From the NCBI RefSeq assembly GCF_014803405.1, contig NZ_JACYFG010000042.1, positions 1-64,000 of the forward strand: a stretch of 64,000 nt of DNA, read 5' to 3'. Below the pieces are notes generated by a model. The model made no database searches and was not told where the DNA came from. It saw only the letters and a list, made by a program, of their open reading frames with translations. A program made the position numbers and the translations under genes. Below, one piece after another: positions 1 to 64,000 of this stretch. Source of the DNA: Pelagicoccus enzymogenes. Lineage in GTDB: Bacteria; Verrucomicrobiota; Verrucomicrobiia; Opitutales; Opitutaceae. The first letter of the stretch is position 1, and each line of letters starts with the position of its first letter.

Positions 1-11
1 GAGCAACTGTG

Positions 12-944
12 TCACTGAGCAAGCTGTAAGTTAAGTTTTTTGAACAGGCTTTGTATGTGTATGAGCATCTTCCTCATTCCAGCGACGATGGCGCACTTGT
101 ACGGCTTGCCCTTGTCCCTGAGCTTCTGGACGTAAGGTCTTATCACTTCGTTGTGCACCGCAGCAGTTTTGGTCGCCATGTAGAGGCACCGTCTGACTTT
201 GGCTCTACCCTCTTGGATGCGTCTTTTCTTCTTGGTCTTTCCGCTGTCGTCGTTGAAGGGGGCGATTCCAGCCAAGGCGACGATCTGGTTCCTGTTGAGG
301 GACTCGATCTCGCTGAGGTGCGCGAGCAGGGTCCAAGCCGTGACTTCGCCCACGCCGCAGACCGAGAGGGCGATGCCTTGCTGGGAGCGCATCTTCGCGT
401 CGCTTTGGACGAGCTCCCTGATGTCCTCTTCGATCGTCTCAAGCTCGTTCTGCACGATCGCGATCATGCGCTCGATGGATGGGTGGATGAGAGGATCGCT
501 GTTTTGCCGCCGGTTTTTCTCGCGGCTTAGCTGTTCGCTCAGATGGCTTCTGCGGTCGAGCAGGGCGGCGAGCTGCTGGCGTTTTTCGCAGGGAGGCGTT
601 TGGGGTCGTATGTTCTTCTCTTTCGCGAAGTTGCGAATCATGCGCGCGTCGATGGGGTCGGTCTTTGCCTTGACCCCCTCGCTCTTGGCGTAGTGTCGCA
701 CTCGAGCCGGGTTGACCCTGGCGAAGGGGAGGCCCTTGGCGAGGAGTTGCTGCATGAGGATTCGCTCGTATCCGCCGGTCGCCTCGAAGACGGCCAAGGG
801 CGTCTTGAAGGTGGCGATGTGGTCGGTCAGCTCGCTAAGGGCGTCTGCTTTGTTGGATACGCTGAAACTTCGCTTGTCGCTGAGCGCTTCAAGTGTATCT
901 TTCGATATGTCGATTGCGATAATGTCGTATTCGGTGGGATTCAT
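12..944 (-). CDS. IS110-family transposase (DEDD type)
   Basis: This 310-residue protein is a DEDD transposase that moves an IS110-family element by site-specific recombination. The N-terminal domain carries the acidic residues expected of the RuvC-like fold: the first Asp in AIDISKD, a Glu in VFEATGGYE, and the Asp pair in KTDPIDAR. The C-terminal half has the Transposase_20 signature around GVGEVTAWTLLAHLSEI and ALAGIAPFNDDSGK. The frame stays open far upstream to about 1433, but the ATG at 944 begins the conserved fold, so the upstream part is taken as noncoding left end of the element. Length fits the family (about 310-350 residues). The stop codon lies 12 bases from the window edge, so the far end of the element is not visible. 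The protein looks intact. Confidence 0.9.
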   Translation of the reverse strand: MNPTEYDIIAIDISKDTLEALSDKRSFSVSNKADALSELTDHIATFKTPLAVFEATGGYERILMQQLLAKGLPFARVNPARVRHYAKSEGVKAKTDPIDARMIRNFAKEKNIRPQTPPCEKRQQLAALLDRRSHLSEQLSREKNRRQNSDPLIHPSIERMIAIVQNELETIEEDIRELVQSDAKMRSQQGIALSVCGVGEVTAWTLLAHLSEIESLNRNQIVALAGIAPFNDDSGKTKKKRRIQEGRAKVRRCLYMATKTAAVHNEVIRPYVQKLRDKGKPYKCAIVAGMRKMLIHIQSLFKKLNLQLAQ

Positions 945-1240
945 GGCTTGTATCTGTCTTGTAGAGGTGAGCTCGCGTCTTTGATGACGGGCTCTTTCAA
1001 CTGTTTGATATCCAAGCCAGGTCGCTTCGAGGGATCGCTGCTCAGCGCTGAGCTCGCTCAATGAGGGCTCCGGACGCAGATTGATCTCACTCGAAACGCG
1101 TTCGGACCGGTGGCCGCCGGTTCGAACGATCCTGGCATCCTCTGAAAATGCCATTTGCAGAGGGCTTTTCGAGCCCTTCCTCCGACGAGTTATGGACTCA
1201 TTCTCGGAAGGGCTCAAAAAGCTGGAAATCAATGGTGGGG
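945..1240 (-). mobile_element. Noncoding end of the IS110 element, candidate bridge-RNA region
   Basis: The stretch upstream of the transposase holds no convincing gene but two strong inverted repeats. The first has 11-base arms at 1100-1110 and 1117-1127 with one G-T mismatch. The second has 16-base arms at 1165-1180 and 1206-1221 with one mismatch. IS110-group elements are known to encode a structured bridge RNA in the noncoding end upstream of the transposase, so this is the expected place for one. Which hairpin belongs to the element, and where the element ends, cannot be decided from one copy. Confidence 0.45.
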
Positions 1241-1374
1241 AACCTACAAGGACGCAGAGGGCACTGAGGTCTTTGAAATTTGTGGGGACTTGTGTACCGG
1301 AGCGACACCAAGGAGACATGGTTAAGGGGTAGGGCTGGTTTTGTTGAGGCTTGGGCGTGCGAGGCTTTTGACGC

Positions 1375-1403
1375 TTGACGGGTATATTCTTAGGGTATAT
1401 ACC
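1375..1403 (+). promoter_or_regulatory. vapBC promoter with 7-bp inverted-repeat operator
   Basis: TTGACG at 1375-1380 is a good -35 box. A TATACC/TATATA -10 lies at 1396-1403, giving a spacer of 15-17 bases depending on which hexamer is used. Perfect 7-base arms GGTATAT (1381-1387) and ATATACC (1397-1403) fill the spacer and -10, 7 bases before the antitoxin start. An operator in this position is what autoregulation by a VapB/VapBC complex requires. Confidence 0.6.
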
Positions 1404-1410
1404 ATTCGCC

Positions 1411-1641
1411 ATGAAAGCAGCTAAGATCTTCATGAACGGCCGTAGTCAAGCGGTTCGTCTACCCAAGGAATTTCGCTTCGAGGGTAAAAGCGTTTTTCTG
1501 AAGCGAGTCGGCAAGTCTGTTGTTATCGTGCCTGAGCAGGGAGGTTGGGAATCGTTCCGAGAGGGCGCTTGCGATTTCGGTGAGGATTTCCTAGCCGAGC
1601 GCAACCAACCTGAGGCGTTTGATGAGAGGGAATCGTTTTGA
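1411..1641 (+). CDS. vapB: VapB antitoxin (AbrB/SpoVT type)
   Basis: This 76-residue antitoxin neutralises the adjacent PIN-domain toxin and probably represses the operon. The N-terminal half has the AbrB/SpoVT DNA-binding pattern: KIFMNGRSQAVRLPKEFRF, then a beta-rich KRVGKSVVIVP segment. The acidic, disordered-looking C-terminus (residues 55-76) is where such antitoxins bind the toxin. ATG 1411 is preferred over a start further upstream because it lies just after the palindromic operator and begins the conserved domain. The stop overlaps the toxin start (TTGA), so the two are translationally coupled. Confidence 0.88.
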   Translation: MKAAKIFMNGRSQAVRLPKEFRFEGKSVFLKRVGKSVVIVPEQGGWESFREGACDFGEDFLAERNQPEAFDERESF

Positions 1642-2045
1642 AGTATCTGTTGGATACGAACATTTGCATCTACACTATCAGGCACCGCCCAGAGGAGGTC
1701 TTTCGCCGCGTCGAGGCATGCCGTATTGGTGATATCGGCATCTCCTCCATGACCTATTCCGAATTGTGCTACGGCGTATCCAAGAGTCAGGTCGTGAGAA
1801 GAAACCGCGCGGCTCTCGAACGGTTCGTTGCTCCTCTGGAGATTTTGGAATTTGGAGTGGAGGCAGCTTTGGCGTATGGAGAGGTTCGAGCTGCGCTAGA
1901 AAAAAAGGGGTCACCCATTGGTCCGATGGATCTTCTGATTGGGGCCCATGCCTTGGCTGCCGGCTGCGTTCTTGTCACCAACAACACCCGTGAATTCGAA
2001 CGAATTCCTGAATTGAAAGTAGAAGATTGGGTAGCGGCTGGTTAA
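1638..2045 (+). CDS. vapC: VapC toxin, PIN-domain ribonuclease
   Basis: This 135-residue PIN-domain protein is a Mg2+-dependent RNase toxin. The acidic residues of the active site are visible: Asp in YLLDTNICIY, Glu in TYSELCYG, Asp in GPMDLLIGAHA, and the LVTNNTREF segment at the fourth position. It starts with TTG, overlapping the TGA of the antitoxin by three bases; the weak start and coupling would keep toxin below antitoxin. Length is typical. The module sits next to an IS110 element in an unstable-looking region. Confidence 0.9.
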   Translation: MKYLLDTNICIYTIRHRPEEVFRRVEACRIGDIGISSMTYSELCYGVSKSQVVRRNRAALERFVAPLEILEFGVEAALAYGEVRAALEKKGSPIGPMDLLIGAHALAAGCVLVTNNTREFERIPELKVEDWVAAG

Positions 2046-2257
2046 ACCGTTGGGTGTTTTGAATCGCAGCGGGTACGTTCCCCTCTCACGCATGCCGTTT
2101 CCTGATATCCCGGACTCGATTGAAGTCCTGCCTGCGTGGCAGTGGATGTTGCGGCATTGATCCGTTGCATCAACCATCGGAGATTAGATTCGCGATCAAA
2201 GATCACAGATTACCGATCCCCTATCACCGATCCGCCGGATGCGGTTTCATGCGGTTT

Positions 2258-2341
2258 CCCGCTTCCTTGCCCGCCATGGTCATGGGGATGTAGCGGAAGT
2301 AATCTTTGACGCAGAGGATCTTGAGCATCTTGGCATCGGTC
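2258..2341 (-). pseudogene. Coding remnant, copy A
   Basis: On the minus strand the block encodes a fragment containing MLKILCVKDYFRYI and a following AGKEAG. A second block at 3789-3872 (copy B) encodes a related fragment with MLETLGSRDYFRYI and SGKGAG. The two have the same length, no indels, and conserved DYFRYI. Many differences fall at third codon positions, which suggests both come from a real gene. I do not recognise the parent family. Confidence 0.45.
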
Positions 2342-2465
2342 TCGGCCAGTAGCTTGGGAGGTCCAGAAGAAGGGACTGACTCGACCGGACTTGCTCCCTT
2401 TGCGATGGGAGCATCCTGCTGTCGGCACCTCTGGCTCATGAGGCTCTATGTATCAGGTTGTTTAT

Positions 2466-2494
2466 GCAAATTGGAATCGTGATTTCCAATTTGC
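2466..2494. promoter_or_regulatory. Perfect 11-bp inverted repeat upstream of the ATPase
   Basis: Arms GCAAATTGGAA (2466-2476) and TTCCAATTTGC (2484-2494) are exact reverse complements with a 7-base spacer, 37 bases before the ATPase start at 2532. It is AT-rich with no T-tract, so it looks more like a protein-binding operator than a terminator. Confidence 0.5.
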
Positions 2495-2531
2495 TTTGAC
2501 GAGCAGTCGATTTTCGCTTCCGGTGGGGGCT

Positions 2532-3698
2532 ATGATTGAGAGAGCGATTACTGGGCTTTTGCGAAGACGCTTGGAGGAGTTGCCAGCGGTTGTCTTGCTA
2601 GGGCCGCGACAGTGTGGCAAATCGACCTTGGCGTAGGCACTGATCGCGGAAAGAGGCAAGTCGTTGTATCTCGATTTGGAGCGTCCGTCCGACTTGAGAA
2701 AACTCGAGGAAGCCGATGCTTGTTTGGAGCGTTACGCCGCTGAAATGGTATGCCTCGACGAGGTGCAGCGCGTTCCGGAGTTGTTCGCGACCTTGCGTAG
2801 CTTGATCGATGACAATCGCAAGCCCGGCAGGTTCTTCTTGCTTGGTTCGGCTTCGAGGGATCTGATTCGCCAGTCCTCGGAGACGCTCGCAGGTCGGGTC
2901 GGTTTCCTCGAGCTGACGCCGCTCCTGGTCGATGAGGTCGGAAGCGACGATCTCGATCGTCTCTGGGTTCGGGGAGGGTTCCCCGATAGCTTTCTCGCTC
3001 GCACGGAAGAAGCCAGCTTTGATTGGCGATTTGATTTTATTGCGTCCTTTCTGGAGCGCGATTTGCCGCAGCTGGGTTTCAACTACCCTGCGGAGAACAT
3101 GCGTCGCTTTTGGACGATGTGCGCCCACATGCACGGTCAGGCCTTCAATGCTTCTCAGCTGGGGTCTTCTCTGGGCGTTTCTCACCACACGGCTCGAAGC
3201 TATGCTGAGCTGCTTTCGCAGAGCTTCGCCTTGCGCTTGTTGCGTCCGTTCGAGGCCAACGTGAAAAAGCGTCTGGTCAAAACGCCTAAGCTCTACGTGC
3301 GCGATTCGGGGGTTCTGCATGCTTTGTTGTCTATCGACGACTTCGACGCGCTTTTTGGGCACCCGATCATGGGAGCGTCGTGGGAGGGGTTTGTTGTCGA
3401 GTCGATACTGCCTCGCCTAAAGCCTGCCGTGGAAGCTTCCTACTACCGTTCAGCGAGCGGCGACGAAATCGACCTCGTGCTTTCTCGAGGAGACAAGCGT
3501 ATTGCGATCGAGTGCAAGGCGTCGAAGGCACCCAAGCTGACAGCAGGGAGCAAGCGATCAATGGATGTGGTGCAAGCAGAGCGGGCCTATGTCGTGGCTC
3601 CGGTAGACGAGCGATATCTCGTTGGCGACGGTTGGACGGCTTTGCCGATCGGAGCCCTGCTGATTGAGTTGCGGGAGCTTGGATATCTAGCCTATTGA
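2532..3698 (+). pseudogene. DUF4143-type AAA ATPase, interrupted by in-frame TAG
   Basis: The product would be a 388-residue ATPase of the AAA_14/DUF4143 family, whose members carry an N-terminal P-loop domain and a C-terminal nuclease-like DUF4143 domain; their role is unknown. The Walker A motif GPRQCGKST is at residues 24-32 and a Walker B-like MVCLDEVQRVP follows. The C-terminal half has the family pattern (LYVRDSGVLHALL, then YYRSASGDEIDLVL and IAIECKAS, a PD-(D/E)XK-like D...ExK). Codon 35, just after the P-loop, is TAG (2634-2636), and the reading frame resumes without shift. CAG to TAG is the simplest cause. No long product can be made unless the stop is suppressed, translation restarts near 2664, or the base is a sequencing error. 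Confidence 0.8.
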
Positions 3699-3788
3699 CG
3701 AGAGGGGCTGAGACCAAGCTCTGAGATTCGCAATAACAGATCACCGACTTGTCACGCCGTAGTTCACGAAGGCGGATCCGCCCGATCT

Positions 3789-3872
3789 CCCGCTCCCTTG
3801 CCCGATATGGTCAAAAGGATGTAGCGGAAGTAGTCCCTACTGCCGAGGGTTTCGAGCATCTGGGTATCGGTT
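3789..3872 (-). pseudogene. Coding remnant, copy B
   Basis: This is the partner of the block at 2258-2341: the same 84-base length, the same orientation, and an open frame on the minus strand with DYFRYI conserved. It lies directly downstream of the last gene of the polysaccharide operon. It may be the tail of an operon gene eroded after duplication. The two copies bracket the broken ATPase gene. Family unknown. Confidence 0.45.
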
Positions 3873-3881
3873 GAGAATTGT

Positions 3882-4718
3882 TTAGTCGCATCGCTCCCAA
3901 ACAGTGCAGAATAGGGAGCCGTCGGATAGCTTTAGCTCTTTGTCACTTGGAGAGGTTCGTTCCAAGGAGGCTTTCCAGATGATGGTTCTTCCCTCGGCGG
4001 AGTCGTAGAACGCTCCTGGGTAGGGGTGGGTGACGGCACGAACGAGAGCGTGAGCTTGCTTGCAGGTCATCGAAGCGTCGATTCTTCCGTCTTCAGGTTT
4101 TCGACCGGGCCACTCGGTGGCGAGTCGGTTGTCTTGAGGCGTGAGCTCAGCGGTTCCGTCAATGAGCAGTGGCAGGATGCGACTCAGAACGGCATAGTGG
4201 GCTTTAGTCGCTTGTTCGTAGAGCATGCGTGCATCGGTTTCCTCGGAGAGTGGGATCTCCCACTGGTCGATGATGGGCCCGGTATCGACGCCTTCGTCGA
4301 GCTTGAAAAGCGTGACGCCGGTCTTTTCTAGGCCCTTGAGAATAGCCCAAGGGATGGCAGCTCGACCGCGCCCCTGTGGTAGGAGTGTAGGATGAATGCC
4401 GATACAACCCAGGTTTGGAGCGTTGAGGATCTCGGGCTTAGCGATTTGCGACCAACCGATGATGAAGAGCCAGTCAATCTCTGCGTCCTTGATCGCTTGT
4501 ATCGATTCCGGATCATTTATATTCCGAATTTTGGTGATCGGAATCGAACGTTCCTCGCAGAATGCGTCGATGTAGACGCGGCCTGACTTGCTCTTCGCCA
4601 TGTTGTCTTTGAGCGTGATGGCGATATCTAGAGTCGCTCCCGCATCGTAAATGGCCTTCATGCACTCGAGTCCGAGCTCGACGCAAGTGACGAATCCTAA
4701 CTTTCGGTTTTTTGGCAT
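3882..4718 (-). CDS. Formyltransferase-family protein, atypical active site
   Basis: This 278-residue member of the formyltransferase fold (methionyl-tRNA/sugar N-formyltransferase superfamily) is the last gene of the polysaccharide operon, so a nucleotide-sugar or lipid-linked amino sugar is the probable substrate. The start at 4718 gives a TGATG overlap with the preceding sugar-transferase gene; a longer frame from 4817 would run into that gene. The loop IHPTLLPQGRGR (residues 108-119) has the catalytic His (H109), and DEGVDTGPII supplies the conserved Asp. The Asn that normally stands two residues before this His is Gly107. It may therefore transfer another acyl group or work differently. 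A C-terminal Fmt-like domain is suggested by ASMTCKQAHALVRAVTHPYPGAF. Confidence 0.8.
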   Translation of the reverse strand: MPKNRKLGFVTCVELGLECMKAIYDAGATLDIAITLKDNMAKSKSGRVYIDAFCEERSIPITKIRNINDPESIQAIKDAEIDWLFIIGWSQIAKPEILNAPNLGCIGIHPTLLPQGRGRAAIPWAILKGLEKTGVTLFKLDEGVDTGPIIDQWEIPLSEETDARMLYEQATKAHYAVLSRILPLLIDGTAELTPQDNRLATEWPGRKPEDGRIDASMTCKQAHALVRAVTHPYPGAFYDSAEGRTIIWKASLERTSPSDKELKLSDGSLFCTVWERCD

Positions 4719-5290
4719 CAGTAGGCTGGCGGTGGTTTTAGTACGTATCCGAAAGTTCGGAGAACAATTTTCAAGTCCATCATCAATGATAATTCGTTTC
4801 GGTATTTGGCGTCCCACTTCACCTTTTCGCCCTCAGGCATGTTTTCGTACGAGTTCACTTGGGCTAGCCCTGTTAGGCCGGGTCGAATATCGTAGACACC
4901 AGCTTCAGTTCGCGATTTGACCAACTCGATTTGGCTGGCGAGAGCTGGACGAGGACCTATCAGGGACATGGTCCCGCAAAGGATGTTGAAGAGCTGTGGA
5001 AGCTCGTCGAGGTTCGTCCGGCGGATGAATCGCCCGACTTTTGTGATTCGAAGCTTCTTCGCTTCTCGAGAGGAGACATCCCCAGTGCCGTTGGGCATGC
5101 TGCGGAACTTGAAAATGGTGAATTCCCTGCCGTTTAAGCCGACGCGCTTTTGTCGAAAGATAGCGGGTGAACCGTCCTCGATGTAGATCGCGATTGCCGT
5201 GAGCAAGATAATCGGCGCGAGTATGATTATGGCGCACAGGGCGAATAGAATGTCGCCTAGGCGTTTCAAGTAGTTGCCGTAGATCTTCAT
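4718..5290 (-). CDS. Undecaprenyl-phosphate sugar-phosphate transferase
   Basis: This 190-residue bacterial sugar transferase (PF02397, the short PglC/WcaJ-C-terminal type) loads the first sugar phosphate of the repeat unit on undecaprenyl phosphate at the inner membrane. One N-terminal membrane segment (about residues 10-34) is followed by the conserved FRQKRVGLNGREFTIFKFRSM, RRTNLDELPQLFNIL, SLIGPRPAL and RPGLTGLAQV motifs. The start at 5290 overlaps the deacetylase stop as ATGA and is preferred over the much longer open frame that runs through that gene. Upstream LmbE and epimerase genes suggest it uses a modified UDP-HexNAc. Confidence 0.93.
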   Translation of the reverse strand: MKIYGNYLKRLGDILFALCAIIILAPIILLTAIAIYIEDGSPAIFRQKRVGLNGREFTIFKFRSMPNGTGDVSSREAKKLRITKVGRFIRRTNLDELPQLFNILCGTMSLIGPRPALASQIELVKSRTEAGVYDIRPGLTGLAQVNSYENMPEGEKVKWDAKYRNELSLMMDLKIVLRTFGYVLKPPPAY

Positions 5291-5967
5291 GAAATGACGG
5301 AAAAAACAGTTTGGAATGCCTCGCATGGGCCTAAACCTGATTCGGCTCCCCTCAGAGCCGCTTGTGCCTTGATGGCCTCCTCCGAGCGTGGGTGAGGGTA
5401 GGGGCGCATTACGCCTCGGTAGGCTTTCATTGCGGCGATCTTTTTGTCGAGGAAACCGGAAACGGGAAAGTATGAATTTGCGAAAAACGCTGGAGCTGCT
5501 GTGGGAAAGCTCCAATCCGTGGAGGATAGGATTTCCATAAAGTGCAATGCCGTGAGCTGGGGAACGTTTGGTCGGCGTTGGCAGAGTCTCGCTGCGGCTT
5601 GGCAGGCCCGCGAGACGTGCAGATGGTCGTTGTTCAGATCGCTTGGGTGGTGCGTGAAGATTGTGTCCGCTTGAGTCTCCTCGATGGCAGCTTCGATGAA
5701 TTGTACGAGGTCGAGGTGCGGAACGGTGTTCAGCTTGATGTTTGGAAAGTCGCCCCAGATGGGCGCGGGCATGCCTAGGATGTCGTGAGCTTTGTGGGTG
5801 TCGTCGATGAGTTCCGATTGACCGGGATGCCCTTTGCGTGCGGCTGCGTTGCCAGACAGAATGCAGCTCCGTACTGGAATGCCTTTCGCGCTCAATGCTG
5901 CAGCGGTCGCGCCGCAGCCGAGGGTTTCGTCGTCAGGGTGAGCTACTACTATCAGTACGGAATTCAT
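5287..5967 (-). CDS. PIG-L/LmbE-family N-deacetylase
   Basis: This 226-residue zinc-dependent deacetylase belongs to the LmbE/PIG-L family. The metal-binding AHPDDE motif is at residues 9-14 and the second His cluster is in FTHHPSDLNNDH. Members remove acetyl groups from GlcNAc-containing compounds. Between an epimerase/reductase and the sugar-phosphate transferase, it probably deacetylates a nucleotide- or lipid-linked HexNAc, giving a free amine that the last gene of the operon could acylate. No signal peptide or membrane segment is seen, so it should be cytoplasmic. ATGA overlaps at both ends. Confidence 0.9.
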   Translation of the reverse strand: MNSVLIVVAHPDDETLGCGATAAALSAKGIPVRSCILSGNAAARKGHPGQSELIDDTHKAHDILGMPAPIWGDFPNIKLNTVPHLDLVQFIEAAIEETQADTIFTHHPSDLNNDHLHVSRACQAAARLCQRRPNVPQLTALHFMEILSSTDWSFPTAAPAFFANSYFPVSGFLDKKIAAMKAYRGVMRPYPHPRSEEAIKAQAALRGAESGLGPCEAFQTVFSVIS

Positions 5968-6974
5968 GAGTCTGTTTTTTGAAATGTTTTCGCTATGCCC
6001 TCGCTGAGAGTGAATGGGGGGCTCCAGGAGGCATCTGCTTTAAAAGACGCGTTGCACGCTTGCAGCGAGGACTGAAGTTTGTCGAGGGAATAGGAGTCGA
6101 CACCTGTTGATATATTGAGGTGGGATTTGGCAAAGTCGCCCATCGAAACGATGGCTTTTAGGGTCCAAGCAGGCGGAGTGAAGATTGCCTTCTTTTGGCC
6201 TCTGGCAGCTGCGATTTCCTTTACCAGTCCAGCGGTAGAAACGCTCTGGTCGTCGCAAACGATGTAGCACTTTTTGGATACGGATGAGCATGTGAGGCAG
6301 GATTCGATGGCACTGATTAGGTTCTCAACATACAGAAATGAGCGCTTGTTCTTGAAGGCTCCGAAAGGCAGTGGAATGGGAATGCTGATTAGCCTTGCGA
6401 TGCGTTGCATGTTTCCAGGGTTTCCAGGGCCGTAGATGAGAGTCGGTCTTAGGGCTACCCAATCAGTGTGGTCCTGCCCTTGTAAGGCGCTTTCTATGAG
6501 CCTTTCTGCTTCCAGCTTGCTCTTGCCGTAGGGCGTTGATGGAGCCTCTGGGGTATCTGAGTCAATGACGCTGGAACTTTCGGATTTGATCGCGGCGATC
6601 GAGCTAATGAAAACCAAGCGTTTCACCTTGGCTTGTTTCGCTGCTTTGGCAATCGCCTCCGAAGGAATTGCATTGGCCTGCATATAGTCCTTTTCCGTCA
6701 GCTCAGTGTCTCCAATTTGGTGTGCAAGCGCCGCGAGATGGATTACATAGTCGACTCCTAAGAGGAGCTTTTCCCAAGCCTCTTGTGAGCAGGAATCAGT
6801 TATACGTATCCATTCTAGCTCAGTCGAGCTTTCGGATGGAGGTGCTGGTGTCCTATGGGTGCATCGTAGTTTGTAACCTTTTCCGATGAATGACTTGATG
6901 AGGTTTGTTCCTAGAAAGCCCGTAGCTCCGGTGACGAGAATGCAGGGCATCGAGGCGTTGTCGTCTGTTGTCAT
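5964..6974 (-). CDS. NAD-dependent epimerase/4-ketoreductase (SDR)
   Basis: This 336-residue extended short-chain dehydrogenase acts on a nucleotide sugar. The cofactor loop GATGFLGTN lies near the N-terminus and the catalytic YGKSK (YxxxK) follows a Ser-containing FISSIAA strand. Similar proteins in O-antigen operons act as UDP-HexNAc 4-epimerases or reduce a 4-keto-6-deoxy intermediate (WbpV/WbpK-like). The start at 6974 gives an ATGA overlap with the upstream heparinase-like gene. It is followed by the deacetylase and sugar-phosphate transferase, a usual order for making and loading the first sugar. The exact substrate cannot be told. Confidence 0.85.
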   Translation of the reverse strand: MTTDDNASMPCILVTGATGFLGTNLIKSFIGKGYKLRCTHRTPAPPSESSTELEWIRITDSCSQEAWEKLLLGVDYVIHLAALAHQIGDTELTEKDYMQANAIPSEAIAKAAKQAKVKRLVFISSIAAIKSESSSVIDSDTPEAPSTPYGKSKLEAERLIESALQGQDHTDWVALRPTLIYGPGNPGNMQRIARLISIPIPLPFGAFKNKRSFLYVENLISAIESCLTCSSVSKKCYIVCDDQSVSTAGLVKEIAAARGQKKAIFTPPAWTLKAIVSMGDFAKSHLNISTGVDSYSLDKLQSSLQACNASFKADASWSPPFTLSEGIAKTFQKTDS

Positions 6975-8629
6975 TGTTCTATCGCGATGGAGGTCGTGTG
7001 TTTGAATGAACCTACCGTCTTGCATTGCAGTTCTATGCGGGTTCCTTCCTGGCTTATGCCAAATTGATGGCAGATGGAACAGGGTTCAGCGAGTGCGCTC
7101 ATTTTAGGATCAAAATTGATGCTTGCTGCTTTGGTGGATAGCGAGTCCTTGTGGAACAGTTCGATAACATCCCTTCTTGTCTTTGCTATGAAGTCCGAAT
7201 GGATGATGAAGAAGATGGATACGCTACTGGGGTGATTCAGGGTGACCGTGTCCGTTATTTCGAGGGCTTGGGGGCTTAGTCTCCATTCTCGAGAGTGAGG
7301 TCCTGCTAGGTTCTGTTTCTCGTAACCATCGTGTTGTGCGTGGATTATGATCTCTTCCCCTTCAGTTTGCGCGATTATTCGGGAGGTGCGGGCCCTTCTG
7401 GCCACGCGGAAACTGGACCACACTTCCTGTGAGTTTTGATGGTTGATGCTAAGACAGTTGTGTGCCGCGGTTGACCTTTGGCTGGTTCTTTCGCGTCCGC
7501 TCTCGTATCTATCTACTCCTGTGTCGACGAGAATGCGTTTCTGCCCGACGGATAGCTCGAATCCCAAGGAGTCTGCGTGGGCATGCCCGGGTTGATAAGA
7601 TGCGCGAATCTCGCCAATGTCTGCGAGTAGACAGAAGTTTCCCGCTTCGGCTCTAGCAAAGCCGCTTGCTTCAAAATGTAACAGCCTAGTTTCGCTCTTT
7701 TGGGCGGGGAGCTCGATTGCTAACTCTCCTGCGAATCGGAAGATTTCCTGGTCGGAAGGCGGAATGCCGTAGGCACTGTCACCGAAAAGAGGATAGGCTC
7801 CGTCGGGGTGTCTGAGTCCACTCATCCAGCGGAGCGCTCTTTTTGCGACTTCTTGGATTCTTTCTACGGTCCGCTGAGGGATTCTGCCAGGGTAGCCGTT
7901 CGAGGCGTTGACTAGTTCGAAGAGATCAAGTGTCAGGATGCGTTGGTACATCGGGCTTCGCTCGAAGTGTCCTCCATCTTCTAGGAACTGCTCGTCAAGT
8001 TCCGACTCTATGATGGAGAGCCCGTCATGGAACCATTTCTCGGATCTTTCATTTTGAAAGAACAGTCCTGCGATGAAAAGTGCCTTCCCGTTGGCGAAAT
8101 AGTGGTTTGCTAGAAGGTGGCGCTCGGTGTTTTGCGAAAGGTGCTCAACCTGTTGGGTCAGGTTCCGCAACAAGTGTTCGGGGAGTTCGCTTCTCTCGTT
8201 GTGGAAACGTATCCAGTTAACGATGCGCAAGCTTGTCGGATACGGTGCCCAGGCGGTGCCTGACTTGCAATCGTTTACCCAGCTCTCTATGAGCCTTAGG
8301 CATTGGGCGGCTGGTACTTCGAGGGAGTTGATGTAGTGGAAGTAGTGGAGGTTGTACTCCCAGAGAGCAGTGGCGTTGGCTACCTTCCAACCGTTAGCGA
8401 ACTCAACATCGGAACTGGTATTGAGAAATCGAAACGAGTTAGGGGCTGTAAACTCTCCCGGTGTATTGGGGCCGGACAGCCATTTACCTGCCAGTGGGGT
8501 GAGTTTGGGTGCGTAGGCTTTTGCCTTGTGGGACCTCTTCAGTTTAAGAGCGAAAAGAGCAAACCATTGGGCGCGTTTGAGGTGTCGTAGCGTCCGCCAG
8601 TAAAGAAGCCCAAAGGAAAGCAGTTTCAT
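6971..8629 (-). CDS. Heparinase II/III-family protein
   Basis: This 552-residue protein is of the heparinase II/III and alginate-lyase type: an alpha-toroid N-terminal half and a beta-sandwich C-terminal half with the signature around PGHAHADSLGFEL, VDTGVDRYESG and RSTAAHNCLSI. Secreted family members cleave uronic-acid polysaccharides by beta-elimination. Here there is no clear signal peptide, and the gene lies inside a synthesis operon beside a fused dehydrogenase and a GT4 transferase, an arrangement seen in other exopolysaccharide clusters. Its role may be trimming or modifying lipid-linked glycan, or it may be exported by an unrecognised route. Confidence 0.85.
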   Translation of the reverse strand: MKLLSFGLLYWRTLRHLKRAQWFALFALKLKRSHKAKAYAPKLTPLAGKWLSGPNTPGEFTAPNSFRFLNTSSDVEFANGWKVANATALWEYNLHYFHYINSLEVPAAQCLRLIESWVNDCKSGTAWAPYPTSLRIVNWIRFHNERSELPEHLLRNLTQQVEHLSQNTERHLLANHYFANGKALFIAGLFFQNERSEKWFHDGLSIIESELDEQFLEDGGHFERSPMYQRILTLDLFELVNASNGYPGRIPQRTVERIQEVAKRALRWMSGLRHPDGAYPLFGDSAYGIPPSDQEIFRFAGELAIELPAQKSETRLLHFEASGFARAEAGNFCLLADIGEIRASYQPGHAHADSLGFELSVGQKRILVDTGVDRYESGRERTSQRSTAAHNCLSINHQNSQEVWSSFRVARRARTSRIIAQTEGEEIIIHAQHDGYEKQNLAGPHSREWRLSPQALEITDTVTLNHPSSVSIFFIIHSDFIAKTRRDVIELFHKDSLSTKAASINFDPKMSALAEPCSICHQFGISQEGTRIELQCKTVGSFKHTTSIAIEQ

Positions 8630-8643
8630 TCTGGAAGGATCTT

Positions 8644-9888
8644 CTAGATGGTCTGTGCAGCGACGTGCGGGGCGTGTGTGCTGGTCATCAGGGCACTGAA
8701 GGCTTTGGCGATACGTGCCATGTCGAAACTTGTCTCCGCTAGCTCGCGAGAGCGTTTCCCGTGGAGTTCGCGTAGTTCTGGGTTGTCCGCGTAGTTTTCC
8801 AGCGCGTCGGCGAAGGCGATGGCGTCTCCTGGTTCTACAACGCAGCCGTTCCGGTGCTTGGAAAGCATGCCTGCAATCCAGCCTGGGTAGTTGTTGATGA
8901 TAGGGAGCCCGCAGGAAAGGTAGTCAAAGAACTTGTTAGGAGAGGTGGAGTAGTGGAAAACGGGGAGGTTTTTGAGGGTCATCAGCCCGATGTCGGCTGA
9001 GCCTAGGATCTCGGCGAGTTTGGTTTTGGGAATCGGGTCGTTGAAAAAGCAGTTGGTTAGTCCCTCCGCTTTAGCCCTCGACACGAGTTCGGGCTTGATC
9101 TTGCCGTCGCCGAAAAAGGCTATCTTTATGTCGTCTCTTCCTCGCCGCTTGAGTTCCTTGGCGGCGTCGAGAATGGCATGTAGGCCATTGGTGAGCCCGT
9201 GAGCCCCAGTGAATACAGCTACTGTATCGCCAGCCTCAATACCCGCGACCTTCAAGTCCACTCTACTGCCAGGCTTGAAGAGTTCCAGCTCGCTACCGTT
9301 GGGGAGCAGGGCGACGGGAATGCGAGAGGCTGTTTTTTTCTTGATGGCCTTTGTGATTCCCGGGGCTAGTCCCACTGCAACGTCAGCCGTTTGGTAGGAT
9401 GCCCATTCTAGCGTACTTAACCCGAGTAGGATCACGGGGTTTTTAATTAGGCCCAATGCCCGTGGGGTTTCGGGCAATAAGTCTCTCGATTCGAATACGA
9501 AAGGGTTAGAGCGAATCGCTTTTGAGAGAATCCCAGCAATGCCGACAGTCAAGGGACCGGAGGTGGCGAAGATTAGGTCGTAGTCGCCTTTGATGGTTTC
9601 TTTCAGGCAGTGTAGCGTGTAGCGCATGAAGATGAGGCTACGCTTTAGGACTGACATGTTGTTCGCATAGGGAACCGCCACTTGAATGACATCGATGCCT
9701 TCTACCTGTTTTCGGCGAATAGTGCCGGTGTCGCTACCTTCAATATCTACAGCACCCCTGTCATGTTGGCCGCTAACAACTGTGACCTTATGACCGTCTT
9801 CGGTGAGTTGTTTTGCGAATCGGTAAGGGCGTGAGCTGAAGTTGCCGGTTTGCGTGTGAAAGTGGTGCGCGAGGTAAAGAACCTTCAT
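8644..9888 (-). CDS. Glycosyltransferase family 4
   Basis: This 414-residue GT-B glycosyltransferase has an N-terminal domain starting MKVLYLAHHFHTQTGNFSSR and a family GT4 donor domain (TVAVFTGAHGLTNGLH, FFGDGKIKPELV, IGLMTLKNLPVF, YLSCGLPIINN, then VVEPGDAIAFADAL). It resembles WbuB-type transferases that use UDP-L-FucNAc or related amino sugars. It has few bases between it and its neighbours (5 upstream, 14 downstream). Acceptor and donor are unknown. Confidence 0.88.
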   Translation of the reverse strand: MKVLYLAHHFHTQTGNFSSRPYRFAKQLTEDGHKVTVVSGQHDRGAVDIEGSDTGTIRRKQVEGIDVIQVAVPYANNMSVLKRSLIFMRYTLHCLKETIKGDYDLIFATSGPLTVGIAGILSKAIRSNPFVFESRDLLPETPRALGLIKNPVILLGLSTLEWASYQTADVAVGLAPGITKAIKKKTASRIPVALLPNGSELELFKPGSRVDLKVAGIEAGDTVAVFTGAHGLTNGLHAILDAAKELKRRGRDDIKIAFFGDGKIKPELVSRAKAEGLTNCFFNDPIPKTKLAEILGSADIGLMTLKNLPVFHYSTSPNKFFDYLSCGLPIINNYPGWIAGMLSKHRNGCVVEPGDAIAFADALENYADNPELRELHGKRSRELAETSFDMARIAKAFSALMTSTHAPHVAAQTI

Positions 9889-9893
9889 CTTGC

Positions 9894-12017
9894 TTAGCCC
9901 TTAAGTTGTTCGGCAAGTTGTATGGTTACTCTGGATACTTCTATTAGCTGGTCCATCTCTACAGGAGCGGCGGATCCGGACTTGATGGCATCTACGAAAG
10001 CCTGCACGCAGGCGTTTTGTCCTTTGTCTTGGGATCGTGTCTTGAACTTTGAGAATCCTTTCCAGCCGAATCCTTTGAGCGACTTGAAGTTGTCGAGCTG
10101 AAGCACCTTTTGACCGGCGAAGGCTTCGATGCGTTCCTTGGGGAACCCTTTATCTCCGTTTGCCAGATAGTGGATTGTGGCTTGAGAGCCGTCTTCGAAG
10201 GAAAGAATTAGCGTCGCTTTGTCTTCGGTGGTGGCCAGCCTCTGGTCGGGATTGCCTAATTTTGCTCCGTAGAAGCTTTTGATGGGAGCTCCGACTAGGA
10301 ATCGAGCGAAGTCTATGAAGTGGCAGGCTTCTCCAATGATGCGACCGCCGCCGATTGCTGGATCTTGGGTCCAATGATCCATAGGAATTTCTCCGGCGTT
10401 GATCGTAAAGACGAGTGATTTTGGCTCTTTGACGCTATCTAGCAGGGCCTTCATTTTGGTGGCGTGCTGCGAGAAACGGCGATTGAAACCAACCATGACT
10501 AGTGGCTGATTGTTGCCAGCTGCCCGGTAGCAAGCTTCGATCTCGCTTAGCTCGTCTAGGGTCATAGCGAGCGGTTTTTCCACAAAAACGTTTTTGCCGG
10601 CCTTTAGTGCTTCGCACGTTTGCTTGGCGTGAAGGTTGTGCCGCGTGGCAATAGCGATGGTGTCTGTCGATGCACTGTTTAGGACGGCATCTTCGGAGGT
10701 GGCAGCGTTCTGGAAGCCGTGTTTGCGGCCTTGAGTAGCCCCGCTGGCTCCTGAGCTGGTTACGATCGTGTCCAAGCTTGCTCCTGCTTTACTGAAGGCG
10801 GGTATCAAGATTCTTCCCGCGTAGTTTCCACCGCCCAGAAAACTGCATTGAGCCTTCTGGGGAGCTCGCTTCGCTTCGGTAAGGCGGATCGTGCTGGATA
10901 CTAGGTCCGGTCCGGCTGCTTCGGGGTATTCTAGGAGGATGCCGAGCGAGCTCTTGTCATCAAGTTGCGCGTAGGCGTCTAGGGCGTCATCGAAGGAGAA
11001 GCGGTGCGAGATAAGTGGTCGCATGTCGATGGCTCCGGAGGCCATCATGTCAAGGATCGCTTCAAAGTTACGCTGTTCTGTCCAGCGGACGAAGCCGACG
11101 GGGTAGTCTTGGCCTTTGAGCTCGTATGAGTCGTCGTATCGCCCTGGCCCGTAGGAGCATGAAACTTGGAATGTGAGTTCCTTATCGTAGAACTCAGCTC
11201 TTGATAGTTGCAGGCCCACTACGCCAACCAGGATGATGCGGCCGCGCTTGCGCGACATGTTTGCCGCGTTGCTGACAGGCTCGTCGCTCTTTGTGGACGC
11301 TGTAATGATGACGGCGTCCATGCCGCGCCCGCGAGAGAAGGCCATGCCTGCCGCTACTGGGTCTTCCCCCTTGGATAGGTCGACTGTTTCGGCTCCGAAT
11401 GACTGGGCGAACTTGCACTTTTCGCTGTCGAAGTCGATTCCGATTACCCGACATCCGTTGGCGCGCAGTATCTGCACCGTAATCAGCCCTATAAGCCCTA
11501 ATCCGATGACTGCCACAGATTCTCCGATTGTAGGCTTTGCAAGACGGACGCCCTGCAAGGCGATAGATCCCAAGACGGTGAATGCGGCTGATTCGTCATC
11601 AACGTTGTCAGGGATCTTCGCGCACAAGTTCTTTGGCATTCGAACCACTTCTGCGTGGGGGCCGTTCGATACTATGCGGTCACCCGGTTTGATTCCGTCC
11701 ACTTTGGACTCAAGCACTGTTCCAGCGTTGCAGTAGCCAAGGGGGAGTGGTTGATCGAGTTTGGAGCGCACAGCTTCGATGGTGGGCATGAGTCCGTCGG
11801 TCTTGATCTTTTTTAGGACCATTCGAACTTTGTCAGGTTGTTGCCGTGCCTTGTCTATCCAGTTGGCCTTGCCAAAATCGACTAGCATGCGCTCGGTTCC
11901 AGCAGAGATTACAGTGCGCGTGCTGCGAATGAGAACCTGGCCTGCACTTAGTTTGGGAGTGGGGACGTCGGCGAGTAGAGTTTCGCCGTTTCCAAGATTT
12001 TGAAGGATCTGTCTCAT
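9894..12017 (-). CDS. Bi-domain oxidoreductase: MDR dehydrogenase fused to Gfo/Idh/MocA
   Basis: This 707-residue fusion joins a medium-chain dehydrogenase-like domain (about 1-350; AVIGLGLIGLITVQILRANG is its Rossmann loop) to a Gfo/Idh/MocA domain (about 375-707; FLGGGNYAGRILIPAF, then VFVEKPLAMTLDEL with the EKP motif). Two NAD(P)-linked active sites in one chain suggest consecutive oxidation and reduction of a sugar. Such fusions recur in exopolysaccharide clusters next to heparinase-like proteins, but to my knowledge their reaction is not settled. It lies between the amidotransferase trio and a GT4 gene, 3-5 bases from each. Confidence 0.88.
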   Translation of the reverse strand: MRQILQNLGNGETLLADVPTPKLSAGQVLIRSTRTVISAGTERMLVDFGKANWIDKARQQPDKVRMVLKKIKTDGLMPTIEAVRSKLDQPLPLGYCNAGTVLESKVDGIKPGDRIVSNGPHAEVVRMPKNLCAKIPDNVDDESAAFTVLGSIALQGVRLAKPTIGESVAVIGLGLIGLITVQILRANGCRVIGIDFDSEKCKFAQSFGAETVDLSKGEDPVAAGMAFSRGRGMDAVIITASTKSDEPVSNAANMSRKRGRIILVGVVGLQLSRAEFYDKELTFQVSCSYGPGRYDDSYELKGQDYPVGFVRWTEQRNFEAILDMMASGAIDMRPLISHRFSFDDALDAYAQLDDKSSLGILLEYPEAAGPDLVSSTIRLTEAKRAPQKAQCSFLGGGNYAGRILIPAFSKAGASLDTIVTSSGASGATQGRKHGFQNAATSEDAVLNSASTDTIAIATRHNLHAKQTCEALKAGKNVFVEKPLAMTLDELSEIEACYRAAGNNQPLVMVGFNRRFSQHATKMKALLDSVKEPKSLVFTINAGEIPMDHWTQDPAIGGGRIIGEACHFIDFARFLVGAPIKSFYGAKLGNPDQRLATTEDKATLILSFEDGSQATIHYLANGDKGFPKERIEAFAGQKVLQLDNFKSLKGFGWKGFSKFKTRSQDKGQNACVQAFVDAIKSGSAAPVEMDQLIEVSRVTIQLAEQLKG

Positions 12018-12020
12018 TGT

Positions 12021-12803
12021 CTAGGGTTGAGAAATGCTTGCAGAGATAAGGTCTATCTTTTCCTGTCGATTTGGGTAGTTGATGAGTACAGCTTTGTATT
12101 TGCCTTTGAATACGAATAAGCTTCCTGCCGCTGCGCCAATGAACGGATGCTCTTTGATGAGTTCTGAAATATGTTTGAGAGATCCGGCTCCGCCAATTAC
12201 TGTCATAGGAATGGTGATTTCAGCTCGAACGCGGTCTATGAGTTTCAGGTCATAGCCTTTCATTGCTCCGTCGTTGTCGATAGAGTTGAGGACTATTTCA
12301 CCGGCTCCAGCTTTTTGCATCTCGATGGCCAGCTCGACTGGGTCTTTGCCTGTGCTTTTTTTGGCGTTGTGTGTGTAGACACTGAACTTTCCGAAGAGCC
12401 CCTTCTTTTTGACGTCTAGCGTGACGACTACGCTTTGTGCTCCTGCCTGCGCGGAGATTTCGGATACTAATCCAGGTGATTCGATGGCGGCAGAGCTTAG
12501 GGATACTTTTTCAACGCCGAGTGCAAAGATGCGGCTAGCTTGTTCGGCGGTTTTTACTCCGCCTCCGTAGCACAGCGGCATACGGCACTCTGCGGCTAGG
12601 TTTTCGATCATCTTGTAGTCTGGCTCTCGTTTTTCTGCTGTGGCGTCGATGTCTAGGACTACGAGTTCGTCGACCTCCTTCTCGTTGAAGATTTTGACTG
12701 CGTTGATGGGGTCTCCTACGTATTTGGAATCACCAAAGCCAAAGGTTTTCACGAGCCCTCTGTTTCGTACTAAGAGGCAAGGGATTATCCGTGGGTGAAG
12801 CAT
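12021..12803 (-). CDS. hisF2: HisF-like cyclase/lyase subunit of a sugar amidination enzyme
   Basis: This 260-residue beta/alpha barrel related to HisF is of the WbuZ/AglZ type that works with WbuX and a HisH-like subunit to turn an N-acetyl sugar into an acetamidino sugar. Asp130 is kept (VVVTLDVKK), but residue 11, the other catalytic Asp of true HisF, is Leu (IIPCLLVRN). That argues against histidine synthesis and matches the sugar-modifying branch. The HisF phosphate-binding loops (CYGGG, VIGGAG) remain. Start 12803 leaves 4 bases after the HisH stop; a longer frame would overlap HisH. Confidence 0.9.
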   Translation of the reverse strand: MLHPRIIPCLLVRNRGLVKTFGFGDSKYVGDPINAVKIFNEKEVDELVVLDIDATAEKREPDYKMIENLAAECRMPLCYGGGVKTAEQASRIFALGVEKVSLSSAAIESPGLVSEISAQAGAQSVVVTLDVKKKGLFGKFSVYTHNAKKSTGKDPVELAIEMQKAGAGEIVLNSIDNDGAMKGYDLKLIDRVRAEITIPMTVIGGAGSLKHISELIKEHPFIGAAAGSLFVFKGKYKAVLINYPNRQEKIDLISASISQP

Positions 12804-12807
12804 GTCT

Positions 12808-13410
12808 TTAGAGTTGGGCGAAGTTTCGCAGGAGTTGTACGCCGTTGTGGTGGCTCTTTTCGGGGTGGAATTGTACACCATACACGTTGTCCCTGTTTAC
12901 GGCACAAGTGAAGCGGTTGCCGTAGGTCGCATGGGCGATAGCGTGATGTGGTGTCTCGCACTCGAAGTAGTAGGAATGTAGGAAATAGAAGCGCGAATGC
13001 TCTTCTCGCTCTTTGAAAATGGGGAGGTCTGGGGCTTCTACCTCGTTCCAGCCCATGTGTGGCATCTGCGGGACTTTGCTTTCGTCGAATTTGCGTACTT
13101 GCCCGGGGATCCATCCCAGACCGGGCAAGTTTCCTTCGTCACTGCCGTTTGCTAACATTTGCATGCCTACGCAGATGCCGATGATGGGAGTTTTGCGTTC
13201 GAGCACTGCTACATCCAGAGCCGATCTGAGTCCTGATTCCTGAAGGAGCGTCATCGCATGGTCGAATGCTCCTACGCCGGGAAGTATAAGTTTTGAAGAA
13301 TTCTTGATCTCAGAGGGATCCGAGGAAATTTTGTGTTCAATATTAAGTCGCTTATAGACGTTCGAAAAGGCACGCAAATTCCCAAGTCCGTAATTTACTA
13401 TTGTTATCAT
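12808..13410 (-). CDS. hisH2: HisH-like glutamine amidotransferase subunit
   Basis: This 200-residue class I glutaminase supplies ammonia for sugar amidination. The nucleophile is Cys80 in GICVGMQ; His182 and Glu184 in VQFHPEKSH complete the triad. The oxyanion region PGVGAFD is present. It pairs with the HisF-like barrel just downstream, and its start overlaps the WbuX-like gene as ATGA. The order WbuX-HisH2-HisF2 matches known acetamidino-sugar loci and not a his operon. Confidence 0.92.
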
Positions 13411-14540
13411 CTTTTTCCGCCAATCTCAAGCCCGAGGAGTTTCATCGCCTTGGCCCCTAGCTTGTAAATGCTCTGTTGTGATTTGTAGTCTCTGTATGTC
13501 TTCTTTGGGATATGTAGATACGACTTTAGTTCCTCGACGGTGATATCGAGCTTGTTGGCGACGAACTGTATGTCGTCTTCGATTGTTTCCGGGTCATAGG
13601 CGGGTGACTTGAGCTTTTTCAGGGCCTCTTCGCGGGTCATTTGTCCCGTTAGTATTAAGCTCGAAAATTGGACCTTTCGTGTGTCGTAGCCGAACCGTTC
13701 GGGAAGCCAATAGCTTTCGTAGAATCGAGTGAATCGAGATTCGAAGTGCTTTTGTGGGTATGGCTGCCAACCGAACTCATTCTTGAGTAACTCGACTGCT
13801 TCCTCCTTTATGTAGGGCATGTGGTTCAAAGGTCTTAGCACTTTTATGCCCTTGATGTAGGGGAGCCAGATCTTATGTCTGATAATCGAGGTCGTTGGGT
13901 AGTTCTTTAATCGTTTGCTACCGAACTTCTTTTGTATGTCTTTTATCTGTCTAGCGTCGGACTGGTAGTACATCCACTCGACTGGGTTGCGGACGCACTC
14001 TGTCGAAAGGTTTGTGCCAGTTAGGATGTTTTTCACCTTATGTTCTTCGGCGAAATGGTACATCGTCGCAAAAAAGGCGTTATCTTGAGGAGAGTCGATA
14101 TGGGATACTCCTGATTTGAAGAAAGAAAGCTGCAGGTCTTTCATTTCTTCCCAGTCTATAACTTCGGTGAAAAGATCTAGTCCGAGTTTATCTACTAGTC
14201 GCTCGATATTGTTTACAGCTATCTGCGAATTCCAGCCTGCATCGACATGGAAAACTAGGGGGCGAAGATCCAGCACCTCCTTGGCTAAATAAACTAAGTA
14301 CGAGCTGTCGATTCCTCCGCTCATGCCGATGATACAGTCGAAGTCCTTGCCCTTGCCGCGTTTCTTGATGGAATCGACCATCTTGTCGAGTTCTGCTCTC
14401 CCTTCGGGCCCTGTGTTCCAGTTCGGAAGAGTCTTGCTGTAGAATGTGTTGCAGTGGTCACATACGCCTTTTTCGTCAAAGTGGATTAAAGCGTCAGTCG
14501 TGTCCATGACGCAATTGGTACAAATCGTGTGTTTGCTCAT
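13407..14540 (-). CDS. wbuX: N-acetyl sugar amidotransferase (WbuX/WbpG)
   Basis: This 377-residue PP-loop ATPase activates the acetamido group of a nucleotide sugar with ATP for attack by ammonia, giving an acetamidino group. The PP-loop SGGIDSS is at residues 74-80. Four cysteines (C7, C10, C27, C30) in CTNC and CDHC form a likely zinc site. Length and motifs match the WbpG family of Pseudomonas O-antigen loci. Its product could be a 2,3-diacetamido uronic acid derivative or another amidinated amino sugar; the precursor genes for such a uronic acid are not obvious in this window. Confidence 0.92.
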
Positions 14541-14555
14541 TTTAGAAAGGTAGTA

Positions 14556-15698
14556 TTAAATTATCGGTTTGGATTTGAGGAGTGCTTGGTATCGTAACTT
14601 TAGGTTGTGTGCTTCTTTGACAAGAAGATACACCTCGCGAGGAATTTCTCGCGAGCGTTGTTTCCAGTATTTTAGGTTATGTTCTGTTAGTTGCTCCTTG
14701 ATTGATTTTGCAGCTTCTTTAATATTGAATGTGTCGATTGTTAGTCCGTTTTTTAGGTTTTCGACTTCAAGTCCATCTCCACAGAAGGAGAAGCTAATGA
14801 TTGGAATCTGGAATTTACATGCCTCGTAGAAACGATTCGACCTGCAGATTGCTTTTGCTACAAACGAGTCTATTTTATCGTTGTTGTCTGGATAAAAAAT
14901 TGCTGATAAATCAATCCTACTGTACATCTGGGGAAGATCTTCGGGGGATTTGTATGGGCCAAGGTAATTAAATCCTTTCACTCTCTTAGAGGTTTCGATC
15001 AAGTCGTATTCGTCGAGCATATCTACACCTGCAGTGTGGATTTCGAATTTGTCTGGGTAGGATTTTAATAATTCGAGTAGTAGCTTGATGGTCCAGTTGC
15101 TTCGGAGGCAGCCGAAATAGCCTATTCTGATTTTCTTTGATGTTGTGGATGCTCGATGGGGGGGTGACGATTCGTCTAGTTTGTTTTCGATTACTAAAAA
15201 GTTCTTCGGTTTGATTTTTAGTTTCTCATTAAAATACCAATCTATAAATCCCTTGGATGTCACAATTAGAAGATCTGATTTGATTGAGATGTATGCTTCG
15301 ATACTACGCAATAATGCTGAAGTTGGGGTGTGGGAAATTTGTATTTCTCGAATGTCAGCAACATCGGAAACCAGCTTGGGTTGAAGTCCAATGCATGCGA
15401 GATGGCAAAGACCAGTCAGGTCCGGGCTCATTGAATGCACGATAGATGCACTCTTGCATAGTTTTCTAAGTTTAGCGATGGCTCCGGCGAAGCGGAATAG
15501 TCTCGCTAAGTAATTGCCATCGCTAATCCTTGCGAGGGTGATTACTTCGCAGCTTGCTGGTCTTGCCTGTGCGCTTCCTCGGTCGAAAGCGGCTGCCTGA
15601 ACACTAAAACCGGCGGACTTAATTAGATCGATACGACGTGAGTCCTTTGTGTCGCCAAGCGTTGGTGTAACGACTAGAACTTTATTTCTCCTATTCAT
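14556..15698 (-). CDS. Glycosyltransferase, GT4-like
   Basis: This 380-residue protein has a GT-B look: an N-terminal VLVVTPTLGDTKDSRRIDL, a mid-protein RIGYFGCLRSNWTIKLLLEL donor-domain start, and a FYEACKFQIPIISFSF segment at the usual nucleotide-sugar site. Overall similarity to well-known GT4 enzymes is weak. ATG 15698 is preferred to the upstream start at 15782 because it overlaps the preceding gene by only 8 bases. The gene is AT-rich with many A/T-ending codons, like its neighbours. Donor unknown. Confidence 0.75.
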   Translation of the reverse strand: MNRRNKVLVVTPTLGDTKDSRRIDLIKSAGFSVQAAAFDRGSAQARPASCEVITLARISDGNYLARLFRFAGAIAKLRKLCKSASIVHSMSPDLTGLCHLACIGLQPKLVSDVADIREIQISHTPTSALLRSIEAYISIKSDLLIVTSKGFIDWYFNEKLKIKPKNFLVIENKLDESSPPHRASTTSKKIRIGYFGCLRSNWTIKLLLELLKSYPDKFEIHTAGVDMLDEYDLIETSKRVKGFNYLGPYKSPEDLPQMYSRIDLSAIFYPDNNDKIDSFVAKAICRSNRFYEACKFQIPIISFSFCGDGLEVENLKNGLTIDTFNIKEAAKSIKEQLTEHNLKYWKQRSREIPREVYLLVKEAHNLKLRYQALLKSKPII

Positions 15699-16842
15699 AC
15701 CATTCACGTAGAAGAAGAGCATCTTTCCAGATGTAGGATTCTCTTGAGCGTTCGCAGTTGCTCTTGAATAGATCGTAACCATCGAGTAGCCGTTTGATTC
15801 CTGCTTTGATTTCGTCCTTGTCTCTACCGTCCGACCTTATCGAAACGCCAAGCTTATTTTGGTTTACTATATTTGCCATTGATTCGTTTGATCCAGTTAT
15901 AACTGGAACTCCGAGGGAGATGGCTTGATAAAAGCGATTGGCTTCGCAGTAGCGATTGTTTGGATCGTCGGTATTGTAGAAGACCATTGAAAACGCCGCG
16001 CCTGAAAGGTACGGTCCGATATCGAGCTGTTTTACCATTCCGGCGAAATATATCCGCTCGTTGAGGGTGGGGCCATATTCTTCCTTGAGTCGGCCTAATG
16101 CTTCAGAGTCATCTATGTTTCCAATTACAACTGCCGCGTGGTTTGTTGTGTCGAGGATTGAAGAGATTGTGTTGTATGGAAATCGATCGCTTGTAGTTAG
16201 GCCTTGTAGGTAAACGTAGGAGCGATTGTCTAGCCATTCTGTGAATTTGGGGTCTCGATAACCGCTTTTTGCGAGAGTGACGAAAGTCTCATCTGGATAG
16301 TTGTGTAGCGTTTTGTGTTTTTCTGGACCTTTGTGTATCAGACCTACCCTTCTGAGGTAATCTATTCTTTCTTCGTTTGCGTGTATGATTGTCTTGGTCC
16401 TTCTTTCGATTAGTGAAAACGCCAGGCGCATAGGAAACCTAATGAATTTTTGTGGAAGTTCATGAAGGTCCCATATCGAACGACCTTTGTAGCTGAGCAG
16501 TGGAAACAAAAAGCAATATTCCTCATGGCACCATACTGTATCGAATTCTTTTAGGTGAGGTTTTACCTTCAAGTAAAACTCTATGGCTTTAAGTAGGAGA
16601 AATCTGCCTCCTGGAAGCCTGTTTTTGGATGTTAACTCAAAGGAAGTGTAAGGAATTCCGTAGCTAGTGGTGCCGCTTTCGCTGCGATTGTCGGCGAATA
16701 GGACGAATATTTTGATTTCAGATCGTTCCGCCAGTGCAATGCATTGTTTTCTAATTCGATCGTCGTATTCTAGTCCGATTGTTCTGCAGATGACCGCAAT
16801 TTTTTTTTGTTTGGCACTAGCTGTCGTGTGGGTTGTCTTCAT
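15691..16842 (-). CDS. Glycosyltransferase, GT4-like
   Basis: This 383-residue GT-B type protein starts with KKIAVICRTIGLEYDDRIRK and has a donor domain containing YVYLQGLTTSDRF, VVIGNIDD and RFYQAISLGVPVITGSNES. It is related in style to the next gene (14556-15698); the two may be old paralogues. It overlaps the Wzy-like gene by ATGA and its follower by 8 bases. It presumably adds one sugar to the lipid-linked unit on the cytoplasmic face. Confidence 0.78.
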   Translation of the reverse strand: MKTTHTTASAKQKKIAVICRTIGLEYDDRIRKQCIALAERSEIKIFVLFADNRSESGTTSYGIPYTSFELTSKNRLPGGRFLLLKAIEFYLKVKPHLKEFDTVWCHEEYCFLFPLLSYKGRSIWDLHELPQKFIRFPMRLAFSLIERRTKTIIHANEERIDYLRRVGLIHKGPEKHKTLHNYPDETFVTLAKSGYRDPKFTEWLDNRSYVYLQGLTTSDRFPYNTISSILDTTNHAAVVIGNIDDSEALGRLKEEYGPTLNERIYFAGMVKQLDIGPYLSGAAFSMVFYNTDDPNNRYCEANRFYQAISLGVPVITGSNESMANIVNQNKLGVSIRSDGRDKDEIKAGIKRLLDGYDLFKSNCERSRESYIWKDALLLREWYE

Positions 16843-18092
16843 GTGGCTGGCTTTTGGCAGAATGCGTTGCGAGTGCTGGGTTTGAATTTAACGTAGAAGT
16901 AGTATGCGGAAATAAAAAACACTGAGTTATGTCTATATAGTGAGTCTATGTTCAGGGAGGCAATCGTGAGTAGGGTTAGTGCTACTCTGAATTCGGCAGA
17001 TTTTGATGAGGAGAAGAGTAGTCCAAGTAGGAGTGCATATAATGTTAAAGGTAGGATGCCATGGAGAAGAACTATGTTTGCGGCGGATGTGTCGGTGATT
17101 CTTAATTTGGTGACTGCGTTGAACTCCTCTCGTTCAAAAATGTGTTCCTCAAAGGGTAGTCCGATGAACCATTTCCCCTCCTTTAGCTTATCGAGTATCC
17201 CATTGTAAATAATGTCTCTATTCCCGTCGATGGCGGATCCTTGTATGGTTTGCTCCTGGATGATGATTGAAACTATTCTTCTCTCAACCTGATTGGCTAT
17301 TGTTTCGGATGAGGTTACTGCGATGATGGAAACTAAGGTTGGGGTCGTTACTACTAAGGCAATTTTGAATAATCTGTTTGGTGTCGGGGTGCGCATTCCT
17401 GCGTAAATCAGCGCTAGAGAAATTGTGGCGAGGTAGGTTCTGCTGAATGTTAGCGCCACGGTTGCAAGGCTCAGGAGGGTTAACAGATATTGCTTCTTCG
17501 CGGAGTAAAGTAGAGCAGTGAGAGCAATGATGGAAAATGATGCGTTGGCATTTACGATTCTGCCATAGTCGATGTCGGTGGTGTCTGAGGGCAGCAGGAT
17601 GTCTGGTGTCTTTGCTCCGGTTGCAAATTGAATCAGGGACAGTAGGAAGGAGATGCCGACGGAAGCGGATAGTGCCTTCCATGTTTTTTGCGGCGAGATG
17701 CGCAATCCGGTTGAGAATAATAGCAGGCATGAGAGGAGCGGGAGCGGGGTGCGTAGTGATCTTACGCAGTCGATTAAGCTCGAATGGTAGACTATTATTT
17801 TAAGCAATTCGGTACCTATGATGGCTGAGATGATCGCTAGGGCTATGGGTCTGATGCACGTACCTGTTTGAGGGGATTGGAAGCTGCGCCTTGAGAGCAA
17901 ATTGATTGTCGGAAGCAGCAAATATCCGAACTCGCGTAGTTCGAAGGTTATGGGGCCTAAAGGAATTGGCGTCGTTGCATTTGTTGGTAAGCTGAATGTT
18001 AGTAGTATTGTTGTGCAGAAGAGAAAATCCGCAGCAGAGTGTCGCGCTTGGGGGATTGTTGTTGCGGTTTCTTGTAGTTGATGGCGTATCAT
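16839..18092 (-). CDS. O-antigen/exopolysaccharide polymerase, Wzy-like
   Basis: This 417-residue integral membrane protein has about ten hydrophobic segments and a long hydrophilic loop near residues 240-320, the layout of Wzy/O-antigen ligase proteins. There is no sharp sequence motif, as usual for Wzy. Position directly beside a flippase in a repeat-unit operon makes polymerase the best call. The gene is AT-rich. A ligase role (WaaL-like) is the alternative. Confidence 0.7.
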   Translation of the reverse strand: MIRHQLQETATTIPQARHSAADFLFCTTILLTFSLPTNATTPIPLGPITFELREFGYLLLPTINLLSRRSFQSPQTGTCIRPIALAIISAIIGTELLKIIVYHSSLIDCVRSLRTPLPLLSCLLLFSTGLRISPQKTWKALSASVGISFLLSLIQFATGAKTPDILLPSDTTDIDYGRIVNANASFSIIALTALLYSAKKQYLLTLLSLATVALTFSRTYLATISLALIYAGMRTPTPNRLFKIALVVTTPTLVSIIAVTSSETIANQVERRIVSIIIQEQTIQGSAIDGNRDIIYNGILDKLKEGKWFIGLPFEEHIFEREEFNAVTKLRITDTSAANIVLLHGILPLTLYALLLGLLFSSSKSAEFRVALTLLTIASLNIDSLYRHNSVFFISAYYFYVKFKPSTRNAFCQKPAT

Positions 18093-19384
18093 TGATAACG
18101 TAGCATCTTGAGTTGCTTAAGGGCTGCGAAAATGCGAGCGGTGCTAGTTATGTATTCGAAGGCACTAGCCCCTGTAAGTGTGCGAATGAGCACGATCCAG
18201 TATAAGGGGATAAGTAGAAATGTTTGGATTAGCATTGCTATGAGTATGTCTTGGATTTCTTTGGTTGCTGTTAGTGTGATGGCGGCTGCGCTAGCTGTTA
18301 GCACTATTAGGTTCCAAATCAAATCTAGGTGGGTTCTGCCGGTTGCTGTAATTAGGTTTCCAATATTGCTCATGTGCAATCGAAAGATCATGATTATGCA
18401 AAATACGGAAAATATGGTAGCAGCCGAGCTGTAACTCGAACCGTATGCAAATGTGATAGCTTGGTTTGAGCTTAATGCCAGTGTTGCATAGAGTAGTAGG
18501 CCTAAGTATGATGTGATGCTTTGCGTCGATAGGAAGATTTGCTTCCTGTCGGCGTTTTCGGATCCAGCGAGGGTGGGTGTTAACACCTTATTGATCACCG
18601 GACCTATGATGGCCGCAGGTTTTAGTGCTAACTCCTTTGCTAGTGAATATCCGCCTAGTGTTTCTGGGCTGAAGAACTTTCCGATGAGTATTATGTCGAT
18701 ATCACGACCAGCAAAGTTGGCCAGCTGCCCACCGGTTTGGTATAATCCAATTTTTAAATAGGAGCGTGTGGATTTGAGACTGAAATGAAGTTGTGGGCGA
18801 AAATGTCTACTTCCGTGGTGGCAAAGGAGGGTTGTGGTGGTTAGGGCTTGGATGAGGTGTCCTAGTACTAGTGCCCAAATTTGAAAGTTGCATATAGCAA
18901 GGGTTGTGCTGGCGATAAGGCCAGTTATTGCACCCGTTAGGTCTGATTTCGTTGTCTCGGAAAACAACATGTTCTTGTTTATCAGGGTGCGAAAGAATCT
19001 CCCCGGGGTGTTTATAATTATATATATAGAAGTTGTGTTGATGATTAGGGATAGGTTGTCTGCTTTGTAAAACTTTTCAATTGGAGAACTTAAGAAAAGT
19101 ATGCAGATGTAAACTGCGCAGGATATTGCAATTGCCAGCCAGAATAGGCTGGAGAGTGTTTTTTTTGGTATTCTCTTCTTGTGAAACATTGCATTGCATA
19201 TTCCACTTTCGCTAATAAGGGTCGCTAGCGTTATGGTTATGTTTGTCAGTGCGAATGTTCCGAAATCTTCCTTGTCTAAGTAGCGAGTCAGGATGGCTAT
19301 TTTTATTATTGCACAAAGTGAGACGACTGCAGAGGATAGTGTTGTCCACTTGATGCCGCTAATTATATTTGAGAGATTGATCAC
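18089..19384 (-). CDS. wzx: Polysaccharide repeat-unit flippase, Wzx-like
   Basis: This 431-residue membrane protein of the MOP/PST family has about twelve membrane segments and the usual N-terminal pattern IKWTTLSSAVVSLCAIIKIAILTR followed by DFGTFAL (shown here in parts as LSSAVVSL and YLDKEDFGTFAL). It should flip undecaprenyl-linked repeat units across the inner membrane for polymerisation by the overlapping Wzy-like gene. Like Wzy, it is AT-rich and diverged, as serotype-specific genes tend to be. Confidence 0.85.
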   Translation of the reverse strand: MINLSNIISGIKWTTLSSAVVSLCAIIKIAILTRYLDKEDFGTFALTNITITLATLISESGICNAMFHKKRIPKKTLSSLFWLAIAISCAVYICILFLSSPIEKFYKADNLSLIINTTSIYIIINTPGRFFRTLINKNMLFSETTKSDLTGAITGLIASTTLAICNFQIWALVLGHLIQALTTTTLLCHHGSRHFRPQLHFSLKSTRSYLKIGLYQTGGQLANFAGRDIDIILIGKFFSPETLGGYSLAKELALKPAAIIGPVINKVLTPTLAGSENADRKQIFLSTQSITSYLGLLLYATLALSSNQAITFAYGSSYSSAATIFSVFCIIMIFRLHMSNIGNLITATGRTHLDLIWNLIVLTASAAAITLTATKEIQDILIAMLIQTFLLIPLYWIVLIRTLTGASAFEYITSTARIFAALKQLKMLRYQ

Positions 19385-19400
19385 TCAAAGTTTTCTCCGC

Positions 19401-20075
19401 TTAAAAGAGTTTGGCTCTTTTTCGAGCGGTAGCTGTGATCGCGACAAATTCATTGCTGTATTTTATTTTATTGTCCAGCCACCTTGCTAAGTGTTGGTTT
19501 ATGAACCAGATGGGGATGCCTAGGATTCTTAGTGGTCCTCTGAGGATTTTTCTGGAAGCGTAATTGAATTTTAGTGTTAGAACGGTGAATATGCCGCCTT
19601 CAGTCTTTGTTTCTATATAATCGAAATTGGCTTTCTTTAGGAGATGTTCCAATCCGTATGGGGTGTATCTGAAATAATCGTGTGGTTCCTCGTGCAAGTG
19701 CCAGTTGAAAGGCACTTGGATGAGGATGAAGCCATCATCTTTTAGGATTCTGTTTGCTTCAGCAAGGAAGTTGTCGGGCTCGCTTAGGTGTTCCATGACG
19801 TGCATCACTAGAGCAGTGTCTGCTGAGTTGTCTGGAAGTTTGATTTCTTCGTTAAGGTTGGAGAACACGTTGACGTTTGATTGATCGTGCAGCGAGTTTT
19901 CCCAGTCGACGCCGATATATTGAGAAGCATATTTCTCGATGTCGGGTTTGTATGGGGATTTTCCGCATCCAAGGTCGGCGACTACGCCAACAAAGTTTGA
20001 AATGTTCTGTGCGATCGCGTTGTGCGGTGCGTCATAAGCCAGCCAATTGTGAGAAGATTTTTTGATCTTATGCAT
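19401..20075 (-). CDS. Class I SAM-dependent methyltransferase
   Basis: This 224-residue Rossmann-fold methyltransferase has motif I VADLGCGKSPYK (about residues 31-42), an acidic end of strand 2 in YIGVDWENS, and MHVMEHLSEPDNFLAEANR, as in Methyltransf_11 proteins. In this operon it may O-methylate a sugar or cap the chain. It overlaps the GT56-like gene by 8 bases. Confidence 0.82.
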   Translation of the reverse strand: MHKIKKSSHNWLAYDAPHNAIAQNISNFVGVVADLGCGKSPYKPDIEKYASQYIGVDWENSLHDQSNVNVFSNLNEEIKLPDNSADTALVMHVMEHLSEPDNFLAEANRILKDDGFILIQVPFNWHLHEEPHDYFRYTPYGLEHLLKKANFDYIETKTEGGIFTVLTLKFNYASRKILRGPLRILGIPIWFINQHLARWLDNKIKYSNEFVAITATARKRAKLF

Positions 20076-21225
20076 GTTGCTTCGTTGAGTTGCTCTTTAT
20101 CGCATTTACTATGTTTTGCGTGTTTTCCTTCGTTTTTTCGGGGGAGATCATGCGATCTAGTGTCTGACGGTTGTGCGTTGCGGAGCTGGTAGAAAGCGGT
20201 GAAATTGGTTTGCTGGGATCAGTGTCCAGTTCATCGAACACGATACCTGCTTTTTGAAGAAATGTGAAAGTTGGATTGTCTTTCCGTATAAGGAGTTTAG
20301 CTCCTAGGTATAGCATGGCGTATATGTTTCCAAGTGCCTGCTGCCTTCTGTGGTTGAGTATGTAGATCGAGCAGCTTCGAATTGTCGTTATGTAATCGGA
20401 TAGCGACATATGCCTTCTAAGTGCATGAAAATTCTTTCCCAGCTTGTGCTTTCCGTATTCTTCAATGTGATTTGCGTAGTTTTTGTTCCCGTAGGTGAGC
20501 GGCGTTATAACGAGCTTGTCCTCCAGTTGAGTTTTAGAGAGGAAATCTATCGCCTCAATATGGTTGTTTGTTGGGGAGGCGGAGTTGCCTAGGAGAATGT
20601 TGTTGCCTGTTATACGCGCTTTGGGCTCAGAGAACGTGTTCGTGTTTCCGTAGCAAAACTTCAAGAAGGAGGCGTTTTCTGTGTTTTGGAAGTGTTTCTT
20701 GATGAGTTCGTAATCCTCACTGATTACGGGAGCGATGTACTTGATCTTTTTTAGCGCTTCTTCTTGGTGTTGGTATTCGTTTTTACGTATGCCTAGAACG
20801 GACAGTATTTGCTTTAATTTGTCATTATAGCGTTTGATGCCTTTGAGTCGGGAATCTAGTTTGAGCGTTTGGGGTAGGAGGAGATTGTTTTTTAGCTCGG
20901 GATGCGTTTGGTAAAAGTCAGCCCCCCAGGGTAGCCAGATGCAGGTGGCGCTTGTTTCTAAGTTAGACAGAAATTTGGAGAAATCTAAGCTTAGAGAGTG
21001 AAACAGTATGCCGTCGAATGATTTAGCGAACTGTTTGAACTGCTCGCTACTCAGCTCCTGTTTAGCGATGCTTCGCAGTCTATCATGTTGGGCAATGTTT
21101 TCTGGTGGGGAACCCTCTTTTGTGACGGTTATATATTCGCAAACGCAATTAGGGTTTTCTTCGAAGGAATTTATGACAAAGTTGATAAAGGAAAAATCGT
21201 ATGTAAGATGAAGTATCCTAATCAT
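20068..21225 (-). CDS. GT56-family transferase (4-amino-4,6-dideoxyhexose to lipid-linked acceptor)
   Basis: This 385-residue protein resembles WecF/RffT (glycosyltransferase family 56), which moves 4-acetamido-4,6-dideoxygalactose from dTDP to lipid II of enterobacterial common antigen. Matching blocks are ILLGNSASPTNNHIEAIDFL, PLTYGNKNYANHI, and RRQQALGNIYAMLYLGAKL. WecB, WecC and dTDP-aminosugar genes sit just upstream, as in ECA synthesis. Here the aminosugar is probably formylated by the adjacent VioF-like enzyme, so the donor may be dTDP-Qui4NFo or a relative. Confidence 0.82.
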   Translation of the reverse strand: MIRILHLTYDFSFINFVINSFEENPNCVCEYITVTKEGSPPENIAQHDRLRSIAKQELSSEQFKQFAKSFDGILFHSLSLDFSKFLSNLETSATCIWLPWGADFYQTHPELKNNLLLPQTLKLDSRLKGIKRYNDKLKQILSVLGIRKNEYQHQEEALKKIKYIAPVISEDYELIKKHFQNTENASFLKFCYGNTNTFSEPKARITGNNILLGNSASPTNNHIEAIDFLSKTQLEDKLVITPLTYGNKNYANHIEEYGKHKLGKNFHALRRHMSLSDYITTIRSCSIYILNHRRQQALGNIYAMLYLGAKLLIRKDNPTFTFLQKAGIVFDELDTDPSKPISPLSTSSATHNRQTLDRMISPEKTKENTQNIVNAIKSNSTKQHA

Positions 21226-21946
21226 CTGATCTAGAAATGTTGATGCTGATGTAGATTCGGCGATTGTCGCTATCGGTATAGAACGCGTTTTTAAACTCCC
21301 CGTGTGTTAGTGCTCTCAGAAGATTGATGTGATTCTCTAGAGTGTCGCGTTTGTTTAGGTCTAGTTTGCAGAGTTCTTTGAAGTCCTTTACACTATTATA
21401 GTTTCCTTCTGATTTCGCTGCTGTTGCGGTGTATTCATTTCTTATTATTTTCCCTAAATTTTCTGAGATCAGTTGGATTTCCGCATGTTGTACCCTCTCG
21501 TATACATCCAACGATGTATCCGTTGGCCCAATTGCAATCTGGGTTTGGGCAATTATAGCTCCGTGGTCGATCTCATCATCGATTTCGTGAATCGTACATC
21601 CAGCAGGTAAACCATTGATGATCGAAAATACTTGTGGGTACCATCCGCGATTGTATGGATTTAGGCCAGGATGTATGTTTATACAGCGGATTTTGTTAAC
21701 TAGATCTGGTGGGAATATTTGTTTGCAATGAGCTGAGATGACTAGGTCGAATGTAGATGTTATTGCGTTAATCGTCTCCGTTTTTTTGAGATTGGCGGGG
21801 ATGGCACCTAGTTCTTTTAGTGCCTCAGCTGACTTGTTTATCGAGCTATAGAAGTATGTGAACTCTGTGTTATCGATTGTCTTAGCCAGCGTCTGGATAT
21901 TCTCAGTTAGGAAAACATTGTCGGATATGATGAGGATCTTCTGCAT
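21218..21946 (-). CDS. dTDP-4-amino-4,6-dideoxyglucose formyltransferase (VioF/QdtF-like)
   Basis: This 242-residue sugar N-formyltransferase uses N10-formyl-tetrahydrofolate to formylate the amine of dTDP-Qui4N. The catalytic triad is complete: Asn90 and His92 in CINIHPGLNPYNRGWYPQ, and Asp127 in DDEIDHGAII. The N-terminal portion lacks the Fmt start, as in short VioF-type enzymes. It lies 10 bases after the VioA-like aminotransferase that would make its substrate and overlaps the GT56 gene that would use the product. Confidence 0.9.
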   Translation of the reverse strand: MQKILIISDNVFLTENIQTLAKTIDNTEFTYFYSSINKSAEALKELGAIPANLKKTETINAITSTFDLVISAHCKQIFPPDLVNKIRCINIHPGLNPYNRGWYPQVFSIINGLPAGCTIHEIDDEIDHGAIIAQTQIAIGPTDTSLDVYERVQHAEIQLISENLGKIIRNEYTATAAKSEGNYNSVKDFKELCKLDLNKRDTLENHINLLRALTHGEFKNAFYTDSDNRRIYISINISRSDD

Positions 21947-21956
21947 AAGTGGTACG

Positions 21957-23081
21957 TTAGCTGTTGAACGCGGTTGCTAGTTGATGACAGATGTATTCAA
22001 CCGTCTCCTGGCTAAGGTCAGGGTATATTGGCAAATTCAATACGCTTTGAGCAAGGTTGGTTGCGGTGGGGAGGTTGTCGGGCGATGCTGAGGGAAGAGC
22101 TCTGTAAGGGGGGAATTCGCTGATTAGTGGGTAAAAGTATCGCCTTACTATTATATTCCGCTTTCGAAACTCCTCGTAGACCTTGTCGCGAGAAAGAGCG
22201 TATTCGGGTTCTATAAAAATAGGGAAATAAGAGAAATTGTGCTCAACGTTACTAGGTATAGGAATCGTTCTTATGCCTTTTATGTTTTTGAGGGCATCTG
22301 CGTAAAGCTGGTGAACTCTGCTTCTTTTCTCTATTTCAGACTCAGCGGACTTGAGTTGCAGTAGGCCGTAAGCTGCTTGCAGTTCGTTCATCTTAGCGTT
22401 GATGCCTGGTGCGACGACGGTTACTTCGTCCGCGAATCCAAAGTTCTTAAGAAAGTCTAATCGACTTTTTGTTTTGGAGTCGTGGCAAATAATTGCACCT
22501 CCTTCGATCGTATTGAATGCTTTAGTGGCGTGGAAACTTAATATCGAAAGGTCTCCGTAGTTTAGGATGGATTTGCCGTTTTCCCTGACATTGAATGCAT
22601 GTGCTGCATCGTATATTAATTTCAATCCGTAAGTGTCGGCGATTCTCTGTAGTTCCGAGTTGTCGGCTGGATTGCCGTATACATGGACGGGAACGATCGC
22701 TGTGGTTTTTGGTGTGATTAGCGATTCTATGCTCTTTGGGCAGATGTTTCCGTAAATAGGATCAACATCGCAAAAGATGGGGCGAATGCCGTTCCAGTTA
22801 AGTGCGTGTGTAGTGGCTACAAAGCTATATGGAGTCGTTATAACATCACCGGTGATGCGTAGGGATTGCAGTGCTGTTATTAGTGCCAACGTTCCGTTCG
22901 AGAAAAGAGAAACGTATTTGACGCCAAGAAACTCTGCCAGTTCTCTTTCGAAGCGTTGGTGGAAGGCTCCGTTGTTGGTGAGCCATTTGCTGTCCCATAG
23001 TATTTTTAATTGATCGTGAAATTCGTTTAGGTCTGGTAATGATGGTCTCGTGACGAAAATTGGGAATTTTGGCTTTTGCAT
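21957..23081 (-). CDS. dTDP-4-amino-4,6-dideoxyglucose aminotransferase (VioA-like, DegT family)
   Basis: This 374-residue PLP aminotransferase of the DegT/DnrJ/EryC1 family has its PLP lysine at Lys187 in FHATKAFNTIEGG. The VioA-like start PIFVTRPSLPDLNEF and YDAAHAFNV (PLP-binding Asp) point to dTDP-4-keto-6-deoxyglucose as substrate. The formyltransferase next door agrees. dTDP-glucose synthase and 4,6-dehydratase genes (rmlA, rmlB) are not in this window and must be elsewhere. Confidence 0.88.
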   Translation of the reverse strand: MQKPKFPIFVTRPSLPDLNEFHDQLKILWDSKWLTNNGAFHQRFERELAEFLGVKYVSLFSNGTLALITALQSLRITGDVITTPYSFVATTHALNWNGIRPIFCDVDPIYGNICPKSIESLITPKTTAIVPVHVYGNPADNSELQRIADTYGLKLIYDAAHAFNVRENGKSILNYGDLSILSFHATKAFNTIEGGAIICHDSKTKSRLDFLKNFGFADEVTVVAPGINAKMNELQAAYGLLQLKSAESEIEKRSRVHQLYADALKNIKGIRTIPIPSNVEHNFSYFPIFIEPEYALSRDKVYEEFRKRNIIVRRYFYPLISEFPPYRALPSASPDNLPTATNLAQSVLNLPIYPDLSQETVEYICHQLATAFNS

Positions 23082-23106
23082 TGCTTTTTTATGTTTAAAA
23101 TATGTT

Positions 23107-24366
23107 TTATTTTAGTAAACCGCGGGTATCTATATGTACTATGTCTTTAGGTATTTTGGAAAGCGATGTTGCAAAAAGTGAGTGATCAACTAAAATGAGT
23201 ATCAGGTCGCACCAATTTGAGGAGGCGATTATGTCTTTTGAGAAGGTGCCGTTTTTCAGGTTGCCTGGAAGTTGCTCGATGTTGGGTTCTACGAACTGGA
23301 GGTCGATGTCGGTCCGTTGAGATAGGATCTCGGCGATTTTCATGGCGGGGCTTTCGCGGAGGTCGTCGATGTCGGGCTTGAAAGCTAGGCCGGCGACGGC
23401 TACGCGGGGTTTACGGCGACCGTCGAGGAGACGCTGGGTTTGGGCGATGGCTTGTTCGGTTTTTTGCACGACCCAGTCTGGCTTGCTGTCGTTTACTTCC
23501 CGGGCGGTGCGAATGAGTCGGGAGAGTTTAGGGTTTGCAGATACGATAAACCAGGGGTCGACGGCGATACAATGGCCGCCTACGCCGGGCCCGGGCTGGA
23601 GGATGTTGACGCGGGGGTGGCGGTTGGCGAGGGAGATGAGCTCCCAGACGTTGATGCCTTGGTCGTCGCAGATGAGGGAGAGTTCGTTAGCGAAGGCTAT
23701 CGAGACGTCGCGTGAGGCGTTTTCGGTGAGCTTGCACATCTCGGCAGTGCGGGCGTTGGTGGTGATGCACTCGCCTTCGACGAATGTTTTGTATAAGTCG
23801 ACGGCTGCTTGCGAACAGGCAGGGGTCATGCCTCCGATGACGCGGTCGTTTTGCACTAGCTCGCGGATTACGTGACCGGGGAGGACGCGTTCGGGGCAGT
23901 GAGCGATTCGGATGTCTGAGGATTCGCCTTTTTGCTGGGGAAAGGTAAGGTCAGGGCGGGCCTCGGCGAGCCATTCGGCCATTTGTTCGGTGGCGCCGAC
24001 GGGGGAGGTGGATTCGAGGATGACGAGGCTTCCTCGCTTCAGGGTGGGGGCGATTGCCTTTGAAGCGCTCTCAATGTATTTCAAGTCGGGAACGTGGTCA
24101 TCTTTGAAGGGGGTGGGAACGGCTATGATATAGGCGTCGGCTGCTTCTGGGATGGCGGTGGCTCGTAGGTAACCTTCGGATACCGCAGCGCGAACGACGA
24201 TATCAAGCTGAGGCTCTACGATGTGGATCTTGCCCTGGTTGATGGTATCGACGGCGTGTTGGTTTACGTCTACGCCGATAACTTTTTTCTTGCGGGAGGC
24301 GAAGACCGCTGCGGTGGGAAGGCCGATGTAACCGAGGCCGATGACTGAGATGGTTTCGAAGGACAT
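23107..24366 (-). CDS. wecC: UDP-N-acetyl-D-mannosamine dehydrogenase
   Basis: This 419-residue enzyme of the UDP-glucose/GDP-mannose dehydrogenase family oxidises UDP-ManNAc to UDP-ManNAcA with 2 NAD+. The Rossmann loop VIGLGYIGLPTAAVFA is at the N-terminus, the catalytic Cys is in GPGVGGHCIAVDPWF, and the C-terminal UDP-binding domain contains VAGLAFKPDIDDLRESPA. Length fits WecC. Its substrate is made by the WecB epimerase upstream, 73 bases away; that spacer holds a dispersed repeat. Confidence 0.93.
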   Translation of the reverse strand: MSFETISVIGLGYIGLPTAAVFASRKKKVIGVDVNQHAVDTINQGKIHIVEPQLDIVVRAAVSEGYLRATAIPEAADAYIIAVPTPFKDDHVPDLKYIESASKAIAPTLKRGSLVILESTSPVGATEQMAEWLAEARPDLTFPQQKGESSDIRIAHCPERVLPGHVIRELVQNDRVIGGMTPACSQAAVDLYKTFVEGECITTNARTAEMCKLTENASRDVSIAFANELSLICDDQGINVWELISLANRHPRVNILQPGPGVGGHCIAVDPWFIVSANPKLSRLIRTAREVNDSKPDWVVQKTEQAIAQTQRLLDGRRKPRVAVAGLAFKPDIDDLRESPAMKIAEILSQRTDIDLQFVEPNIEQLPGNLKNGTFSKDIIASSNWCDLILILVDHSLFATSLSKIPKDIVHIDTRGLLK

Positions 24367-24381
24367 GGTAGTGGAAAATTT

Positions 24382-24412
24382 TTAACCGCGGAGATCGCTG
24401 AGAACGCGGAGT
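24382..24412. repeat. Dispersed GCGGAG-type repeat inside the operon
   Basis: The spacer between wecB and wecC has a ttaaccgcggag unit followed by further GCGGAG-like steps. Similar units occur at about 26282-26312, 26406-26436 and 27490-27520. It is the widest gap in the operon, apparently a repeat inserted between co-transcribed genes. Confidence 0.6.
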
Positions 24413-24439
24413 TCTTGATAGGTTTAAATTTTGGTTATA

Positions 24440-25570
24440 TTAGGCGTGCACGAGCTGGGCAGCTAGGGCATCTGCTATGCGTGGGCAGGCTTTGCCGTCG
24501 CCGTAGGGGTTGTGGGCTCGGGACATGGCGTTGTATTGGGTTTCGTCTGAGAGGAGGGCGCGGGCCTCGCGGACGATGTTGTCTTTGTTGGCCCCAACTA
24601 GCTTCACAGTGCCTGCTTCGACCGCTTCTGGACGCTCGGTGGTGTCGCGCATCACGAGAACGGGCTTGCCGAGGGAGGGAGCTTCTTCTTGGACGCCGCC
24701 TGAATCGGTGATGATCAGGTAGGAGCGTTGCATGAGGTAAACGAAAGGTAGGTAGTCGAGTGGGGCTATGAGATGGATATTGGATTGGCCCTTGAGGATG
24801 CGGTTGACGGGTTCCTGTACGTTGGGATTCAGATGCACCGGGTAAACGATCTCGCAGTCGGGATGGGCGTCAGCGATCTCTTTGAGGGCTTGGCAGATGT
24901 TTTCAAAGCCCTGACCGAAGCTCTCGCGTCGGTGGCCGGTGACGAGGATCAGGCGTTTCTCAGCGTTTAGGAATTCGAATTGATCCGCGAGTTTGCGGGA
25001 TAGTGTTTGATCGCGATCTAGTTTTTGTGAAACCCAAAGCAAGGCGTCGATTACGGTGTTGCCTGTTACGTGTATAGATTCTGTCGATACGTTTTCTGCG
25101 AGGAGGTTTTGCTGCGACTTTTCGGTCGGGCAGAAATTGTATTTGGCGAGGGCTCCGGTGAGCTTGCGATTCGCTTCTTCTGGCCACGGGGAGTAGATGT
25201 TTCCGGTACGCAGGCCGGCTTCAACGTGCCCAACATCGATCTTTTGGTAGTAGGCTGCAAGGGTTGTGGAAAGGGTGGTAGAGGTGTCGCCGTGAACGAG
25301 AACGGTGTCTGGCTGAAAGTCCGCTAGGACTGGCTTGATTCCGGTGAGGATGTTGCAGGTGATGTCGTAGAGGTCCTGTCCGGGCTTCATAAGGTTTAGG
25401 TCGTAGTCCGGGGTGATTTCGAAGAGTTCTAGGACTTGGTCCAACATTTCTCGGTGCTGGGCGGTGACGCAGACGCGGCAATCGATTTCGGGACGGCTTT
25501 TAAGCTCGTGAACGAGGGGGGCCATCTTGATGGCTTCTGGACGGGTTCCGAATACGCAGAGAACTTTCAT
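24440..25570 (-). CDS. wecB: UDP-N-acetylglucosamine 2-epimerase (non-hydrolysing)
   Basis: This 376-residue GT-B-like epimerase interconverts UDP-GlcNAc and UDP-ManNAc. Family motifs are the start [49 protein letters not shown] and [20 protein letters not shown]. It feeds WecC downstream. It follows the GbsR-like gene by 22 bases, so both are probably on one transcript. Confidence 0.95.
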
Positions 25571-25592
25571 AAGTTTCAGTTGGGAGTTGGTT

Positions 25593-26096
25593 TTAGAGAA
25601 TGATTGGTTTTTCTTTGTCGCCTAGGAATTTGGAGACGAAGGGCAGGACGAGGTCGGCCTTTTTGCTCCAGGTGCGGATTGTGGCGAGTTGTTCCTGGTA
25701 TTCATTGAGCTCGATCTTCGATGATTGCTTTTCAATGGCTTTCAATTGCTCTGTACCAGACGCGAGCTGTGGCTTTATGCGCTCCTTGATGAGTCCGTCG
25801 GCGATGCGGCGTAGGCTGGTCTCGGCTTTGAAGTGGTCGCGGCGGTCGCCGGGGATGTAGGCGAGGTTGAGAGCGTTGATGCTGCGCAGAAAGCGGATGC
25901 CTTGGCTGGCGGAGCCTTTGCTGATTTGCAGTTGCTCGATGACGTCGTCGAGAGCGAGAGGAGCGTCGGTTGCGAAAAAGAGGCCGTAAATTTCACCGAT
26001 GGATTTGGGGATGCCGAAGGCTTGGGCGGCATTGACGAAATAGGCGATGATGGCATCGCGCGTTTCGTTGGCTCGGGCTTCACTTTCGTTCGCCAT
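25593..26096 (-). CDS. GbsR/MarR-family transcriptional regulator
   Basis: This 167-residue protein has a winged helix-turn-helix of the GbsR branch of MarR proteins: a helical N-terminus, then [20 protein letters not shown] and [18 protein letters not shown] as recognition region, and a helical C-terminal dimerisation part. It is the first gene of the polysaccharide operon and probably controls it, including itself. Similar regulators head exopolysaccharide loci in other Verrucomicrobiota. The ligand is unknown. Confidence 0.85.
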
Positions 26097-26160
26097 TAAA
26101 GATAAAAGATTTTAAATTGAGAAGGTCGCGTGGTGGGAAATGCGGGAAGTACTGAAGGTT

Positions 26161-26189
26161 GGTTCAGGGAGTTCAAGAAAAAATGAACT
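26161..26189. promoter_or_regulatory. Candidate operator for the operon regulator
   Basis: AGTTCA (26170-26175) and TGAACT (26184-26189) form perfect 6-base arms with an 8-base A-rich spacer, and another GGTTCA half-site stands at 26161-26166. The cluster lies 65-93 bases before the regulator start, where the operon promoter should be. Binding by the GbsR-like protein is inferred from position only. Confidence 0.35.
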
Positions 26190-26317
26190 ATTTGATCGTG
26201 GGTAATCGAGTTCGGCGGATCCGTTATCGGTGATCCGGTAATCTAGGATCGGGATTTGGCGAAGCGTGTGGACGGGTATCTACCGCCGAGGACGCTGAGT
26301 GCGCGGAGTTTTGGGAG

Positions 26318-26595
26318 CAGGTTGGCCTGCGGGCCAAGTAGCTGTCGCTCTGCGACCCGTCGTCGCTTCGCTTTGTCGAGGCAGGCGGGAGGTTTTTGTT
26401 CTCTTAACCGCGGAGTATGCGGAGGTCGCGGAGTTTTTTTGCGAAGGAGGTTTTTTCTGATGAAGGTGAGGGGCTGAAGTAATCTGATTATCGTTGCTCT
26501 TTGCTTTTTCTCTGCGGTCTCGAGCGGAGCGGGCGGTTTGGTCTTCGCTGGTTTAGGTGAAGCTGTAGCGAGGACGGGGTGGCACCCGTCCCTCC
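26318..26595. repeat. Long direct repeat, copy 1 (278 bp)
   Basis: Starting at CAGGTTGGCCTG, this block is nearly identical to 27404-27710. It includes GCGGAG-type units, the run ctgatgaaggtgaggggctg, and ends in CCCGTCCCTCC. The two copies are in the same orientation and bracket the toxin-antitoxin pair at 26652-27309. No gene is supported within it; the rest of the interval 26097-26651 holds only the operator candidate and repeat material. Confidence 0.85.
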
Positions 26596-26651
26596 TGTTC
26601 GGAAGGGCGTCGGAAGGATGTTTGGGTAGAAATCGGGTGGCGCTCGGGGAG

Positions 26652-27047
26652 TCAAATCCAGGGCCAGAGGCGTAGGCCGGGGATTTTTTGGAAGTGTTGG
26701 TCGAAGGTGACCAAGGTGGAGCCTGATTCGATGCAGGCGCTGGCGATCCATATGTCGTTTATGGGAATGGGGGTCCCGGCGCGTTTGAGCTGGTCTTGGG
26801 TTTCGCCGTAAATCTGTGCGGTCTCCAGGGTGGGGAGCCAAGAATCGACGGTGGGTTTGTTCAAGAAGGCTTTGAGCTGGCCTAGGTTTTCTTGGAGTTT
26901 GTTGCCGCCTCGAAAACCGTAGTGGAGTTCGGCGATTACGAACAGGGGCAGGTACACGGTGGTTGAGCTGGCTAGGGCGTCGAGGACCTTTTCGTCGCCT
27001 TGCATAAAGGCGCTGTAGGCGCTGGTGTCCAAGGTGATTTTCGCCAT
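26652..27047 (-). CDS. vapC: PIN-domain toxin (VapC family)
   Basis: This 131-residue PIN-domain RNase has the acidic set visible as Asp in ITLDTSAYSAF, Glu in VIAELHYG, Asp in INDIWIASACI and Asp in LVTFDQHF. It starts one base after the antitoxin stop. It differs strongly from the toxin at 1638-2045 and belongs to another subfamily. The pair sits between two long direct repeats, so it may have arrived, or may be lost, by recombination between them. Confidence 0.9.
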   Translation of the reverse strand: MAKITLDTSAYSAFMQGDEKVLDALASSTTVYLPLFVIAELHYGFRGGNKLQENLGQLKAFLNKPTVDSWLPTLETAQIYGETQDQLKRAGTPIPINDIWIASACIESGSTLVTFDQHFQKIPGLRLWPWI

Positions 27048-27048
27048 T

Positions 27049-27309
27049 TTAGCGGTCCCAGTCGCTGGGGGTTACGGTCCGAGCGTTGCTCGTTCGCTCG
27101 TCGAAGGCTGAGGCCTCCTCCTTGGACCAGCTGCCGAAGAGATCGATGAAGTCGGACCTGTGATCTTCTATTGTCTTTCTGTCCAAGCCCAAGCTGGTGC
27201 GTAGGATGGATTTCACTGTTCGGTTGAGCGAGGTTCCGTCTCTGCGGGCTCGCTTTTCGAGTTGCTCGGCCAGATCGGGATCTAGTTTGTGAATTGTGAT
27301 TGATTTCAT
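27049..27309 (-). CDS. vapB: FitA/VapB-type ribbon-helix-helix antitoxin
   Basis: This 86-residue antitoxin has an N-terminal ribbon-helix-helix (SITIHKLDPDLAEQLEKRA, then GTSLNRTVKSILRTSLGL) for DNA binding and a C-terminal tail for toxin binding. The start at 27309 overlaps an inverted repeat, TGGTTCA (27309-27315) and TGAACCA (27332-27338), that may be its operator. It pairs with the PIN toxin directly downstream. Confidence 0.85.
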   Translation of the reverse strand: MKSITIHKLDPDLAEQLEKRARRDGTSLNRTVKSILRTSLGLDRKTIEDHRSDFIDLFGSWSKEEASAFDERTSNARTVTPSDWDR

Positions 27310-27338
27310 GGTTCATAAAAGAAAAAGAAAGTGAACCA
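27309..27338. promoter_or_regulatory. Inverted repeat at the antitoxin start
   Basis: Perfect 7-base arms TGGTTCA and TGAACCA are separated by a 16-base A-rich spacer and overlap the start codon of the RHH antitoxin. RHH antitoxins repress their own operons, so this is a plausible autoregulatory site. Confidence 0.4.
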
Positions 27339-27403
27339 CGTCAATGTTTCTGCATCGTCTGGGTTTTTGGAGGACAGTGAGAGGGGGCGTTTACGGGGAG
27401 TGT

Positions 27404-27710
27404 CAGGTTGGCCTGTGGCCAAGTAGGTGTCGCTCTGCGACCCGTCGTCGCTTCGCTTTGCCGAGGCAAGCGGGAGGTTTTTGTTCTCTTAACCGCGGAG
27501 TACGCGGAGGTCGCGGAGTTATTTTTTACGAAGGAGATTTTTTCTGATGAAGGTGAGGGGCTGAAGTAATCTGATTATCGTTGCTCTCTGCTTTTTCTCT
27601 GCGGTCTCGAGCGGAGCCCCTCGACCGTGCTCGGGATCGATGACGGGGCGGTTTGGTCTTCGCTGGTTTAGGTGAAGCTGTAGCGTGGACGGGGTGGCGC
27701 CCGTCCCTCC
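27404..27710. repeat. Long direct repeat, copy 2 (307 bp)
   Basis: This is the second copy of the block at 26318-26595, same orientation. It carries one insertion of about 27 bases near 27619-27645 (around CGACCGTGCTCGGGATCG) that the other copy lacks, plus scattered substitutions. The remaining gap to the next gene (27711-27866) holds a GTCCGCT...AGCGGAC palindrome at 27791-27809. Confidence 0.85.
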
Positions 27711-27866
27711 GGGGGATGGGTGATAATCGCGGCGCACGTTCGGCTGACTCAGTGTCTTCGACAAGGCCGCTTCTCGCAGTCGGGGCTGGTGTCCGCTGGG
27801 ACAGCGGACGCCACCTTAGGCGCTTCGCTTTTTGGGTTTGCCTTGGGGGCTCATTGCTAAATCCCT

Positions 27867-28835
27867 GTGGCGGTGCGGGTTTTGATTACAGGGATCGCGG
27901 GCTTCATAGGCTCCAATTTGGCGTTGCGCTTACAGGCGGCGGGCTGGGACGTGTCGGGAGTGGACGCCTTTACGGACTACTATGCGGTGGGTTTGAAGCG
28001 GGGCACTGCGGAGCGGCTTAAGGCTTGCGGGATCGAGGTGCTGGAGGCGGATTTGGGCGAAGCGGCGTGCCCGGAGGTCACGCCCTACCTTGAGGGGGTG
28101 GATGCGGTGGTGCATTTGGCGGCTCAGCCGGGGATTTCGGCGAAGACGCCTTGGGAGGATTATAATCGAAACAACGTGGTGGCGACGCATCGCTTGCTGG
28201 AAGCAGCTCGGGAGGCTGGGGTGAAGCGCTTTGTGAATGTGTCGTCCTCCTCGGTCTATGGGCTGCGGGCCATGGATTCGGAGGTGGGGGAGCCGAAGCC
28301 GGCTTCTTGGTATGGCGAAACGAAGTTGGCGGCTGAGCTGGAGGTGATGGGGGCTCATCGCCTGAATGGGTTTCCGGCCTGTTCGCTGCGCTTGTTTTCG
28401 GTTTATGGGGAGCGGGAGCGGCCGGATAAGCTGTTTCCCAGATTGATTCGATCGATCGCGAATGATGAGGAGTTTCCGCTCTTCGAGGGGAGCCGGGGGC
28501 ATCAGCGCTCGTTCACCTACGTGGGGGATATCTGCGAGGCGATTGCTTGCGTTTTGGATAAATGGGACAAGGCGGAGGGCGAGATTTTTAACGTGGGTAC
28601 GGATCAGTGTTTCACCACGGGCGAAGCAATCGAGGCGGTGCAGGAGATCATGGGGAAGAAGGCTCTGATCAATCTATTGCCTCCACGTCCGGGGGATCAG
28701 GCTGCCACGCATGCGAATATCGACAAGATTCGGAAGGTGTTGGGGTGGGAGCCGAAGGCTTCCCTAGGACAGGGACTGGAGCGAATGGTGAAATGGTACA
28801 GGGACGAGGTCCAAGGGAAGGTGGATTGGCGGTAG
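27867..28835 (+). CDS. UDP-glucuronate 4-epimerase-like SDR
   Basis: This 322-residue extended SDR begins at GTG 27867 with the cofactor motif ITGIAGFIGSNLA. It has HLAAQPGIS, a Ser-rich VSSSSVYG strand, the catalytic YGETK, and C-terminal LPPRPGDQAATHANI. The LAAQPG...S and RPGD features are usual for UDP-glucuronate 4-epimerases (about 330 residues), which make UDP-galacturonate. It is the only plus-strand gene in this part, separate from the big operon, but may supply it with a uronic acid. Confidence 0.85.
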   Translation: MAVRVLITGIAGFIGSNLALRLQAAGWDVSGVDAFTDYYAVGLKRGTAERLKACGIEVLEADLGEAACPEVTPYLEGVDAVVHLAAQPGISAKTPWEDYNRNNVVATHRLLEAAREAGVKRFVNVSSSSVYGLRAMDSEVGEPKPASWYGETKLAAELEVMGAHRLNGFPACSLRLFSVYGERERPDKLFPRLIRSIANDEEFPLFEGSRGHQRSFTYVGDICEAIACVLDKWDKAEGEIFNVGTDQCFTTGEAIEAVQEIMGKKALINLLPPRPGDQAATHANIDKIRKVLGWEPKASLGQGLERMVKWYRDEVQGKVDWR

Positions 28836-29207
28836 GGAGAACGGGCTGTTTTTTGTAACCACCGATGGCACTGATTTACACCGATGATCTTGGGGGTGCT
28901 TGATGTGATTGTGTCAGGATCGCCGATGCCGATGGATTTTCAGTTGGTGACAAACAAGGTTTTGCAGGGCTTTGATGAGCAAGGAGCCCGAAGGGGTGCT
29001 TTGCCATGATGCCTCGCAGCTTGCTGCAGGGTGGCAAAGCAAGGGCGATGATATTCACTTGGGCTCAGCAATTTATGACGGAGGATGTTTCGAAGCGAGG
29101 CCCGATAAGGGGGACGAAGTGGTTGTTGTGAGGTGGGCGGGGGATCGTGGTTGGTGCTGGGTGCTGAGGGATTGGAGAGTTGCGGGACGGGGAGTAAACC
29201 CCGCTCC
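28836..29207. other. Intergenic stretch with fragmentary repeats only
   Basis: This 372-base gap lies between convergent genes. A short unit near 28859-28888 (CACCGATGGCACTGATTTAC) belongs to a type of intergenic repeat seen in many environmental genomes. No protein-coding gene, RNA gene or clear terminator is supported. Confidence 0.5.
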
Positions 29208-32200
29208 CTACTGATCCGCGAGGAGGTCACGGATGGTGTCGAGGTCGAGGGCGGTGGCGAGGGATTGGTCGTCGATGAGGGTGCTGGCGAGTTGGGACTT
29301 CTCTTTTTGCAGGGCGCGGATCTTTTCTTCGATGGTGTCCTTGGCGATGAGGCGGTAGGCAATGACTTGGCGCTTTTGGCCGATGCGGTGGGTGCGGTCG
29401 ATGGCTTGGGCTTCTACGGCGGGATTCCACCAGGGGTCGAAGAGGGCGACGTAGCTGGCGGCGGTGAGGTTGAGGCCGCTGCCGGCGGCTTTGAGGGAGA
29501 GCAGGAAGACTTTTTCGGTATCCGGTTTTTGGAAACGTTCGACGAGGGTGGCCCGGTCTTGGGTTTTTCCGGTGAGCATGAGGCTGGGGATGCCGATGGC
29601 GTCGAGGGCGGGCTGCAGGAGTTCGAGCATGGATACGAATTGGCTGAAGACGAGGATCTTGTGGCCTTCGTCGACGAGGGGCTGGATATGCTCGAGCAGG
29701 GCCTGGGTTTTGGCGGATGGCGTTTTGCTGGGTTTGGCTCCGAGGAGCTGGGGGTCGCAGCAGATTTGTCGGAGCCGCAGGAGGGATTGCAGGATGTTGA
29801 AGCGGCTTTTGTCGAACTGGCGTTGGGTTTTGACCTCGACGAGGAGTTGGCGGGCTTTTTTGAGTTCGGCTTGGTAGAGCTTGGCTTGGGCGCCTTCGAG
29901 CTGGCAGTGCAGTTCTTCTTCGATGCGGTCGGGGAGGTCTTGGGCGACGTCTTTTTTGGCGCGGCGCAGGAGGAAGGGCTGGATGCGGCGGGCGAGGCGG
30001 GGGAGGGCTTGCGGGTCTTTCTTTTCGTTGTAGAGGCGCTTGAACTGGGCTTGGGAGCCGAGGGCCCCGGGCATGGCGAAGCGGAGCAGGCTCCAGAGGT
30101 CGAGGGAGCGGTTTTCGATGGGGGTGCCGGTGAGCACGAGGCGGTGCTGGGTGGAGAGCTGGCAGGCGACGCGGGCGGTTTGGGAGCTGGGGTTTTTGAT
30201 ATATTGGGCTTCGTCGAGGATGACGGCGTCCCAGGTTTCGGCGAGAAAGGTGTCGGCCGCGCTGCGCAGCTGGGTGTAGTTGGCGACGACGAGGTTGGCG
30301 CTTAGGAGGGCTCTGGCTTGGGCTTCGTCGGGATTGCTTTGGTGGGGGGCGGCGGTGAGGCCGGTCTGGAATTTGCTGGGTTCGGAGAGCCAGTTGTCCA
30401 TGACGGACTTGGGGCAGACGATGAGAACGCGGAAGGGGGCCTTGGCTTTGGCGTTTTGCTTTTTGAGCCAGACCAGCCAAGCGAGGGCTTGCAGGGTTTT
30501 GCCCAGGCCCATGTCGTCGGCGAGGATGCCGCCGAAGCTGAGCTGGGTGAGCTGGCAGAGGAATTGGAAGCCGTCGCGCTGGTAGGGGCGGAGGACTTTT
30601 CCGAAGGGGCGTGGCGGGGCGGGAAGTTTTTGGGCACTGAGGGTTTTGAGGCGGGCTTGTAGCTCGGTTTTGGCTTCTTCGGTGAGGGCGGCGCTGGCGG
30701 CTTCGTTTTGCAGCTGCAGGGTGTGGAGGCGTTGGGTGTCGTCGGTTTTTTCGACACCGAGCTCCTGCATGAGGGCAGCGGTTTCCTTGGTGGTTTCAAT
30801 GTCGAGGCGTCGCCACTGGCCGCTGGGGAGCTGGACGAAGCGTCCGGGCCCGGCGAGCAGGAGCTTCATCTCCTCGTCGGTGAGTTGGGTGTCGTTGACG
30901 CGTTTGACGAGTTTGACGTCGAACCAGTCGCGGGTATCCGTTTCTTGGATATCGACTTCATAGCTGAGCGAGACGGGGGCGCTGTCGAGGCCGGCGAGGT
31001 CGGGGCTGAGTTCTACTTGAATGGAGTCGGGCAGGCTTTGCAGCCAGGTTCCGAAGTCCGGCAGGTCTTTCGAGTCGCGCAGGGGGCGTTGCCAGCGGGT
31101 GAGTTGCTCGTCCCACCTGAGGGAGAATTTGGATAGGAGCGGGGCGAAGTCGAGCAGGACGTTTGGATCCAGAAGTTGGATACGGTTGTTGGGGGTTGCG
31201 CTTGTCTCCTCGTTTAGGTGGTTCCAGCCGGTGGGCGTGAAGTGACGCAGTGCATTGTTTTGGGAGTCGATGGCTTCTAGCTCGACTTGCAGGCCGCGGG
31301 TGCGGCCCCAGGTGCTGGGAGTTTCTCGGGTGCTGGCTCGCAGCCGGAGCTGGGGCTGGAGGGTGTCGACTCGCTTTTCGATTTCCGGGGGGAGTTCGCT
31401 TCCTTGGGAACGCAGGAAGGCGACGCCTTGTTCGGAGTCGATGGCGTCCCAGGGCAGGGTGACGAGCGTTTCTCCTTCCAGTGGCGGCGGGCCGGGGTAG
31501 ATGGTGGCATCGCTGAGGTAGAGAGGGGCGTCGTCTGCTGTGGGCTGGGGACGTCCGTAGGTATCGTAGTCTAGCAGTTGGAGAACGATTGCGTTTTTGG
31601 GCAGTGGTTTTCCGTTGGGCAGGCAGAGGCTGAGTTGCGCTGTGGCGTCTTCCCCTGAGCCGGATTTGCGGGCGATCCAGCGTAGCGGTTCTTCGCTCCA
31701 TGGGATCGTTTGGTAGTTTGTATCCAAAACGTGGTAGCGAAGTTCGGCATGTTGGAGGAGACGGTGCAGGAAGGCTCGGGCGTATTGGGTGGTGGGCGCG
31801 GTGGTGACGCCTCGCCAGTGCTGGAGGAAGTGTTCCGCAGCTCCAAGGAATGCGATGGCTTGGGTGGACAGCTTCGTTGCGGTGGCGTCTCGCCAGTCTT
31901 GCAGTTGCTCGCTGTCGACGCGGTAGTAGGGACCGTCCTCGCGGGCGTGTATTTCCCATTTCGAGGTGCCGATGACCATGGCGAGCTGGGTGGGCGTCGT
32001 GGATTGGGCTTGTTCGGGGGCGCGGACGTTTGAGGAGCGCTCGAGGGTGGCTTTCCAGGCTCGGATTTCGTTGAGGTGGAGGTTGCGTTTGACGCGGTTT
32101 TGGTAGTCGTCGAGGTCGATCAGCTTCTGGGCGAGGGCTGGCGATTTGATCTCGTTAAGCTTGAAATAGATGCAGGCGTAGCCGAGGAGCTCGAAGGGGT

Positions 32201-32744
32201 CTTGAGGGGGCGTGTCGAGGTAGTTGCCGAGCCGGTCGACTTGCTTCCAGCCTCGGTAGTGGACCTCTTGGTTGTTCAGGAGGGCGAGGACGTCGTCGCA
32301 GGCGATGCCTTGCTCTTGAAAGATGTGCCACGCTTTTTGCACCTTTTCGAGGAAGCGTTCTTCTCGGACGTTGAGTTGCCGATCGAGGATCTTCTTGGCG
32401 GGCTCGAAGAGGCTGTTCTTGGGCCTGCGGGCCGCTTTTTTGCTGGGAGTTGCCTGGGAAAGGGGGTGCCCGTTTTCGGCGAGCACGGTGGCGGCGAGGG
32501 CGTAGGCGTGCTTGCAGTCGTAGCCGATGGGGCAGTCGCATTCGGCTTCCCAGCCGACATGGCGCTCGTAGCCGATGTGGACGAAATACTCTTGGGTTCC
32601 ATCCACGTAGCCTTCGACGACGTGGTTGGTGGCGTAGGAAACGAGGGCTCGGGCGTCGCGGGCGTAGGCTTTGCCGCGCTTTTGGGTGCGGGCGTCGAAG
32701 GTTTTGAGGTAGAGGGCGAGGGAGTTGAGCGTGCTGGCGTCCAT
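29208..32744 (-). CDS. SWIM zinc-finger SNF2-family helicase
   Basis: This 1178-residue protein has an N-terminal SWIM finger (C69, C71, C77, H79 in CDCPIGYDCKH), a long middle region, and a C-terminal SNF2 engine: Walker A in DDMGLGKTLQAL, DEAQ box in VILDEAQYIKN, LTGTPIENRSLDLWSLL, and helicase C-terminal motifs HKILVFSQF, LSLKAAGSGLNLT and DRTHRIGQKRQVIAYRL. Bacterial members (HepA/RapA-like group) are ATP-driven DNA translocases of uncertain role. Length fits. It is a single gene, unrelated to the sugar genes around it. Confidence 0.93.
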   Translation of the reverse strand: MDASTLNSLALYLKTFDARTQKRGKAYARDARALVSYATNHVVEGYVDGTQEYFVHIGYERHVGWEAECDCPIGYDCKHAYALAATVLAENGHPLSQATPSKKAARRPKNSLFEPAKKILDRQLNVREERFLEKVQKAWHIFQEQGIACDDVLALLNNQEVHYRGWKQVDRLGNYLDTPPQDPFELLGYACIYFKLNEIKSPALAQKLIDLDDYQNRVKRNLHLNEIRAWKATLERSSNVRAPEQAQSTTPTQLAMVIGTSKWEIHAREDGPYYRVDSEQLQDWRDATATKLSTQAIAFLGAAEHFLQHWRGVTTAPTTQYARAFLHRLLQHAELRYHVLDTNYQTIPWSEEPLRWIARKSGSGEDATAQLSLCLPNGKPLPKNAIVLQLLDYDTYGRPQPTADDAPLYLSDATIYPGPPPLEGETLVTLPWDAIDSEQGVAFLRSQGSELPPEIEKRVDTLQPQLRLRASTRETPSTWGRTRGLQVELEAIDSQNNALRHFTPTGWNHLNEETSATPNNRIQLLDPNVLLDFAPLLSKFSLRWDEQLTRWQRPLRDSKDLPDFGTWLQSLPDSIQVELSPDLAGLDSAPVSLSYEVDIQETDTRDWFDVKLVKRVNDTQLTDEEMKLLLAGPGRFVQLPSGQWRRLDIETTKETAALMQELGVEKTDDTQRLHTLQLQNEAASAALTEEAKTELQARLKTLSAQKLPAPPRPFGKVLRPYQRDGFQFLCQLTQLSFGGILADDMGLGKTLQALAWLVWLKKQNAKAKAPFRVLIVCPKSVMDNWLSEPSKFQTGLTAAPHQSNPDEAQARALLSANLVVANYTQLRSAADTFLAETWDAVILDEAQYIKNPSSQTARVACQLSTQHRLVLTGTPIENRSLDLWSLLRFAMPGALGSQAQFKRLYNEKKDPQALPRLARRIQPFLLRRAKKDVAQDLPDRIEEELHCQLEGAQAKLYQAELKKARQLLVEVKTQRQFDKSRFNILQSLLRLRQICCDPQLLGAKPSKTPSAKTQALLEHIQPLVDEGHKILVFSQFVSMLELLQPALDAIGIPSLMLTGKTQDRATLVERFQKPDTEKVFLLSLKAAGSGLNLTAASYVALFDPWWNPAVEAQAIDRTHRIGQKRQVIAYRLIAKDTIEEKIRALQKEKSQLASTLIDDQSLATALDLDTIRDLLADQ

Positions 32745-32889
32745 TTGAATGGCTGTGCCTAGCGCTGAGGGTGAGCGGGGGAAAGGTGTTTTTTCGTTAG
32801 GAGGGGGGGCGGGCTGGATCGGGAATGAGGACCTTTGAGTTGTCCTGCCGCTCGGACGGGGCGCCCGTCCATTTAGGGGCGGGGGTGGA

Positions 32890-32911
32890 TCGCGACCAAG
32901 GTCGCTCCTAC
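32890..32911. repeat. Dispersed hairpin repeat (GCGACCAAGGTCGC type)
   Basis: The palindromic core GCGACCAAGGTCGC is followed by TCCTAC. Near copies are at 35619-35639 and 47862-47882. All lie between genes. The rest of 32745-32917 shows no gene. Confidence 0.7.
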
Positions 32912-32917
32912 AGGTAC

Positions 32918-33883
32918 TTACTTGGCGCGGAGACTGCCTTGTTTCAGCTGCTCGAGGAAGAGGGGGTAGGTTTTGTCGATGCCTTCCTCGAGGGCGATTT
33001 GGGCCGTCCAGCCGAGCTCGCGCAGGCGGGAGACGTCCATTAGCTTGCGAGGCGTGCCGTCGGGCTTGCTGAGGTCGTTCACGATTTTGCCGGTGTAGCC
33101 GACGGTTTTCGCTACGAGCTCGGCGATTTGCTTGATGCTGTGCTCGACCCCGGTGCCGGCGTTTAAGATGCTGGGCGGGTCTTGTATTTGGAGGGCGAAT
33201 ACGACGGCGTCAGCTAGATCGTCGGCGTGCATGAGCTCGCGCAGGGGCGTTCCCGTACCCCACATGGTCACTTCGGGAAGATCGGCTTCCTTGGCTTCGT
33301 GGAAGCGGCGGATGAGGGCGGGCAGGAGGTGGGAGTTGTCGGGATGGTAATTGTCGCCGGGACCGTAGAGGTTGGTGGGCATGAGGGAGTGGTAGGTCAC
33401 TCCGTATTGCTTCCGGTAGTACTCGCAGAGCTTGAGCCCGGCGATCTTGGCGATGGCGTAGGCCTCGTTGGTGGGCTCCAGCTGGGAAGTGAGCAGGGCA
33501 TCCTCGCGCAGGGGCTGGGGGGCGAGCTTGGGGTAGATGCAGGAGGAGCCGAGGAAGAGGAAGCGGGATACGCCGCTCTGGTAGGCCGCGTGGATGGTAT
33601 TGCTGGCGATGGCTAGGTTTTGGTAGCCGAAGTCGGCGGGGTAGGTATTGTTGGCGTGGATACCGCCGACCTTGGCGGCGGCCATGACGACGACGTCGGG
33701 CTTGTGGGCCTGGAAGAAGTCCTCGACGGCTTGCTGGCGGGTGAGGTCGAGCTCGGAGGAGCTGGCGGTGACGGTGTTGGTGAAGCCGAGGGAGTGGAGG
33801 CGGCGGACGACGGCGGAGCCGACCATGCCGTTATGGCCGGCGACGTAGATCTTGGATGAGGGATTCATTGTTTTATTGGCCAC
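32918..33883 (-). CDS. fcl: GDP-L-fucose synthase
   Basis: This 321-residue SDR epimerises and reduces GDP-4-keto-6-deoxymannose to GDP-L-fucose. The cofactor loop is [16 protein letters not shown], followed by [51 protein letters not shown] (catalytic YxxxK) and [20 protein letters not shown], all characteristic. Its substrate is made by Gmd, encoded at 34480-35493 with a GxxExxY gene between. Confidence 0.95.
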
Positions 33884-33932
33884 AAAAAGGCACGAAGAAT
33901 CTGGTTGTATCTGGCTTCGCTATATCGAAGCC
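33879..33932. repeat. Repeat unit downstream of the GxxExxY gene
   Basis: GGCCACAAAAAGGCACGAAGAA starts at 33879 in two parts (GGCCACAAAAAGGC then ACGAAGAATC), followed by the palindrome GGCTTCG (33913-33919) and CGAAGCC (33926-33932), which touches the stop codon of the gene. The same order of unit and palindrome occurs at 34376-34429. Confidence 0.75.
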
Positions 33933-34321
33933 TACTCGTCTATTTGGTCTAGAAGGTAGCGTTTTATCTGGATCTTGGGGCTGCCGAAATTGATTAGTAG
34001 GCCAACTTTGGTGTTGGAGGACCTGAGGTAGCCTAGGAGTTGGGCTACGTGCTCGTCGGTTGTTGTTTTGCAGGCCTTGAGTTCGACGATAATTTCGTTT
34101 TGGACGTAGAGGTCTGCGTAGAAGTCTCCGATTAGGAATCCGTCTTCGTCGTAGACTGGAAGCGGATGTTGTTGGGCGGCTTGAATTCCTCTCAGGTCGA
34201 GGCGGTGTTTGAGTCCATTCTCGTAAACTTTTTCCACATGGCCGTGGCGAAGGTGTTTGTGGAGGCTGAAAGAGGCCTCGCGAATTTGGTCGCAAAGTTC
34301 GTTGATTTCTTGAGTTGGCAT
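33932..34321 (-). CDS. GxxExxY protein (PD-(D/E)XK-like)
   Basis: This 129-residue protein has the family signature at G27...E30...Y33 (GHVEKVY) and a PD-(D/E)XK-like active-site pattern: Asp70 in DFYADLYV and Glu80-x-Lys82 in IVELKA. The C-terminal AQLLGYLRSSNTKVGLLINF is also typical. Start at 34321 is preferred to 34405 because the longer version runs into repeat DNA. Function is unknown; a nuclease fold is predicted for the family. It interrupts the gmd-fcl pair and is bracketed by imperfect direct repeats with palindromes. Confidence 0.85.
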   Translation of the reverse strand: MPTQEINELCDQIREASFSLHKHLRHGHVEKVYENGLKHRLDLRGIQAAQQHPLPVYDEDGFLIGDFYADLYVQNEIIVELKACKTTTDEHVAQLLGYLRSSNTKVGLLINFGSPKIQIKRYLLDQIDE

Positions 34322-34375
34322 GGCTTGAAGATGCTTATCTGCCACGACTGAATCAAGGTTGTGGCTGTTTTTCTT

Positions 34376-34429
34376 AGCCACAAAGAGGCACGAAGAATCC
34401 TGCACTGCCTGCCTTCGTTATAACGAAGG
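34376..34429. repeat. Repeat unit upstream of the GxxExxY gene
   Basis: AGCCACAAAGAGGCACGAAG at 34376 is followed by an 18-bp perfect palindrome CCTTCGTTATAACGAAGG (34412-34429). It matches the unit at 33879-33932 in orientation and order. A third, inverted piece (TTTGTGCCTTTTCGTGGCC) lies at about 34447-34466, next to the end of gmd. Confidence 0.75.
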
Positions 34430-34479
34430 TCCTCCGTCGGTTAGCTCTTTGTGCCTTTTCGTGGCCAAGGCTTCGCAGC

Positions 34480-35493
34480 CTAGGCGAGGGCTTTTTTGAT
34501 CTTGGCTTCGTCCTGGGCGAGCTTGAGGTCGGCGTCGACCATGATCTTGACGAGCTCCTTGAACTTGACCTTGGGCTCCCAGCCGAGCTTCTGCTTGGCC
34601 TTGGCGGGGTCGCCGATGAGCAGGTCCACCTCGGCGGGGCGCTCGTAGCGCTTGTCGTACTCGACGTACTTTTCCCAGTCGAGGTCGAGGTGGGCGAAGG
34701 TTTCCTGCACGAACTCCTTGACGGTGTGGGTCTCGTTGGTGGCGATGACGTAGTCCTCGGGCTGGTCCTGCTGGAGCATGAGCCACATCATCTCCACGTA
34801 CTCCTTGGCGTAGCCCCAGTCGCGCTTGGCGTCGAGGTTGCCGAGGTAGAGCTTTTCCTGCAGCCCCATCTTGATGCGGGTGGCGGCGCGGGTGATCTTG
34901 CGGGTGACGAAGGTTTCGCCGCGGCGCGGGGACTCGTGGTTGAAGAGGATGCCGGAGCAGGCGAAGAGGTTGTAGGATTCGCGGTAGTTAACGGTCAGCC
35001 AGTGGGCGTACATCTTGGCGCAGGCGTAGGGGGAGCGCGGCCAGAAGGGGGTGGTCTCGGTCTGGGGGACTTCCTGGACCTTGCCGAACATCTCGGAGGA
35101 GGAGGCTTGGTAGAACTTGGTTTTGTTGACGAGGTTGGCTTCGCGGATGGCCTCGAGGATGCGTACGGCGCCGACGCCCACTACGTCGCCGGTGTACTCG
35201 GGAACGTCGAAGGAAACGCGCACGTGGGACTGCGCTCCGAGGTTGTAGATCTCGTCGGGCTGGAGTTCGTAGAGCAGCTTGACCATCTGCACGGAGTCGG
35301 CGAGGTCGCCGTAGTGCAGGAAGAGCTTCACGCCGTTGACGTGCCGGTCTTGGTAGAGGTGGTCGATGCGGGAAGTGTTGAAGGTCGAGGCCCTACGGAT
35401 GACTCCGTGCACTTCGTATCCCTTTTCGAGAAGGAGTTCTGCGAGATAGGATCCGTCTTGTCCTGTGATTCCGGTGATGAGGGCCTTCTTCAT
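34480..35493 (-). CDS. gmd: GDP-mannose 4,6-dehydratase
   Basis: This 337-residue SDR converts GDP-D-mannose to GDP-4-keto-6-deoxymannose. The cofactor loop is [19 protein letters not shown], then [46 protein letters not shown], and the catalytic [10 protein letters not shown]. Length and motifs fit Gmd. It has a strongly biased, GC-rich codon use, unlike the AT-rich operon core. With fcl it supplies GDP-L-fucose, likely for the envelope polysaccharide. Confidence 0.95.
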
Positions 35494-35584
35494 AAATTTC
35501 TCCCGTTAGCTGGATTTTTACAACTGGCAAGCAAAGGGCTTTGGGCGGGTTTGTCGATCTGTTCTTTCCGACAAAGGGGATGTT

Positions 35585-35639
35585 GTCCGCTGGGACAGCG
35601 GACGCTACCTGTTGGGTTCGCGACCAAGGTCGCTCCTAC
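35585..35639. repeat. Two dispersed palindromic repeats in tandem
   Basis: GTCCGCTGGGACAGCGGAC (35585-35603; also 27791-27809 and a decayed copy at 41985-42003) is followed by a GCGACCAAGGTCGC-type unit (35619-35639). They lie between gmd and the terminator of the GNAT gene. Confidence 0.7.
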
Positions 35640-35644
35640 AAGAA

Positions 35645-35674
35645 AAACGCCCGTCGCGGGAGCGGCGGGCGTTT
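35645..35674 (-). terminator. Rho-independent terminator of the GNAT gene
   Basis: Arms AAACGCCCG and CGGGCGTTT form a 9-bp stem, followed on the minus strand by TTTTTCTTG. It lies 52 bases downstream of the GNAT stop codon. Confidence 0.75.
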
Positions 35675-35725
35675 GAAAGTATTTATTTGAAGAATCGCGG
35701 AGCAAGGCCGCTTCCCACAGTATTT

Positions 35726-36241
35726 TTAGGCGCAGCGGAGTTTGCCGGGACGAGCCGGGCGGCTGGGCTTGCTTTGCCAGTACCAGCGGGTTGGCGGTGC
35801 GGGCTCTTCTGCGTGAGTGGGCTCGGTTTCGAAGGAATGCTGGTGGCTGGGAAGCGGCGCCGTGATGTTGAGCAGGGCGCCGACGATCTCTTGGGCGTAG
35901 CCGCGTCCGAGCTCGCTGGATGCGAGCGCGTTGATGGGGCCGTGTCCCGAGTGGCGGGCGCTGAAGCCGGTGATGCCGATGGCGTGGCCGGTGTCCTTGT
36001 GGATGACGATCCACCAGCTTCCGGTGCCGCTGCGGCGGTCTTCCAGCATGCGAATGATGGCGGTGCAGGCTGCCTCGAGCGTACTGTTGGCAGGACCGAC
36101 GGTCGCATGGGCGAAGAAGGGATCGGCTGCAGCGAGCTCGTGCAGGGCGAACGCGTCTTCGAGGCGCGGGGTTCTCAAGATGAGTCGTTCCGTCTCGATG
36201 ATAGAGGGGGGAAGCGTCTCTGTTGGTCTTGCGTGTGTCAT
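35726..36241 (-). CDS. GNAT-family N-acetyltransferase (RimJ-like)
   Basis: This 171-residue protein resembles the RimJ/RimL acetyltransferase group at its N-terminus: IIETERLILRTPRLEDAFAL and later GSWWIVIHKDTGHAIGITGF. The usual acetyl-CoA loop is weak (SSELGRGYAQEIVGALLNI is the best candidate), and the Pro/Thr-rich C-terminus is unusual. A good ribosome-binding site (AGGAG, about 9 bases ahead) supports the start at 36241. It has its own terminator downstream and a structured leader upstream. Substrate unknown. Confidence 0.68.
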   Translation of the reverse strand: MTHARPTETLPPSIIETERLILRTPRLEDAFALHELAAADPFFAHATVGPANSTLEAACTAIIRMLEDRRSGTGSWWIVIHKDTGHAIGITGFSARHSGHGPINALASSELGRGYAQEIVGALLNITAPLPSHQHSFETEPTHAEEPAPPTRWYWQSKPSRPARPGKLRCA

Positions 36242-36311
36242 GTTGTGTTTCTCCTGAGTTGGTAAAGTTGTGATTGGTTTTCGAAATTGGATTTGTCTGG
36301 GCCAAAAAAAG

Positions 36312-36335
36312 GCCGAACGTCTTTTGGCGTTCGGC
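36312..36335 (-). terminator. Terminator-like hairpin in the GNAT leader (attenuator candidate)
   Basis: GCCGAACG (36312-36319) and CGTTCGGC (36328-36335) pair perfectly, followed on the minus strand by CCTTTTTTT. It stands about 70 bases before the GNAT start, with no minus-strand gene upstream to terminate, so premature termination in a leader is the natural reading. Confidence 0.65.
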
Positions 36336-36448
36336 TTGGCAGTGCGGTGTGTACAGATCGGATTTTGTTAGCGTTGTCGCTCCGGTATCCTTCCCGCGTG
36401 CCAAGCCATGGTCCATTGGCGGCAGGCCGCTGCGGCCTGTGCTTGGAC
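36333..36448 (-). ncRNA. Structured leader RNA candidate upstream of the GNAT gene
   Basis: Read on the minus strand, a hairpin with arms at 36444-36448/36411-36415 and 36432-36439/36423-36430 is followed by a domain closed by a perfect 9-bp stem, GGCTTGGCA (36407-36399) with TGCCAAGCC (36341-36333). Inside it, GCGG/CCGC, GGAT/ATCC and AGCG-ACAA-CGCT can pair in nested order. The 3' arm of the closing stem shares GCC (36333-36335) with the 5' arm of the terminator hairpin, so the two are mutually exclusive at that end. This is the layout of a riboswitch with a terminator platform. I could not match it to a known class. Confidence 0.5.
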
Positions 36449-36639
36449 TGCTTGATGATTGGATTGTTGCTGTGTTTGAGAACGTTTCATCGATGAGTTG
36501 ATGGCGTTAAAGCATCCACCGCGCCGAAAAGAAAGTTTTTTAATGAAAAGATAAGGTTACGACGGTTTAGCCTCTCTTTACGTTCTTTTAAATCCTTGTA
36601 TTGCAGGGGATTCACTTCTGGGCATCGTTTTGACCTGCA

Positions 36640-37920
36640 ATGCGAAAATTTACGCAGTTACTGGGCCTCTTTTTCAGCATGCAAGTCCTTGCTCTGGCCC
36701 TTGGGTCGGAGGATCGCGACTTCGAGGACTTGCGGGAGCGTACTTTCGAGGCGGCATGGAGCCAGGTCGGAGCCAGCTACTACGACGCGTCTTTCGGAGG
36801 GCTGGACTGGGATGCGGTGGGCGAGCGTTATCGGGCGAAGCTCCCGCAAGCGGCGAGCATGGACGAGGTGCGGGCTTTAATCTCGGAGATGATCTACCAG
36901 TTGGGGGACTCGCACTTGGCCTTGATTTCGTCGGACTACGATCCGCAGGAACTAATCAAACCTTGGGCAGGAGGGGCGGCTGGGGTGGACGCTTGTTACG
37001 CCGGTTCGCGCATCGTGTTTTACCGGCTCGATCCGGAGGGGGCGGCTTATCGCGCTGGCTTGCGGGATGGGGATGTCTTGCTGGAGATCGACGGGATCAA
37101 GGTAAAGGCGTTCAAGCGCTCCTTGGAGAAGACCGGGCAGCCGAAGCATGTCTTGAATTACAGTTTGATCACGGCATTGCTTTCCCGTCTTCGCACCGAG
37201 GCGGGCGACAAGGTCGACTTGCTCGTGCGCTCGCCGGACGGCAAGAAGCGTTCGCTCACGGTGGTGCAGGAGCGGTATCAGGGGCGTGAGACCGAGCCCT
37301 TGGGCAGGTTGGGGCGGATGCCCTTGGCGCTGGAGGCTTCGATTCTGGAAAACGGCGCGGGCTTCCTGCGGTTCAATCTTTGGTTTCCAGCCGTCATGCC
37401 GGAGGTGAGAGCCTTCATGGCCGAGCTGCCGGCGGATGCTCCAGGCTTGGTGATCGACTTGCGCGGCAATCCGGGGGGCATGATGGTGATGGCTGGTGGA
37501 TTGGCAGGCTTGCTTCTGGAAGAGCAAGCGACGCTTGGACGTACGACGCTGCGTTCCGGGCACATGAACGTGGTGGGCTTCCCGCAACGCCGTACCTTCC
37601 ATGGCAAGGTAGCGATCCTTGTCGACGAGACGAGCGTTTCGACGAGCGAGGTATTCGCCATCGGCATGCAGGAGCTCGGGCGGGCGAGAGTGTTTGGGCA
37701 ACCGACTCCCGGGGCGGCGCTTCCTTCGGTCTTCTTTGCTTTGCCTAATGGGGACTCGCTGCAGATCGCCCTCGGAGACTTCAAGACGCCTCAGGGCGTG
37801 AGCCTGGAAGCTCGCGGAGTGATCCCTGACGAAATTGTGACGATTTCGCCGGTTGATCTTTCCTCGGGGAAGGACAGTGTTCTTATCGCAGCTCTTAACT
37901 GGATCCATCAAACCAACTGA
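36640..37920 (+). CDS. S41-family peptidase with PDZ domain, exported
   Basis: This 426-residue protein has a signal peptide (about residues 1-22), an N-terminal helical part, a PDZ-like segment (PEGAAYRAGLRDGDVLLEIDG), and an S41 domain (GFLRFNLWF, VIDLRGNPGG). The nucleophile region is ETSVSTSEVF (codons 330-339, Ser334 likely). The Lys expected about 25 residues on in Ctp-type enzymes (GKGT) is replaced: the text reads QPTPGAALPS. It may use a tricorn-like set of residues or be weakly active. It is followed closely by 37926-38669, so the two may form an operon. Confidence 0.85.
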   Translation: MRKFTQLLGLFFSMQVLALALGSEDRDFEDLRERTFEAAWSQVGASYYDASFGGLDWDAVGERYRAKLPQAASMDEVRALISEMIYQLGDSHLALISSDYDPQELIKPWAGGAAGVDACYAGSRIVFYRLDPEGAAYRAGLRDGDVLLEIDGIKVKAFKRSLEKTGQPKHVLNYSLITALLSRLRTEAGDKVDLLVRSPDGKKRSLTVVQERYQGRETEPLGRLGRMPLALEASILENGAGFLRFNLWFPAVMPEVRAFMAELPADAPGLVIDLRGNPGGMMVMAGGLAGLLLEEQATLGRTTLRSGHMNVVGFPQRRTFHGKVAILVDETSVSTSEVFAIGMQELGRARVFGQPTPGAALPSVFFALPNGDSLQIALGDFKTPQGVSLEARGVIPDEIVTISPVDLSSGKDSVLIAALNWIHQTN

Positions 37921-37925
37921 CTTAT

Positions 37926-38669
37926 ATGAAACTACCCCTATCTCGAAAGGCCGTCGCGGTCTTGCTCATGATTGTAGCATCGCCTTTGGCGACCGTTCGC
38001 GCCGCTTTGCCGTCGGAGGTCGCCGCCGTCTTGGAGGCTAACATCGCCGCGAGCGGTGGCCGTGACCTGATCGCCTCCATAAAGTCTTCTCGCCTGAAGG
38101 GCACCATGTCTATCCCGGCGATCGGGATGAACGGAACGACGGAAATGGCGATGAAGTCGCCCGACAAGTTGTACGTTGCCCAGACGATACCGGGAATGGG
38201 GACCATCGTGCAGGCGTACGACGGCGAAATCGGCTGGGCCAATGATCCGATGCAAGGCTTCCGTCACCTGAGCGAAGGGGAAATCGTCTCCCTCAAGCAC
38301 AACGACAACTTTTCCGATATGCTCGCCTACAACGAAGTCTACAGCTCCGGGGAGAAAATGGCGGACTCGGTGGTGGACGGTCAGGCCGTCAACGTGCTCA
38401 AGCTGACCGCGGCGGAAACGGGCCTCGAGCAGACGTGTTACTACAGTAAGGACAGCGGCTTGCTCCTGCGTATGGACATGCTGGTGGACATGGGCCCGAT
38501 GGGTCAGTTGCCGGCGAGCATGATCGTGAAGTCCTACCAGGAGAAGGATGGCATCTCGTTTCCGGGCTCTCTGGAAGTGACGAATGCGGGCATGATCATC
38601 AACATTTCCTTCAATTCCCTCGAGCTCAACGTGGAGCTGGAAGACTCGCTTTTCTCCCCGCCGCAATGA
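37926..38669 (+). CDS. Exported LolA-fold-like protein
   Basis: This 247-residue protein has a signal peptide (residues 1-27, cleavage near VRA-AL). The rest has the beta-rich pattern of LolA/outer-membrane lipoprotein-sorting relatives: SSRLKGTMSIPAIGMNG, KLYVAQTIPGMG, AYDGEIGWANDPMQGFRHLS and YYSKDSGLLLRMDM. Such proteins bind lipids or lipoproteins in the periplasm. It starts 5 bases after the S41 peptidase stop, suggesting co-transcription. Specific role unknown. Confidence 0.7.
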   Translation: MKLPLSRKAVAVLLMIVASPLATVRAALPSEVAAVLEANIAASGGRDLIASIKSSRLKGTMSIPAIGMNGTTEMAMKSPDKLYVAQTIPGMGTIVQAYDGEIGWANDPMQGFRHLSEGEIVSLKHNDNFSDMLAYNEVYSSGEKMADSVVDGQAVNVLKLTAAETGLEQTCYYSKDSGLLLRMDMLVDMGPMGQLPASMIVKSYQEKDGISFPGSLEVTNAGMIINISFNSLELNVELEDSLFSPPQ

Positions 38670-38698
38670 GCAGCAATCTTCAAACGTATATCTAGCCT

Positions 38699-39130
38699 AT
38701 GAGTCCAAATAAACTAATCGTATCTGCTATCGCATTTTTCTGCCTCGCCATGGGAGCTTCGGCCGCCCTCGAGCGCCAGCCGTCTCCGGAAGGAGCCGAG
38801 GCCTACATTATCTCGCCTGCCGATGGCGAAGTGGTGGGGAAGACCTTCACGGTTCGCTTTGGCTTGAAAGGGATGGGAGTCGCTCCTGCCGGTATCGACA
38901 AAGCGAATACGGGGCACCATCATCTTCTCATCAACGCCGAGTCGCTGCCGGCCATGGATACGCCGATGCCGATGACGGACAGCCTCAAGCATTTCGGGGG
39001 CGGACAAACCGAAGTCGAGTTGACGCTTCCTCCGGGCAAGCATCGCCTGCAGTTGGTTCTGGGCGACTACTTGCACATTCCGCATCAGCCGCCGGTGATT
39101 TCGGAAGAGATTACCGTTACGGTGAAGTAG
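38699..39130 (+). CDS. DUF4399 protein, exported
   Basis: This 143-residue protein has a signal peptide (about 1-22) and a DUF4399 domain: YIISPADGEVVGKTFTVRFG, GVAPAGIDKANTGHHHLLI and LPPGKHRLQLVLGDYLHIPH. The His-rich HHHLLI block is a mark of the family, which often occurs in rod-, envelope- or metal-linked contexts, but its function is unknown. It is the last gene before a strong terminator. Confidence 0.85.
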   Translation: MSPNKLIVSAIAFFCLAMGASAALERQPSPEGAEAYIISPADGEVVGKTFTVRFGLKGMGVAPAGIDKANTGHHHLLINAESLPAMDTPMPMTDSLKHFGGGQTEVELTLPPGKHRLQLVLGDYLHIPHQPPVISEEITVTVK

Positions 39131-39187
39131 GTGGCGCGATCCCGACTTCGCGGGTCGTTTCCTGTTCGGTCGTTCCTTTTTTCGCTA

Positions 39188-39225
39188 AACGCCTGTCCGG
39201 TTTTTCGGGCAGGCGTTTTTTTTTG
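39188..39225 (+). terminator. Rho-independent terminator
   Basis: AACGCCTG and CAGGCGTT arms (inner CCGG/CGG pairs too) are followed by a T9-like run. It closes the S41-LolA-like-DUF4399 gene group. Confidence 0.85.
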
Positions 39226-39731
39226 GCATCCGCTAAATGCAGTGGAAATTGCTGGGTAGGTGTTCGATCAATTTTCAATTGTGGGAAGCGGCCTTGTGCC
39301 GCGATTGGGCAGAATCGATCGTGCTACAAGGGCACTCCCCACTGTGCAATCCCCGTCCCCCGCGAAATCGCGATGAACCTTGTGGGTTACGCACCTATGA
39401 AGTCTTCGCTTTTCGAGTCCTTCCGAGAATGTTCCTGCAGCGCGGACGACGCGGCCGTCGCCCCTCCATTGTTGCTCTTGTTTCCGCTTGCAGGCTTTAC
39501 GTAGAAAACGCTTGTGCGTTCTCGTGCCGGCGATAGCTCTTAGAGACAGTCCAATCATTTATACTAGCCTCTTCTGGGTTGCAGCCTGCTGCAGACCGCA
39601 GTGCAAACCTGTTTATCAGCGCGACGCGGTCTGGACTAAGGTCTAACCCTACAGAAACTTGACTTATTGGACCATCTCTTATGCAGCGGCCAGTCGCTGC
39701 CGTGTCCTCGCATCGTTAACTTTCCTCTTTC
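39226..39731. other. Intergenic region with a long palindromic repeat
   Basis: This 506-base gap contains a repeat unit at 39281-39343 (GTGGGAAGCGGCCTTGTGCC on one side, a decayed partner ending in CTCCCCAC on the other). Related units are at 44210-44273 and 52211-52314, and a half-unit at 35691-35721. No gene is supported here. Confidence 0.65.
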
Positions 39732-40841
39732 ATGAACGAATCCCCAGCTCCTTTTGAAGGCGAACCCTCTCTTGCTGCTCCCGCTGCGGTCGCCAATATT
39801 GACTATCCCTTCAGCTTCACCGGCCAAACGGGGGAGTACTTTCGTATTTGGATTGTGAATATGCTTCTGACGCTGGTGACCCTCGGCTTCTACACGCCAT
39901 GGGCTCGAGTGCGTACGCGGCGATACTTCCACGCGAACACCCATTTGGACGGGCATGCTTTCGACTACTTGGCGAAGCCGATCAACATTTTGTGGGGATA
40001 CTTGATCGTGCTCTTCATCGTCGGCGGCTATTATGCAGCTGGCTTCTTCAACCCCATGTTCACTATTCCGTTTTTCCTGATCTATGTTTTTGCAGGACCT
40101 TGGGTGGTCTACAAGGCCATGCGATTCAAGGCTCACAACACGAGCTACCGCAACGTGCGTTTCCAGTTCAGCGGTACGGTGGGCGACGCCTATGTGATCT
40201 ATTTGGCGATGGCTCTGCTTATTCCGTTCACCGCTGGCTTGATCATCCCTTATTGGATCATGAAGCAAAAGGAATACTTCTATAAGAACCTGAGCTTCGG
40301 CGGCCGGAAGTTCGATTTCACGCCGCAAGCGGGCGAGTACTACGTGACCTACATCGTGGCGGCGGTGATCACGGTTGGAATCTATGGGCTCGTTATCTTT
40401 GGGGCGATGATGACTGTATTTGCCGGAGCTGGCTTAGGGGCTGCCGAAGGTGGCGAGCCGCCGGACGCTGCGGTGTTTGGCTTCCTGTTTGCCCTCTACC
40501 TTCCGATGATTTTCGGAATGGTCTTCGTGCAGATCTACGTTTACGTATCGCTTTTCAACTACAACTTGGGGCGGCTTCTCGTGCAGCAGACTGCCTTCAA
40601 ATCTTCCTTGAAGGTGGGCAGGTTCTACTGGATTTCATTGACCAATATTTTTGCGACCGTCTTCAGCTTGGGATTGCTCGCTCCTTGGGCTGCTATCCGC
40701 AAGACGCGCTACTTGGCGGAGTCGGTTGAGCTGAACCACCCAGAAACGGGCTTCGGTGAATTCGTGGTCCAAGCAGGCGAGGACCAGTCCTCCATTGGCG
40801 ATGCGGCTGCGGACATGTTTGAACTCGATATCGGATGGTAG
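39732..40841 (+). CDS. DUF898 (YjgN-family) membrane protein
   Basis: This 369-residue integral membrane protein has about six or seven hydrophobic segments and the DUF898 repeats: FSFTGQTGEYFRIWIVNMLL, LGFYTPWARVRTRRYFHANT, and again at SLGLLAPWAAIRKTRYL. It overlaps the M48 peptidase gene by 7 bases. YjgN-like genes often precede an M48 peptidase, which suggests a shared role at the envelope. Function unknown. Confidence 0.85.
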   Translation: MNESPAPFEGEPSLAAPAAVANIDYPFSFTGQTGEYFRIWIVNMLLTLVTLGFYTPWARVRTRRYFHANTHLDGHAFDYLAKPINILWGYLIVLFIVGGYYAAGFFNPMFTIPFFLIYVFAGPWVVYKAMRFKAHNTSYRNVRFQFSGTVGDAYVIYLAMALLIPFTAGLIIPYWIMKQKEYFYKNLSFGGRKFDFTPQAGEYYVTYIVAAVITVGIYGLVIFGAMMTVFAGAGLGAAEGGEPPDAAVFGFLFALYLPMIFGMVFVQIYVYVSLFNYNLGRLLVQQTAFKSSLKVGRFYWISLTNIFATVFSLGLLAPWAAIRKTRYLAESVELNHPETGFGEFVVQAGEDQSSIGDAAADMFELDIGW

Positions 40842-41884
40842 CGGAGGTCGAGGGCGAGTTTTACGAGGTTGGATCCTCGCGAAAAGTGGCGGCCAAGTTG
40901 AGCTTGCTTGCGTTCGAGGAGCTGGAGCTTTGCGTAGCAGGGGAGCGTCGGGCGTATCAAAAGGCTCGATACATCGTCGAGCCGCCGCTCGGGTCATTGC
41001 CGCGAGTGGTTCATTTCAAGGAGGATGACGGAGACTGCCGTTTCGAGACTTCGGACACGGCGGGCTTTCGCGAGCTGGAGCGTAACCTGTCCTCGGGCAA
41101 GCTTTGGTCGGGAGTCGCCTGGTTGGAAGGGCATTGGAAAGGTACGGTGGCGAGCGTGGTGCTGCTGGCTTTTTTTTGTTTCGGCTTTTTTCAGTGGGGC
41201 TTGCCGGCGCTTGCCAAAAAGGTGGCCCATGACATGCCGCAGTCTTGGCGGGTATCCATGACGGACCAGAGCATCGCCTCGATGAAGCGTTTCGATTACA
41301 TCGCTGAGAGCGACCTTTCTTCCGAGGAGCAGTTGCGAGTGCAGGACATCTTCAGCGATGCCCTCGCTATGGCCGGACTGCAGGATTCGGAGTATGACTA
41401 TGAGCTGCGGCTCTTTGCGGGAAAGGCGATCGGGGCCAATGCTTTCGCGTTTCCCTCGGGCTTGGTGGTAGCGACGGACGAGTTTGTGCAGTTGTGCGAA
41501 ACGGATGAGCAGATCAAGGCGGTTTTCCTGCACGAATTGGCTCACGTGGAGGAGCAGCACGGAATTCGCGGCTTGGTGCAGCGCGGCGGAGTTTTCATCG
41601 TGTTTTCGATTCTAGTTGGGGATGCCAGCTCGGTGATTTCATTGGCGGAAGGCATTCCTGCCATGGTTATGAATTCCCAATACTCACAACGCTTCGAGAT
41701 GGAGTCGGACACCTTTGCGGCGGAGCTATTGCAGGAGTCGGGGATCGGTGCTGAGGCGATGGAAGAGATTCTGATCCTGTTGCATAAGGACGTTCCGGAC
41801 CTGCCGGTCGCCACGTTTCTCTCGACTCACCCCAGCTTGCAGGAGCGGGTGGACAACTTGCGCGAGATCCAGGCTGGGGAATAA
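40835..41884 (+). CDS. M48-family metallopeptidase
   Basis: This 349-residue membrane-anchored zinc peptidase has one membrane span near residues 103-125 (VASVVLLAFFCFGFFQWGL) and an M48 domain with HELAHVEEQHG (His233 region) and the third zinc ligand in FEMESDTFAAEL. The C-terminal FLSTHPSLQERVDNL is the family marker. It is coupled to the YjgN-like gene by a 7-base overlap. Probably acts in quality control of membrane or periplasmic proteins. Confidence 0.9.
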   Translation: MVAEVEGEFYEVGSSRKVAAKLSLLAFEELELCVAGERRAYQKARYIVEPPLGSLPRVVHFKEDDGDCRFETSDTAGFRELERNLSSGKLWSGVAWLEGHWKGTVASVVLLAFFCFGFFQWGLPALAKKVAHDMPQSWRVSMTDQSIASMKRFDYIAESDLSSEEQLRVQDIFSDALAMAGLQDSEYDYELRLFAGKAIGANAFAFPSGLVVATDEFVQLCETDEQIKAVFLHELAHVEEQHGIRGLVQRGGVFIVFSILVGDASSVISLAEGIPAMVMNSQYSQRFEMESDTFAAELLQESGIGAEAMEEILILLHKDVPDLPVATFLSTHPSLQERVDNLREIQAGE

Positions 41885-41902
41885 GGGCGCTCGAAGGTGG
41901 TG

Positions 41903-41963
41903 CGGCCGCTCCGAGGGCGCCGGTACGCATGGACTGGGAAGCAAGACGCCCGCGGAGCGGCCG
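41903..41963. repeat. Long inverted repeat between genes
   Basis: CGGCCGCTCCG (41903-41913) and CGGAGCGGCCG (41953-41963) form a perfect 11-bp stem with a 39-base loop, 19 bases after the M48 stop. It is not followed by a T-tract on the plus strand. A decayed GTCCGCT-type unit follows at 41985-42003. Confidence 0.6.
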
Positions 41964-42022
41964 TCCCACCTTTTGAGAGGCGTTGTCCGCTGGGGCAGCA
42001 GGCGCGACCCTAAACAGAAAGA

Positions 42023-42223
42023 CTAATCCTTTTCTGCTTCCTTTTCCTCCCCGTCGGGCACGAGAGCTCCGGCGACCTTGGCGGTGGTTTTCACTCCGGT
42101 GGCGGCAGTCTTGACGCCGAGCTTGGTGGTTTTGCTCGCGACTTTCACGGGGACGGTCACGGCGCAGCCGCCTAGCAGCGATAGGCTGGTGGAGAGGGCG
42201 AGAATTTGCAGGGTGCGTTTCAT
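42023..42223 (-). CDS. Small lipoprotein
   Basis: This 66-residue protein has a lipoprotein signal (LQILALSTSLSLLGGC, lipobox LGGC with Cys20) and a short mature part rich in Val, Lys and Thr, ending acidic (DGEEKEAEKD). The start at 42223 gives a clean signal; a longer frame to 42319 would add an unlikely N-terminus. Family unknown, similar to the small NF-type lipoproteins frequent in Opitutae. Confidence 0.65.
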   Translation of the reverse strand: MKRTLQILALSTSLSLLGGCAVTVPVKVASKTTKLGVKTAATGVKTTAKVAGALVPDGEEKEAEKD

Positions 42224-42434
42224 GGATAAGGTATCGGTGGAAAAGCCTAGGAGTGTTGGAATGTGTCTCAATTGAGCAAGGTACTCTAGCTCAGGGTGTT
42301 TGGGGAGATTGTTTAGCAAAAGCTGTTGCTGTGGCTTTGACTTAGGATCCTCTAGGCATTCCTATTGTCAGGTTCCTTAATCGCATTTTCGCCCGCTCTT
42401 TTTCGAAGCGGGTTTAATCTTAATCCTGCTCCTT

Positions 42435-44198
42435 ATGATCGTTACTCGGAAGATTGGTTCACTCATTCGCGGAAAAACCACGCCGTTCCAAATTTACGCA
42501 GCCTGCATCCTAGGGGCCTTGATTGGATTCATCCCCAGCTTTTCTCATGCCCCGGCCTTGGTGGCTTTCTGGATCCTTTTGCTGCTGGTGCTGAACGCCA
42601 ATCTGTTCTTGGCGGGTATCGTGCTGCTGCTGAGCAAGCTGGTTTTGCTGCTGGCCATGCCGCTGGTTTTTGCGATTGGTCGATTTTTGCTGGAAGGGCC
42701 GACTCAGGGACTCTTCAAGGCCCTTATCAATGCGCCGGTGACCGCGTATTCCGGTTTGGACTACTACGCGGTAGCGGGAGGTCAATTGCTGGCTCTTATC
42801 CTGGGATTTGCTTTGGCTTTCGTGCTCAAGCGTTCGATCACGAACTACCGCAAAAAAATGATGGTCGTGTCGGAGGACTCAGCTCGGCTGAAGAAGTACA
42901 ACGAAAAGCTGTGGGTGAAGGCGCTAAAGTTCCTCTTCCTGGGGAAAGGGCGTGGCAAGAAGAGCTACGAGGAACTGCTTTCCGTCAAGATGGGCAATCC
43001 GATCCGTATTTGGGGCTTGGCGATCGTAGTCTTGCTGGGAGCGGTGATCGGGCTTGGATTCAGCAAGCTCTCTGCTCCGCTGCTCACCTCGCTTGCTAAA
43101 TCGAACCTGGAGACAGCCAATGGAGCGACCGTAGACCTAGAGAGCGTGGATTTGAGCTTCGGCGAGAGCAAGCTCGAGGTGCTGGGGCTTGCCTTGGCAG
43201 ATGCCCAGAATCTGGATACGAATATTTTCTCCTCCAAGCGTATCGTAGCGGACGTGAACACGGCTGACCTGCTGCGCAAGCGCTTCTCTATCGACAACTT
43301 GGTCATCGAAGATGCGGCATCCGGCGACGCTCGTGAGACTCCCGGCGTGCAAATCGGTCCTAAGCCGAAAACGGACAGCAAGATCGAGATGCCAGACTTC
43401 GACGACTTGGACAGCGTGCTGGAGAATGCGGACGTTTGGAAGGAGCGTCTCGCCCAGGCTAAGCGTTGGCTCGAGCAAATGACAGCTGGCGGGGAAGAGG
43501 CTCAAGAGACCCTGACTTGGAGGGAAGAGCTGAACAGTCGCATCCGAGCCTTGGGGCACGCCAATGTGAAAGCGGATTTTCTTACCGAAGGAAGCCCCAC
43601 TTTGTGGATACGCCGCATCGAGGCGAAAGGGATCAAGACGCCCTATTTTGAGGGGGCCTTGTTGGATCTGAACGGAGCGGACCTTTCCACGCATCCCGCC
43701 CTCGCGGCCGCTGCACCGACCCTGTCGTTGGTGGCGGACAATCAGAAATTCGACGCTCGCTTGAGTTTGGCAGGAGCGAGTGGCACGGGAACGAACGATT
43801 TGAAAATGTTGCTCAAGCAGGTCGCGGTGGATCCGCTCGCGTCCAAGATCAAGTCGGACGGAAATCCGCCGGTTTCGGGCGGCAGCATGGATATCGACTT
43901 GAGCGGCGTGATCGGGACCGCTGCCAACGATTTGGTGGCCAAGGTTACCTTTGACGGAACGCAAGCGAGGATTGGCGGAAATCCAGTCGACCTGGATGGA
44001 ATCACGCTACCGCTGCAGATTCGCGGCCCGCTGGATCGTCCGGGAATCAAGCTAGAGTCGGATGCCCTGCAGAAACTGGCAGGAGCGGCCCTCAAGAAGA
44101 AGGCAACGGAGGAGGTATCCAAAAAACTGGGACTTGAAGGCGACGAAGCGGAGGCGGCGGGTAAGCTGCTGGACGGCTTGTTCAAGAAAAAGAAGTAA
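42435..44198 (+). CDS. Membrane protein: TIGR03546-like domain fused to AsmA-like domain
   Basis: In this 587-residue protein, residues 1-135 form a compact membrane domain (FQIYAACILGALIGFIPSF, VLNANLFLAGIVLLLSKLVL) of the TIGR03546/DUF2062-like kind. After a charged linker and another span (about 185-205, IWGLAIVVLLGAVIGLGF), the rest is an AsmA/TIGR03545-like periplasmic domain (VDLESVDLSFGESKLEVLGL, RKRFSIDNLVIEDAA, LPLQIRGPLDRPGIKLESD). In gamma-proteobacteria, as I recall, the two parts are separate neighbouring genes. It ends in a Lys-rich tail. A role in lipid or envelope traffic is possible from the AsmA part. Confidence 0.75.
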   Translation: MIVTRKIGSLIRGKTTPFQIYAACILGALIGFIPSFSHAPALVAFWILLLLVLNANLFLAGIVLLLSKLVLLLAMPLVFAIGRFLLEGPTQGLFKALINAPVTAYSGLDYYAVAGGQLLALILGFALAFVLKRSITNYRKKMMVVSEDSARLKKYNEKLWVKALKFLFLGKGRGKKSYEELLSVKMGNPIRIWGLAIVVLLGAVIGLGFSKLSAPLLTSLAKSNLETANGATVDLESVDLSFGESKLEVLGLALADAQNLDTNIFSSKRIVADVNTADLLRKRFSIDNLVIEDAASGDARETPGVQIGPKPKTDSKIEMPDFDDLDSVLENADVWKERLAQAKRWLEQMTAGGEEAQETLTWREELNSRIRALGHANVKADFLTEGSPTLWIRRIEAKGIKTPYFEGALLDLNGADLSTHPALAAAAPTLSLVADNQKFDARLSLAGASGTGTNDLKMLLKQVAVDPLASKIKSDGNPPVSGGSMDIDLSGVIGTAANDLVAKVTFDGTQARIGGNPVDLDGITLPLQIRGPLDRPGIKLESDALQKLAGAALKKKATEEVSKKLGLEGDEAEAAGKLLDGLFKKKK

Positions 44199-44209
44199 GG
44201 GTTGCTTTT

Positions 44210-44273
44210 GTGGGAAGCGGCCTTGTGCCGCGAATCCAAGCCGATCGATCGTGGCGCAAGGCCACTTCCCACC
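44210..44273. repeat. Palindromic dispersed repeat
   Basis: GTGGGAAGCGGCCTTGTGCC at 44210 and a matching GGCGCAAGGCCACTTCCCAC at the other end form a long imperfect hairpin. It is the best preserved copy of the family seen at 39281-39343 and 52211-52314. It lies between convergent genes. Confidence 0.75.
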
Positions 44274-44283
44274 TTTGCTTTTC

Positions 44284-44886
44284 TTACGGCCGCTCGATTT
44301 CGAAAAGGGAATCGGTACGGCAGTAGCCGTTGGGGCCGTGCATGCGCCCGACGAGCTGCATGGCGGCCGCGTCGACGTATCCGGTTTTTGGATCGTAGAA
44401 GGCGTCGTCGATGGAGGCGTGTACGACTTGGGCGACGATGAGGCGGTTTTGCCCGATCTCTTGGATGCTGTGCAGTTCGCACTCGAGAGCGACGGGCGCT
44501 CCGGCAATGCGTGGGGGAGCGACCTTTTGGGAGGGTACCGTGTCCAGTCCATAAGCCGCGAGCTCGCTGTCCTCGCGGGGCAGGGCGGTGGAGGTCTTCA
44601 CCATTTGCTCGGCTTGCCCTTCGCTCACGGTGTGGATGACGAATTGGCCGGATGCTTTGATGTTGAGCACGGTATCCTTCGGCTCGCCAGTGTCGGGTCG
44701 GTTTCCGATGCCCAGTACGACGAGGGGCGGCTTGGAGCCGAATACGTTGAAGAAGCTGAAGGGGGCGGCGTTGACCCCGCCTTCGGGCGAAGAGCTCGTG
44801 ACCCAAGCGATGGGGCGTGGGACCACCACGGAGGTCAGGAATTTGTAGCGTTCGATGGCTTCGAGATTGGGTAGGTCGATTTCCAT
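44284..44886 (-). CDS. Flavin reductase-like FMN-binding protein
   Basis: This 200-residue protein of the flavin reductase family (PF01613) has VVPRPIAWVTSSSPEGGVNAAPFSFFNVFG at the N-terminus (conserved in segments RPIAWVTS and NAAPFSFFN), LGIGNRPDTGEPKDT and QFVIHTVSE. Such proteins bind FMN and reduce it or another acceptor with NAD(P)H. Length is normal. A single gene with no informative neighbour. Confidence 0.88.
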   Translation of the reverse strand: MEIDLPNLEAIERYKFLTSVVVPRPIAWVTSSSPEGGVNAAPFSFFNVFGSKPPLVVLGIGNRPDTGEPKDTVLNIKASGQFVIHTVSEGQAEQMVKTSTALPREDSELAAYGLDTVPSQKVAPPRIAGAPVALECELHSIQEIGQNRLIVAQVVHASIDDAFYDPKTGYVDAAAMQLVGRMHGPNGYCRTDSLFEIERP

Positions 44887-44934
44887 GCCGCTAGACTTGG
44901 TAGGCTAGCAGGCGGGGCGCAAAGGGAAAACGAG

Positions 44935-44961
44935 AAAGGCACGCCGGATGGCGTGCCTTTT
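44935..44961. terminator. Bidirectional-looking terminator
   Basis: AAAGGCACGCC and GGCGTGCCTTT form an 11-bp stem with a GGAT loop. There is T-rich sequence on either side, so it could work on both strands. It lies 32 bases after the small gene at 44993-45244. Confidence 0.7.
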
Positions 44962-44992
44962 GTCAGTTGTAATCGTTTTGAAATTGCTGCGC

Positions 44993-45244
44993 TCAGGCCA
45001 TGGCGCTGAGGAATTGGCCGACGAGGGTGCCGCGGTCGATCTTGCCGTTGGTGCCGTAGGCTTGGCGGGGAATATGGGGGATGGGGGCGTTCTTGTGAGC
45101 GGCTCGCTCACGGGTTTCCTTGGAAATGTTGACTGACTGCTTCGTCTCCTGCCTGACCGGATAGCGAACGGAAGGACGACGCCCGAATTGGAACCCTTGG
45201 TTGAAGGACTCGGGAGTGATTCGCTTGGCCGTTTCGAAGGACAT
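44993..45244 (-). CDS. Small hypothetical protein
   Basis: This 83-residue basic protein has ITPESFNQGFQFGRRPSVRY, an alkaline middle, and a conserved-looking end (RQAYGTNGKIDRGTLVGQFL). No domain recognised, no signal peptide. A terminator hairpin follows, and the region upstream is empty, which supports a real short gene. Moderate confidence. Confidence 0.5.
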   Translation of the reverse strand: MSFETAKRITPESFNQGFQFGRRPSVRYPVRQETKQSVNISKETRERAAHKNAPIPHIPRQAYGTNGKIDRGTLVGQFLSAMA

Positions 45245-45434
45245 GCGAGCAATTTAGCAAAAAATTAGCAATCTGGCAATGGAGTGAAGCGCTCAAAATT
45301 CGCGAGGGACGTGCCGCATCGCATTGCCAGATTGGGTCGATGCGGCGTGTCGCGAGCGACAGCCCTACGGTGGGGTGTTGGAGAAATTGGGTTGTGTGGA
45401 CGCGGGCTGAAGCTCCGCTCTACGGTGAGAAAAA

Positions 45435-45462
45435 AGCCCGACACGCGTGAGCGGGTCGGGCT
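45435..45462 (-). terminator. Terminator of tex
   Basis: AGCCCGAC and GTCGGGCT arms are followed on the minus strand by a T6 run (45429-45434). It lies 22 bases past the tex stop. Confidence 0.8.
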
Positions 45463-45483
45463 GGAGAGGGAATTTCGTTTCGG

Positions 45484-47826
45484 TTAGAGCTTGAGGCCGC
45501 CGAAGGCGTCGCCGAGGGAGCCGAAGGATTGGCTGCCGCCGCGGTTGCCTCCGCCGCTACGGTTTCCGCCGCGTGGGGCGTTGTTGCGGTTGCCGCCGCC
45601 TTGGCGGGGGCCACGGTTGAATTGGTTGTTGCGGCGGTTTTCTTTGTCGGCGGCGCGCTCGGCGGGGGAGCGGCGGTCGATCTCGACCACGCTCTTCAGG
45701 CTGAGGCCGATGCGCTTTCTGGCGACGTCGACTTCGGTGACGGTGGCTTGCACCTTTTGGCCGACCTTGACGACGTCGTTAGGGTCTTTGACGAAGTTGT
45801 CGGAAAGCTGGCTGATATGGGCGAGTCCGTCTTGGTGCACGCCGATGTCGATGAAGGCGCCGAAGGCGGTGACGTTGGTGACGACGCCGGTGAGCTTCAT
45901 GCCTTCGGTGAGGTCGGTGATTTGATTTACGCCTTCCTTGAACTGGACGAGCTCGAATTCGGCGCGGGGGTCGCGGCCGGGTTTGGCGAGTTCTTGCAGG
46001 ATGTCTTGCAGAGTGGGGAGGCCGACTTCGTCCGTAGTATATTTTTGGATATCGATGCGGTTACGGGCGGCGGAGTCTTTGACCAGGTCCTTGAGCGAGA
46101 CTTGCAGGTCGAAGGCCATCTTTTCCACAAGACCGTAGCGCTCGGGGTGGACGGCGGAGGCGTCGAGTGGGTTTTCGGCGCCGCGGATACGCAGGAAGCC
46201 GGCGGCTTGCTCGAAGGCCTTGGGCCCGATGCCGGCAACCTTGGTGATTTCCTTGCGGGACTTGAAGGGACCGTTGGCTTCGCGGTGGGCGACGATGGCG
46301 CCGGCGAGGCGGGAGTTGAGGCCGGAGACGTAGGAGAGGAGCTGCTTAGAGGCGGTGTTTACCTCTACGCCGACGGCGTTTACGCAGGAGAGGACGGAGT
46401 CGTCGAGCGAGGCCTTGAGGGCGCGTTGGTCGACGTCGTGCTGGTATTGGCCGACGCCGATGGACTTGGGATCGATCTTAACGAGTTCGGCCAGCGGGTC
46501 CATAAGTCTCCGCCCGATGGATACGGCGCCGCGCACGGTGATGTCCTTGTCGGGGAACTCTTCGCGGGCGACTTCGGAAGCGGAGTAGATGGAGGCGCCG
46601 GATTCGTTGACCATGACGATGGCGACGTCCTTGGGCAGGCCGAGTCCGCGGACGAAGGATTCGGTTTCGCGGGAGGCGGTGCCGTTGCCGATGGCGATGG
46701 CTTGGATCTGGAAGCGTTGGACGAGGCCGGTGACGATGGTCTTGGCTTCGTCGATCTGGCGTTGGGATTGGCTGGGGTAGATGACGGTGTCGAAGAGGAG
46801 CTTGCCTTGGGCGTCGAGCACGACGGTTTTACAGCCGGTGCGGAAGCCGGGGTCGATGGCGAGCACGGTTTTTTCGCCGAGGGCAGGGGCGAGGAGGAGT
46901 TCGCGTATGTTTGACGTGAATACCTGGATCGCTTCCGCGTCGGCCCGCTTTTTGATTTCGAGGCGGGCGGCGGTTTCCATGGAGATGGAGAGCAGGCGCT
47001 TGAAGGCGTCGCGGGTGGCGAGGCGCACTTGCTCGGCGGCGGGGCTGGAGCCTTTTACGAAGCGGGCTTCGAGCTTGGCGATGGCGAGGTCTTCGTCGGG
47101 GCGGACGGACATGGATAGGATCATCTCTTGTTCGCCGCGGCGGATGGCGAGGATGCGGTGCGATGGAGCTTTGTCGACGGGTTCTGACCAGTCGAAGTAG
47201 TCGCGATATTTGGCGCCTTCCTCTTCCTTGCCCATCATGACCTTGGAGGTGAGGGTGGAGTGCTTGGTGTAGAGTTCGCGGAGTTCGGCGCGGGCGTCGG
47301 CATCGTCGTTGATCCACTCGGCGATGATGTCGCGGGCGCCGGCGAGGGCGGCCTCGGAGTCGGCCACTTCCTTCTCGGCGTCCACGAAGGCGTTCGCCTC
47401 GGCGGTGGGGTCGAGGGCGGCGTTTTCCTGGCCTTCGAAGAGTTTTTGGGCGAGCGGCTCGAGGCCTTTTTCGCGGGCGATGGTGGCCTTGGTACGGCGC
47501 TTGGGCTTGTAGGGGAGGTAGACGTCCTCGAGGCGGGCCATGGTTTCGGCGGCGTTGACCTTGGCTTTGAGCTCGTCGGTGAGGACTTTCTGGTCTTCGA
47601 GCGACTTGAGGATGGCGGCGCGGCGGTCTTCGAGGGCTTTGAGCTGGTCGAGGCGGTCGCGTATGTTGGCGATCTGGACTTCGTCGAGTCCGCCGGTGGC
47701 TTCCTTGCGGTAGCGGGCGATGAAGGGGACAGTGCCTCCCTCGACGAGGAGCTTGGCGGTGGCGGCTACGTGTGACTCCGGGATAGAGAGTTCTTCGGAG
47801 ATCTTGGGAAGGAAGTTTTCGTGCAT
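45484..47826 (-). CDS. tex: Tex-family RNA-binding transcription accessory protein
   Basis: This 780-residue protein has the Tex order: N-terminal helical domain (PFIARYRKEATGGLDEVQI), YqgF-like fold (TVLAIDPGFRTGCKTVVLD), helix-hairpin-helix domains (SYVSGLNSRLAGAIVAHR, KVAGIGPKAFEQAAGFLRI), and an S1 domain (GVVTNVTAFGAFIDIGVHQD). After the S1 domain there is a Gly/Arg/Asn-rich tail (about residues 735-780, with repeated RGG and GGN steps) that is not part of the E. coli protein. Tex binds RNA and affects transcript handling. A terminator follows. Confidence 0.95.
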   Translation of the reverse strand: MHENFLPKISEELSIPESHVAATAKLLVEGGTVPFIARYRKEATGGLDEVQIANIRDRLDQLKALEDRRAAILKSLEDQKVLTDELKAKVNAAETMARLEDVYLPYKPKRRTKATIAREKGLEPLAQKLFEGQENAALDPTAEANAFVDAEKEVADSEAALAGARDIIAEWINDDADARAELRELYTKHSTLTSKVMMGKEEEGAKYRDYFDWSEPVDKAPSHRILAIRRGEQEMILSMSVRPDEDLAIAKLEARFVKGSSPAAEQVRLATRDAFKRLLSISMETAARLEIKKRADAEAIQVFTSNIRELLLAPALGEKTVLAIDPGFRTGCKTVVLDAQGKLLFDTVIYPSQSQRQIDEAKTIVTGLVQRFQIQAIAIGNGTASRETESFVRGLGLPKDVAIVMVNESGASIYSASEVAREEFPDKDITVRGAVSIGRRLMDPLAELVKIDPKSIGVGQYQHDVDQRALKASLDDSVLSCVNAVGVEVNTASKQLLSYVSGLNSRLAGAIVAHREANGPFKSRKEITKVAGIGPKAFEQAAGFLRIRGAENPLDASAVHPERYGLVEKMAFDLQVSLKDLVKDSAARNRIDIQKYTTDEVGLPTLQDILQELAKPGRDPRAEFELVQFKEGVNQITDLTEGMKLTGVVTNVTAFGAFIDIGVHQDGLAHISQLSDNFVKDPNDVVKVGQKVQATVTEVDVARKRIGLSLKSVVEIDRRSPAERAADKENRRNNQFNRGPRQGGGNRNNAPRGGNRSGGGNRGGSQSFGSLGDAFGGLKL

Positions 47827-47861
47827 GAAATTGGGTTTTGGGTACTTGGTTGTTGAGGGAT

Positions 47862-47882
47862 CGCGACCGAGGTCGCTCCTAC
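47862..47882. repeat. Dispersed hairpin repeat (GCGACC..GGTCGC type)
   Basis: TCGCGACCGAGGTCGCTCCTA is a near copy of the units at 32890-32911 and 35619-35639, here upstream of tex. Confidence 0.7.
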
Positions 47883-48005
47883 CTGCTGAAAAACGGGTGA
47901 GGATGGTTGTGGCTTTACGGGTGGCAAGGCGGATTTAGGGTGGGCGGCTTTTTGATCGGAGTGTGGAAAGGGGGGAGGTCGTTGCTGCGAGCGAGGCACA
48001 AAAAA

Positions 48006-48027
48006 ACGGACCGCGTCGGCGGTCCGT
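48006..48027 (-). terminator. Terminator of the sorting-signal protein gene
   Basis: ACGGACCG and CGGTCCGT pair with a short loop, followed on the minus strand by T6. It lies 48 bases after the stop at 48075. Confidence 0.8.
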
Positions 48028-48074
48028 TGGGAGAGAAATTGTCTCGTTCGTTTTATTGCGAACCAAGACCGAGG

Positions 48075-48815
48075 CTAGCGGAGCTTGCGGCGAAGGCCGA
48101 CGAGCAGAGCGAAGGCTCCTGCAAGAGCGAGGCCGGTGGCGCCGTTGTCCGGGACGTTGATCACGTCTTCGGTGAAGCCTTGGTAGCGTACCGAGGACTG
48201 CGAGTAGTTGTAGAAGCCGAATCTCGCTTGGTTGTAGGTGCCGTTGAGGTCGAAGATCGTTTGTCCGGTGCCGAATGCTCCGCCAGCGATTTCGATTTTG
48301 AGATTGGTAGTGGTGTAGTTGAGCGTGAAGTCGTAGACCGTGTTGTCTGCCCATCCTGTTCCGAGGTTGGTGGCCAATACGTCGTACCCTGGGGCATCGA
48401 GGTGATGGTTGCCGAATGGAATCGCGCTTGCGCCGCCTGTTACCTTGGAAAGGTAGAATCCGGGCTGGGAGCTGCTCTGCAACCCTTGCTTCCAGTCAAA
48501 GAGAATAAATGGGTCGCTTGCGTCCTCACCTTCGAAGAGGGCGAAGCCGATGTAGTCGTCGTCGGATGTCGTCTCCACGCCGAACTTTCCCTTGAAGGAA
48601 TTGTTGATGAAGTATTCCGGGCTAACGAAGAACGTTGGATTTCCATTGATCCGCTGGAGCACGGTCGAGCCGTCTGAGCTTACCTGCCAGTCACCGTTTC
48701 CAGAAGGACCCTCTTGGGTCCAAGTGCTCAGGTCGATGTTGGCTGCCTGAATTGATGAGGTCGCGGCGATTGTAAAGAAAACCGCAGCAAGCGTAGTTGG
48801 GAGTTTTGTTTTCAT
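48075..48815 (-). CDS. Exported protein with VPD-type C-terminal sorting signal
   Basis: This 246-residue secreted protein has a signal peptide (about 1-24, cleavage after IQA) and a C-terminal tripartite signal: NVPDNGATGLALAGAFALL, a hydrophobic stretch, and a basic end GLRRKLR. This matches the VPDSG-CTERM type, with Asn for Ser and Ala for Ser. Such proteins are recognised by an exosortase and linked to exopolysaccharide-producing bacteria. The middle (ANIDLSTWTQEGPSGNGDWQ onward) is a beta-rich, laminin-G-like fold with no enzymatic motif seen. Confidence 0.85.
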   Translation of the reverse strand: MKTKLPTTLAAVFFTIAATSSIQAANIDLSTWTQEGPSGNGDWQVSSDGSTVLQRINGNPTFFVSPEYFINNSFKGKFGVETTSDDDYIGFALFEGEDASDPFILFDWKQGLQSSSQPGFYLSKVTGGASAIPFGNHHLDAPGYDVLATNLGTGWADNTVYDFTLNYTTTNLKIEIAGGAFGTGQTIFDLNGTYNQARFGFYNYSQSSVRYQGFTEDVINVPDNGATGLALAGAFALLVGLRRKLR

Positions 48816-49061
48816 GTATTTTTTACAGATTAAGCGTGAGCGGCGCCGTTAGCAATTGCTGTACCATTGCTGGTTATTTGGATTCTTGGTATTTAATTAA
48901 GTCGTTGTAGGTAAGAGCTATATAGACCTTTTAGGTGGGCGGTTTCGTCGTTTTCCGGAGCAAAGATTCGTCGGTTGCTTTTACATGTTTTACACTTTTT
49001 CAAAATTTGATGTTCTCGTTTTGAATAGAAATTCCCTCATAAGGTTACGGGAGCGTGAACA

Positions 49062-49874
49062 ATGAATCCGTTGGCGGGGATATGGGGAAGCTGGCTTGAA
49101 ACTTGGGCTTGGAAAGCGGAGCTTGGGGGTATGATTCTTCGTGTGTTGGGAACCTGCCTTTGGGGAGTGGTTTTGTCCTTGTACTCCTGGGCGGAGCCGG
49201 TGGCTGAGCTTGAGTTTTCTGCGGTTCGGGTGGACGGGAGTGTGCGGGACGATGAGGGCCTGGCGGCTTATTTGGCTCCTTACCGCGAGGGGGTAGAGGC
49301 GTTTGCGGCGGAGGTGATCGGTTATGCGGCCGAGCCGCTTTCGCGGTCGCGGCCGGAGTGCGGTCTTTCGAACTTGGTGGCGGATTCGCTGCGGGTAGTG
49401 GGAGCGAAGGAGTTCGGAGCGGAGGTGGATTTGTCGGTGACGAATTTCGGGGGCTTGCGGAGGGACTTGCCGCAGGGGGAGCTGACGATGGGGCTGATCA
49501 CTGAGCTGTCTCCTTTCGAGAATTACCTGACCTATTTGGAGGTGGATGGCGCTTTCGTGCAGGAGCTGGCGCGACAGGCGGCGGGAGGAGTGGCTGTCTC
49601 TGGGATCAAAGTGACGCTGGATAGCGAAGGGCGAGTGTTGGAGGCTTTGGTCAACGGAGAGCCGATCGATGCAAGGCGTCGCTACCGGGTGGTCACGATC
49701 GACTACTTGGTCGCGACCTACGGAGCCTTGTTTCGCGAGGAGTGGATTTTGGAGAAGCGAGTATCTAAGAATTTGATACAGAGGGATGCGATCGTGTTGC
49801 ACTTGTCGGCTCTGGCGGAGCGTGGCGTGAGGATATTCGACGCGGGGGAAGGTCGCGTGCGGGTGGTGGAGTGA
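49062..49874 (+). CDS. 5'-nucleotidase C-terminal domain protein, exported
   Basis: This 270-residue protein corresponds to the substrate-binding C-terminal domain (PF02872) of UshA-type 5'-nucleotidases: RPECGLSNLVADSLRV, VDLSVTNFGGLRRDLPQGEL and ITELSPFENYLTYLEVDG. There is no metallophosphatase domain; that is encoded by the next gene, 15 bases on. A GGGAG sequence about 8 bases ahead supports ATG 49062, but ATG 49131 would give a more classical signal peptide (MILRVLGTCLWGVVLSLYS). Likely works together with the next product in the periplasm. Confidence 0.85.
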   Translation: MNPLAGIWGSWLETWAWKAELGGMILRVLGTCLWGVVLSLYSWAEPVAELEFSAVRVDGSVRDDEGLAAYLAPYREGVEAFAAEVIGYAAEPLSRSRPECGLSNLVADSLRVVGAKEFGAEVDLSVTNFGGLRRDLPQGELTMGLITELSPFENYLTYLEVDGAFVQELARQAAGGVAVSGIKVTLDSEGRVLEALVNGEPIDARRRYRVVTIDYLVATYGALFREEWILEKRVSKNLIQRDAIVLHLSALAERGVRIFDAGEGRVRVVE

Positions 49875-49888
49875 ATGGAGAAGAGTAA

Positions 49889-50812
49889 ATGAGAGCAGGA
49901 GCGAATATGGACAGGAGACGTTTTTTGGGAACTGCGGGGCTGGGATTGACGGTACTTTCTGGCGCGCTCGGCCGTGTGGCGGACCATCGGCCGAAGCTGA
50001 CGATTTTGCAGACGAACGATACGCACTCGCGCATCGATCCGTTTCCGATGGATGGCAGCCGCAATCAAGGCTTGGGCGGAATCGCTAGACGGAAGGTATT
50101 GGTCGATCGGATACGCGACCGGGAGGAGCATACGCTGTTGGTCGATAGCGGCGACATGTTTCAAGGGACGCCTTACTATAACCTCTACGGAGGGGAGGTG
50201 GAAATCGAAGCCATGAACCGTGTCGGCTACGATGTGGCCACGGTGGGGAACCATGAGTTCGACAATGGAATTGCGGGCTTGGAGAAGACGATGCCTTTGG
50301 CCCGCTTCGAGTGGGTTTCCAGCAATTTGGACTGGAGTGGAGCGAAGTCGCTCGCCCCCTTGGTCAAGCCTTGGACGATCAGGGAGATCGGGCCGTTCAA
50401 GGTGGGCTTGTTCGGCGTTTTGTGCGAGTTGAAGGGCATGGTTGCGTCTCACAATCATGTGGGGGTGATTTACTTGGATCCGGTGGAGTCGGCGCGTCGT
50501 TCGGTTGCGGAACTGAAGGCCCGCGGCTGCAACCTGATCGTTTGCCTTTCGCACATGGGTTACCGCACCCGCTACGAAGGAGAGCAGATGCGGGACGACC
50601 GTTTTCCGGCGCAGGTTGAGGGGATCGACTTGGTCTTGGGCGGGCATTCGCACACCTTTTTGGACGATTTGGTAGCGTTGCCGCGCAAAGGTGGCGGCGT
50701 GACGCGGGTGACGCAGCAAGGCTGGGCGGGGATGCGGCTCGGTCGCGTCGAGGTGAGGCTGGAGCGAGGGGATGGCCTGGCGATGAGGCAGGATCCGTTA
50801 GTGGTGGCTTGA
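49889..50812 (+). CDS. 5'-nucleotidase-type metallophosphatase, Tat-exported
   Basis: This 307-residue protein carries the catalytic half of a UshA-like 5'-nucleotidase. A Tat signal (MDRRRFLGTAGLGLTVLSGA) is followed by the dimetal site TILQTNDTHSRI, LLVDSGDMFQGTPYYN, ATVGNHEFDNG, and GGHSHTFLDD. Together with the preceding gene it makes up one ancestral enzyme in two parts with separate export signals. Substrate is probably a nucleotide or another phosphate ester. Confidence 0.9.
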   Translation: MRAGANMDRRRFLGTAGLGLTVLSGALGRVADHRPKLTILQTNDTHSRIDPFPMDGSRNQGLGGIARRKVLVDRIRDREEHTLLVDSGDMFQGTPYYNLYGGEVEIEAMNRVGYDVATVGNHEFDNGIAGLEKTMPLARFEWVSSNLDWSGAKSLAPLVKPWTIREIGPFKVGLFGVLCELKGMVASHNHVGVIYLDPVESARRSVAELKARGCNLIVCLSHMGYRTRYEGEQMRDDRFPAQVEGIDLVLGGHSHTFLDDLVALPRKGGGVTRVTQQGWAGMRLGRVEVRLERGDGLAMRQDPLVVA

Positions 50813-50882
50813 TTGGCAGCTCCTCCCTTGTCTTTCGGGGAAAAGTACTCTAGCGATTCCGGTCCTCACACATTATCGCAAA

Positions 50883-52109
50883 ATGAAAGTTAAGAAAGTA
50901 GGTATCCTTACGGCAGGCGGCTTGGCCCCTTGTCTTTCCTCGGCAATTGGCGGCTTGATTCAGCGCTACACGGAAATCGATCCGGACGTGGAGATCATTT
51001 GCTACAAGAACGGCTACTACGGCTTGCTCAAGGGCTTGAGCTACGAGGTGACTCCGGAGGTTCGCAAGAACGCGGGCAATCTGCACTTGTTTGGCGGCAG
51101 CCCGATCGGCAACAGCCGCGTGAAGCTGACCAACGTGAAGGATTGCGTGAAGCGCGGTTTGGTGAAGGAAGGCGAAGATCCACAGAAGGTGGCTGCTGAC
51201 CAGTTGGTGAAGGACGGCGTGGACGTGTTGCACACCATCGGTGGCGACGACACCAACACCGCGGCGGCGGATCTCGCGGCCTACTTGGCGAAGAACGACT
51301 ACGCCCTGCGCGTGATCGGTCTGCCCAAGACCATCGACAACGACGTTTACCCGATCAAGCAGTCCCTCGGCGCCTATACGGCGGCGGAGCACGGGGCGAA
51401 CTATTTTGAAAACGTGGTGGCGGAGCACAATTCCAGCCCCCGTATGCTGATCATCCATGAGGTGATGGGTCGCCATTGCGGTTGGCTCGCGGCTTACACG
51501 GCCTACGAGTACCACAAGCGCCAGAAGTGCCGCTACTGGGTGCCGGAAATCGGCCTCTCGCGCGAGCGTCACGACGTGCATGCGGTCTACGTGCCGGAGC
51601 TCAGCATCGATCTGGAAGCGGAGGCGGCTCGCTTGCGCAAGCAGCTGGACGAGCACGACGCGGTCAACATCTTCCTCTCTGAGGGCGCCGGCGTGGCCGA
51701 CATCGTGGCCCAGAAGGAAGCGGCGGGCGAGGAGATCATCCGTGACGCTTTCGGTCACGTGCAGCTCGACTTCATCAACCCAGGCCAGTACTTCGCCAAG
51801 CAGTTCAAGGAACTGATCGGGGCGGAGAAGGTGCTCGTGCAGAAGAGCGGCTACTACTCTCGCGCGGCGGCGGCCAACGCCAAGGATCTCAACCTTATCA
51901 AGAGCTGCACGGACAAGGCTGTGGAAGCGGCCTTCGCGGGCGAGAGCGGCGTGATCGGCCACGACGAAAACAACCGCGACATCCTGCGGGCTTGCGAATT
52001 CGAGCGCGTGGCGGGCGGCAAGCCGTTCAACACGAACGAGCCTTGGTTCGACGAGTTGCTCTCGGAGATCGGCCAGCCTAAGGGCAAGGTGCAGGATACG
52101 AGCCACTAA
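50883..52109 (+). CDS. pfp: Diphosphate-dependent 6-phosphofructokinase
   Basis: This 408-residue phosphofructokinase has GGDDT (residues 120-124) and PKTIDND (148-154). An Asp in the GGDD position and Lys in the PK position are the diphosphate-type pair, against GGDG and PG in ATP enzymes. The catalytic base is Asp152. RMLIIHEVMGRHCGWLA is the fructose-6-phosphate region. It is followed by a good terminator. A second paralogue lies at 54095-55354. Confidence 0.9.
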   Translation: MKVKKVGILTAGGLAPCLSSAIGGLIQRYTEIDPDVEIICYKNGYYGLLKGLSYEVTPEVRKNAGNLHLFGGSPIGNSRVKLTNVKDCVKRGLVKEGEDPQKVAADQLVKDGVDVLHTIGGDDTNTAAADLAAYLAKNDYALRVIGLPKTIDNDVYPIKQSLGAYTAAEHGANYFENVVAEHNSSPRMLIIHEVMGRHCGWLAAYTAYEYHKRQKCRYWVPEIGLSRERHDVHAVYVPELSIDLEAEAARLRKQLDEHDAVNIFLSEGAGVADIVAQKEAAGEEIIRDAFGHVQLDFINPGQYFAKQFKELIGAEKVLVQKSGYYSRAAAANAKDLNLIKSCTDKAVEAAFAGESGVIGHDENNRDILRACEFERVAGGKPFNTNEPWFDELLSEIGQPKGKVQDTSH

Positions 52110-52176
52110 GGGAAAGGGTTGGACAAATGCGTCTTCGGAGAAGCCGCGCCACCTGTTCCGGATTTTGAATATGAAG

Positions 52177-52208
52177 GCCGACGCGTAGTTTGCGCGTCGG
52201 TCTTTTTT
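52177..52208 (+). terminator. Terminator of the pfp gene
   Basis: GCCGACGCG and CGCGTCGG arms are followed by TCTTTTTT, 68 bases after the stop. Confidence 0.85.
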
Positions 52209-52210
52209 AT

Positions 52211-52314
52211 GGGAAGCGGCCTTGCTCCGCGATTTGTGACACGAAAAAGCCCGTCTTCCTAGGGGAGACGGGCTTGCAATATGGGTTGAGGATCGCGGCG
52301 CGAGGCCGCTTCCT
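52211..52314. repeat. Palindromic dispersed repeat with a terminator in its loop
   Basis: GGGAAGCGGCCTTGCTCCGC (from 52211) pairs with GCGGCGCGAGGCCGCTTCC (to 52314). The loop holds another hairpin (52247-52275) that serves as terminator. The repeat is of the 44210-44273 family. Confidence 0.75.
52247..52275 (-). terminator. Terminator of glyS
   Basis: AAGCCCGTCT and AGACGGGCTT form a 10-bp stem. The minus strand continues with TTTTTCG. It lies 46 bases past the stop of the glycyl-tRNA synthetase gene. Confidence 0.8.
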
Positions 52315-52320
52315 ACCTTC

Positions 52321-53826
52321 CTAGAACAGTTGCTCGTCAAGGAACTGGTAGAGTTCTTCTTCGCTGACGCGCTTTTGCTCGGTGGTGTCGCGATCACGCA
52401 AGGTGACGCTGCCGTCCTTCTCGATGGTGTCGAAGTCGATGGTGACGCAGTAGGGCGTGCCGGCTTCGTCTTGGCGACGGTAGCGCTTGCCGATGGCTCC
52501 GGCGGTGTCCCAGAAGACGTTGTAGCGGCGGGAGAGCTTGTCGAAGATGGCGCGGGCGCGTTCCACGAGCTCGGGCTTGTTCTTGAGAAGCGGCAGCACG
52601 GCCACCTTGTAGGGGGCGATGCGCGGGTGGAATTTCATGACCGTACGCTTCTCGCCGCCGACTTCGTCTTCCGTGTAGGCGGCGGTGAGCAGGGCGAGCA
52701 AGAGGCGATCTACGCCGAGCGAGGGCTCGATGACGTGCGGGATGTACTTCTTCTTGGCCGCTTCGTCGAAGATCTCCATGGGCTTGCCGGAGTGTTCGGC
52801 GTGCTGGGTGAGGTCGAAGTCGCCGCGGGCGGCGATGCCCCAGAGCTCTTGTTCGCCGAAGGGGAACTGGAAGGTGATGTCGGTGCAGGCTTTGGCGTAA
52901 TGGGCCAGCTTTTCGTGCACGTCGCGGCCGAGCATTTCCTCGGGGAGGCCGATAGAGAGCAGCCAATCGTGGCAGTACTGGATCCACTCCTGGTGGATTT
53001 GTGACCAGTCGCAATCGGGAGACACGAAGTACTCGATCTCCATCTGCTCGAACTCGCGGGAGCGGAAGATGAAGTTCTTCGGGGTGATCTCGTTGCGGAA
53101 GGCCTTGCCGATTTGGGCGATGCCGAAGGGGATCTTTACGCGGCCGGTGTCGACCACGTTCTTGTAGTTGGCGAAAATGCCTTGGGCGGTCTCGGGGCGA
53201 AGGTAGGCGGTGGCTGAGCTGTCGCTCAGGGCGCCGACCTTGGTCTCGAACATGAGGTTGAACTCGCGGGGAGCGGTGAGGCTGCCCGGCTCGCCGGTGG
53301 CGGGCGAGGGGATGAGGGCCCACTCCTCCTCGGTGGCCTCGGTGTACTCCTTCAGTTCGATGGGAGCGAGTTCGCCTTGGTGGCCGCCCTTGCGCTTCAT
53401 CTTGTCGGCAGCGGCTTCGGCGTCGGCCTGCATGTTGCCGTCCTCGAGGATGGAAACGTAGCCAATCTTCTCGCCGTCCACGATAACGGGGGCGAAGAAG
53501 AGCTGGTCGGCGCGGTAGCGCATCTTGGAGACCTTGCAGTCGACCATGGGATCGGAGAAACCGCCCACGTGTCCGGAGGCGACCCAGATCTTGGGCGACA
53601 TAATGATGGAGGAGTCGAGGCCTTCGATGTCCTCGCGGCGGTGCACCATGTCCTTCCACCAGGCGTCCTTGATGTTCTTCTTCAGTTCGACGCCGAGGGG
53701 GCCGAAATCGAAAAAGCCGTTATAGCCGCCGTAGATTTCCGAAGACTGGAAAATGAACCCTCTGCGTTTGCAGACGGCTACGATGGCATCCATGAGTGGA
53801 TTTGCTGATGCTTTTGATTTGGCCAT
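52321..53826 (-). CDS. glyS: Glycyl-tRNA synthetase (single-chain, alpha2 type)
   Basis: This 501-residue class II synthetase joins glycine to tRNA-Gly. The start has [20 protein letters not shown], and class II motifs follow in [18 protein letters not shown] (motif 2 lead), [20 protein letters not shown], and a motif 3 in [18 protein letters not shown]. The anticodon-binding domain is at the end ([19 protein letters not shown]). It is the eukaryote/archaea-like homodimeric form. It lies in opposite direction between the two phosphofructokinase genes. Confidence 0.95.
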
Positions 53827-54094
53827 AAGGGCTGTGAAAATGGCGTTTTGCGGTTGGCGGTCAAGGGGAAGAATGGGGTCGGGCGCGATCTCTCTGATCG
53901 GGCGGGCGCCGATCTGTCGAAGGCGCTCGGAATATTTTGAGAATCCGCATGGTTTTTGCTGGGAGCGACCCTCCGACTTCCCTCTGGACGAGACAAGGAA
54001 GCTCCTCTTTGGTGATTGGTGAAAAGGTAGTTGCCAAGCGGTTGGTGATATCCTTTCTCTTGCCAGTTACCAAAGAATAGAACCTTTTCTCAAC

Positions 54095-55354
54095 ATGTCG
54101 GAATTAGAAGGAAATTGCCTCGTTTGTCAGTCGGGTGGACCCACTGCAGTCATTAACGCGAGCCTCGCAGGCGTCATCGAAGAAGCGCTCAACCACGAGT
54201 GTATCGAAGAGATCTACGGTGGCCTCAACGGGGTAGTCGGTGTGCTCAACGAAGATCTCGTCGACCTCGCTGCGGAGTCGCAGCAAGCGATCCGCCTTCT
54301 CAAGTCCAGCCCGGGCTCTGCCCTTGGCACTTGCCGCTACGTCTTCAAGAAGGAAGAGGACCTGGAGCGAGCTCTGGAAGTTTTCAAGGCCCACAATATC
54401 CGCTACTTCTTCTACATCGGCGACAGCGAATCCATGGCTATGCTCGACAAGCTCGATGCCTTGGCCAAGGAGCAAGGCTACGAGATGCGCGTGATCGGCA
54501 TCCCTAAGACCATCAACAACGACATCTCCGCCACCGACCACACTCCCGGCTACGGCAGCATGATCAAGCACGTGGCGACAACGGTTCGCGAGATGGCCGC
54601 TGACAATGAGTCGATTGGCGAAGGCGACTACGTTTCCATTCTTGAGGTGCAGGGCCGCAACTCCGGTTGGATCGCCGCCGGCTCTACTTTGGCCAAGCGT
54701 CGCGATCAGCCGCACGATCCTCCCCACATCATCTTGCTTCCTGAGATCGCCTTCGATCCCGAGAAGTTCGTAGCAGACGTGCAGAAGGTGCTCGCTCGCG
54801 AGAAGTACTGCTTGATCGTCGTGGGCGAAGGTTTGGTTGACCTCAACGGTAACTACGTTTCGGCCAAGGCTTCCAGCACGGACGCATTCGGGCACGTGCA
54901 GCTCGGCGGCGCTGGCGAATTCCTCCGCGGCATCGTTGAGACCCGCATCGGCGTTTCCGCCCGTTCCTGCAAGCTTGGCGTTGCCGGTCGCGCTGCTACG
55001 CACAACGCGTCCCAGGCCGACTCCGACGAAGCTTACCTGGCGGGTTCGGCTGCGGTCGTGCAAGCGGTCGAAAATGGCAAGAGCGGCAAGATGATCACCT
55101 TGCAGCGCGCGGAAGCGGACTCCTACAAGTGCGAAACCGGTTGGGTTGACCTGGCGGACGTTCCTGCCACTTCCAAGCAGTTGCCTGCGGAGTGGATCAA
55201 CGACGACGGCGTCAGCATGAACTTCCCCTTCGTGAAGTACGCGACTCCTTTGATCCAAGGCGAAGTCAACTTGCAGTGGGAGAACGGTCTTCCGGTATTC
55301 GTCAACCTCAAGGCGACACGTATCGACAAGGTGCTTCCCGCTTACGAGATCTAA
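54095..55354 (+). CDS. Phosphofructokinase paralogue with altered active site
   Basis: This 419-residue protein is clearly a PfkA-fold enzyme: QSGGPTAVINASLAG, PGYGSMIKHVATTVREMA, ILEVQGRNSGWIAAGS, and VVGEGLVDLNG. But the loop that reads GGDD or GGND in active enzymes is GDSES (109-113), and the catalytic PKTIDND is PKTINND (137-143), so the base Asp is Asn141. It could be a regulatory subunit or a non-catalytic partner of the first enzyme, or have changed chemistry. A strong terminator follows. Confidence 0.85.
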   Translation: MSELEGNCLVCQSGGPTAVINASLAGVIEEALNHECIEEIYGGLNGVVGVLNEDLVDLAAESQQAIRLLKSSPGSALGTCRYVFKKEEDLERALEVFKAHNIRYFFYIGDSESMAMLDKLDALAKEQGYEMRVIGIPKTINNDISATDHTPGYGSMIKHVATTVREMAADNESIGEGDYVSILEVQGRNSGWIAAGSTLAKRRDQPHDPPHIILLPEIAFDPEKFVADVQKVLAREKYCLIVVGEGLVDLNGNYVSAKASSTDAFGHVQLGGAGEFLRGIVETRIGVSARSCKLGVAGRAATHNASQADSDEAYLAGSAAVVQAVENGKSGKMITLQRAEADSYKCETGWVDLADVPATSKQLPAEWINDDGVSMNFPFVKYATPLIQGEVNLQWENGLPVFVNLKATRIDKVLPAYEI

Positions 55355-55379
55355 GCGAGAACTCGTATCCAAATTTCCA

Positions 55380-55416
55380 AACCCTCGACGTCTCTCCGGG
55401 ACGCGAGGGTTTTTTG
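55380..55416 (+). terminator. Terminator of the phosphofructokinase paralogue
   Basis: AACCCTCG and CGAGGGTT arms are followed by T6, 25 bases after the stop. Confidence 0.85.
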
Positions 55417-55619
55417 CGTCCGGAACCGGCGGTGCCGTGAGGTGCGATAATTCCAGCCTTGCGGGACGAGCAGTAAGCTTGAGTGCAGGAAGATCTACTC
55501 AACCCCGTAACCCGAACCCGACGCAGCGTCTTGCATATTCGGTTTGCTAGGCGGCGGGATTGCTCCTTTCCTTGCCTCAGGTCGCGCGGTGCGGCTCGCT
55601 ATTTCCCAAGACTGTTTTC

Positions 55620-57476
55620 ATGAACGAATCCCCGACATGGCTGCGTCCCAAGCGTTGGCTTGCCTTTTTTTTGACCTTGCTGGGGGTGTGTTCCTTTTTG
55701 GCGATCGTTCCGGTCAGTCACGAATCTGTGGAGGCGGCGTCCTCGATTCAGGCGGTAGCGGCCAAGTCAAATTCCTCCTTCATTGACTACTTGAGAGAGG
55801 GGGCGCGGGAGGTGCAAGTCACTGGACACTGGACCTCATTGCTTCCGCCCTTGCTGGCGATTGTGATCGCCGCATTCTTCCGAACGATGGTGGGGGCCCT
55901 AGTGTCGGCCTTCGCGGTTGGATCGTTCTTGTCCTACGGCTTGAACCCCTTGGCCACTGCGGTGCTGGGGGTGAACGACTTTCTCATTCGCCCAGCTCTG
56001 TCGCAGTTCAGTATCCTCATTATCGTATTCCTCGTCGCCTTGGTAGGCATGGTGCATGTGATGGCGAAGAGCGGCGGGCTCGACGGGCTCGTCAAGCTCA
56101 TGGATCGCTTTGCTAAGGGGCGTCGGCGGGCGAAGATCTCGATTGGGCTTAGCGGCTTGTTCATCTTTTTCGACGACTACTCGAACTCGGTGGTGTTGGG
56201 GACCACCATGCAAAAGCTCTCGGACCGCTGGAAGATCTCGCGCGAGAAGCTCGCTTATTTGGTGGATTCGACAACGGCGCCCGTGGCAGGCTTGGCCTTG
56301 CTTTCGACTTGGGTGGCTTTTGAAATTTACCTGCTGGGAGATGTCGCGGCTGAGCATGGTGTAGGGCTTTCTGGATACGGGTTGCTGGTGGAGATGCTTC
56401 CCTTGCGATTCTACTGTATCGGCACCTTGATCTTCGTTTTCATGAATTCCGCATCGGGGCGCGATTTTGGTCCGATGCTCAACGCCGAGCGTCGGGCGTT
56501 TCATGAGGGAAAGGTAATCGACGATTCGCATCAGCTATTAGCTCCGAAGGTGGAGGGACTGAGCTCGGGAGAGGCGAAGCCGCGCTGGGTAAACGCCATG
56601 CTTCCGATTTGTATTCTCCTTGTTTGGATTGTCGTTGGAATTGTGATACTGGGGCAGAATCGCTTGGCCTCAGCCGGTATCGCTAACGCGCTCTCTAGTC
56701 TGGACGGCTGGCGGGCTGCCTTTGGCGCGGCTGTCTACGATCCGAGCAAAGGGAGCGACGCGGGTGTGATGCCAGCCATGCTGACGGCTGCCTTGCTGGC
56801 TGGAGCCGTTGCCGTTATCTTGCCTCTGAGCCAAGGCGTGCTCAAGGCAAGGGACGTGCTCCGATCGTACAGCCGAGCTCTGTCGACGATGTGGATGGCT
56901 ATCTTTATTTTGGCGATGGCTTGGGCTATGCGGGAGATTTGCGATAATTTGGGAACGGCCGACTACTTGATCGCGATGCTGGGCAGCAGCATTCCCCTTT
57001 GGACCCTGCCGCTTCTCACTTTTTTGGTGGCGGCAGTGATGTCTTTTGCGACCGGTACCAGCTGGGGCACGATGGGGATTTTGATACCTATCATGATGCC
57101 GCTGGCAGCTCAGATGGGAGCTCTGGAACCGGAGTCGTTTATAATCTATCTGTTGACGGCGGCGGCTGTATTGGATGGGGCGATCTTTGGAGATCACTGT
57201 AGTCCGATCAGTGATACAACGGTGCTTTCCTCTATTTCTTCCGGCTGCGATCATATTGCGCATGTCAACACCCAGCTCTACTATGCTTTGGCAACGGTAA
57301 CCTTGTCAGGGGGATTTGGATACTTGAGCGTCGCCCACGGAATGCCGGTCTGGCTGTTTTACGTCTTGTATCCGGCGGCAGCGTTCGCGGTTTTAAGGAC
57401 TTTTGGCCGCAAGGCTACTGCTCAAAGGGAAGAATCCGAGGAATTAGCAAATTCGATGGTCTCCACGCTTCGTTAG
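55620..57476 (+). CDS. NhaC-family Na+/H+ antiporter
   Basis: This 618-residue membrane protein has many hydrophobic segments and the NhaC signatures: FFDDYSNSVVLGTTMQKLSD, LVDSTTAPVAGLALLSTWVA, FATGTSWGTMGILIPIMMPL, and DGAIFGDHCSPISDTTVLSS. It exchanges Na+ for H+ or an organic ion. Start 55620 is preferred to 55560. The next gene starts 6 bases after its stop, so it is probably co-transcribed with xdhC and mocA. Confidence 0.9.
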   Translation: MNESPTWLRPKRWLAFFLTLLGVCSFLAIVPVSHESVEAASSIQAVAAKSNSSFIDYLREGAREVQVTGHWTSLLPPLLAIVIAAFFRTMVGALVSAFAVGSFLSYGLNPLATAVLGVNDFLIRPALSQFSILIIVFLVALVGMVHVMAKSGGLDGLVKLMDRFAKGRRRAKISIGLSGLFIFFDDYSNSVVLGTTMQKLSDRWKISREKLAYLVDSTTAPVAGLALLSTWVAFEIYLLGDVAAEHGVGLSGYGLLVEMLPLRFYCIGTLIFVFMNSASGRDFGPMLNAERRAFHEGKVIDDSHQLLAPKVEGLSSGEAKPRWVNAMLPICILLVWIVVGIVILGQNRLASAGIANALSSLDGWRAAFGAAVYDPSKGSDAGVMPAMLTAALLAGAVAVILPLSQGVLKARDVLRSYSRALSTMWMAIFILAMAWAMREICDNLGTADYLIAMLGSSIPLWTLPLLTFLVAAVMSFATGTSWGTMGILIPIMMPLAAQMGALEPESFIIYLLTAAAVLDGAIFGDHCSPISDTTVLSSISSGCDHIAHVNTQLYYALATVTLSGGFGYLSVAHGMPVWLFYVLYPAAAFAVLRTFGRKATAQREESEELANSMVSTLR

Positions 57477-57482
57477 CCCGGC

Positions 57483-58448
57483 ATGCAGGATATTTGGCCC
57501 CAACTGAGAAACTGGTTCATTGCTCGCGAACGCTTCGCTCTGGCGACCGTAGTGAAGGCGAGCAAGCCTTCGCCTCGCGGCGTAGGATCGGTGCTGGCGA
57601 TTCACGAGGATGGGGAGCGATTCATAGGCTCAGTGAGTGCTGGATGCGTGGAGCACGAGGTGATCGAGGCGGCTCGCCTGTGCTTGGATGACGGTAAGGT
57701 GAGGTGGCTGAAGTTTGGCCCTGGAGAAGGATTCCCGTGGGAGATCGAATTGTCCTGCGGTGGATCAATCGAAGTCAGGGTGGAGCCGGCGCCTCACCTG
57801 CGTAGTGGCGTGAATGATACGTTTGTGGATGAGGTGCTTCGTTCCTTGGACGAGCATATACCCTGCGTTTGGCGTTCTGATGGAGAAACGGATTCCTTGG
57901 AAGCGACCGCCGATGCTTTTCGCGAAACTTACGAACGCATCGAAGGGGAAGCGCGGGTCCTCTATCGCTTCCTTGGGCGGCGTAAGCGTTTGTTCGTGAT
58001 TGGGGCCTCGCACATTGCCCTGCACCTCGTCTCAGCAGCCAAGATGTTGCAGTATGAAGTGGTGGTGATTGATCCGCGGGAGAGCTATGCGCGTGAGGAG
58101 CGGTTTCAGTCTCGTCCGGATGAGGTTTGCGTGGAATGGCCAGAAGGGGCTTTGGCTCGGTATCGCTTGACGGATACGGATGCCTTGGTCGCGATCACCC
58201 ATGACCCGAAGATTGACGACCAAGCTTTGGCGGCTGCCCTGCGAACCCCGTGTGGATACCTGGGGGCTTTGGGGAGCAAGAAGAGTCACGCTGCTCGGCT
58301 GAAGCGACTGGCGAAGCTAGATTTCGCGGAAGAAAATTTGGCTCGAATCTTTGGGCCAGTGGGGATCGATATTGGCAGTAAGACTCCGGCGGAAATTGCA
58401 GTGAGCATCGTGGCTCAGCTCATCAGGGAGCGAAACAAGGATCGTTGA
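57483..58448 (+). CDS. xdhC: XdhC/CoxI-family molybdenum-enzyme maturation factor
   Basis: This 321-residue protein has an N-terminal XdhC part (ATVVKASKPSPRGVGSVLAI, GSVSAGCVEHEVIEAARL) and a C-terminal Rossmann-like half (LFVIGASHIALHLVSAAKML, YLGALGSKKSHAARLKRLA). Such proteins bind molybdenum cofactor and help insert its sulfurated form into xanthine dehydrogenase-type enzymes. No such enzyme is encoded in the window. Its stop overlaps the mocA start (TGATG). Confidence 0.9.
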   Translation: MQDIWPQLRNWFIARERFALATVVKASKPSPRGVGSVLAIHEDGERFIGSVSAGCVEHEVIEAARLCLDDGKVRWLKFGPGEGFPWEIELSCGGSIEVRVEPAPHLRSGVNDTFVDEVLRSLDEHIPCVWRSDGETDSLEATADAFRETYERIEGEARVLYRFLGRRKRLFVIGASHIALHLVSAAKMLQYEVVVIDPRESYAREERFQSRPDEVCVEWPEGALARYRLTDTDALVAITHDPKIDDQALAAALRTPCGYLGALGSKKSHAARLKRLAKLDFAEENLARIFGPVGIDIGSKTPAEIAVSIVAQLIRERNKDR

Positions 58449-59014
58449 TGAGATTGGGAGCGGTCGTTTTAGCGGCGGGCCAGTCGAGACGATTTGGGGC
58501 CGCGAACAAGCTTCTGCATGTGGTCGATGGAGAGCCGCTGCTGGCTCGTGTCCTGGCTGCGTTTGAAGGCTTGGATCTCGCGGAAGTGGTGGTGGTCACG
58601 GGTTATCAAGCGAATCGAATCGAACCACTCTTGGAGGGGCGGAAGCTTAGGTCGGTTTTCAATGCTTCGTTCGAGGAGGGAATGGGATCGAGCCTGGCCT
58701 GTGGGGTACGTAGCCTAGAGGATGCCGGTCTGGATGGCTTGTTGCTTAGCCTTGGCGATTTGCCTCGATTGAAGCGCCAGCACGTGGCTAGCGTGATACA
58801 AGCGTTCCAGCGCAAGGGAGGGGAGGCTATCGTTCAGCCGCGTTTCCAAGGTGTCCGAGGTCATCCGGTGTGTTTTCCGAAGCGTTGCCTTGAGTCGCTT
58901 AAAGCGCTGTCGGGGGATCAGGGCGCTCGGGAGGTGTTGGCTACCGAGGGAGATTCGGTCGTCTTCTTGGACATGGACGACGATGCATGTGTTCGAGATA
59001 TGGATACGCCGTAG
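58448..59014 (+). CDS. mocA: MocA-like molybdenum cofactor cytidylyltransferase
   Basis: This 188-residue nucleotidyltransferase begins RLGAVVLAAGQSRRFGAANK (the NTP-binding signature) and continues with DGLLLSLGDLPRLKRQHV and GVRGHPVCFPKR. It joins a nucleotide (CTP in MocA) to the molybdenum cofactor for xanthine dehydrogenase-like enzymes. ATG 58448 overlaps the xdhC stop as TGATG. Confidence 0.88.
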   Translation: MRLGAVVLAAGQSRRFGAANKLLHVVDGEPLLARVLAAFEGLDLAEVVVVTGYQANRIEPLLEGRKLRSVFNASFEEGMGSSLACGVRSLEDAGLDGLLLSLGDLPRLKRQHVASVIQAFQRKGGEAIVQPRFQGVRGHPVCFPKRCLESLKALSGDQGAREVLATEGDSVVFLDMDDDACVRDMDTP

Positions 59015-59035
59015 CGTGGCTCGGGTTGGTCGTGG

Positions 59036-59106
59036 TAGGGCTGTCTGGGCCAGACAGCCGCGTAGCCAGTTCATTCGTCCACGGCGGACTGGGCCAGTCC
59101 GCCCTA
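59036..59106. repeat. Two tandem hairpin repeats
   Basis: GGCTGTCTGGGCCAGACAGCC and GGCGGACTGGGCCAGTCCGCC are two similar palindromes about 25 bases apart. They lie between the convergent mocA gene and the TPR gene and could act as a barrier to read-through on both strands. Confidence 0.65.
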
Positions 59107-59215
59107 CCTCGGTTGGCGCACTTATGGGGTTTCCACTGGGGTGCGACAGAAACTGTAAATGTTGCTCTAAAGCTCAGCGCTAGGTCGCATGCGACATTTG
59201 ATGTGTCACGGTGCC

Positions 59216-60583
59216 CTAGTTTTGCCCGGTGGACGCTTTGGCTGCTTGTTCGATTTGAGTGTAAAGGGATTTGGTCGTTTCGTTCGAATCGAGCTGAAGC
59301 GCGCGGCCGACGAATGTTTGCGATTCAGCGAAGCGTTCCTCTTCAATGAGGAATTTTATGCGTGTCATTAAGGCATTGTATTCGGATTTTGGATCCATTT
59401 CAGCCCGGTCTAGGAGAAGGTACGCTTTGGCGAGGTTTCCGTTTTCTGCATGGAGGCGCGCCAAGCGGATGAGCGTGTTTCCGTTGGTAGGGTTGATGGT
59501 TTCGGCTTCCTCCAAGAGGGCAATCGCATTCGCGGTGTCGCCTGCGTGGGCGGCGAGGTCTGCTCCTACCACTTTGAAGTCGCTGAGCGCTTCGGAGCTG
59601 AGCTCCTCGCCGGAGGGGTCGATCATGGAGTAGAGTTGCTGAGCCGATTCCATCTCTTTGTTGTAGGAGAGGAGCTTGGCGGCTTGGATGAGGAAGTTCG
59701 TGTCGCCGGGACGAGCGTAGGCGGCAGCCTCCAAGTAGGCGTCGCGAGCGGGTATCCACATTTCAAGCTTACCGTACAGGCCGCCGAGAAGGTAGAGGGA
59801 CTGGAAGTCGATGTCGCCGAGGGAACGGATGATTTCCAAGTTTCGCGCCGCCTTTTCGTAGTCTTTCATGCCCAAGTAGGCATTGGTCTGGGCCAGCCAG
59901 TATTCGGCGTGACGGGGACGTCTGGCGATGAGTTCGTCCTGCATGCGAATGGCTTCGACGTAGCGTTCCGCCTTGAGATAGGTTTGGGCCTTTCCTTCTA
60001 GCCAATCGAGGTTGTTAGGCTCGGCCAACACGGCGCGGTTGTAGGCGACTTCGGCTGAGATGTAGTTGCCCTCGGCGAAGTGGCAGTAGCCAAGCATTCC
60101 GAAGGTACCGCTTTTTGAGTCTCCCAGTTCCACGGCTTTGAGAAAGGCGATCAAGGCGCTTTTGGTATCGCCAGACTTGAGCTTGAGTACACCGAGGTTG
60201 GTCCAAGCTCTTTGGAAGTCCGGGAAGGCCTCGATCGCTGCCTTGTATTGGTTTTCCGCGAGCAGAAACTCGTTGTTCTCGAAGTAGATGTTTCCCAGCA
60301 GGTAGTTGAAGGAAGCGCTGTGCTTCTCTTCGGAATTGACCATGCTTTGCAGGAAGTTCTGGGCCTGTGTCTTGTTGATGCGGATCAGGGGAGCGACCTT
60401 TTTAAGCATGACCACTTCGATGTCGTTCAGTGGCGGTTCTTTTTCGGAGAGAACGCCGTAGGTCGCGGTGAATCGCTTCATGAACTCGTCGCTTGCGAGA
60501 TCGGGTTCGCCCATTTCGCGGGCGTTGGATACGATCGCGGAGAGAGCCAGGGTGGCAATGGCGAGTGAACGGAGGATACTCAT
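59216..60583 (-). CDS. TPR-repeat protein of the TonB2-type system
   Basis: This 455-residue exported protein has a signal peptide (about 1-22, ending VSNA) and about nine to ten tetratricopeptide repeats, e.g. FNYLLGNIYFENNEFLLAEN, AWTNLGVLKLKSGDTKSALI, and NTLIRLARLHAENGNLAKAY. It is the last gene of the ExbB-ExbD-TonB operon, overlapping tonB by 4 bases. TPR proteins take this place in TonB2-like clusters; the role is likely a periplasmic scaffold. Confidence 0.85.
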   Translation of the reverse strand: MSILRSLAIATLALSAIVSNAREMGEPDLASDEFMKRFTATYGVLSEKEPPLNDIEVVMLKKVAPLIRINKTQAQNFLQSMVNSEEKHSASFNYLLGNIYFENNEFLLAENQYKAAIEAFPDFQRAWTNLGVLKLKSGDTKSALIAFLKAVELGDSKSGTFGMLGYCHFAEGNYISAEVAYNRAVLAEPNNLDWLEGKAQTYLKAERYVEAIRMQDELIARRPRHAEYWLAQTNAYLGMKDYEKAARNLEIIRSLGDIDFQSLYLLGGLYGKLEMWIPARDAYLEAAAYARPGDTNFLIQAAKLLSYNKEMESAQQLYSMIDPSGEELSSEALSDFKVVGADLAAHAGDTANAIALLEEAETINPTNGNTLIRLARLHAENGNLAKAYLLLDRAEMDPKSEYNALMTRIKFLIEEERFAESQTFVGRALQLDSNETTKSLYTQIEQAAKASTGQN

Positions 60584-61275
60584 ATGGAGAAAGGGCTTTT
60601 GTTGGAGGAAGGAATGTAGGTTCCTTTGCGTCGAACGATGCACTGGACCGGCTTGCCGTCTTTCTTTGCGACCTTGAAGCGGTGTCCGCGTACGAATTCG
60701 ACGATGAGTGGAATGGCGGCTGGATAAGGTGTATCGATAATGTGGATATCAGTTGCTCGTCCGCGTAGGTCGATGCGGCAAATGTAGGTGAAGGGGACAG
60801 GTTTAGTGGTGTTGGCGATGAGCTTGCCGGGGATGGAGAGGTTGGGGCGATAGGAGACAGAGGGCTTTTCGGTGACGTCCTTGTAGTCGTAGACGGCGAG
60901 GTCCTCTATGCCGTCTGTTTCGAAGTTTTCGATGGTCTCTGCGACGTTCACGCTGTTTTGCGTGAGTTTTTTGGGGGTGAGGCCGAAGTCCACGTCGAGG
61001 AAGCCGAGAGGGACGTCGGCGGGTCCTGAGGTGGCAGGAAGATTGAAGCTTATGGATACCTGAGTCTTCTTGGGTGGGACCTTAGCGGGGGGAGGGGGCG
61101 GAGGCGGAGGGAGGTGGAATTCGGTAATGGGCGCGGGCTCCTCTGGAGGCGTGAAGTCGATTCCGAGTTGGGTGACTCCCATGGAGAGAAAAACGATGGC
61201 TGCGAGCATGGCCCCACCGAGAAAGGTGATCGGGTTGCGTTTGCTTTTTTGCAGGCGTTTTTCCAGCGCGTTCAT
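60580..61275 (-). CDS. tonB: TonB-type energy transducer
   Basis: This 231-residue protein has a short cytoplasmic start, a membrane anchor (ITFLGGAMLAAIVFLSMGV), a Pro-rich linker (EFHLPPPPPPPPAKVPPKK), and a C-terminal region that resembles TonB loosely (TYICRIDLRGRATDIHII, PLIVEFVRGHRFKVA). It carries energy from the ExbB-ExbD motor to outer-membrane receptors. A TTG at 61290 is another possible start. No clear ribosome-binding site was seen at either. Confidence 0.8.
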   Translation of the reverse strand: MNALEKRLQKSKRNPITFLGGAMLAAIVFLSMGVTQLGIDFTPPEEPAPITEFHLPPPPPPPPAKVPPKKTQVSISFNLPATSGPADVPLGFLDVDFGLTPKKLTQNSVNVAETIENFETDGIEDLAVYDYKDVTEKPSVSYRPNLSIPGKLIANTTKPVPFTYICRIDLRGRATDIHIIDTPYPAAIPLIVEFVRGHRFKVAKKDGKPVQCIVRRKGTYIPSSNKSPFSI

Positions 61276-61290
61276 GTAGGGGATTGTCAA

Positions 61291-61692
61291 CTACTGGTCT
61301 GTAGCGAAGTGGATTCGTTTGGCTCCGGCAGCTTTTGCTTCTCCGTAAACGCGAGCGAAAGCTCCGTGGCTGGCGGAAGCGTCGGCTTGGATGATGACGT
61401 CTGACTCTTCGGTTGCGAGGATGCGTTGGATGCGGGGGCGAACTCCGGAAACTCCGATTTCCTCGCCTCCGTAGTAGACGCGGTCGCCGTCGGAAATAGC
61501 GATCAAGATCGAATTTTTATCGAGGGCTTGGGCGGAGGCGGCCTGCGGCTTGTTGACTTCTATGCCGCTCTCCTCGACGAAGACCGTGGTGACGATGAAG
61601 AAGATGAGAAGGATGAAAATGCAGTCGATCATCGGAGACAGGTTGATGTCGACGTTGTCTGCTCGGTCGTTTGCTGATTTGCGGCGTCTCAT
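61291..61692 (-). CDS. exbD: ExbD/TolR-family biopolymer transport protein
   Basis: This 133-residue protein has a single N-terminal membrane segment with Asp23 ([21 protein letters not shown], given in parts as NLSPMID and LLIFFIV), the essential proton-carrying residue of ExbD. The C-terminal part is periplasmic ([21 protein letters not shown]). It is coupled by ATGA to exbB. Confidence 0.93.
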
Positions 61693-62204
61693 TGTGGAAG
61701 CTTTCTTTTCAGGGTCTCTATCTCGAGCTCTAGGAGTTGAAGATCCTTGGACCGGTAGATGCGGCTGATCAACTGGGTCAGGAAAAGTCCGAAGATCGCA
61801 ATCATGAGTCCGGTTTGGGTGGTAATGAGGGCGACTTTTACGCCGTCCGCGACCGCCTTGGTCGTGTCTTGACCTGCCTCGGCTCCGATCCCCTTGAACG
61901 TGTCCAGCATGCCGATGACGGTTCCAAGGAGACCGAGGAGGGGCGCGGCCACGATGAGGACGTTGGCGTAGGTGAGCTGGGTTCGCACTAGCTGGGAAAG
62001 GTGGTCGCGAAAGTCTTGGATCGCGCCGTGCGACTGATCCTGTGATTGCTCCATGAATACGGATCGAGCATCCAGCCTGTTGGTGAAGAGGAACAAGCCG
62101 ATCACGTTACGGTAGAGCAGGAACGCCAAGAGCAGGAGGGCGACCATGATAGGGCCTCCGCTGAGGATGGTGGCCCAGACGGTGTTCAACCAATCGATGT
62201 TCAT
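61689..62204 (-). CDS. exbB: ExbB/TolQ-family proton channel protein
   Basis: This 171-residue membrane protein has three membrane segments with the family motif [21 protein letters not shown] and [23 protein letters not shown]. It forms the inner-membrane motor with ExbD. The short length is normal for the ExbB2 type. Overlaps both neighbours by 4 bases. Confidence 0.93.
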
Positions 62205-63625
62205 TGCTCGGTTTCCTTGGAAGGTTTGTGGGCGAACACGAGACGGCTGAAATCGGTTGCGATCTGTTCCATGGAACCGATGCGGCTTCGCATGATCCGA
62301 GTGAAAATTCCATGGAAAATAAGAGCAGGAATGGCGACGATGAGTCCGAGCTCTGTGGTCACCAGCGCTTCCGAGATTCCTGAGGATAAGGACTTAGCGT
62401 CGCCGGTGCCGAATACTTCGATGAGGGTGAAGGTCTTGATCATGCCAACGACGGTTCCGAGAAGTCCCATGAGCGGCGCGACCGCCGCTGTTGTGGCCAG
62501 AATGGGAAGGAACCGTTCGAGTTGCGGGCGGAAGCGAAGGATGGATGATTCCATAGCGTCCAATTGAGTGTCGGTGTCTGTCCTAGAAAATTCGATACCG
62601 AGCGTGAGCATCTTGTGGATGGGACCTTTCAAACTTTCGATCTTTGATTTGGCGTCATCGATGGCGCCGCTTGCGGCGGTTTTGGCGATGCTGGCCAGGT
62701 CACCCGGTTCTCGGACGCTTAGGCTGCGGAGGTCGATCAACTTGAATAGGGAGACGAGGATCGCCACCGCTCCAAGCAGGAGGATGGCGTAGCCGACCCA
62801 CCCCCCTTTGGAAATGTGTTCGGCGACGGTACCTTTAGCCCTCTTGAGCACGAGGGCGTTGCCGAGGGAACTGTCAAGTGGAAGCAAGCCGCTCCCGGTC
62901 GCGAGCACGCTTCGCAGTTTCTCGGCGTCCGCTAGGGCTATGGTCGAGAGTCCAGGTTCGATGGTGCCGGAGTTGAAGCGCAAGGGGCCCGCGTCGGTGC
63001 CTTCGGAGTCGCTGAAGAATGCGACAGGTCCAATGACGGCGATTTGGCCGGTTTTGACACCTCCAAGGGGAGTGATGGCCTTGCCTTCGAATTGGCGTCC
63101 TCCAACGAGGGCTTCCTGGCGGGCGATGCCCAGTTCGAGGGCTTGGAAGAGAATGGGGAGGCGATCTGCGGGGTTGTCGGGGGCGTTGTTTAGGGTCTCG
63201 CGAGTTTCTCTCAGTGGATCGAGGTAGAGCTGGTCCTCCGAGATGTGGATGCGGCTTTCGAAGTTGGTGAGGTACTCGGAAAGGACGCCTTGCGAGTATT
63301 GGGATTGGGTATCCAGCGCTTTGATACGGTTTTGCAACTCGTCCAGTTGGAGCTTGTCCTCGGTTGCATTTCGCCGGGCTATCAGTTCGCTCTGTCGCAG
63401 CTTTACGAGACTGTTCTCGAGCTTGTTAATCTCGCGTACGAATTCTAGCTTCTCCGACTGCGTCTCTTGGAGGAAGGCCTGGTACTCGTCCAAGCTCGCT
63501 TCGATCTTCTCTTGGGTGCGCCCGATAAGTACGGCAAACTCAGCTTCGGCTTGCCCGTAGGAGAGTGAAGCTGAGGCTGTGGTCAGGAGCATAAGAGCGA
63601 CCTTGATGCTTTGGGGGAGGATCAC
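62201..63625 (-). CDS. Large MotA/TolQ/ExbB protein, TtpC-like
   Basis: This 474-residue protein has a signal peptide (1-24), a periplasmic coiled-coil region (about 30-115, ending KALDTQSQYSQGVLSEYL), a globular part, and a C-terminal TolQ/ExbB domain (about 270-460: GWVGYAILLLGAVAILVSL, LATTAAVAPLMGLLGTVVGM). Vibrio TonB2 systems need such an extra ExbB-like protein, TtpC. It is the second gene of the operon, overlapping the DUF3450 gene by 4 bases. Confidence 0.88.
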   Translation of the reverse strand: MILPQSIKVALMLLTTASASLSYGQAEAEFAVLIGRTQEKIEASLDEYQAFLQETQSEKLEFVREINKLENSLVKLRQSELIARRNATEDKLQLDELQNRIKALDTQSQYSQGVLSEYLTNFESRIHISEDQLYLDPLRETRETLNNAPDNPADRLPILFQALELGIARQEALVGGRQFEGKAITPLGGVKTGQIAVIGPVAFFSDSEGTDAGPLRFNSGTIEPGLSTIALADAEKLRSVLATGSGLLPLDSSLGNALVLKRAKGTVAEHISKGGWVGYAILLLGAVAILVSLFKLIDLRSLSVREPGDLASIAKTAASGAIDDAKSKIESLKGPIHKMLTLGIEFSRTDTDTQLDAMESSILRFRPQLERFLPILATTAAVAPLMGLLGTVVGMIKTFTLIEVFGTGDAKSLSSGISEALVTTELGLIVAIPALIFHGIFTRIMRSRIGSMEQIATDFSRLVFAHKPSKETEQ

Positions 63626-64000
63626 TTCTCACCTCCTTCGTTTTGGAAGGTGAAAGGCACGCTCACAAGTTTGGGGTCGATGGTTTTGTCGTAGACATCG
63701 AAGAGTGATTTGATGGCAGTTTGCCGTTCGGGGCTGGTGGCGGGGGTCCATTGCCATTCTCCTTCATGGGGAGTGATGACCCATGCCTTTGAGCCGTCTA
63801 CGTTTGAGGCGTAGGCGCCGGCGAGTCCCCAATAGAGGACTCGTACCTCTATGACGCTGCCATCATCGAGTTCCTTGATTGTGTGAGCGAGGGTCAGGTC
63901 ATTGTTGAATTCGTCGATCAAGGTAGATATCGCCACGACGTTTTGCAGGCGATTTGGAGTGGGGACCTTGGTGCCGTTGGCCTTGGGAATCTTTCTGAGG
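63622..64000 (-). CDS. DUF3450 protein, C-terminal part (cut by window edge)
   Basis: The frame is open to the edge of the window, so only the last 125 residues are seen. The visible piece has LQNVVAISTLIDEFNNDLTL and VLYWGLAGAYASNVDGSKAW, then EWQWTPATSPERQTAIKSLF, which fit the end of DUF3450 proteins that precede TtpC in TonB2-type clusters. These are exported, coiled-coil proteins of unknown role. Confidence 0.8.
   Translation of the reverse strand, partial: LRKIPKANGTKVPTPNRLQNVVAISTLIDEFNNDLTLAHTIKELDDGSVIEVRVLYWGLAGAYASNVDGSKAWVITPHEGEWQWTPATSPERQTAIKSLFDVYDKTIDPKLVSVPFTFQNEGGEK

Follow-up and report, generated by a model that had tools for sequence, protein, structure and literature searches.

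A likely ribosome-mediated transcription attenuator with a Trp-containing leader peptide upstream of GNAT and methyltransferase genes in one family of Verrucomicrobiota

Main finding

The structured leader that precedes a GNAT gene in the window, the whole stretch of 64,000 nucleotides of Pelagicoccus enzymogenes DNA that was analysed here, is likely to be a ribosome-mediated transcription attenuator with a Trp-containing leader peptide, and not a ligand aptamer. As far as can be read from the sequences, a short ORF, its Trp codon, an antiterminator-like stem and an intrinsic terminator follow each other in a fixed order and are conserved together. From this arrangement we infer a transcription start, translation of the ORF, a switch that would operate in the cell, and the polarity of this switch. 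The translation of the short ORF would probably decide whether the terminator ends transcription.

Anatomy of the leader in the window

The elements of the leader, all on the minus strand, are listed here in the direction of transcription.

36539-36553, minus strand: conserved box TATCTTTTCATTAAA, about 50 nt upstream of the ORF, found by sequence conservation
36368-36490, minus strand: leader peptide ORF MKRSQTQQQSNHQAVQAQAAAACRQWTMAWHAGRIPERQR, 40 codons, ATG at 36490 and stop TAA at 36368-36370; frame read in seven members of the genus
36411-36448, minus strand: hairpin within the ORF, 5' of the first Trp codon, a possible pause hairpin (MFE fold)
36413-36415, minus strand: first Trp codon (W26), kept in 28 of 28 members
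36401-36403, minus strand: second Trp codon (W30), within the antiterminator arm
36400-36407, minus strand: arm B, GGCTTGGC, coding (Ala-Trp codons), 5' half of the antiterminator-like stem, pairs with arm C
36394-36397, minus strand: 5' side of the inner helix, GCGG
36344-36347, minus strand: 3' side of the inner helix, CCGC
36333-36340, minus strand: arm C, GCCAAGCC, non-coding, 3' half of the stem, shares GCC with the terminator
36312-36335, minus strand: intrinsic terminator hairpin GCCGAACG/CGTTCGGC (terminator scan)
36304-36310, minus strand: T7 run of the terminator
35726-36241, minus strand: GNAT protein gene, 171 aa, with the C-terminal part of the domain apparently missing (PF13302 positions 1-108 of 138; structural model)

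An earlier note on this DNA had described a hairpin, a 9-bp closing stem with nested helices, and a terminator that runs into this stem. Much of this description holds: the stem GGCTTGGCA/TGCCAAGCC joins 36399-36407 to 36333-36341, the hairpin and the nested GCGG/CCGC helix lie where they had been placed, and the terminator with its T7 run has three bases (GCC) in common with the closing stem. The inner GGAT/ATCC and AGCG-ACAA-CGCT helices, however, are not conserved among the relatives of this leader. The note had also argued that no upstream minus-strand gene needs the terminator, thereby overlooking the short ORF inside the leader itself, which ends in the loop of the main stem.

The leader of the window folds at -57 kcal/mol, against a mean of -41.2 (sd 3.3) for shuffled sequences (z -4.76), and none of 200 shuffles folds as well. 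The terminator alone is about what chance provides by a simple scan, with two sites found and 2.7 expected in 35500-36800, whereas it is unusual for a terminator to be combined with such a stem. Out of 76 terminator-like sites across 284 kb of this genome, the terminator of the leader alone has an upstream complement, defined as 7-8 nt complementary to a stretch running into the 5' arm of the terminator (a second match of the script was an edge artefact). About 60 nt separate the terminator from the GNAT gene.

The box TATCTTTTCATTAAA is kept in the members of the genus and occurs in an altered form in the second genus with this leader (g13), whose upstream gene differs; it is perhaps part of the leader promoter. 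A search for a sigma-70-like promoter across 35500-36800 found none. Around the T-run of the window (36302-36315, minus strand), the arrangement GGCC-T7-GGCC would allow a small hairpin, a feature that was not seen in the two leaders of g13.

Distribution and common plan of the leaders

Covariance searches recovered 28 leaders from ten genera of one family. The earlier note had expected the leader to recur upstream of acetyltransferase genes, and so it does in 10 of the 28 cases, but GNAT is the minority target, as the other 18 leaders stand before a methyltransferase gene. The GNAT-linked leaders are present in seven of eight Pelagicoccus genomes and in two further genera. A covariance model of seven leaders led to the first of these (g13; two of two genomes, GNAT gene downstream), in which the inner helix reads GTGG/CCAC in place of GCGG/CCGC in both genomes. 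A nine-sequence model led to the third GNAT genus (g9) and also to a genus with a methyltransferase gene downstream (g8). In g9, the stem is GTCCGGTTTGG/CCAAGCCGGAC, its overlap with the terminator extends further than in the other leaders, and the inner helix is AAGTT/AACTT.

An eleven-sequence model, applied with E up to 0.001 to 236 genomes of the family, returned 39 places. These comprise 27 leaders, 11 ordinary terminators after genes, which were rejected (gene names, e.g., enolase, were read from the translation), and one weak match. The same model yielded one further leader (G277) in g8, a genus in which 3 of 10 genomes carry it. No further genus was confirmed by the nine-sequence model (R2) in samples of 372 genomes of the order, 384 of the class and 387 of the phylum; R2 is the narrower model and misses many methyltransferase leaders, such as that of G208 found later by the eleven-sequence model (R3), which was applied within the family. 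The other weak covariance matches that were opened proved to be chance, apart from the members named here. The weak match among the 39 places, G003:C71:595591-595664, has an E of 1.4e-4 and is the second one that the model gave in this Pelagicoccus genome.

All 28 leaders follow a common plan. The start codon lies 23-27 codons ahead of the Trp codon, the Trp codon lies 8-15 nt 5' of arm B, and the stop codon of the ORF falls between arms B and C, at shifting places in the loop. The start codon is ATG in 25 leaders, and two GTG and one TTG were accepted by hand; in each of the 25 members that passed automatically, one frame alone met all criteria. The presence of the Trp codon in 28 of 28 leaders is in part a matter of construction, since a TGG in the vicinity of arm B was a criterion of the script. 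In g9, both Trp codons are present, but they are positioned 5' of the arm and not in it.

Predicted consequences of ribosome position

The 5' arm of the stem consists of codons of the ORF and the stop codon lies in the loop in all 28 leaders; ribosome position is therefore the natural control. In the model that we propose, arm B (the codons around Trp 26-30) of the nascent leader RNA could pair with arm C, which adjoins the terminator and also supplies the first bases of its hairpin. B:C pairing would thereby weaken the terminator. With arm B free, the B:C stem would form and the downstream GNAT or methyltransferase gene would be transcribed; a ribosome that occupies the first Trp codon or has only just moved beyond it would cover arm B, allow the full terminator to form, and stop transcription. 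The hairpin ahead of the Trp codon might be a site of pausing that keeps ribosome and polymerase in step. We infer that either slow decoding at the Trp codons or the nascent peptide would act as the signal; charged tRNA-Trp, a nascent-peptide effect and the general speed of translation are the candidates for what is sensed.

We moved a ribosome footprint codon by codon along the leaders and computed the pairing of the remaining RNA at equilibrium, a simplification given that these stems form during transcription. In the GNAT group, the mean probability of the terminator base is 0.40 in the free RNA and 0.20-0.56 with the ribosome up to W1-2; it reaches 0.85 at W1-1, 0.89 at W1, and 0.98-0.99 from W1+1 onward. 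The corresponding means of the methyltransferase group are 0.77 in the free RNA, 0.92 at W1, and 1.00 from W1+1 onward. Because the terminator probability rises at the first Trp codon under masking, this codon is predicted to mark the switch point.

Individual leaders depart from these means. In L105 and L118, the stem is still favoured with the A-site at W1, and in several leaders of the GNAT group the stem remains available when the ribosome is at the stop codon. The overlap of stem and terminator is short in most members. In 11 of 28 leaders (10 of 18 in the methyltransferase group, 1 of 10 in the GNAT group), the terminator base has a probability of at least 0.9 already in the free RNA, and there the antiterminator could consequently act only kinetically. 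In g13, a TraB-like gene lies upstream of the leader on the same strand and could use the terminator. The polarity of the switch, in which a ribosome located at the Trp codons leads to termination, would be the reverse of that in classical trp attenuation and is the least secure part of the model. We only tentatively entertain the wider idea of a family-wide class with inverted logic, in which ribosomes at the Trp codons would shut the gene off while ribosomes held upstream or absent would permit read-through. Such a class would link translation capacity to the GNAT and methyltransferase proteins, which may share a target such as the translation machinery.

Genes downstream of the leaders

The Acetyltransf_3 domain was confirmed in four of four GNAT proteins checked, out of ten, and Methyltransf_11 was found just above the cut-off in six of six methyltransferases checked, out of 18. 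The methyltransferases were recognised by the motif F-[FYH]-G-R-[ST]-L-x-E-Y in 17 cases; the remaining gene (L113), which is broken by N, was recognised by a second motif. PF13302 is matched over only positions 1-108 (or 107) of 138 by the GNAT proteins from the window, from G019 and from g9, while the match of the G189 protein is full length; this comparison concerns the genes at 35726-36241 of the window, L087 5459-5995 and L105 2549-3097. The AlphaFold model of the window protein ends after the helix 115-127 and then continues in disorder; the C-terminal half-sheet of the GNAT fold hence seems to be missing. This truncated-looking protein is conserved nonetheless. The solved structures closest to the model are ribosomal-protein acetyltransferases, with a TM of about 0.55, which gives a hint that the target of the GNAT protein may be part of the translation machinery. 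The position of one type of leader before two unrelated enzymes offers a handle on what these uncharacterised proteins respond to.

Evidence for coding by the short ORF

Over the 28 members, the sense frame contains no stop codon, against 21 and 8 in the other two frames, and none of 500 column shuffles is stop-free. The peptide itself is unconserved except around the Trp codon. Its pN/pS is 0.96 over 22 codons when all 28 members are taken together, and 0.84 in the GNAT group, with 33 of 500 shuffles as low; a codon test on seven sequences gave 0.76, with 120 of 1000 shuffles as low. The seven leaders of the genus keep the frame W-x-x-A-W-x-A and little else of the peptide. A kept frame with free residues is, at the level of these sequences, the pattern of a leader peptide. 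A second frame is also open in Pelagicoccus taken alone, and frame 2 is likewise stop-free in the N-terminal codons of a group of 13 methyltransferase leaders, and for this reason the coding assignment rests on the wider set.

Within these 13 methyltransferase leaders, the stretch around the Trp codon (K-R-A-R-W-H-G) is under purifying selection, with a pN/pS of 0.19 and 1 of 500 shuffles as low. Nascent-peptide arrest is the mode of control in erm leaders, with bmrB as another example, and the conserved stretch is a point in favour of a reading that keeps the anatomy described above but in which the signal would be arrest of the nascent peptide by a small molecule or a ribosome inhibitor instead of slow Trp decoding. 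The downstream proteins point the same way, given the proximity of the GNAT model to ribosomal-protein acetyltransferases, the presence of a microcin immunity acetyltransferase among its best matches, and the matches of the G189 protein to RimJ, RimL and drug-acetyltransferase models, although the latter are far below the cut-offs. The GNAT group, however, retains little beyond the Trp residues, and the motif differs between the two groups. We thus regard peptide arrest as possible, yet rather unlikely, even if it is the strongest of the competing readings.

The conserved start codon and open frame, with a terminator right behind and only about 60 nt left before the GNAT gene, might also be expected of a gene for a small functional protein with its own terminator; the stem would then be incidental and the downstream gene would possess its own promoter. 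The dominance of the terminator in the free RNA of 11 leaders fits this view as well. A functional protein is, however, hard to reconcile with a pN/pS near 1 over most of the peptide and of 1.45 over its N-terminal part in the 13 methyltransferase leaders, or with a peptide length and C-terminus that vary. Nor does it account for arm C, which is invariant in the seven aligned Pelagicoccus rows though non-coding and covaries with the coding arm B, or for the GNAT or methyltransferase gene that comes next in 28 of 28 cases. We therefore consider a microprotein gene improbable.

Covariation of the stem and the terminator

The earlier note had proposed a covariance search in related genomes, and the outcome bears out the expectation of a conserved structure. 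In the alignment of the 28 sequences, 93.7% of the cells pair, and 41 cells carry double changes, against 15.2 in shuffles (none of 500 as high) and 3-10 in slid controls; these cells count sequences and not events, and the number of pair types (13, against 14.1) is not above that of shuffles. A first pair count, with two genera only and a mis-registered inner helix, had given no covariation, and a second one with 11 sequences a modest signal. Helix 1 is 98.7% paired over the 28 members, and one of its pairs changes from U-A to C-G in two of them (L118 and L124), a change that turns the second Trp codon into an Arg codon and leaves the first Trp codon in place. Helix 2 is paired in 68.8% of its cells. 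Three of the five pairs of helix 3, the terminator, carry double changes, mostly as one split between the GNAT and the methyltransferase group. Terminator arms and a T-run could be aligned in all 28 members.

Upstream of the stem, the hairpin stretch ahead of the Trp codon folds better than codon shuffles by z < -1 in 21 of 28 leaders, with a mean z of -1.7. An alternative 1:2 pairing of at least 7 nt is present in 10 of 28 leaders, with 5.3 expected from codon shuffles. As regards the classical 1:2/2:3/3:4 logic, complements to segment 1 stand out in L106 (10 nt) and L137 (11 nt) but do not reach significance when all 28 members are considered, and this logic was set aside.

The stem sequence, GGCTTGG/CCAAGCC, is nearly invariant across the members, as one would expect if an RNA-binding protein recognised the B:C stem and acted as the antiterminator. 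A protein-dependent antiterminator would, however, leave the kept start codon, the Trp codon and the position of the stop codon unexplained, and we consider it very improbable. Slightly less credible still is a ligand-binding riboswitch with the stem domain as the aptamer and the terminator as the expression platform, because the strong and conserved stem overlapping the terminator is accompanied by a loop, the would-be aptamer core, that varies in length and sequence and holds the ORF stop at shifting places, while the most conserved bases are those of the stem arms and the Trp codon.

The Rfam searches point in the same direction. The window contains no match at the gathering score, its leader giving two chance-level matches below threshold, and eight member loci gave no match at threshold and a single one below it (CyaR on L105, 31.3 bits, gathering score 47). 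What survives of the earlier interpretation is hence an attenuator-like leader of a class absent from Rfam, and not its ligand-controlled variant, as the 5' arm of the stem is made of codons of a conserved ORF. The case warns that half of a conserved fold resembling a riboswitch may be coding sequence.

Decay of the leader in one Pelagicoccus genome

Homologous GNAT genes without the leader had been named in the earlier note as evidence against it. One such ortholog exists within the genus, in the eighth Pelagicoccus genome (G005; leader L084, about 1270-1470), whereas the leader is kept in the other seven. In G005, the GNAT gene is kept and the ORF is still open, while GGG and CGA replace the two Trp codons (the first changing from TGG to GGG), arm B reads GGCTCGA, and the T-run is replaced by TTTTCC. 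The leader no longer folds better than shuffled sequences (z +1.18). To judge by its sequence, G005 has lost the Trp codons, the stem and the T-run together.

Comparison with known attenuators

In the classical trp segment scheme, the control codons lie in segment 1, and stalling favours antitermination. The leaders described here resemble attenuators of the trp and his type in their short ORF with control codons, in their putatively competing antiterminator and terminator, and in the use of the ribosome position as the presumed switch. Unlike in the trp type, the Trp codons are found in or next to the antiterminator arm instead of further 5' in segment 1, their occupation by a ribosome is predicted to bring about termination (on group means; L105 and L118 deviate at W1), the targets carry GNAT or methyltransferase domains and not domains of Trp biosynthesis, and support for a 1:2 hairpin is not general. 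The leaders thus lack two features that define classical trp-type attenuators, control codons upstream of the antiterminator arm and a matching biosynthetic target. The amino-acid operon attenuators, with E. coli trpL and its relatives, are treated as ribosome-mediated transcription attenuation (PMC1183508).

Closer in its target is the bmrB leader of bmrCD, a drug exporter of B. subtilis, in which an ORF of 53 codons overlaps regulatory stem-loops and its translation is needed for control (PMC4191407). Both systems have a leader ORF that overlaps regulatory stem-loops and a non-biosynthetic target, a likeness of arrangement. Loss of leader translation lowered expression in the bmrB system (PMC4191407), an effect that need not hold here. 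The ilvB-II motif of Corynebacterium was at first a candidate structured RNA and was later identified as an upstream ORF, the ORF lengths being multiples of three (PMC10272879). The path from a candidate structured RNA to an upstream ORF is the same; in ilvB-II, however, the codons are those of branched-chain amino acids, the biosynthetic target matches, and the phylum is another one. Among the matches listed in a literature search on leader peptides and attenuation in Pelagicoccus, Opitut- and Verrucomicrob-, judged by title and start of abstract, no case was described. Our analysis adds a structured, covarying family of putative leader-peptide attenuators in Verrucomicrobiota.

Genomic neighbourhood

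Genes with DUF4399 and DUF898 domains adjoin the leader locus both in the window (38699-40838) and in g13 (L087 7399-9073), and the locus is therefore marked as an orthologous place. The gene next to the leader differs between the two, since a TraB/gumN gene is found there in g13 and an S41 peptidase gene in the window. A recurring-looking locus of methyltransferase leaders (L120, L129, L130 and L132) carries a coiled-coil-like gene before the leader and a gene for an ABM-domain monooxygenase after the methyltransferase gene; the ABM domain was identified by Pfam in L130 and by the same motif in L132.
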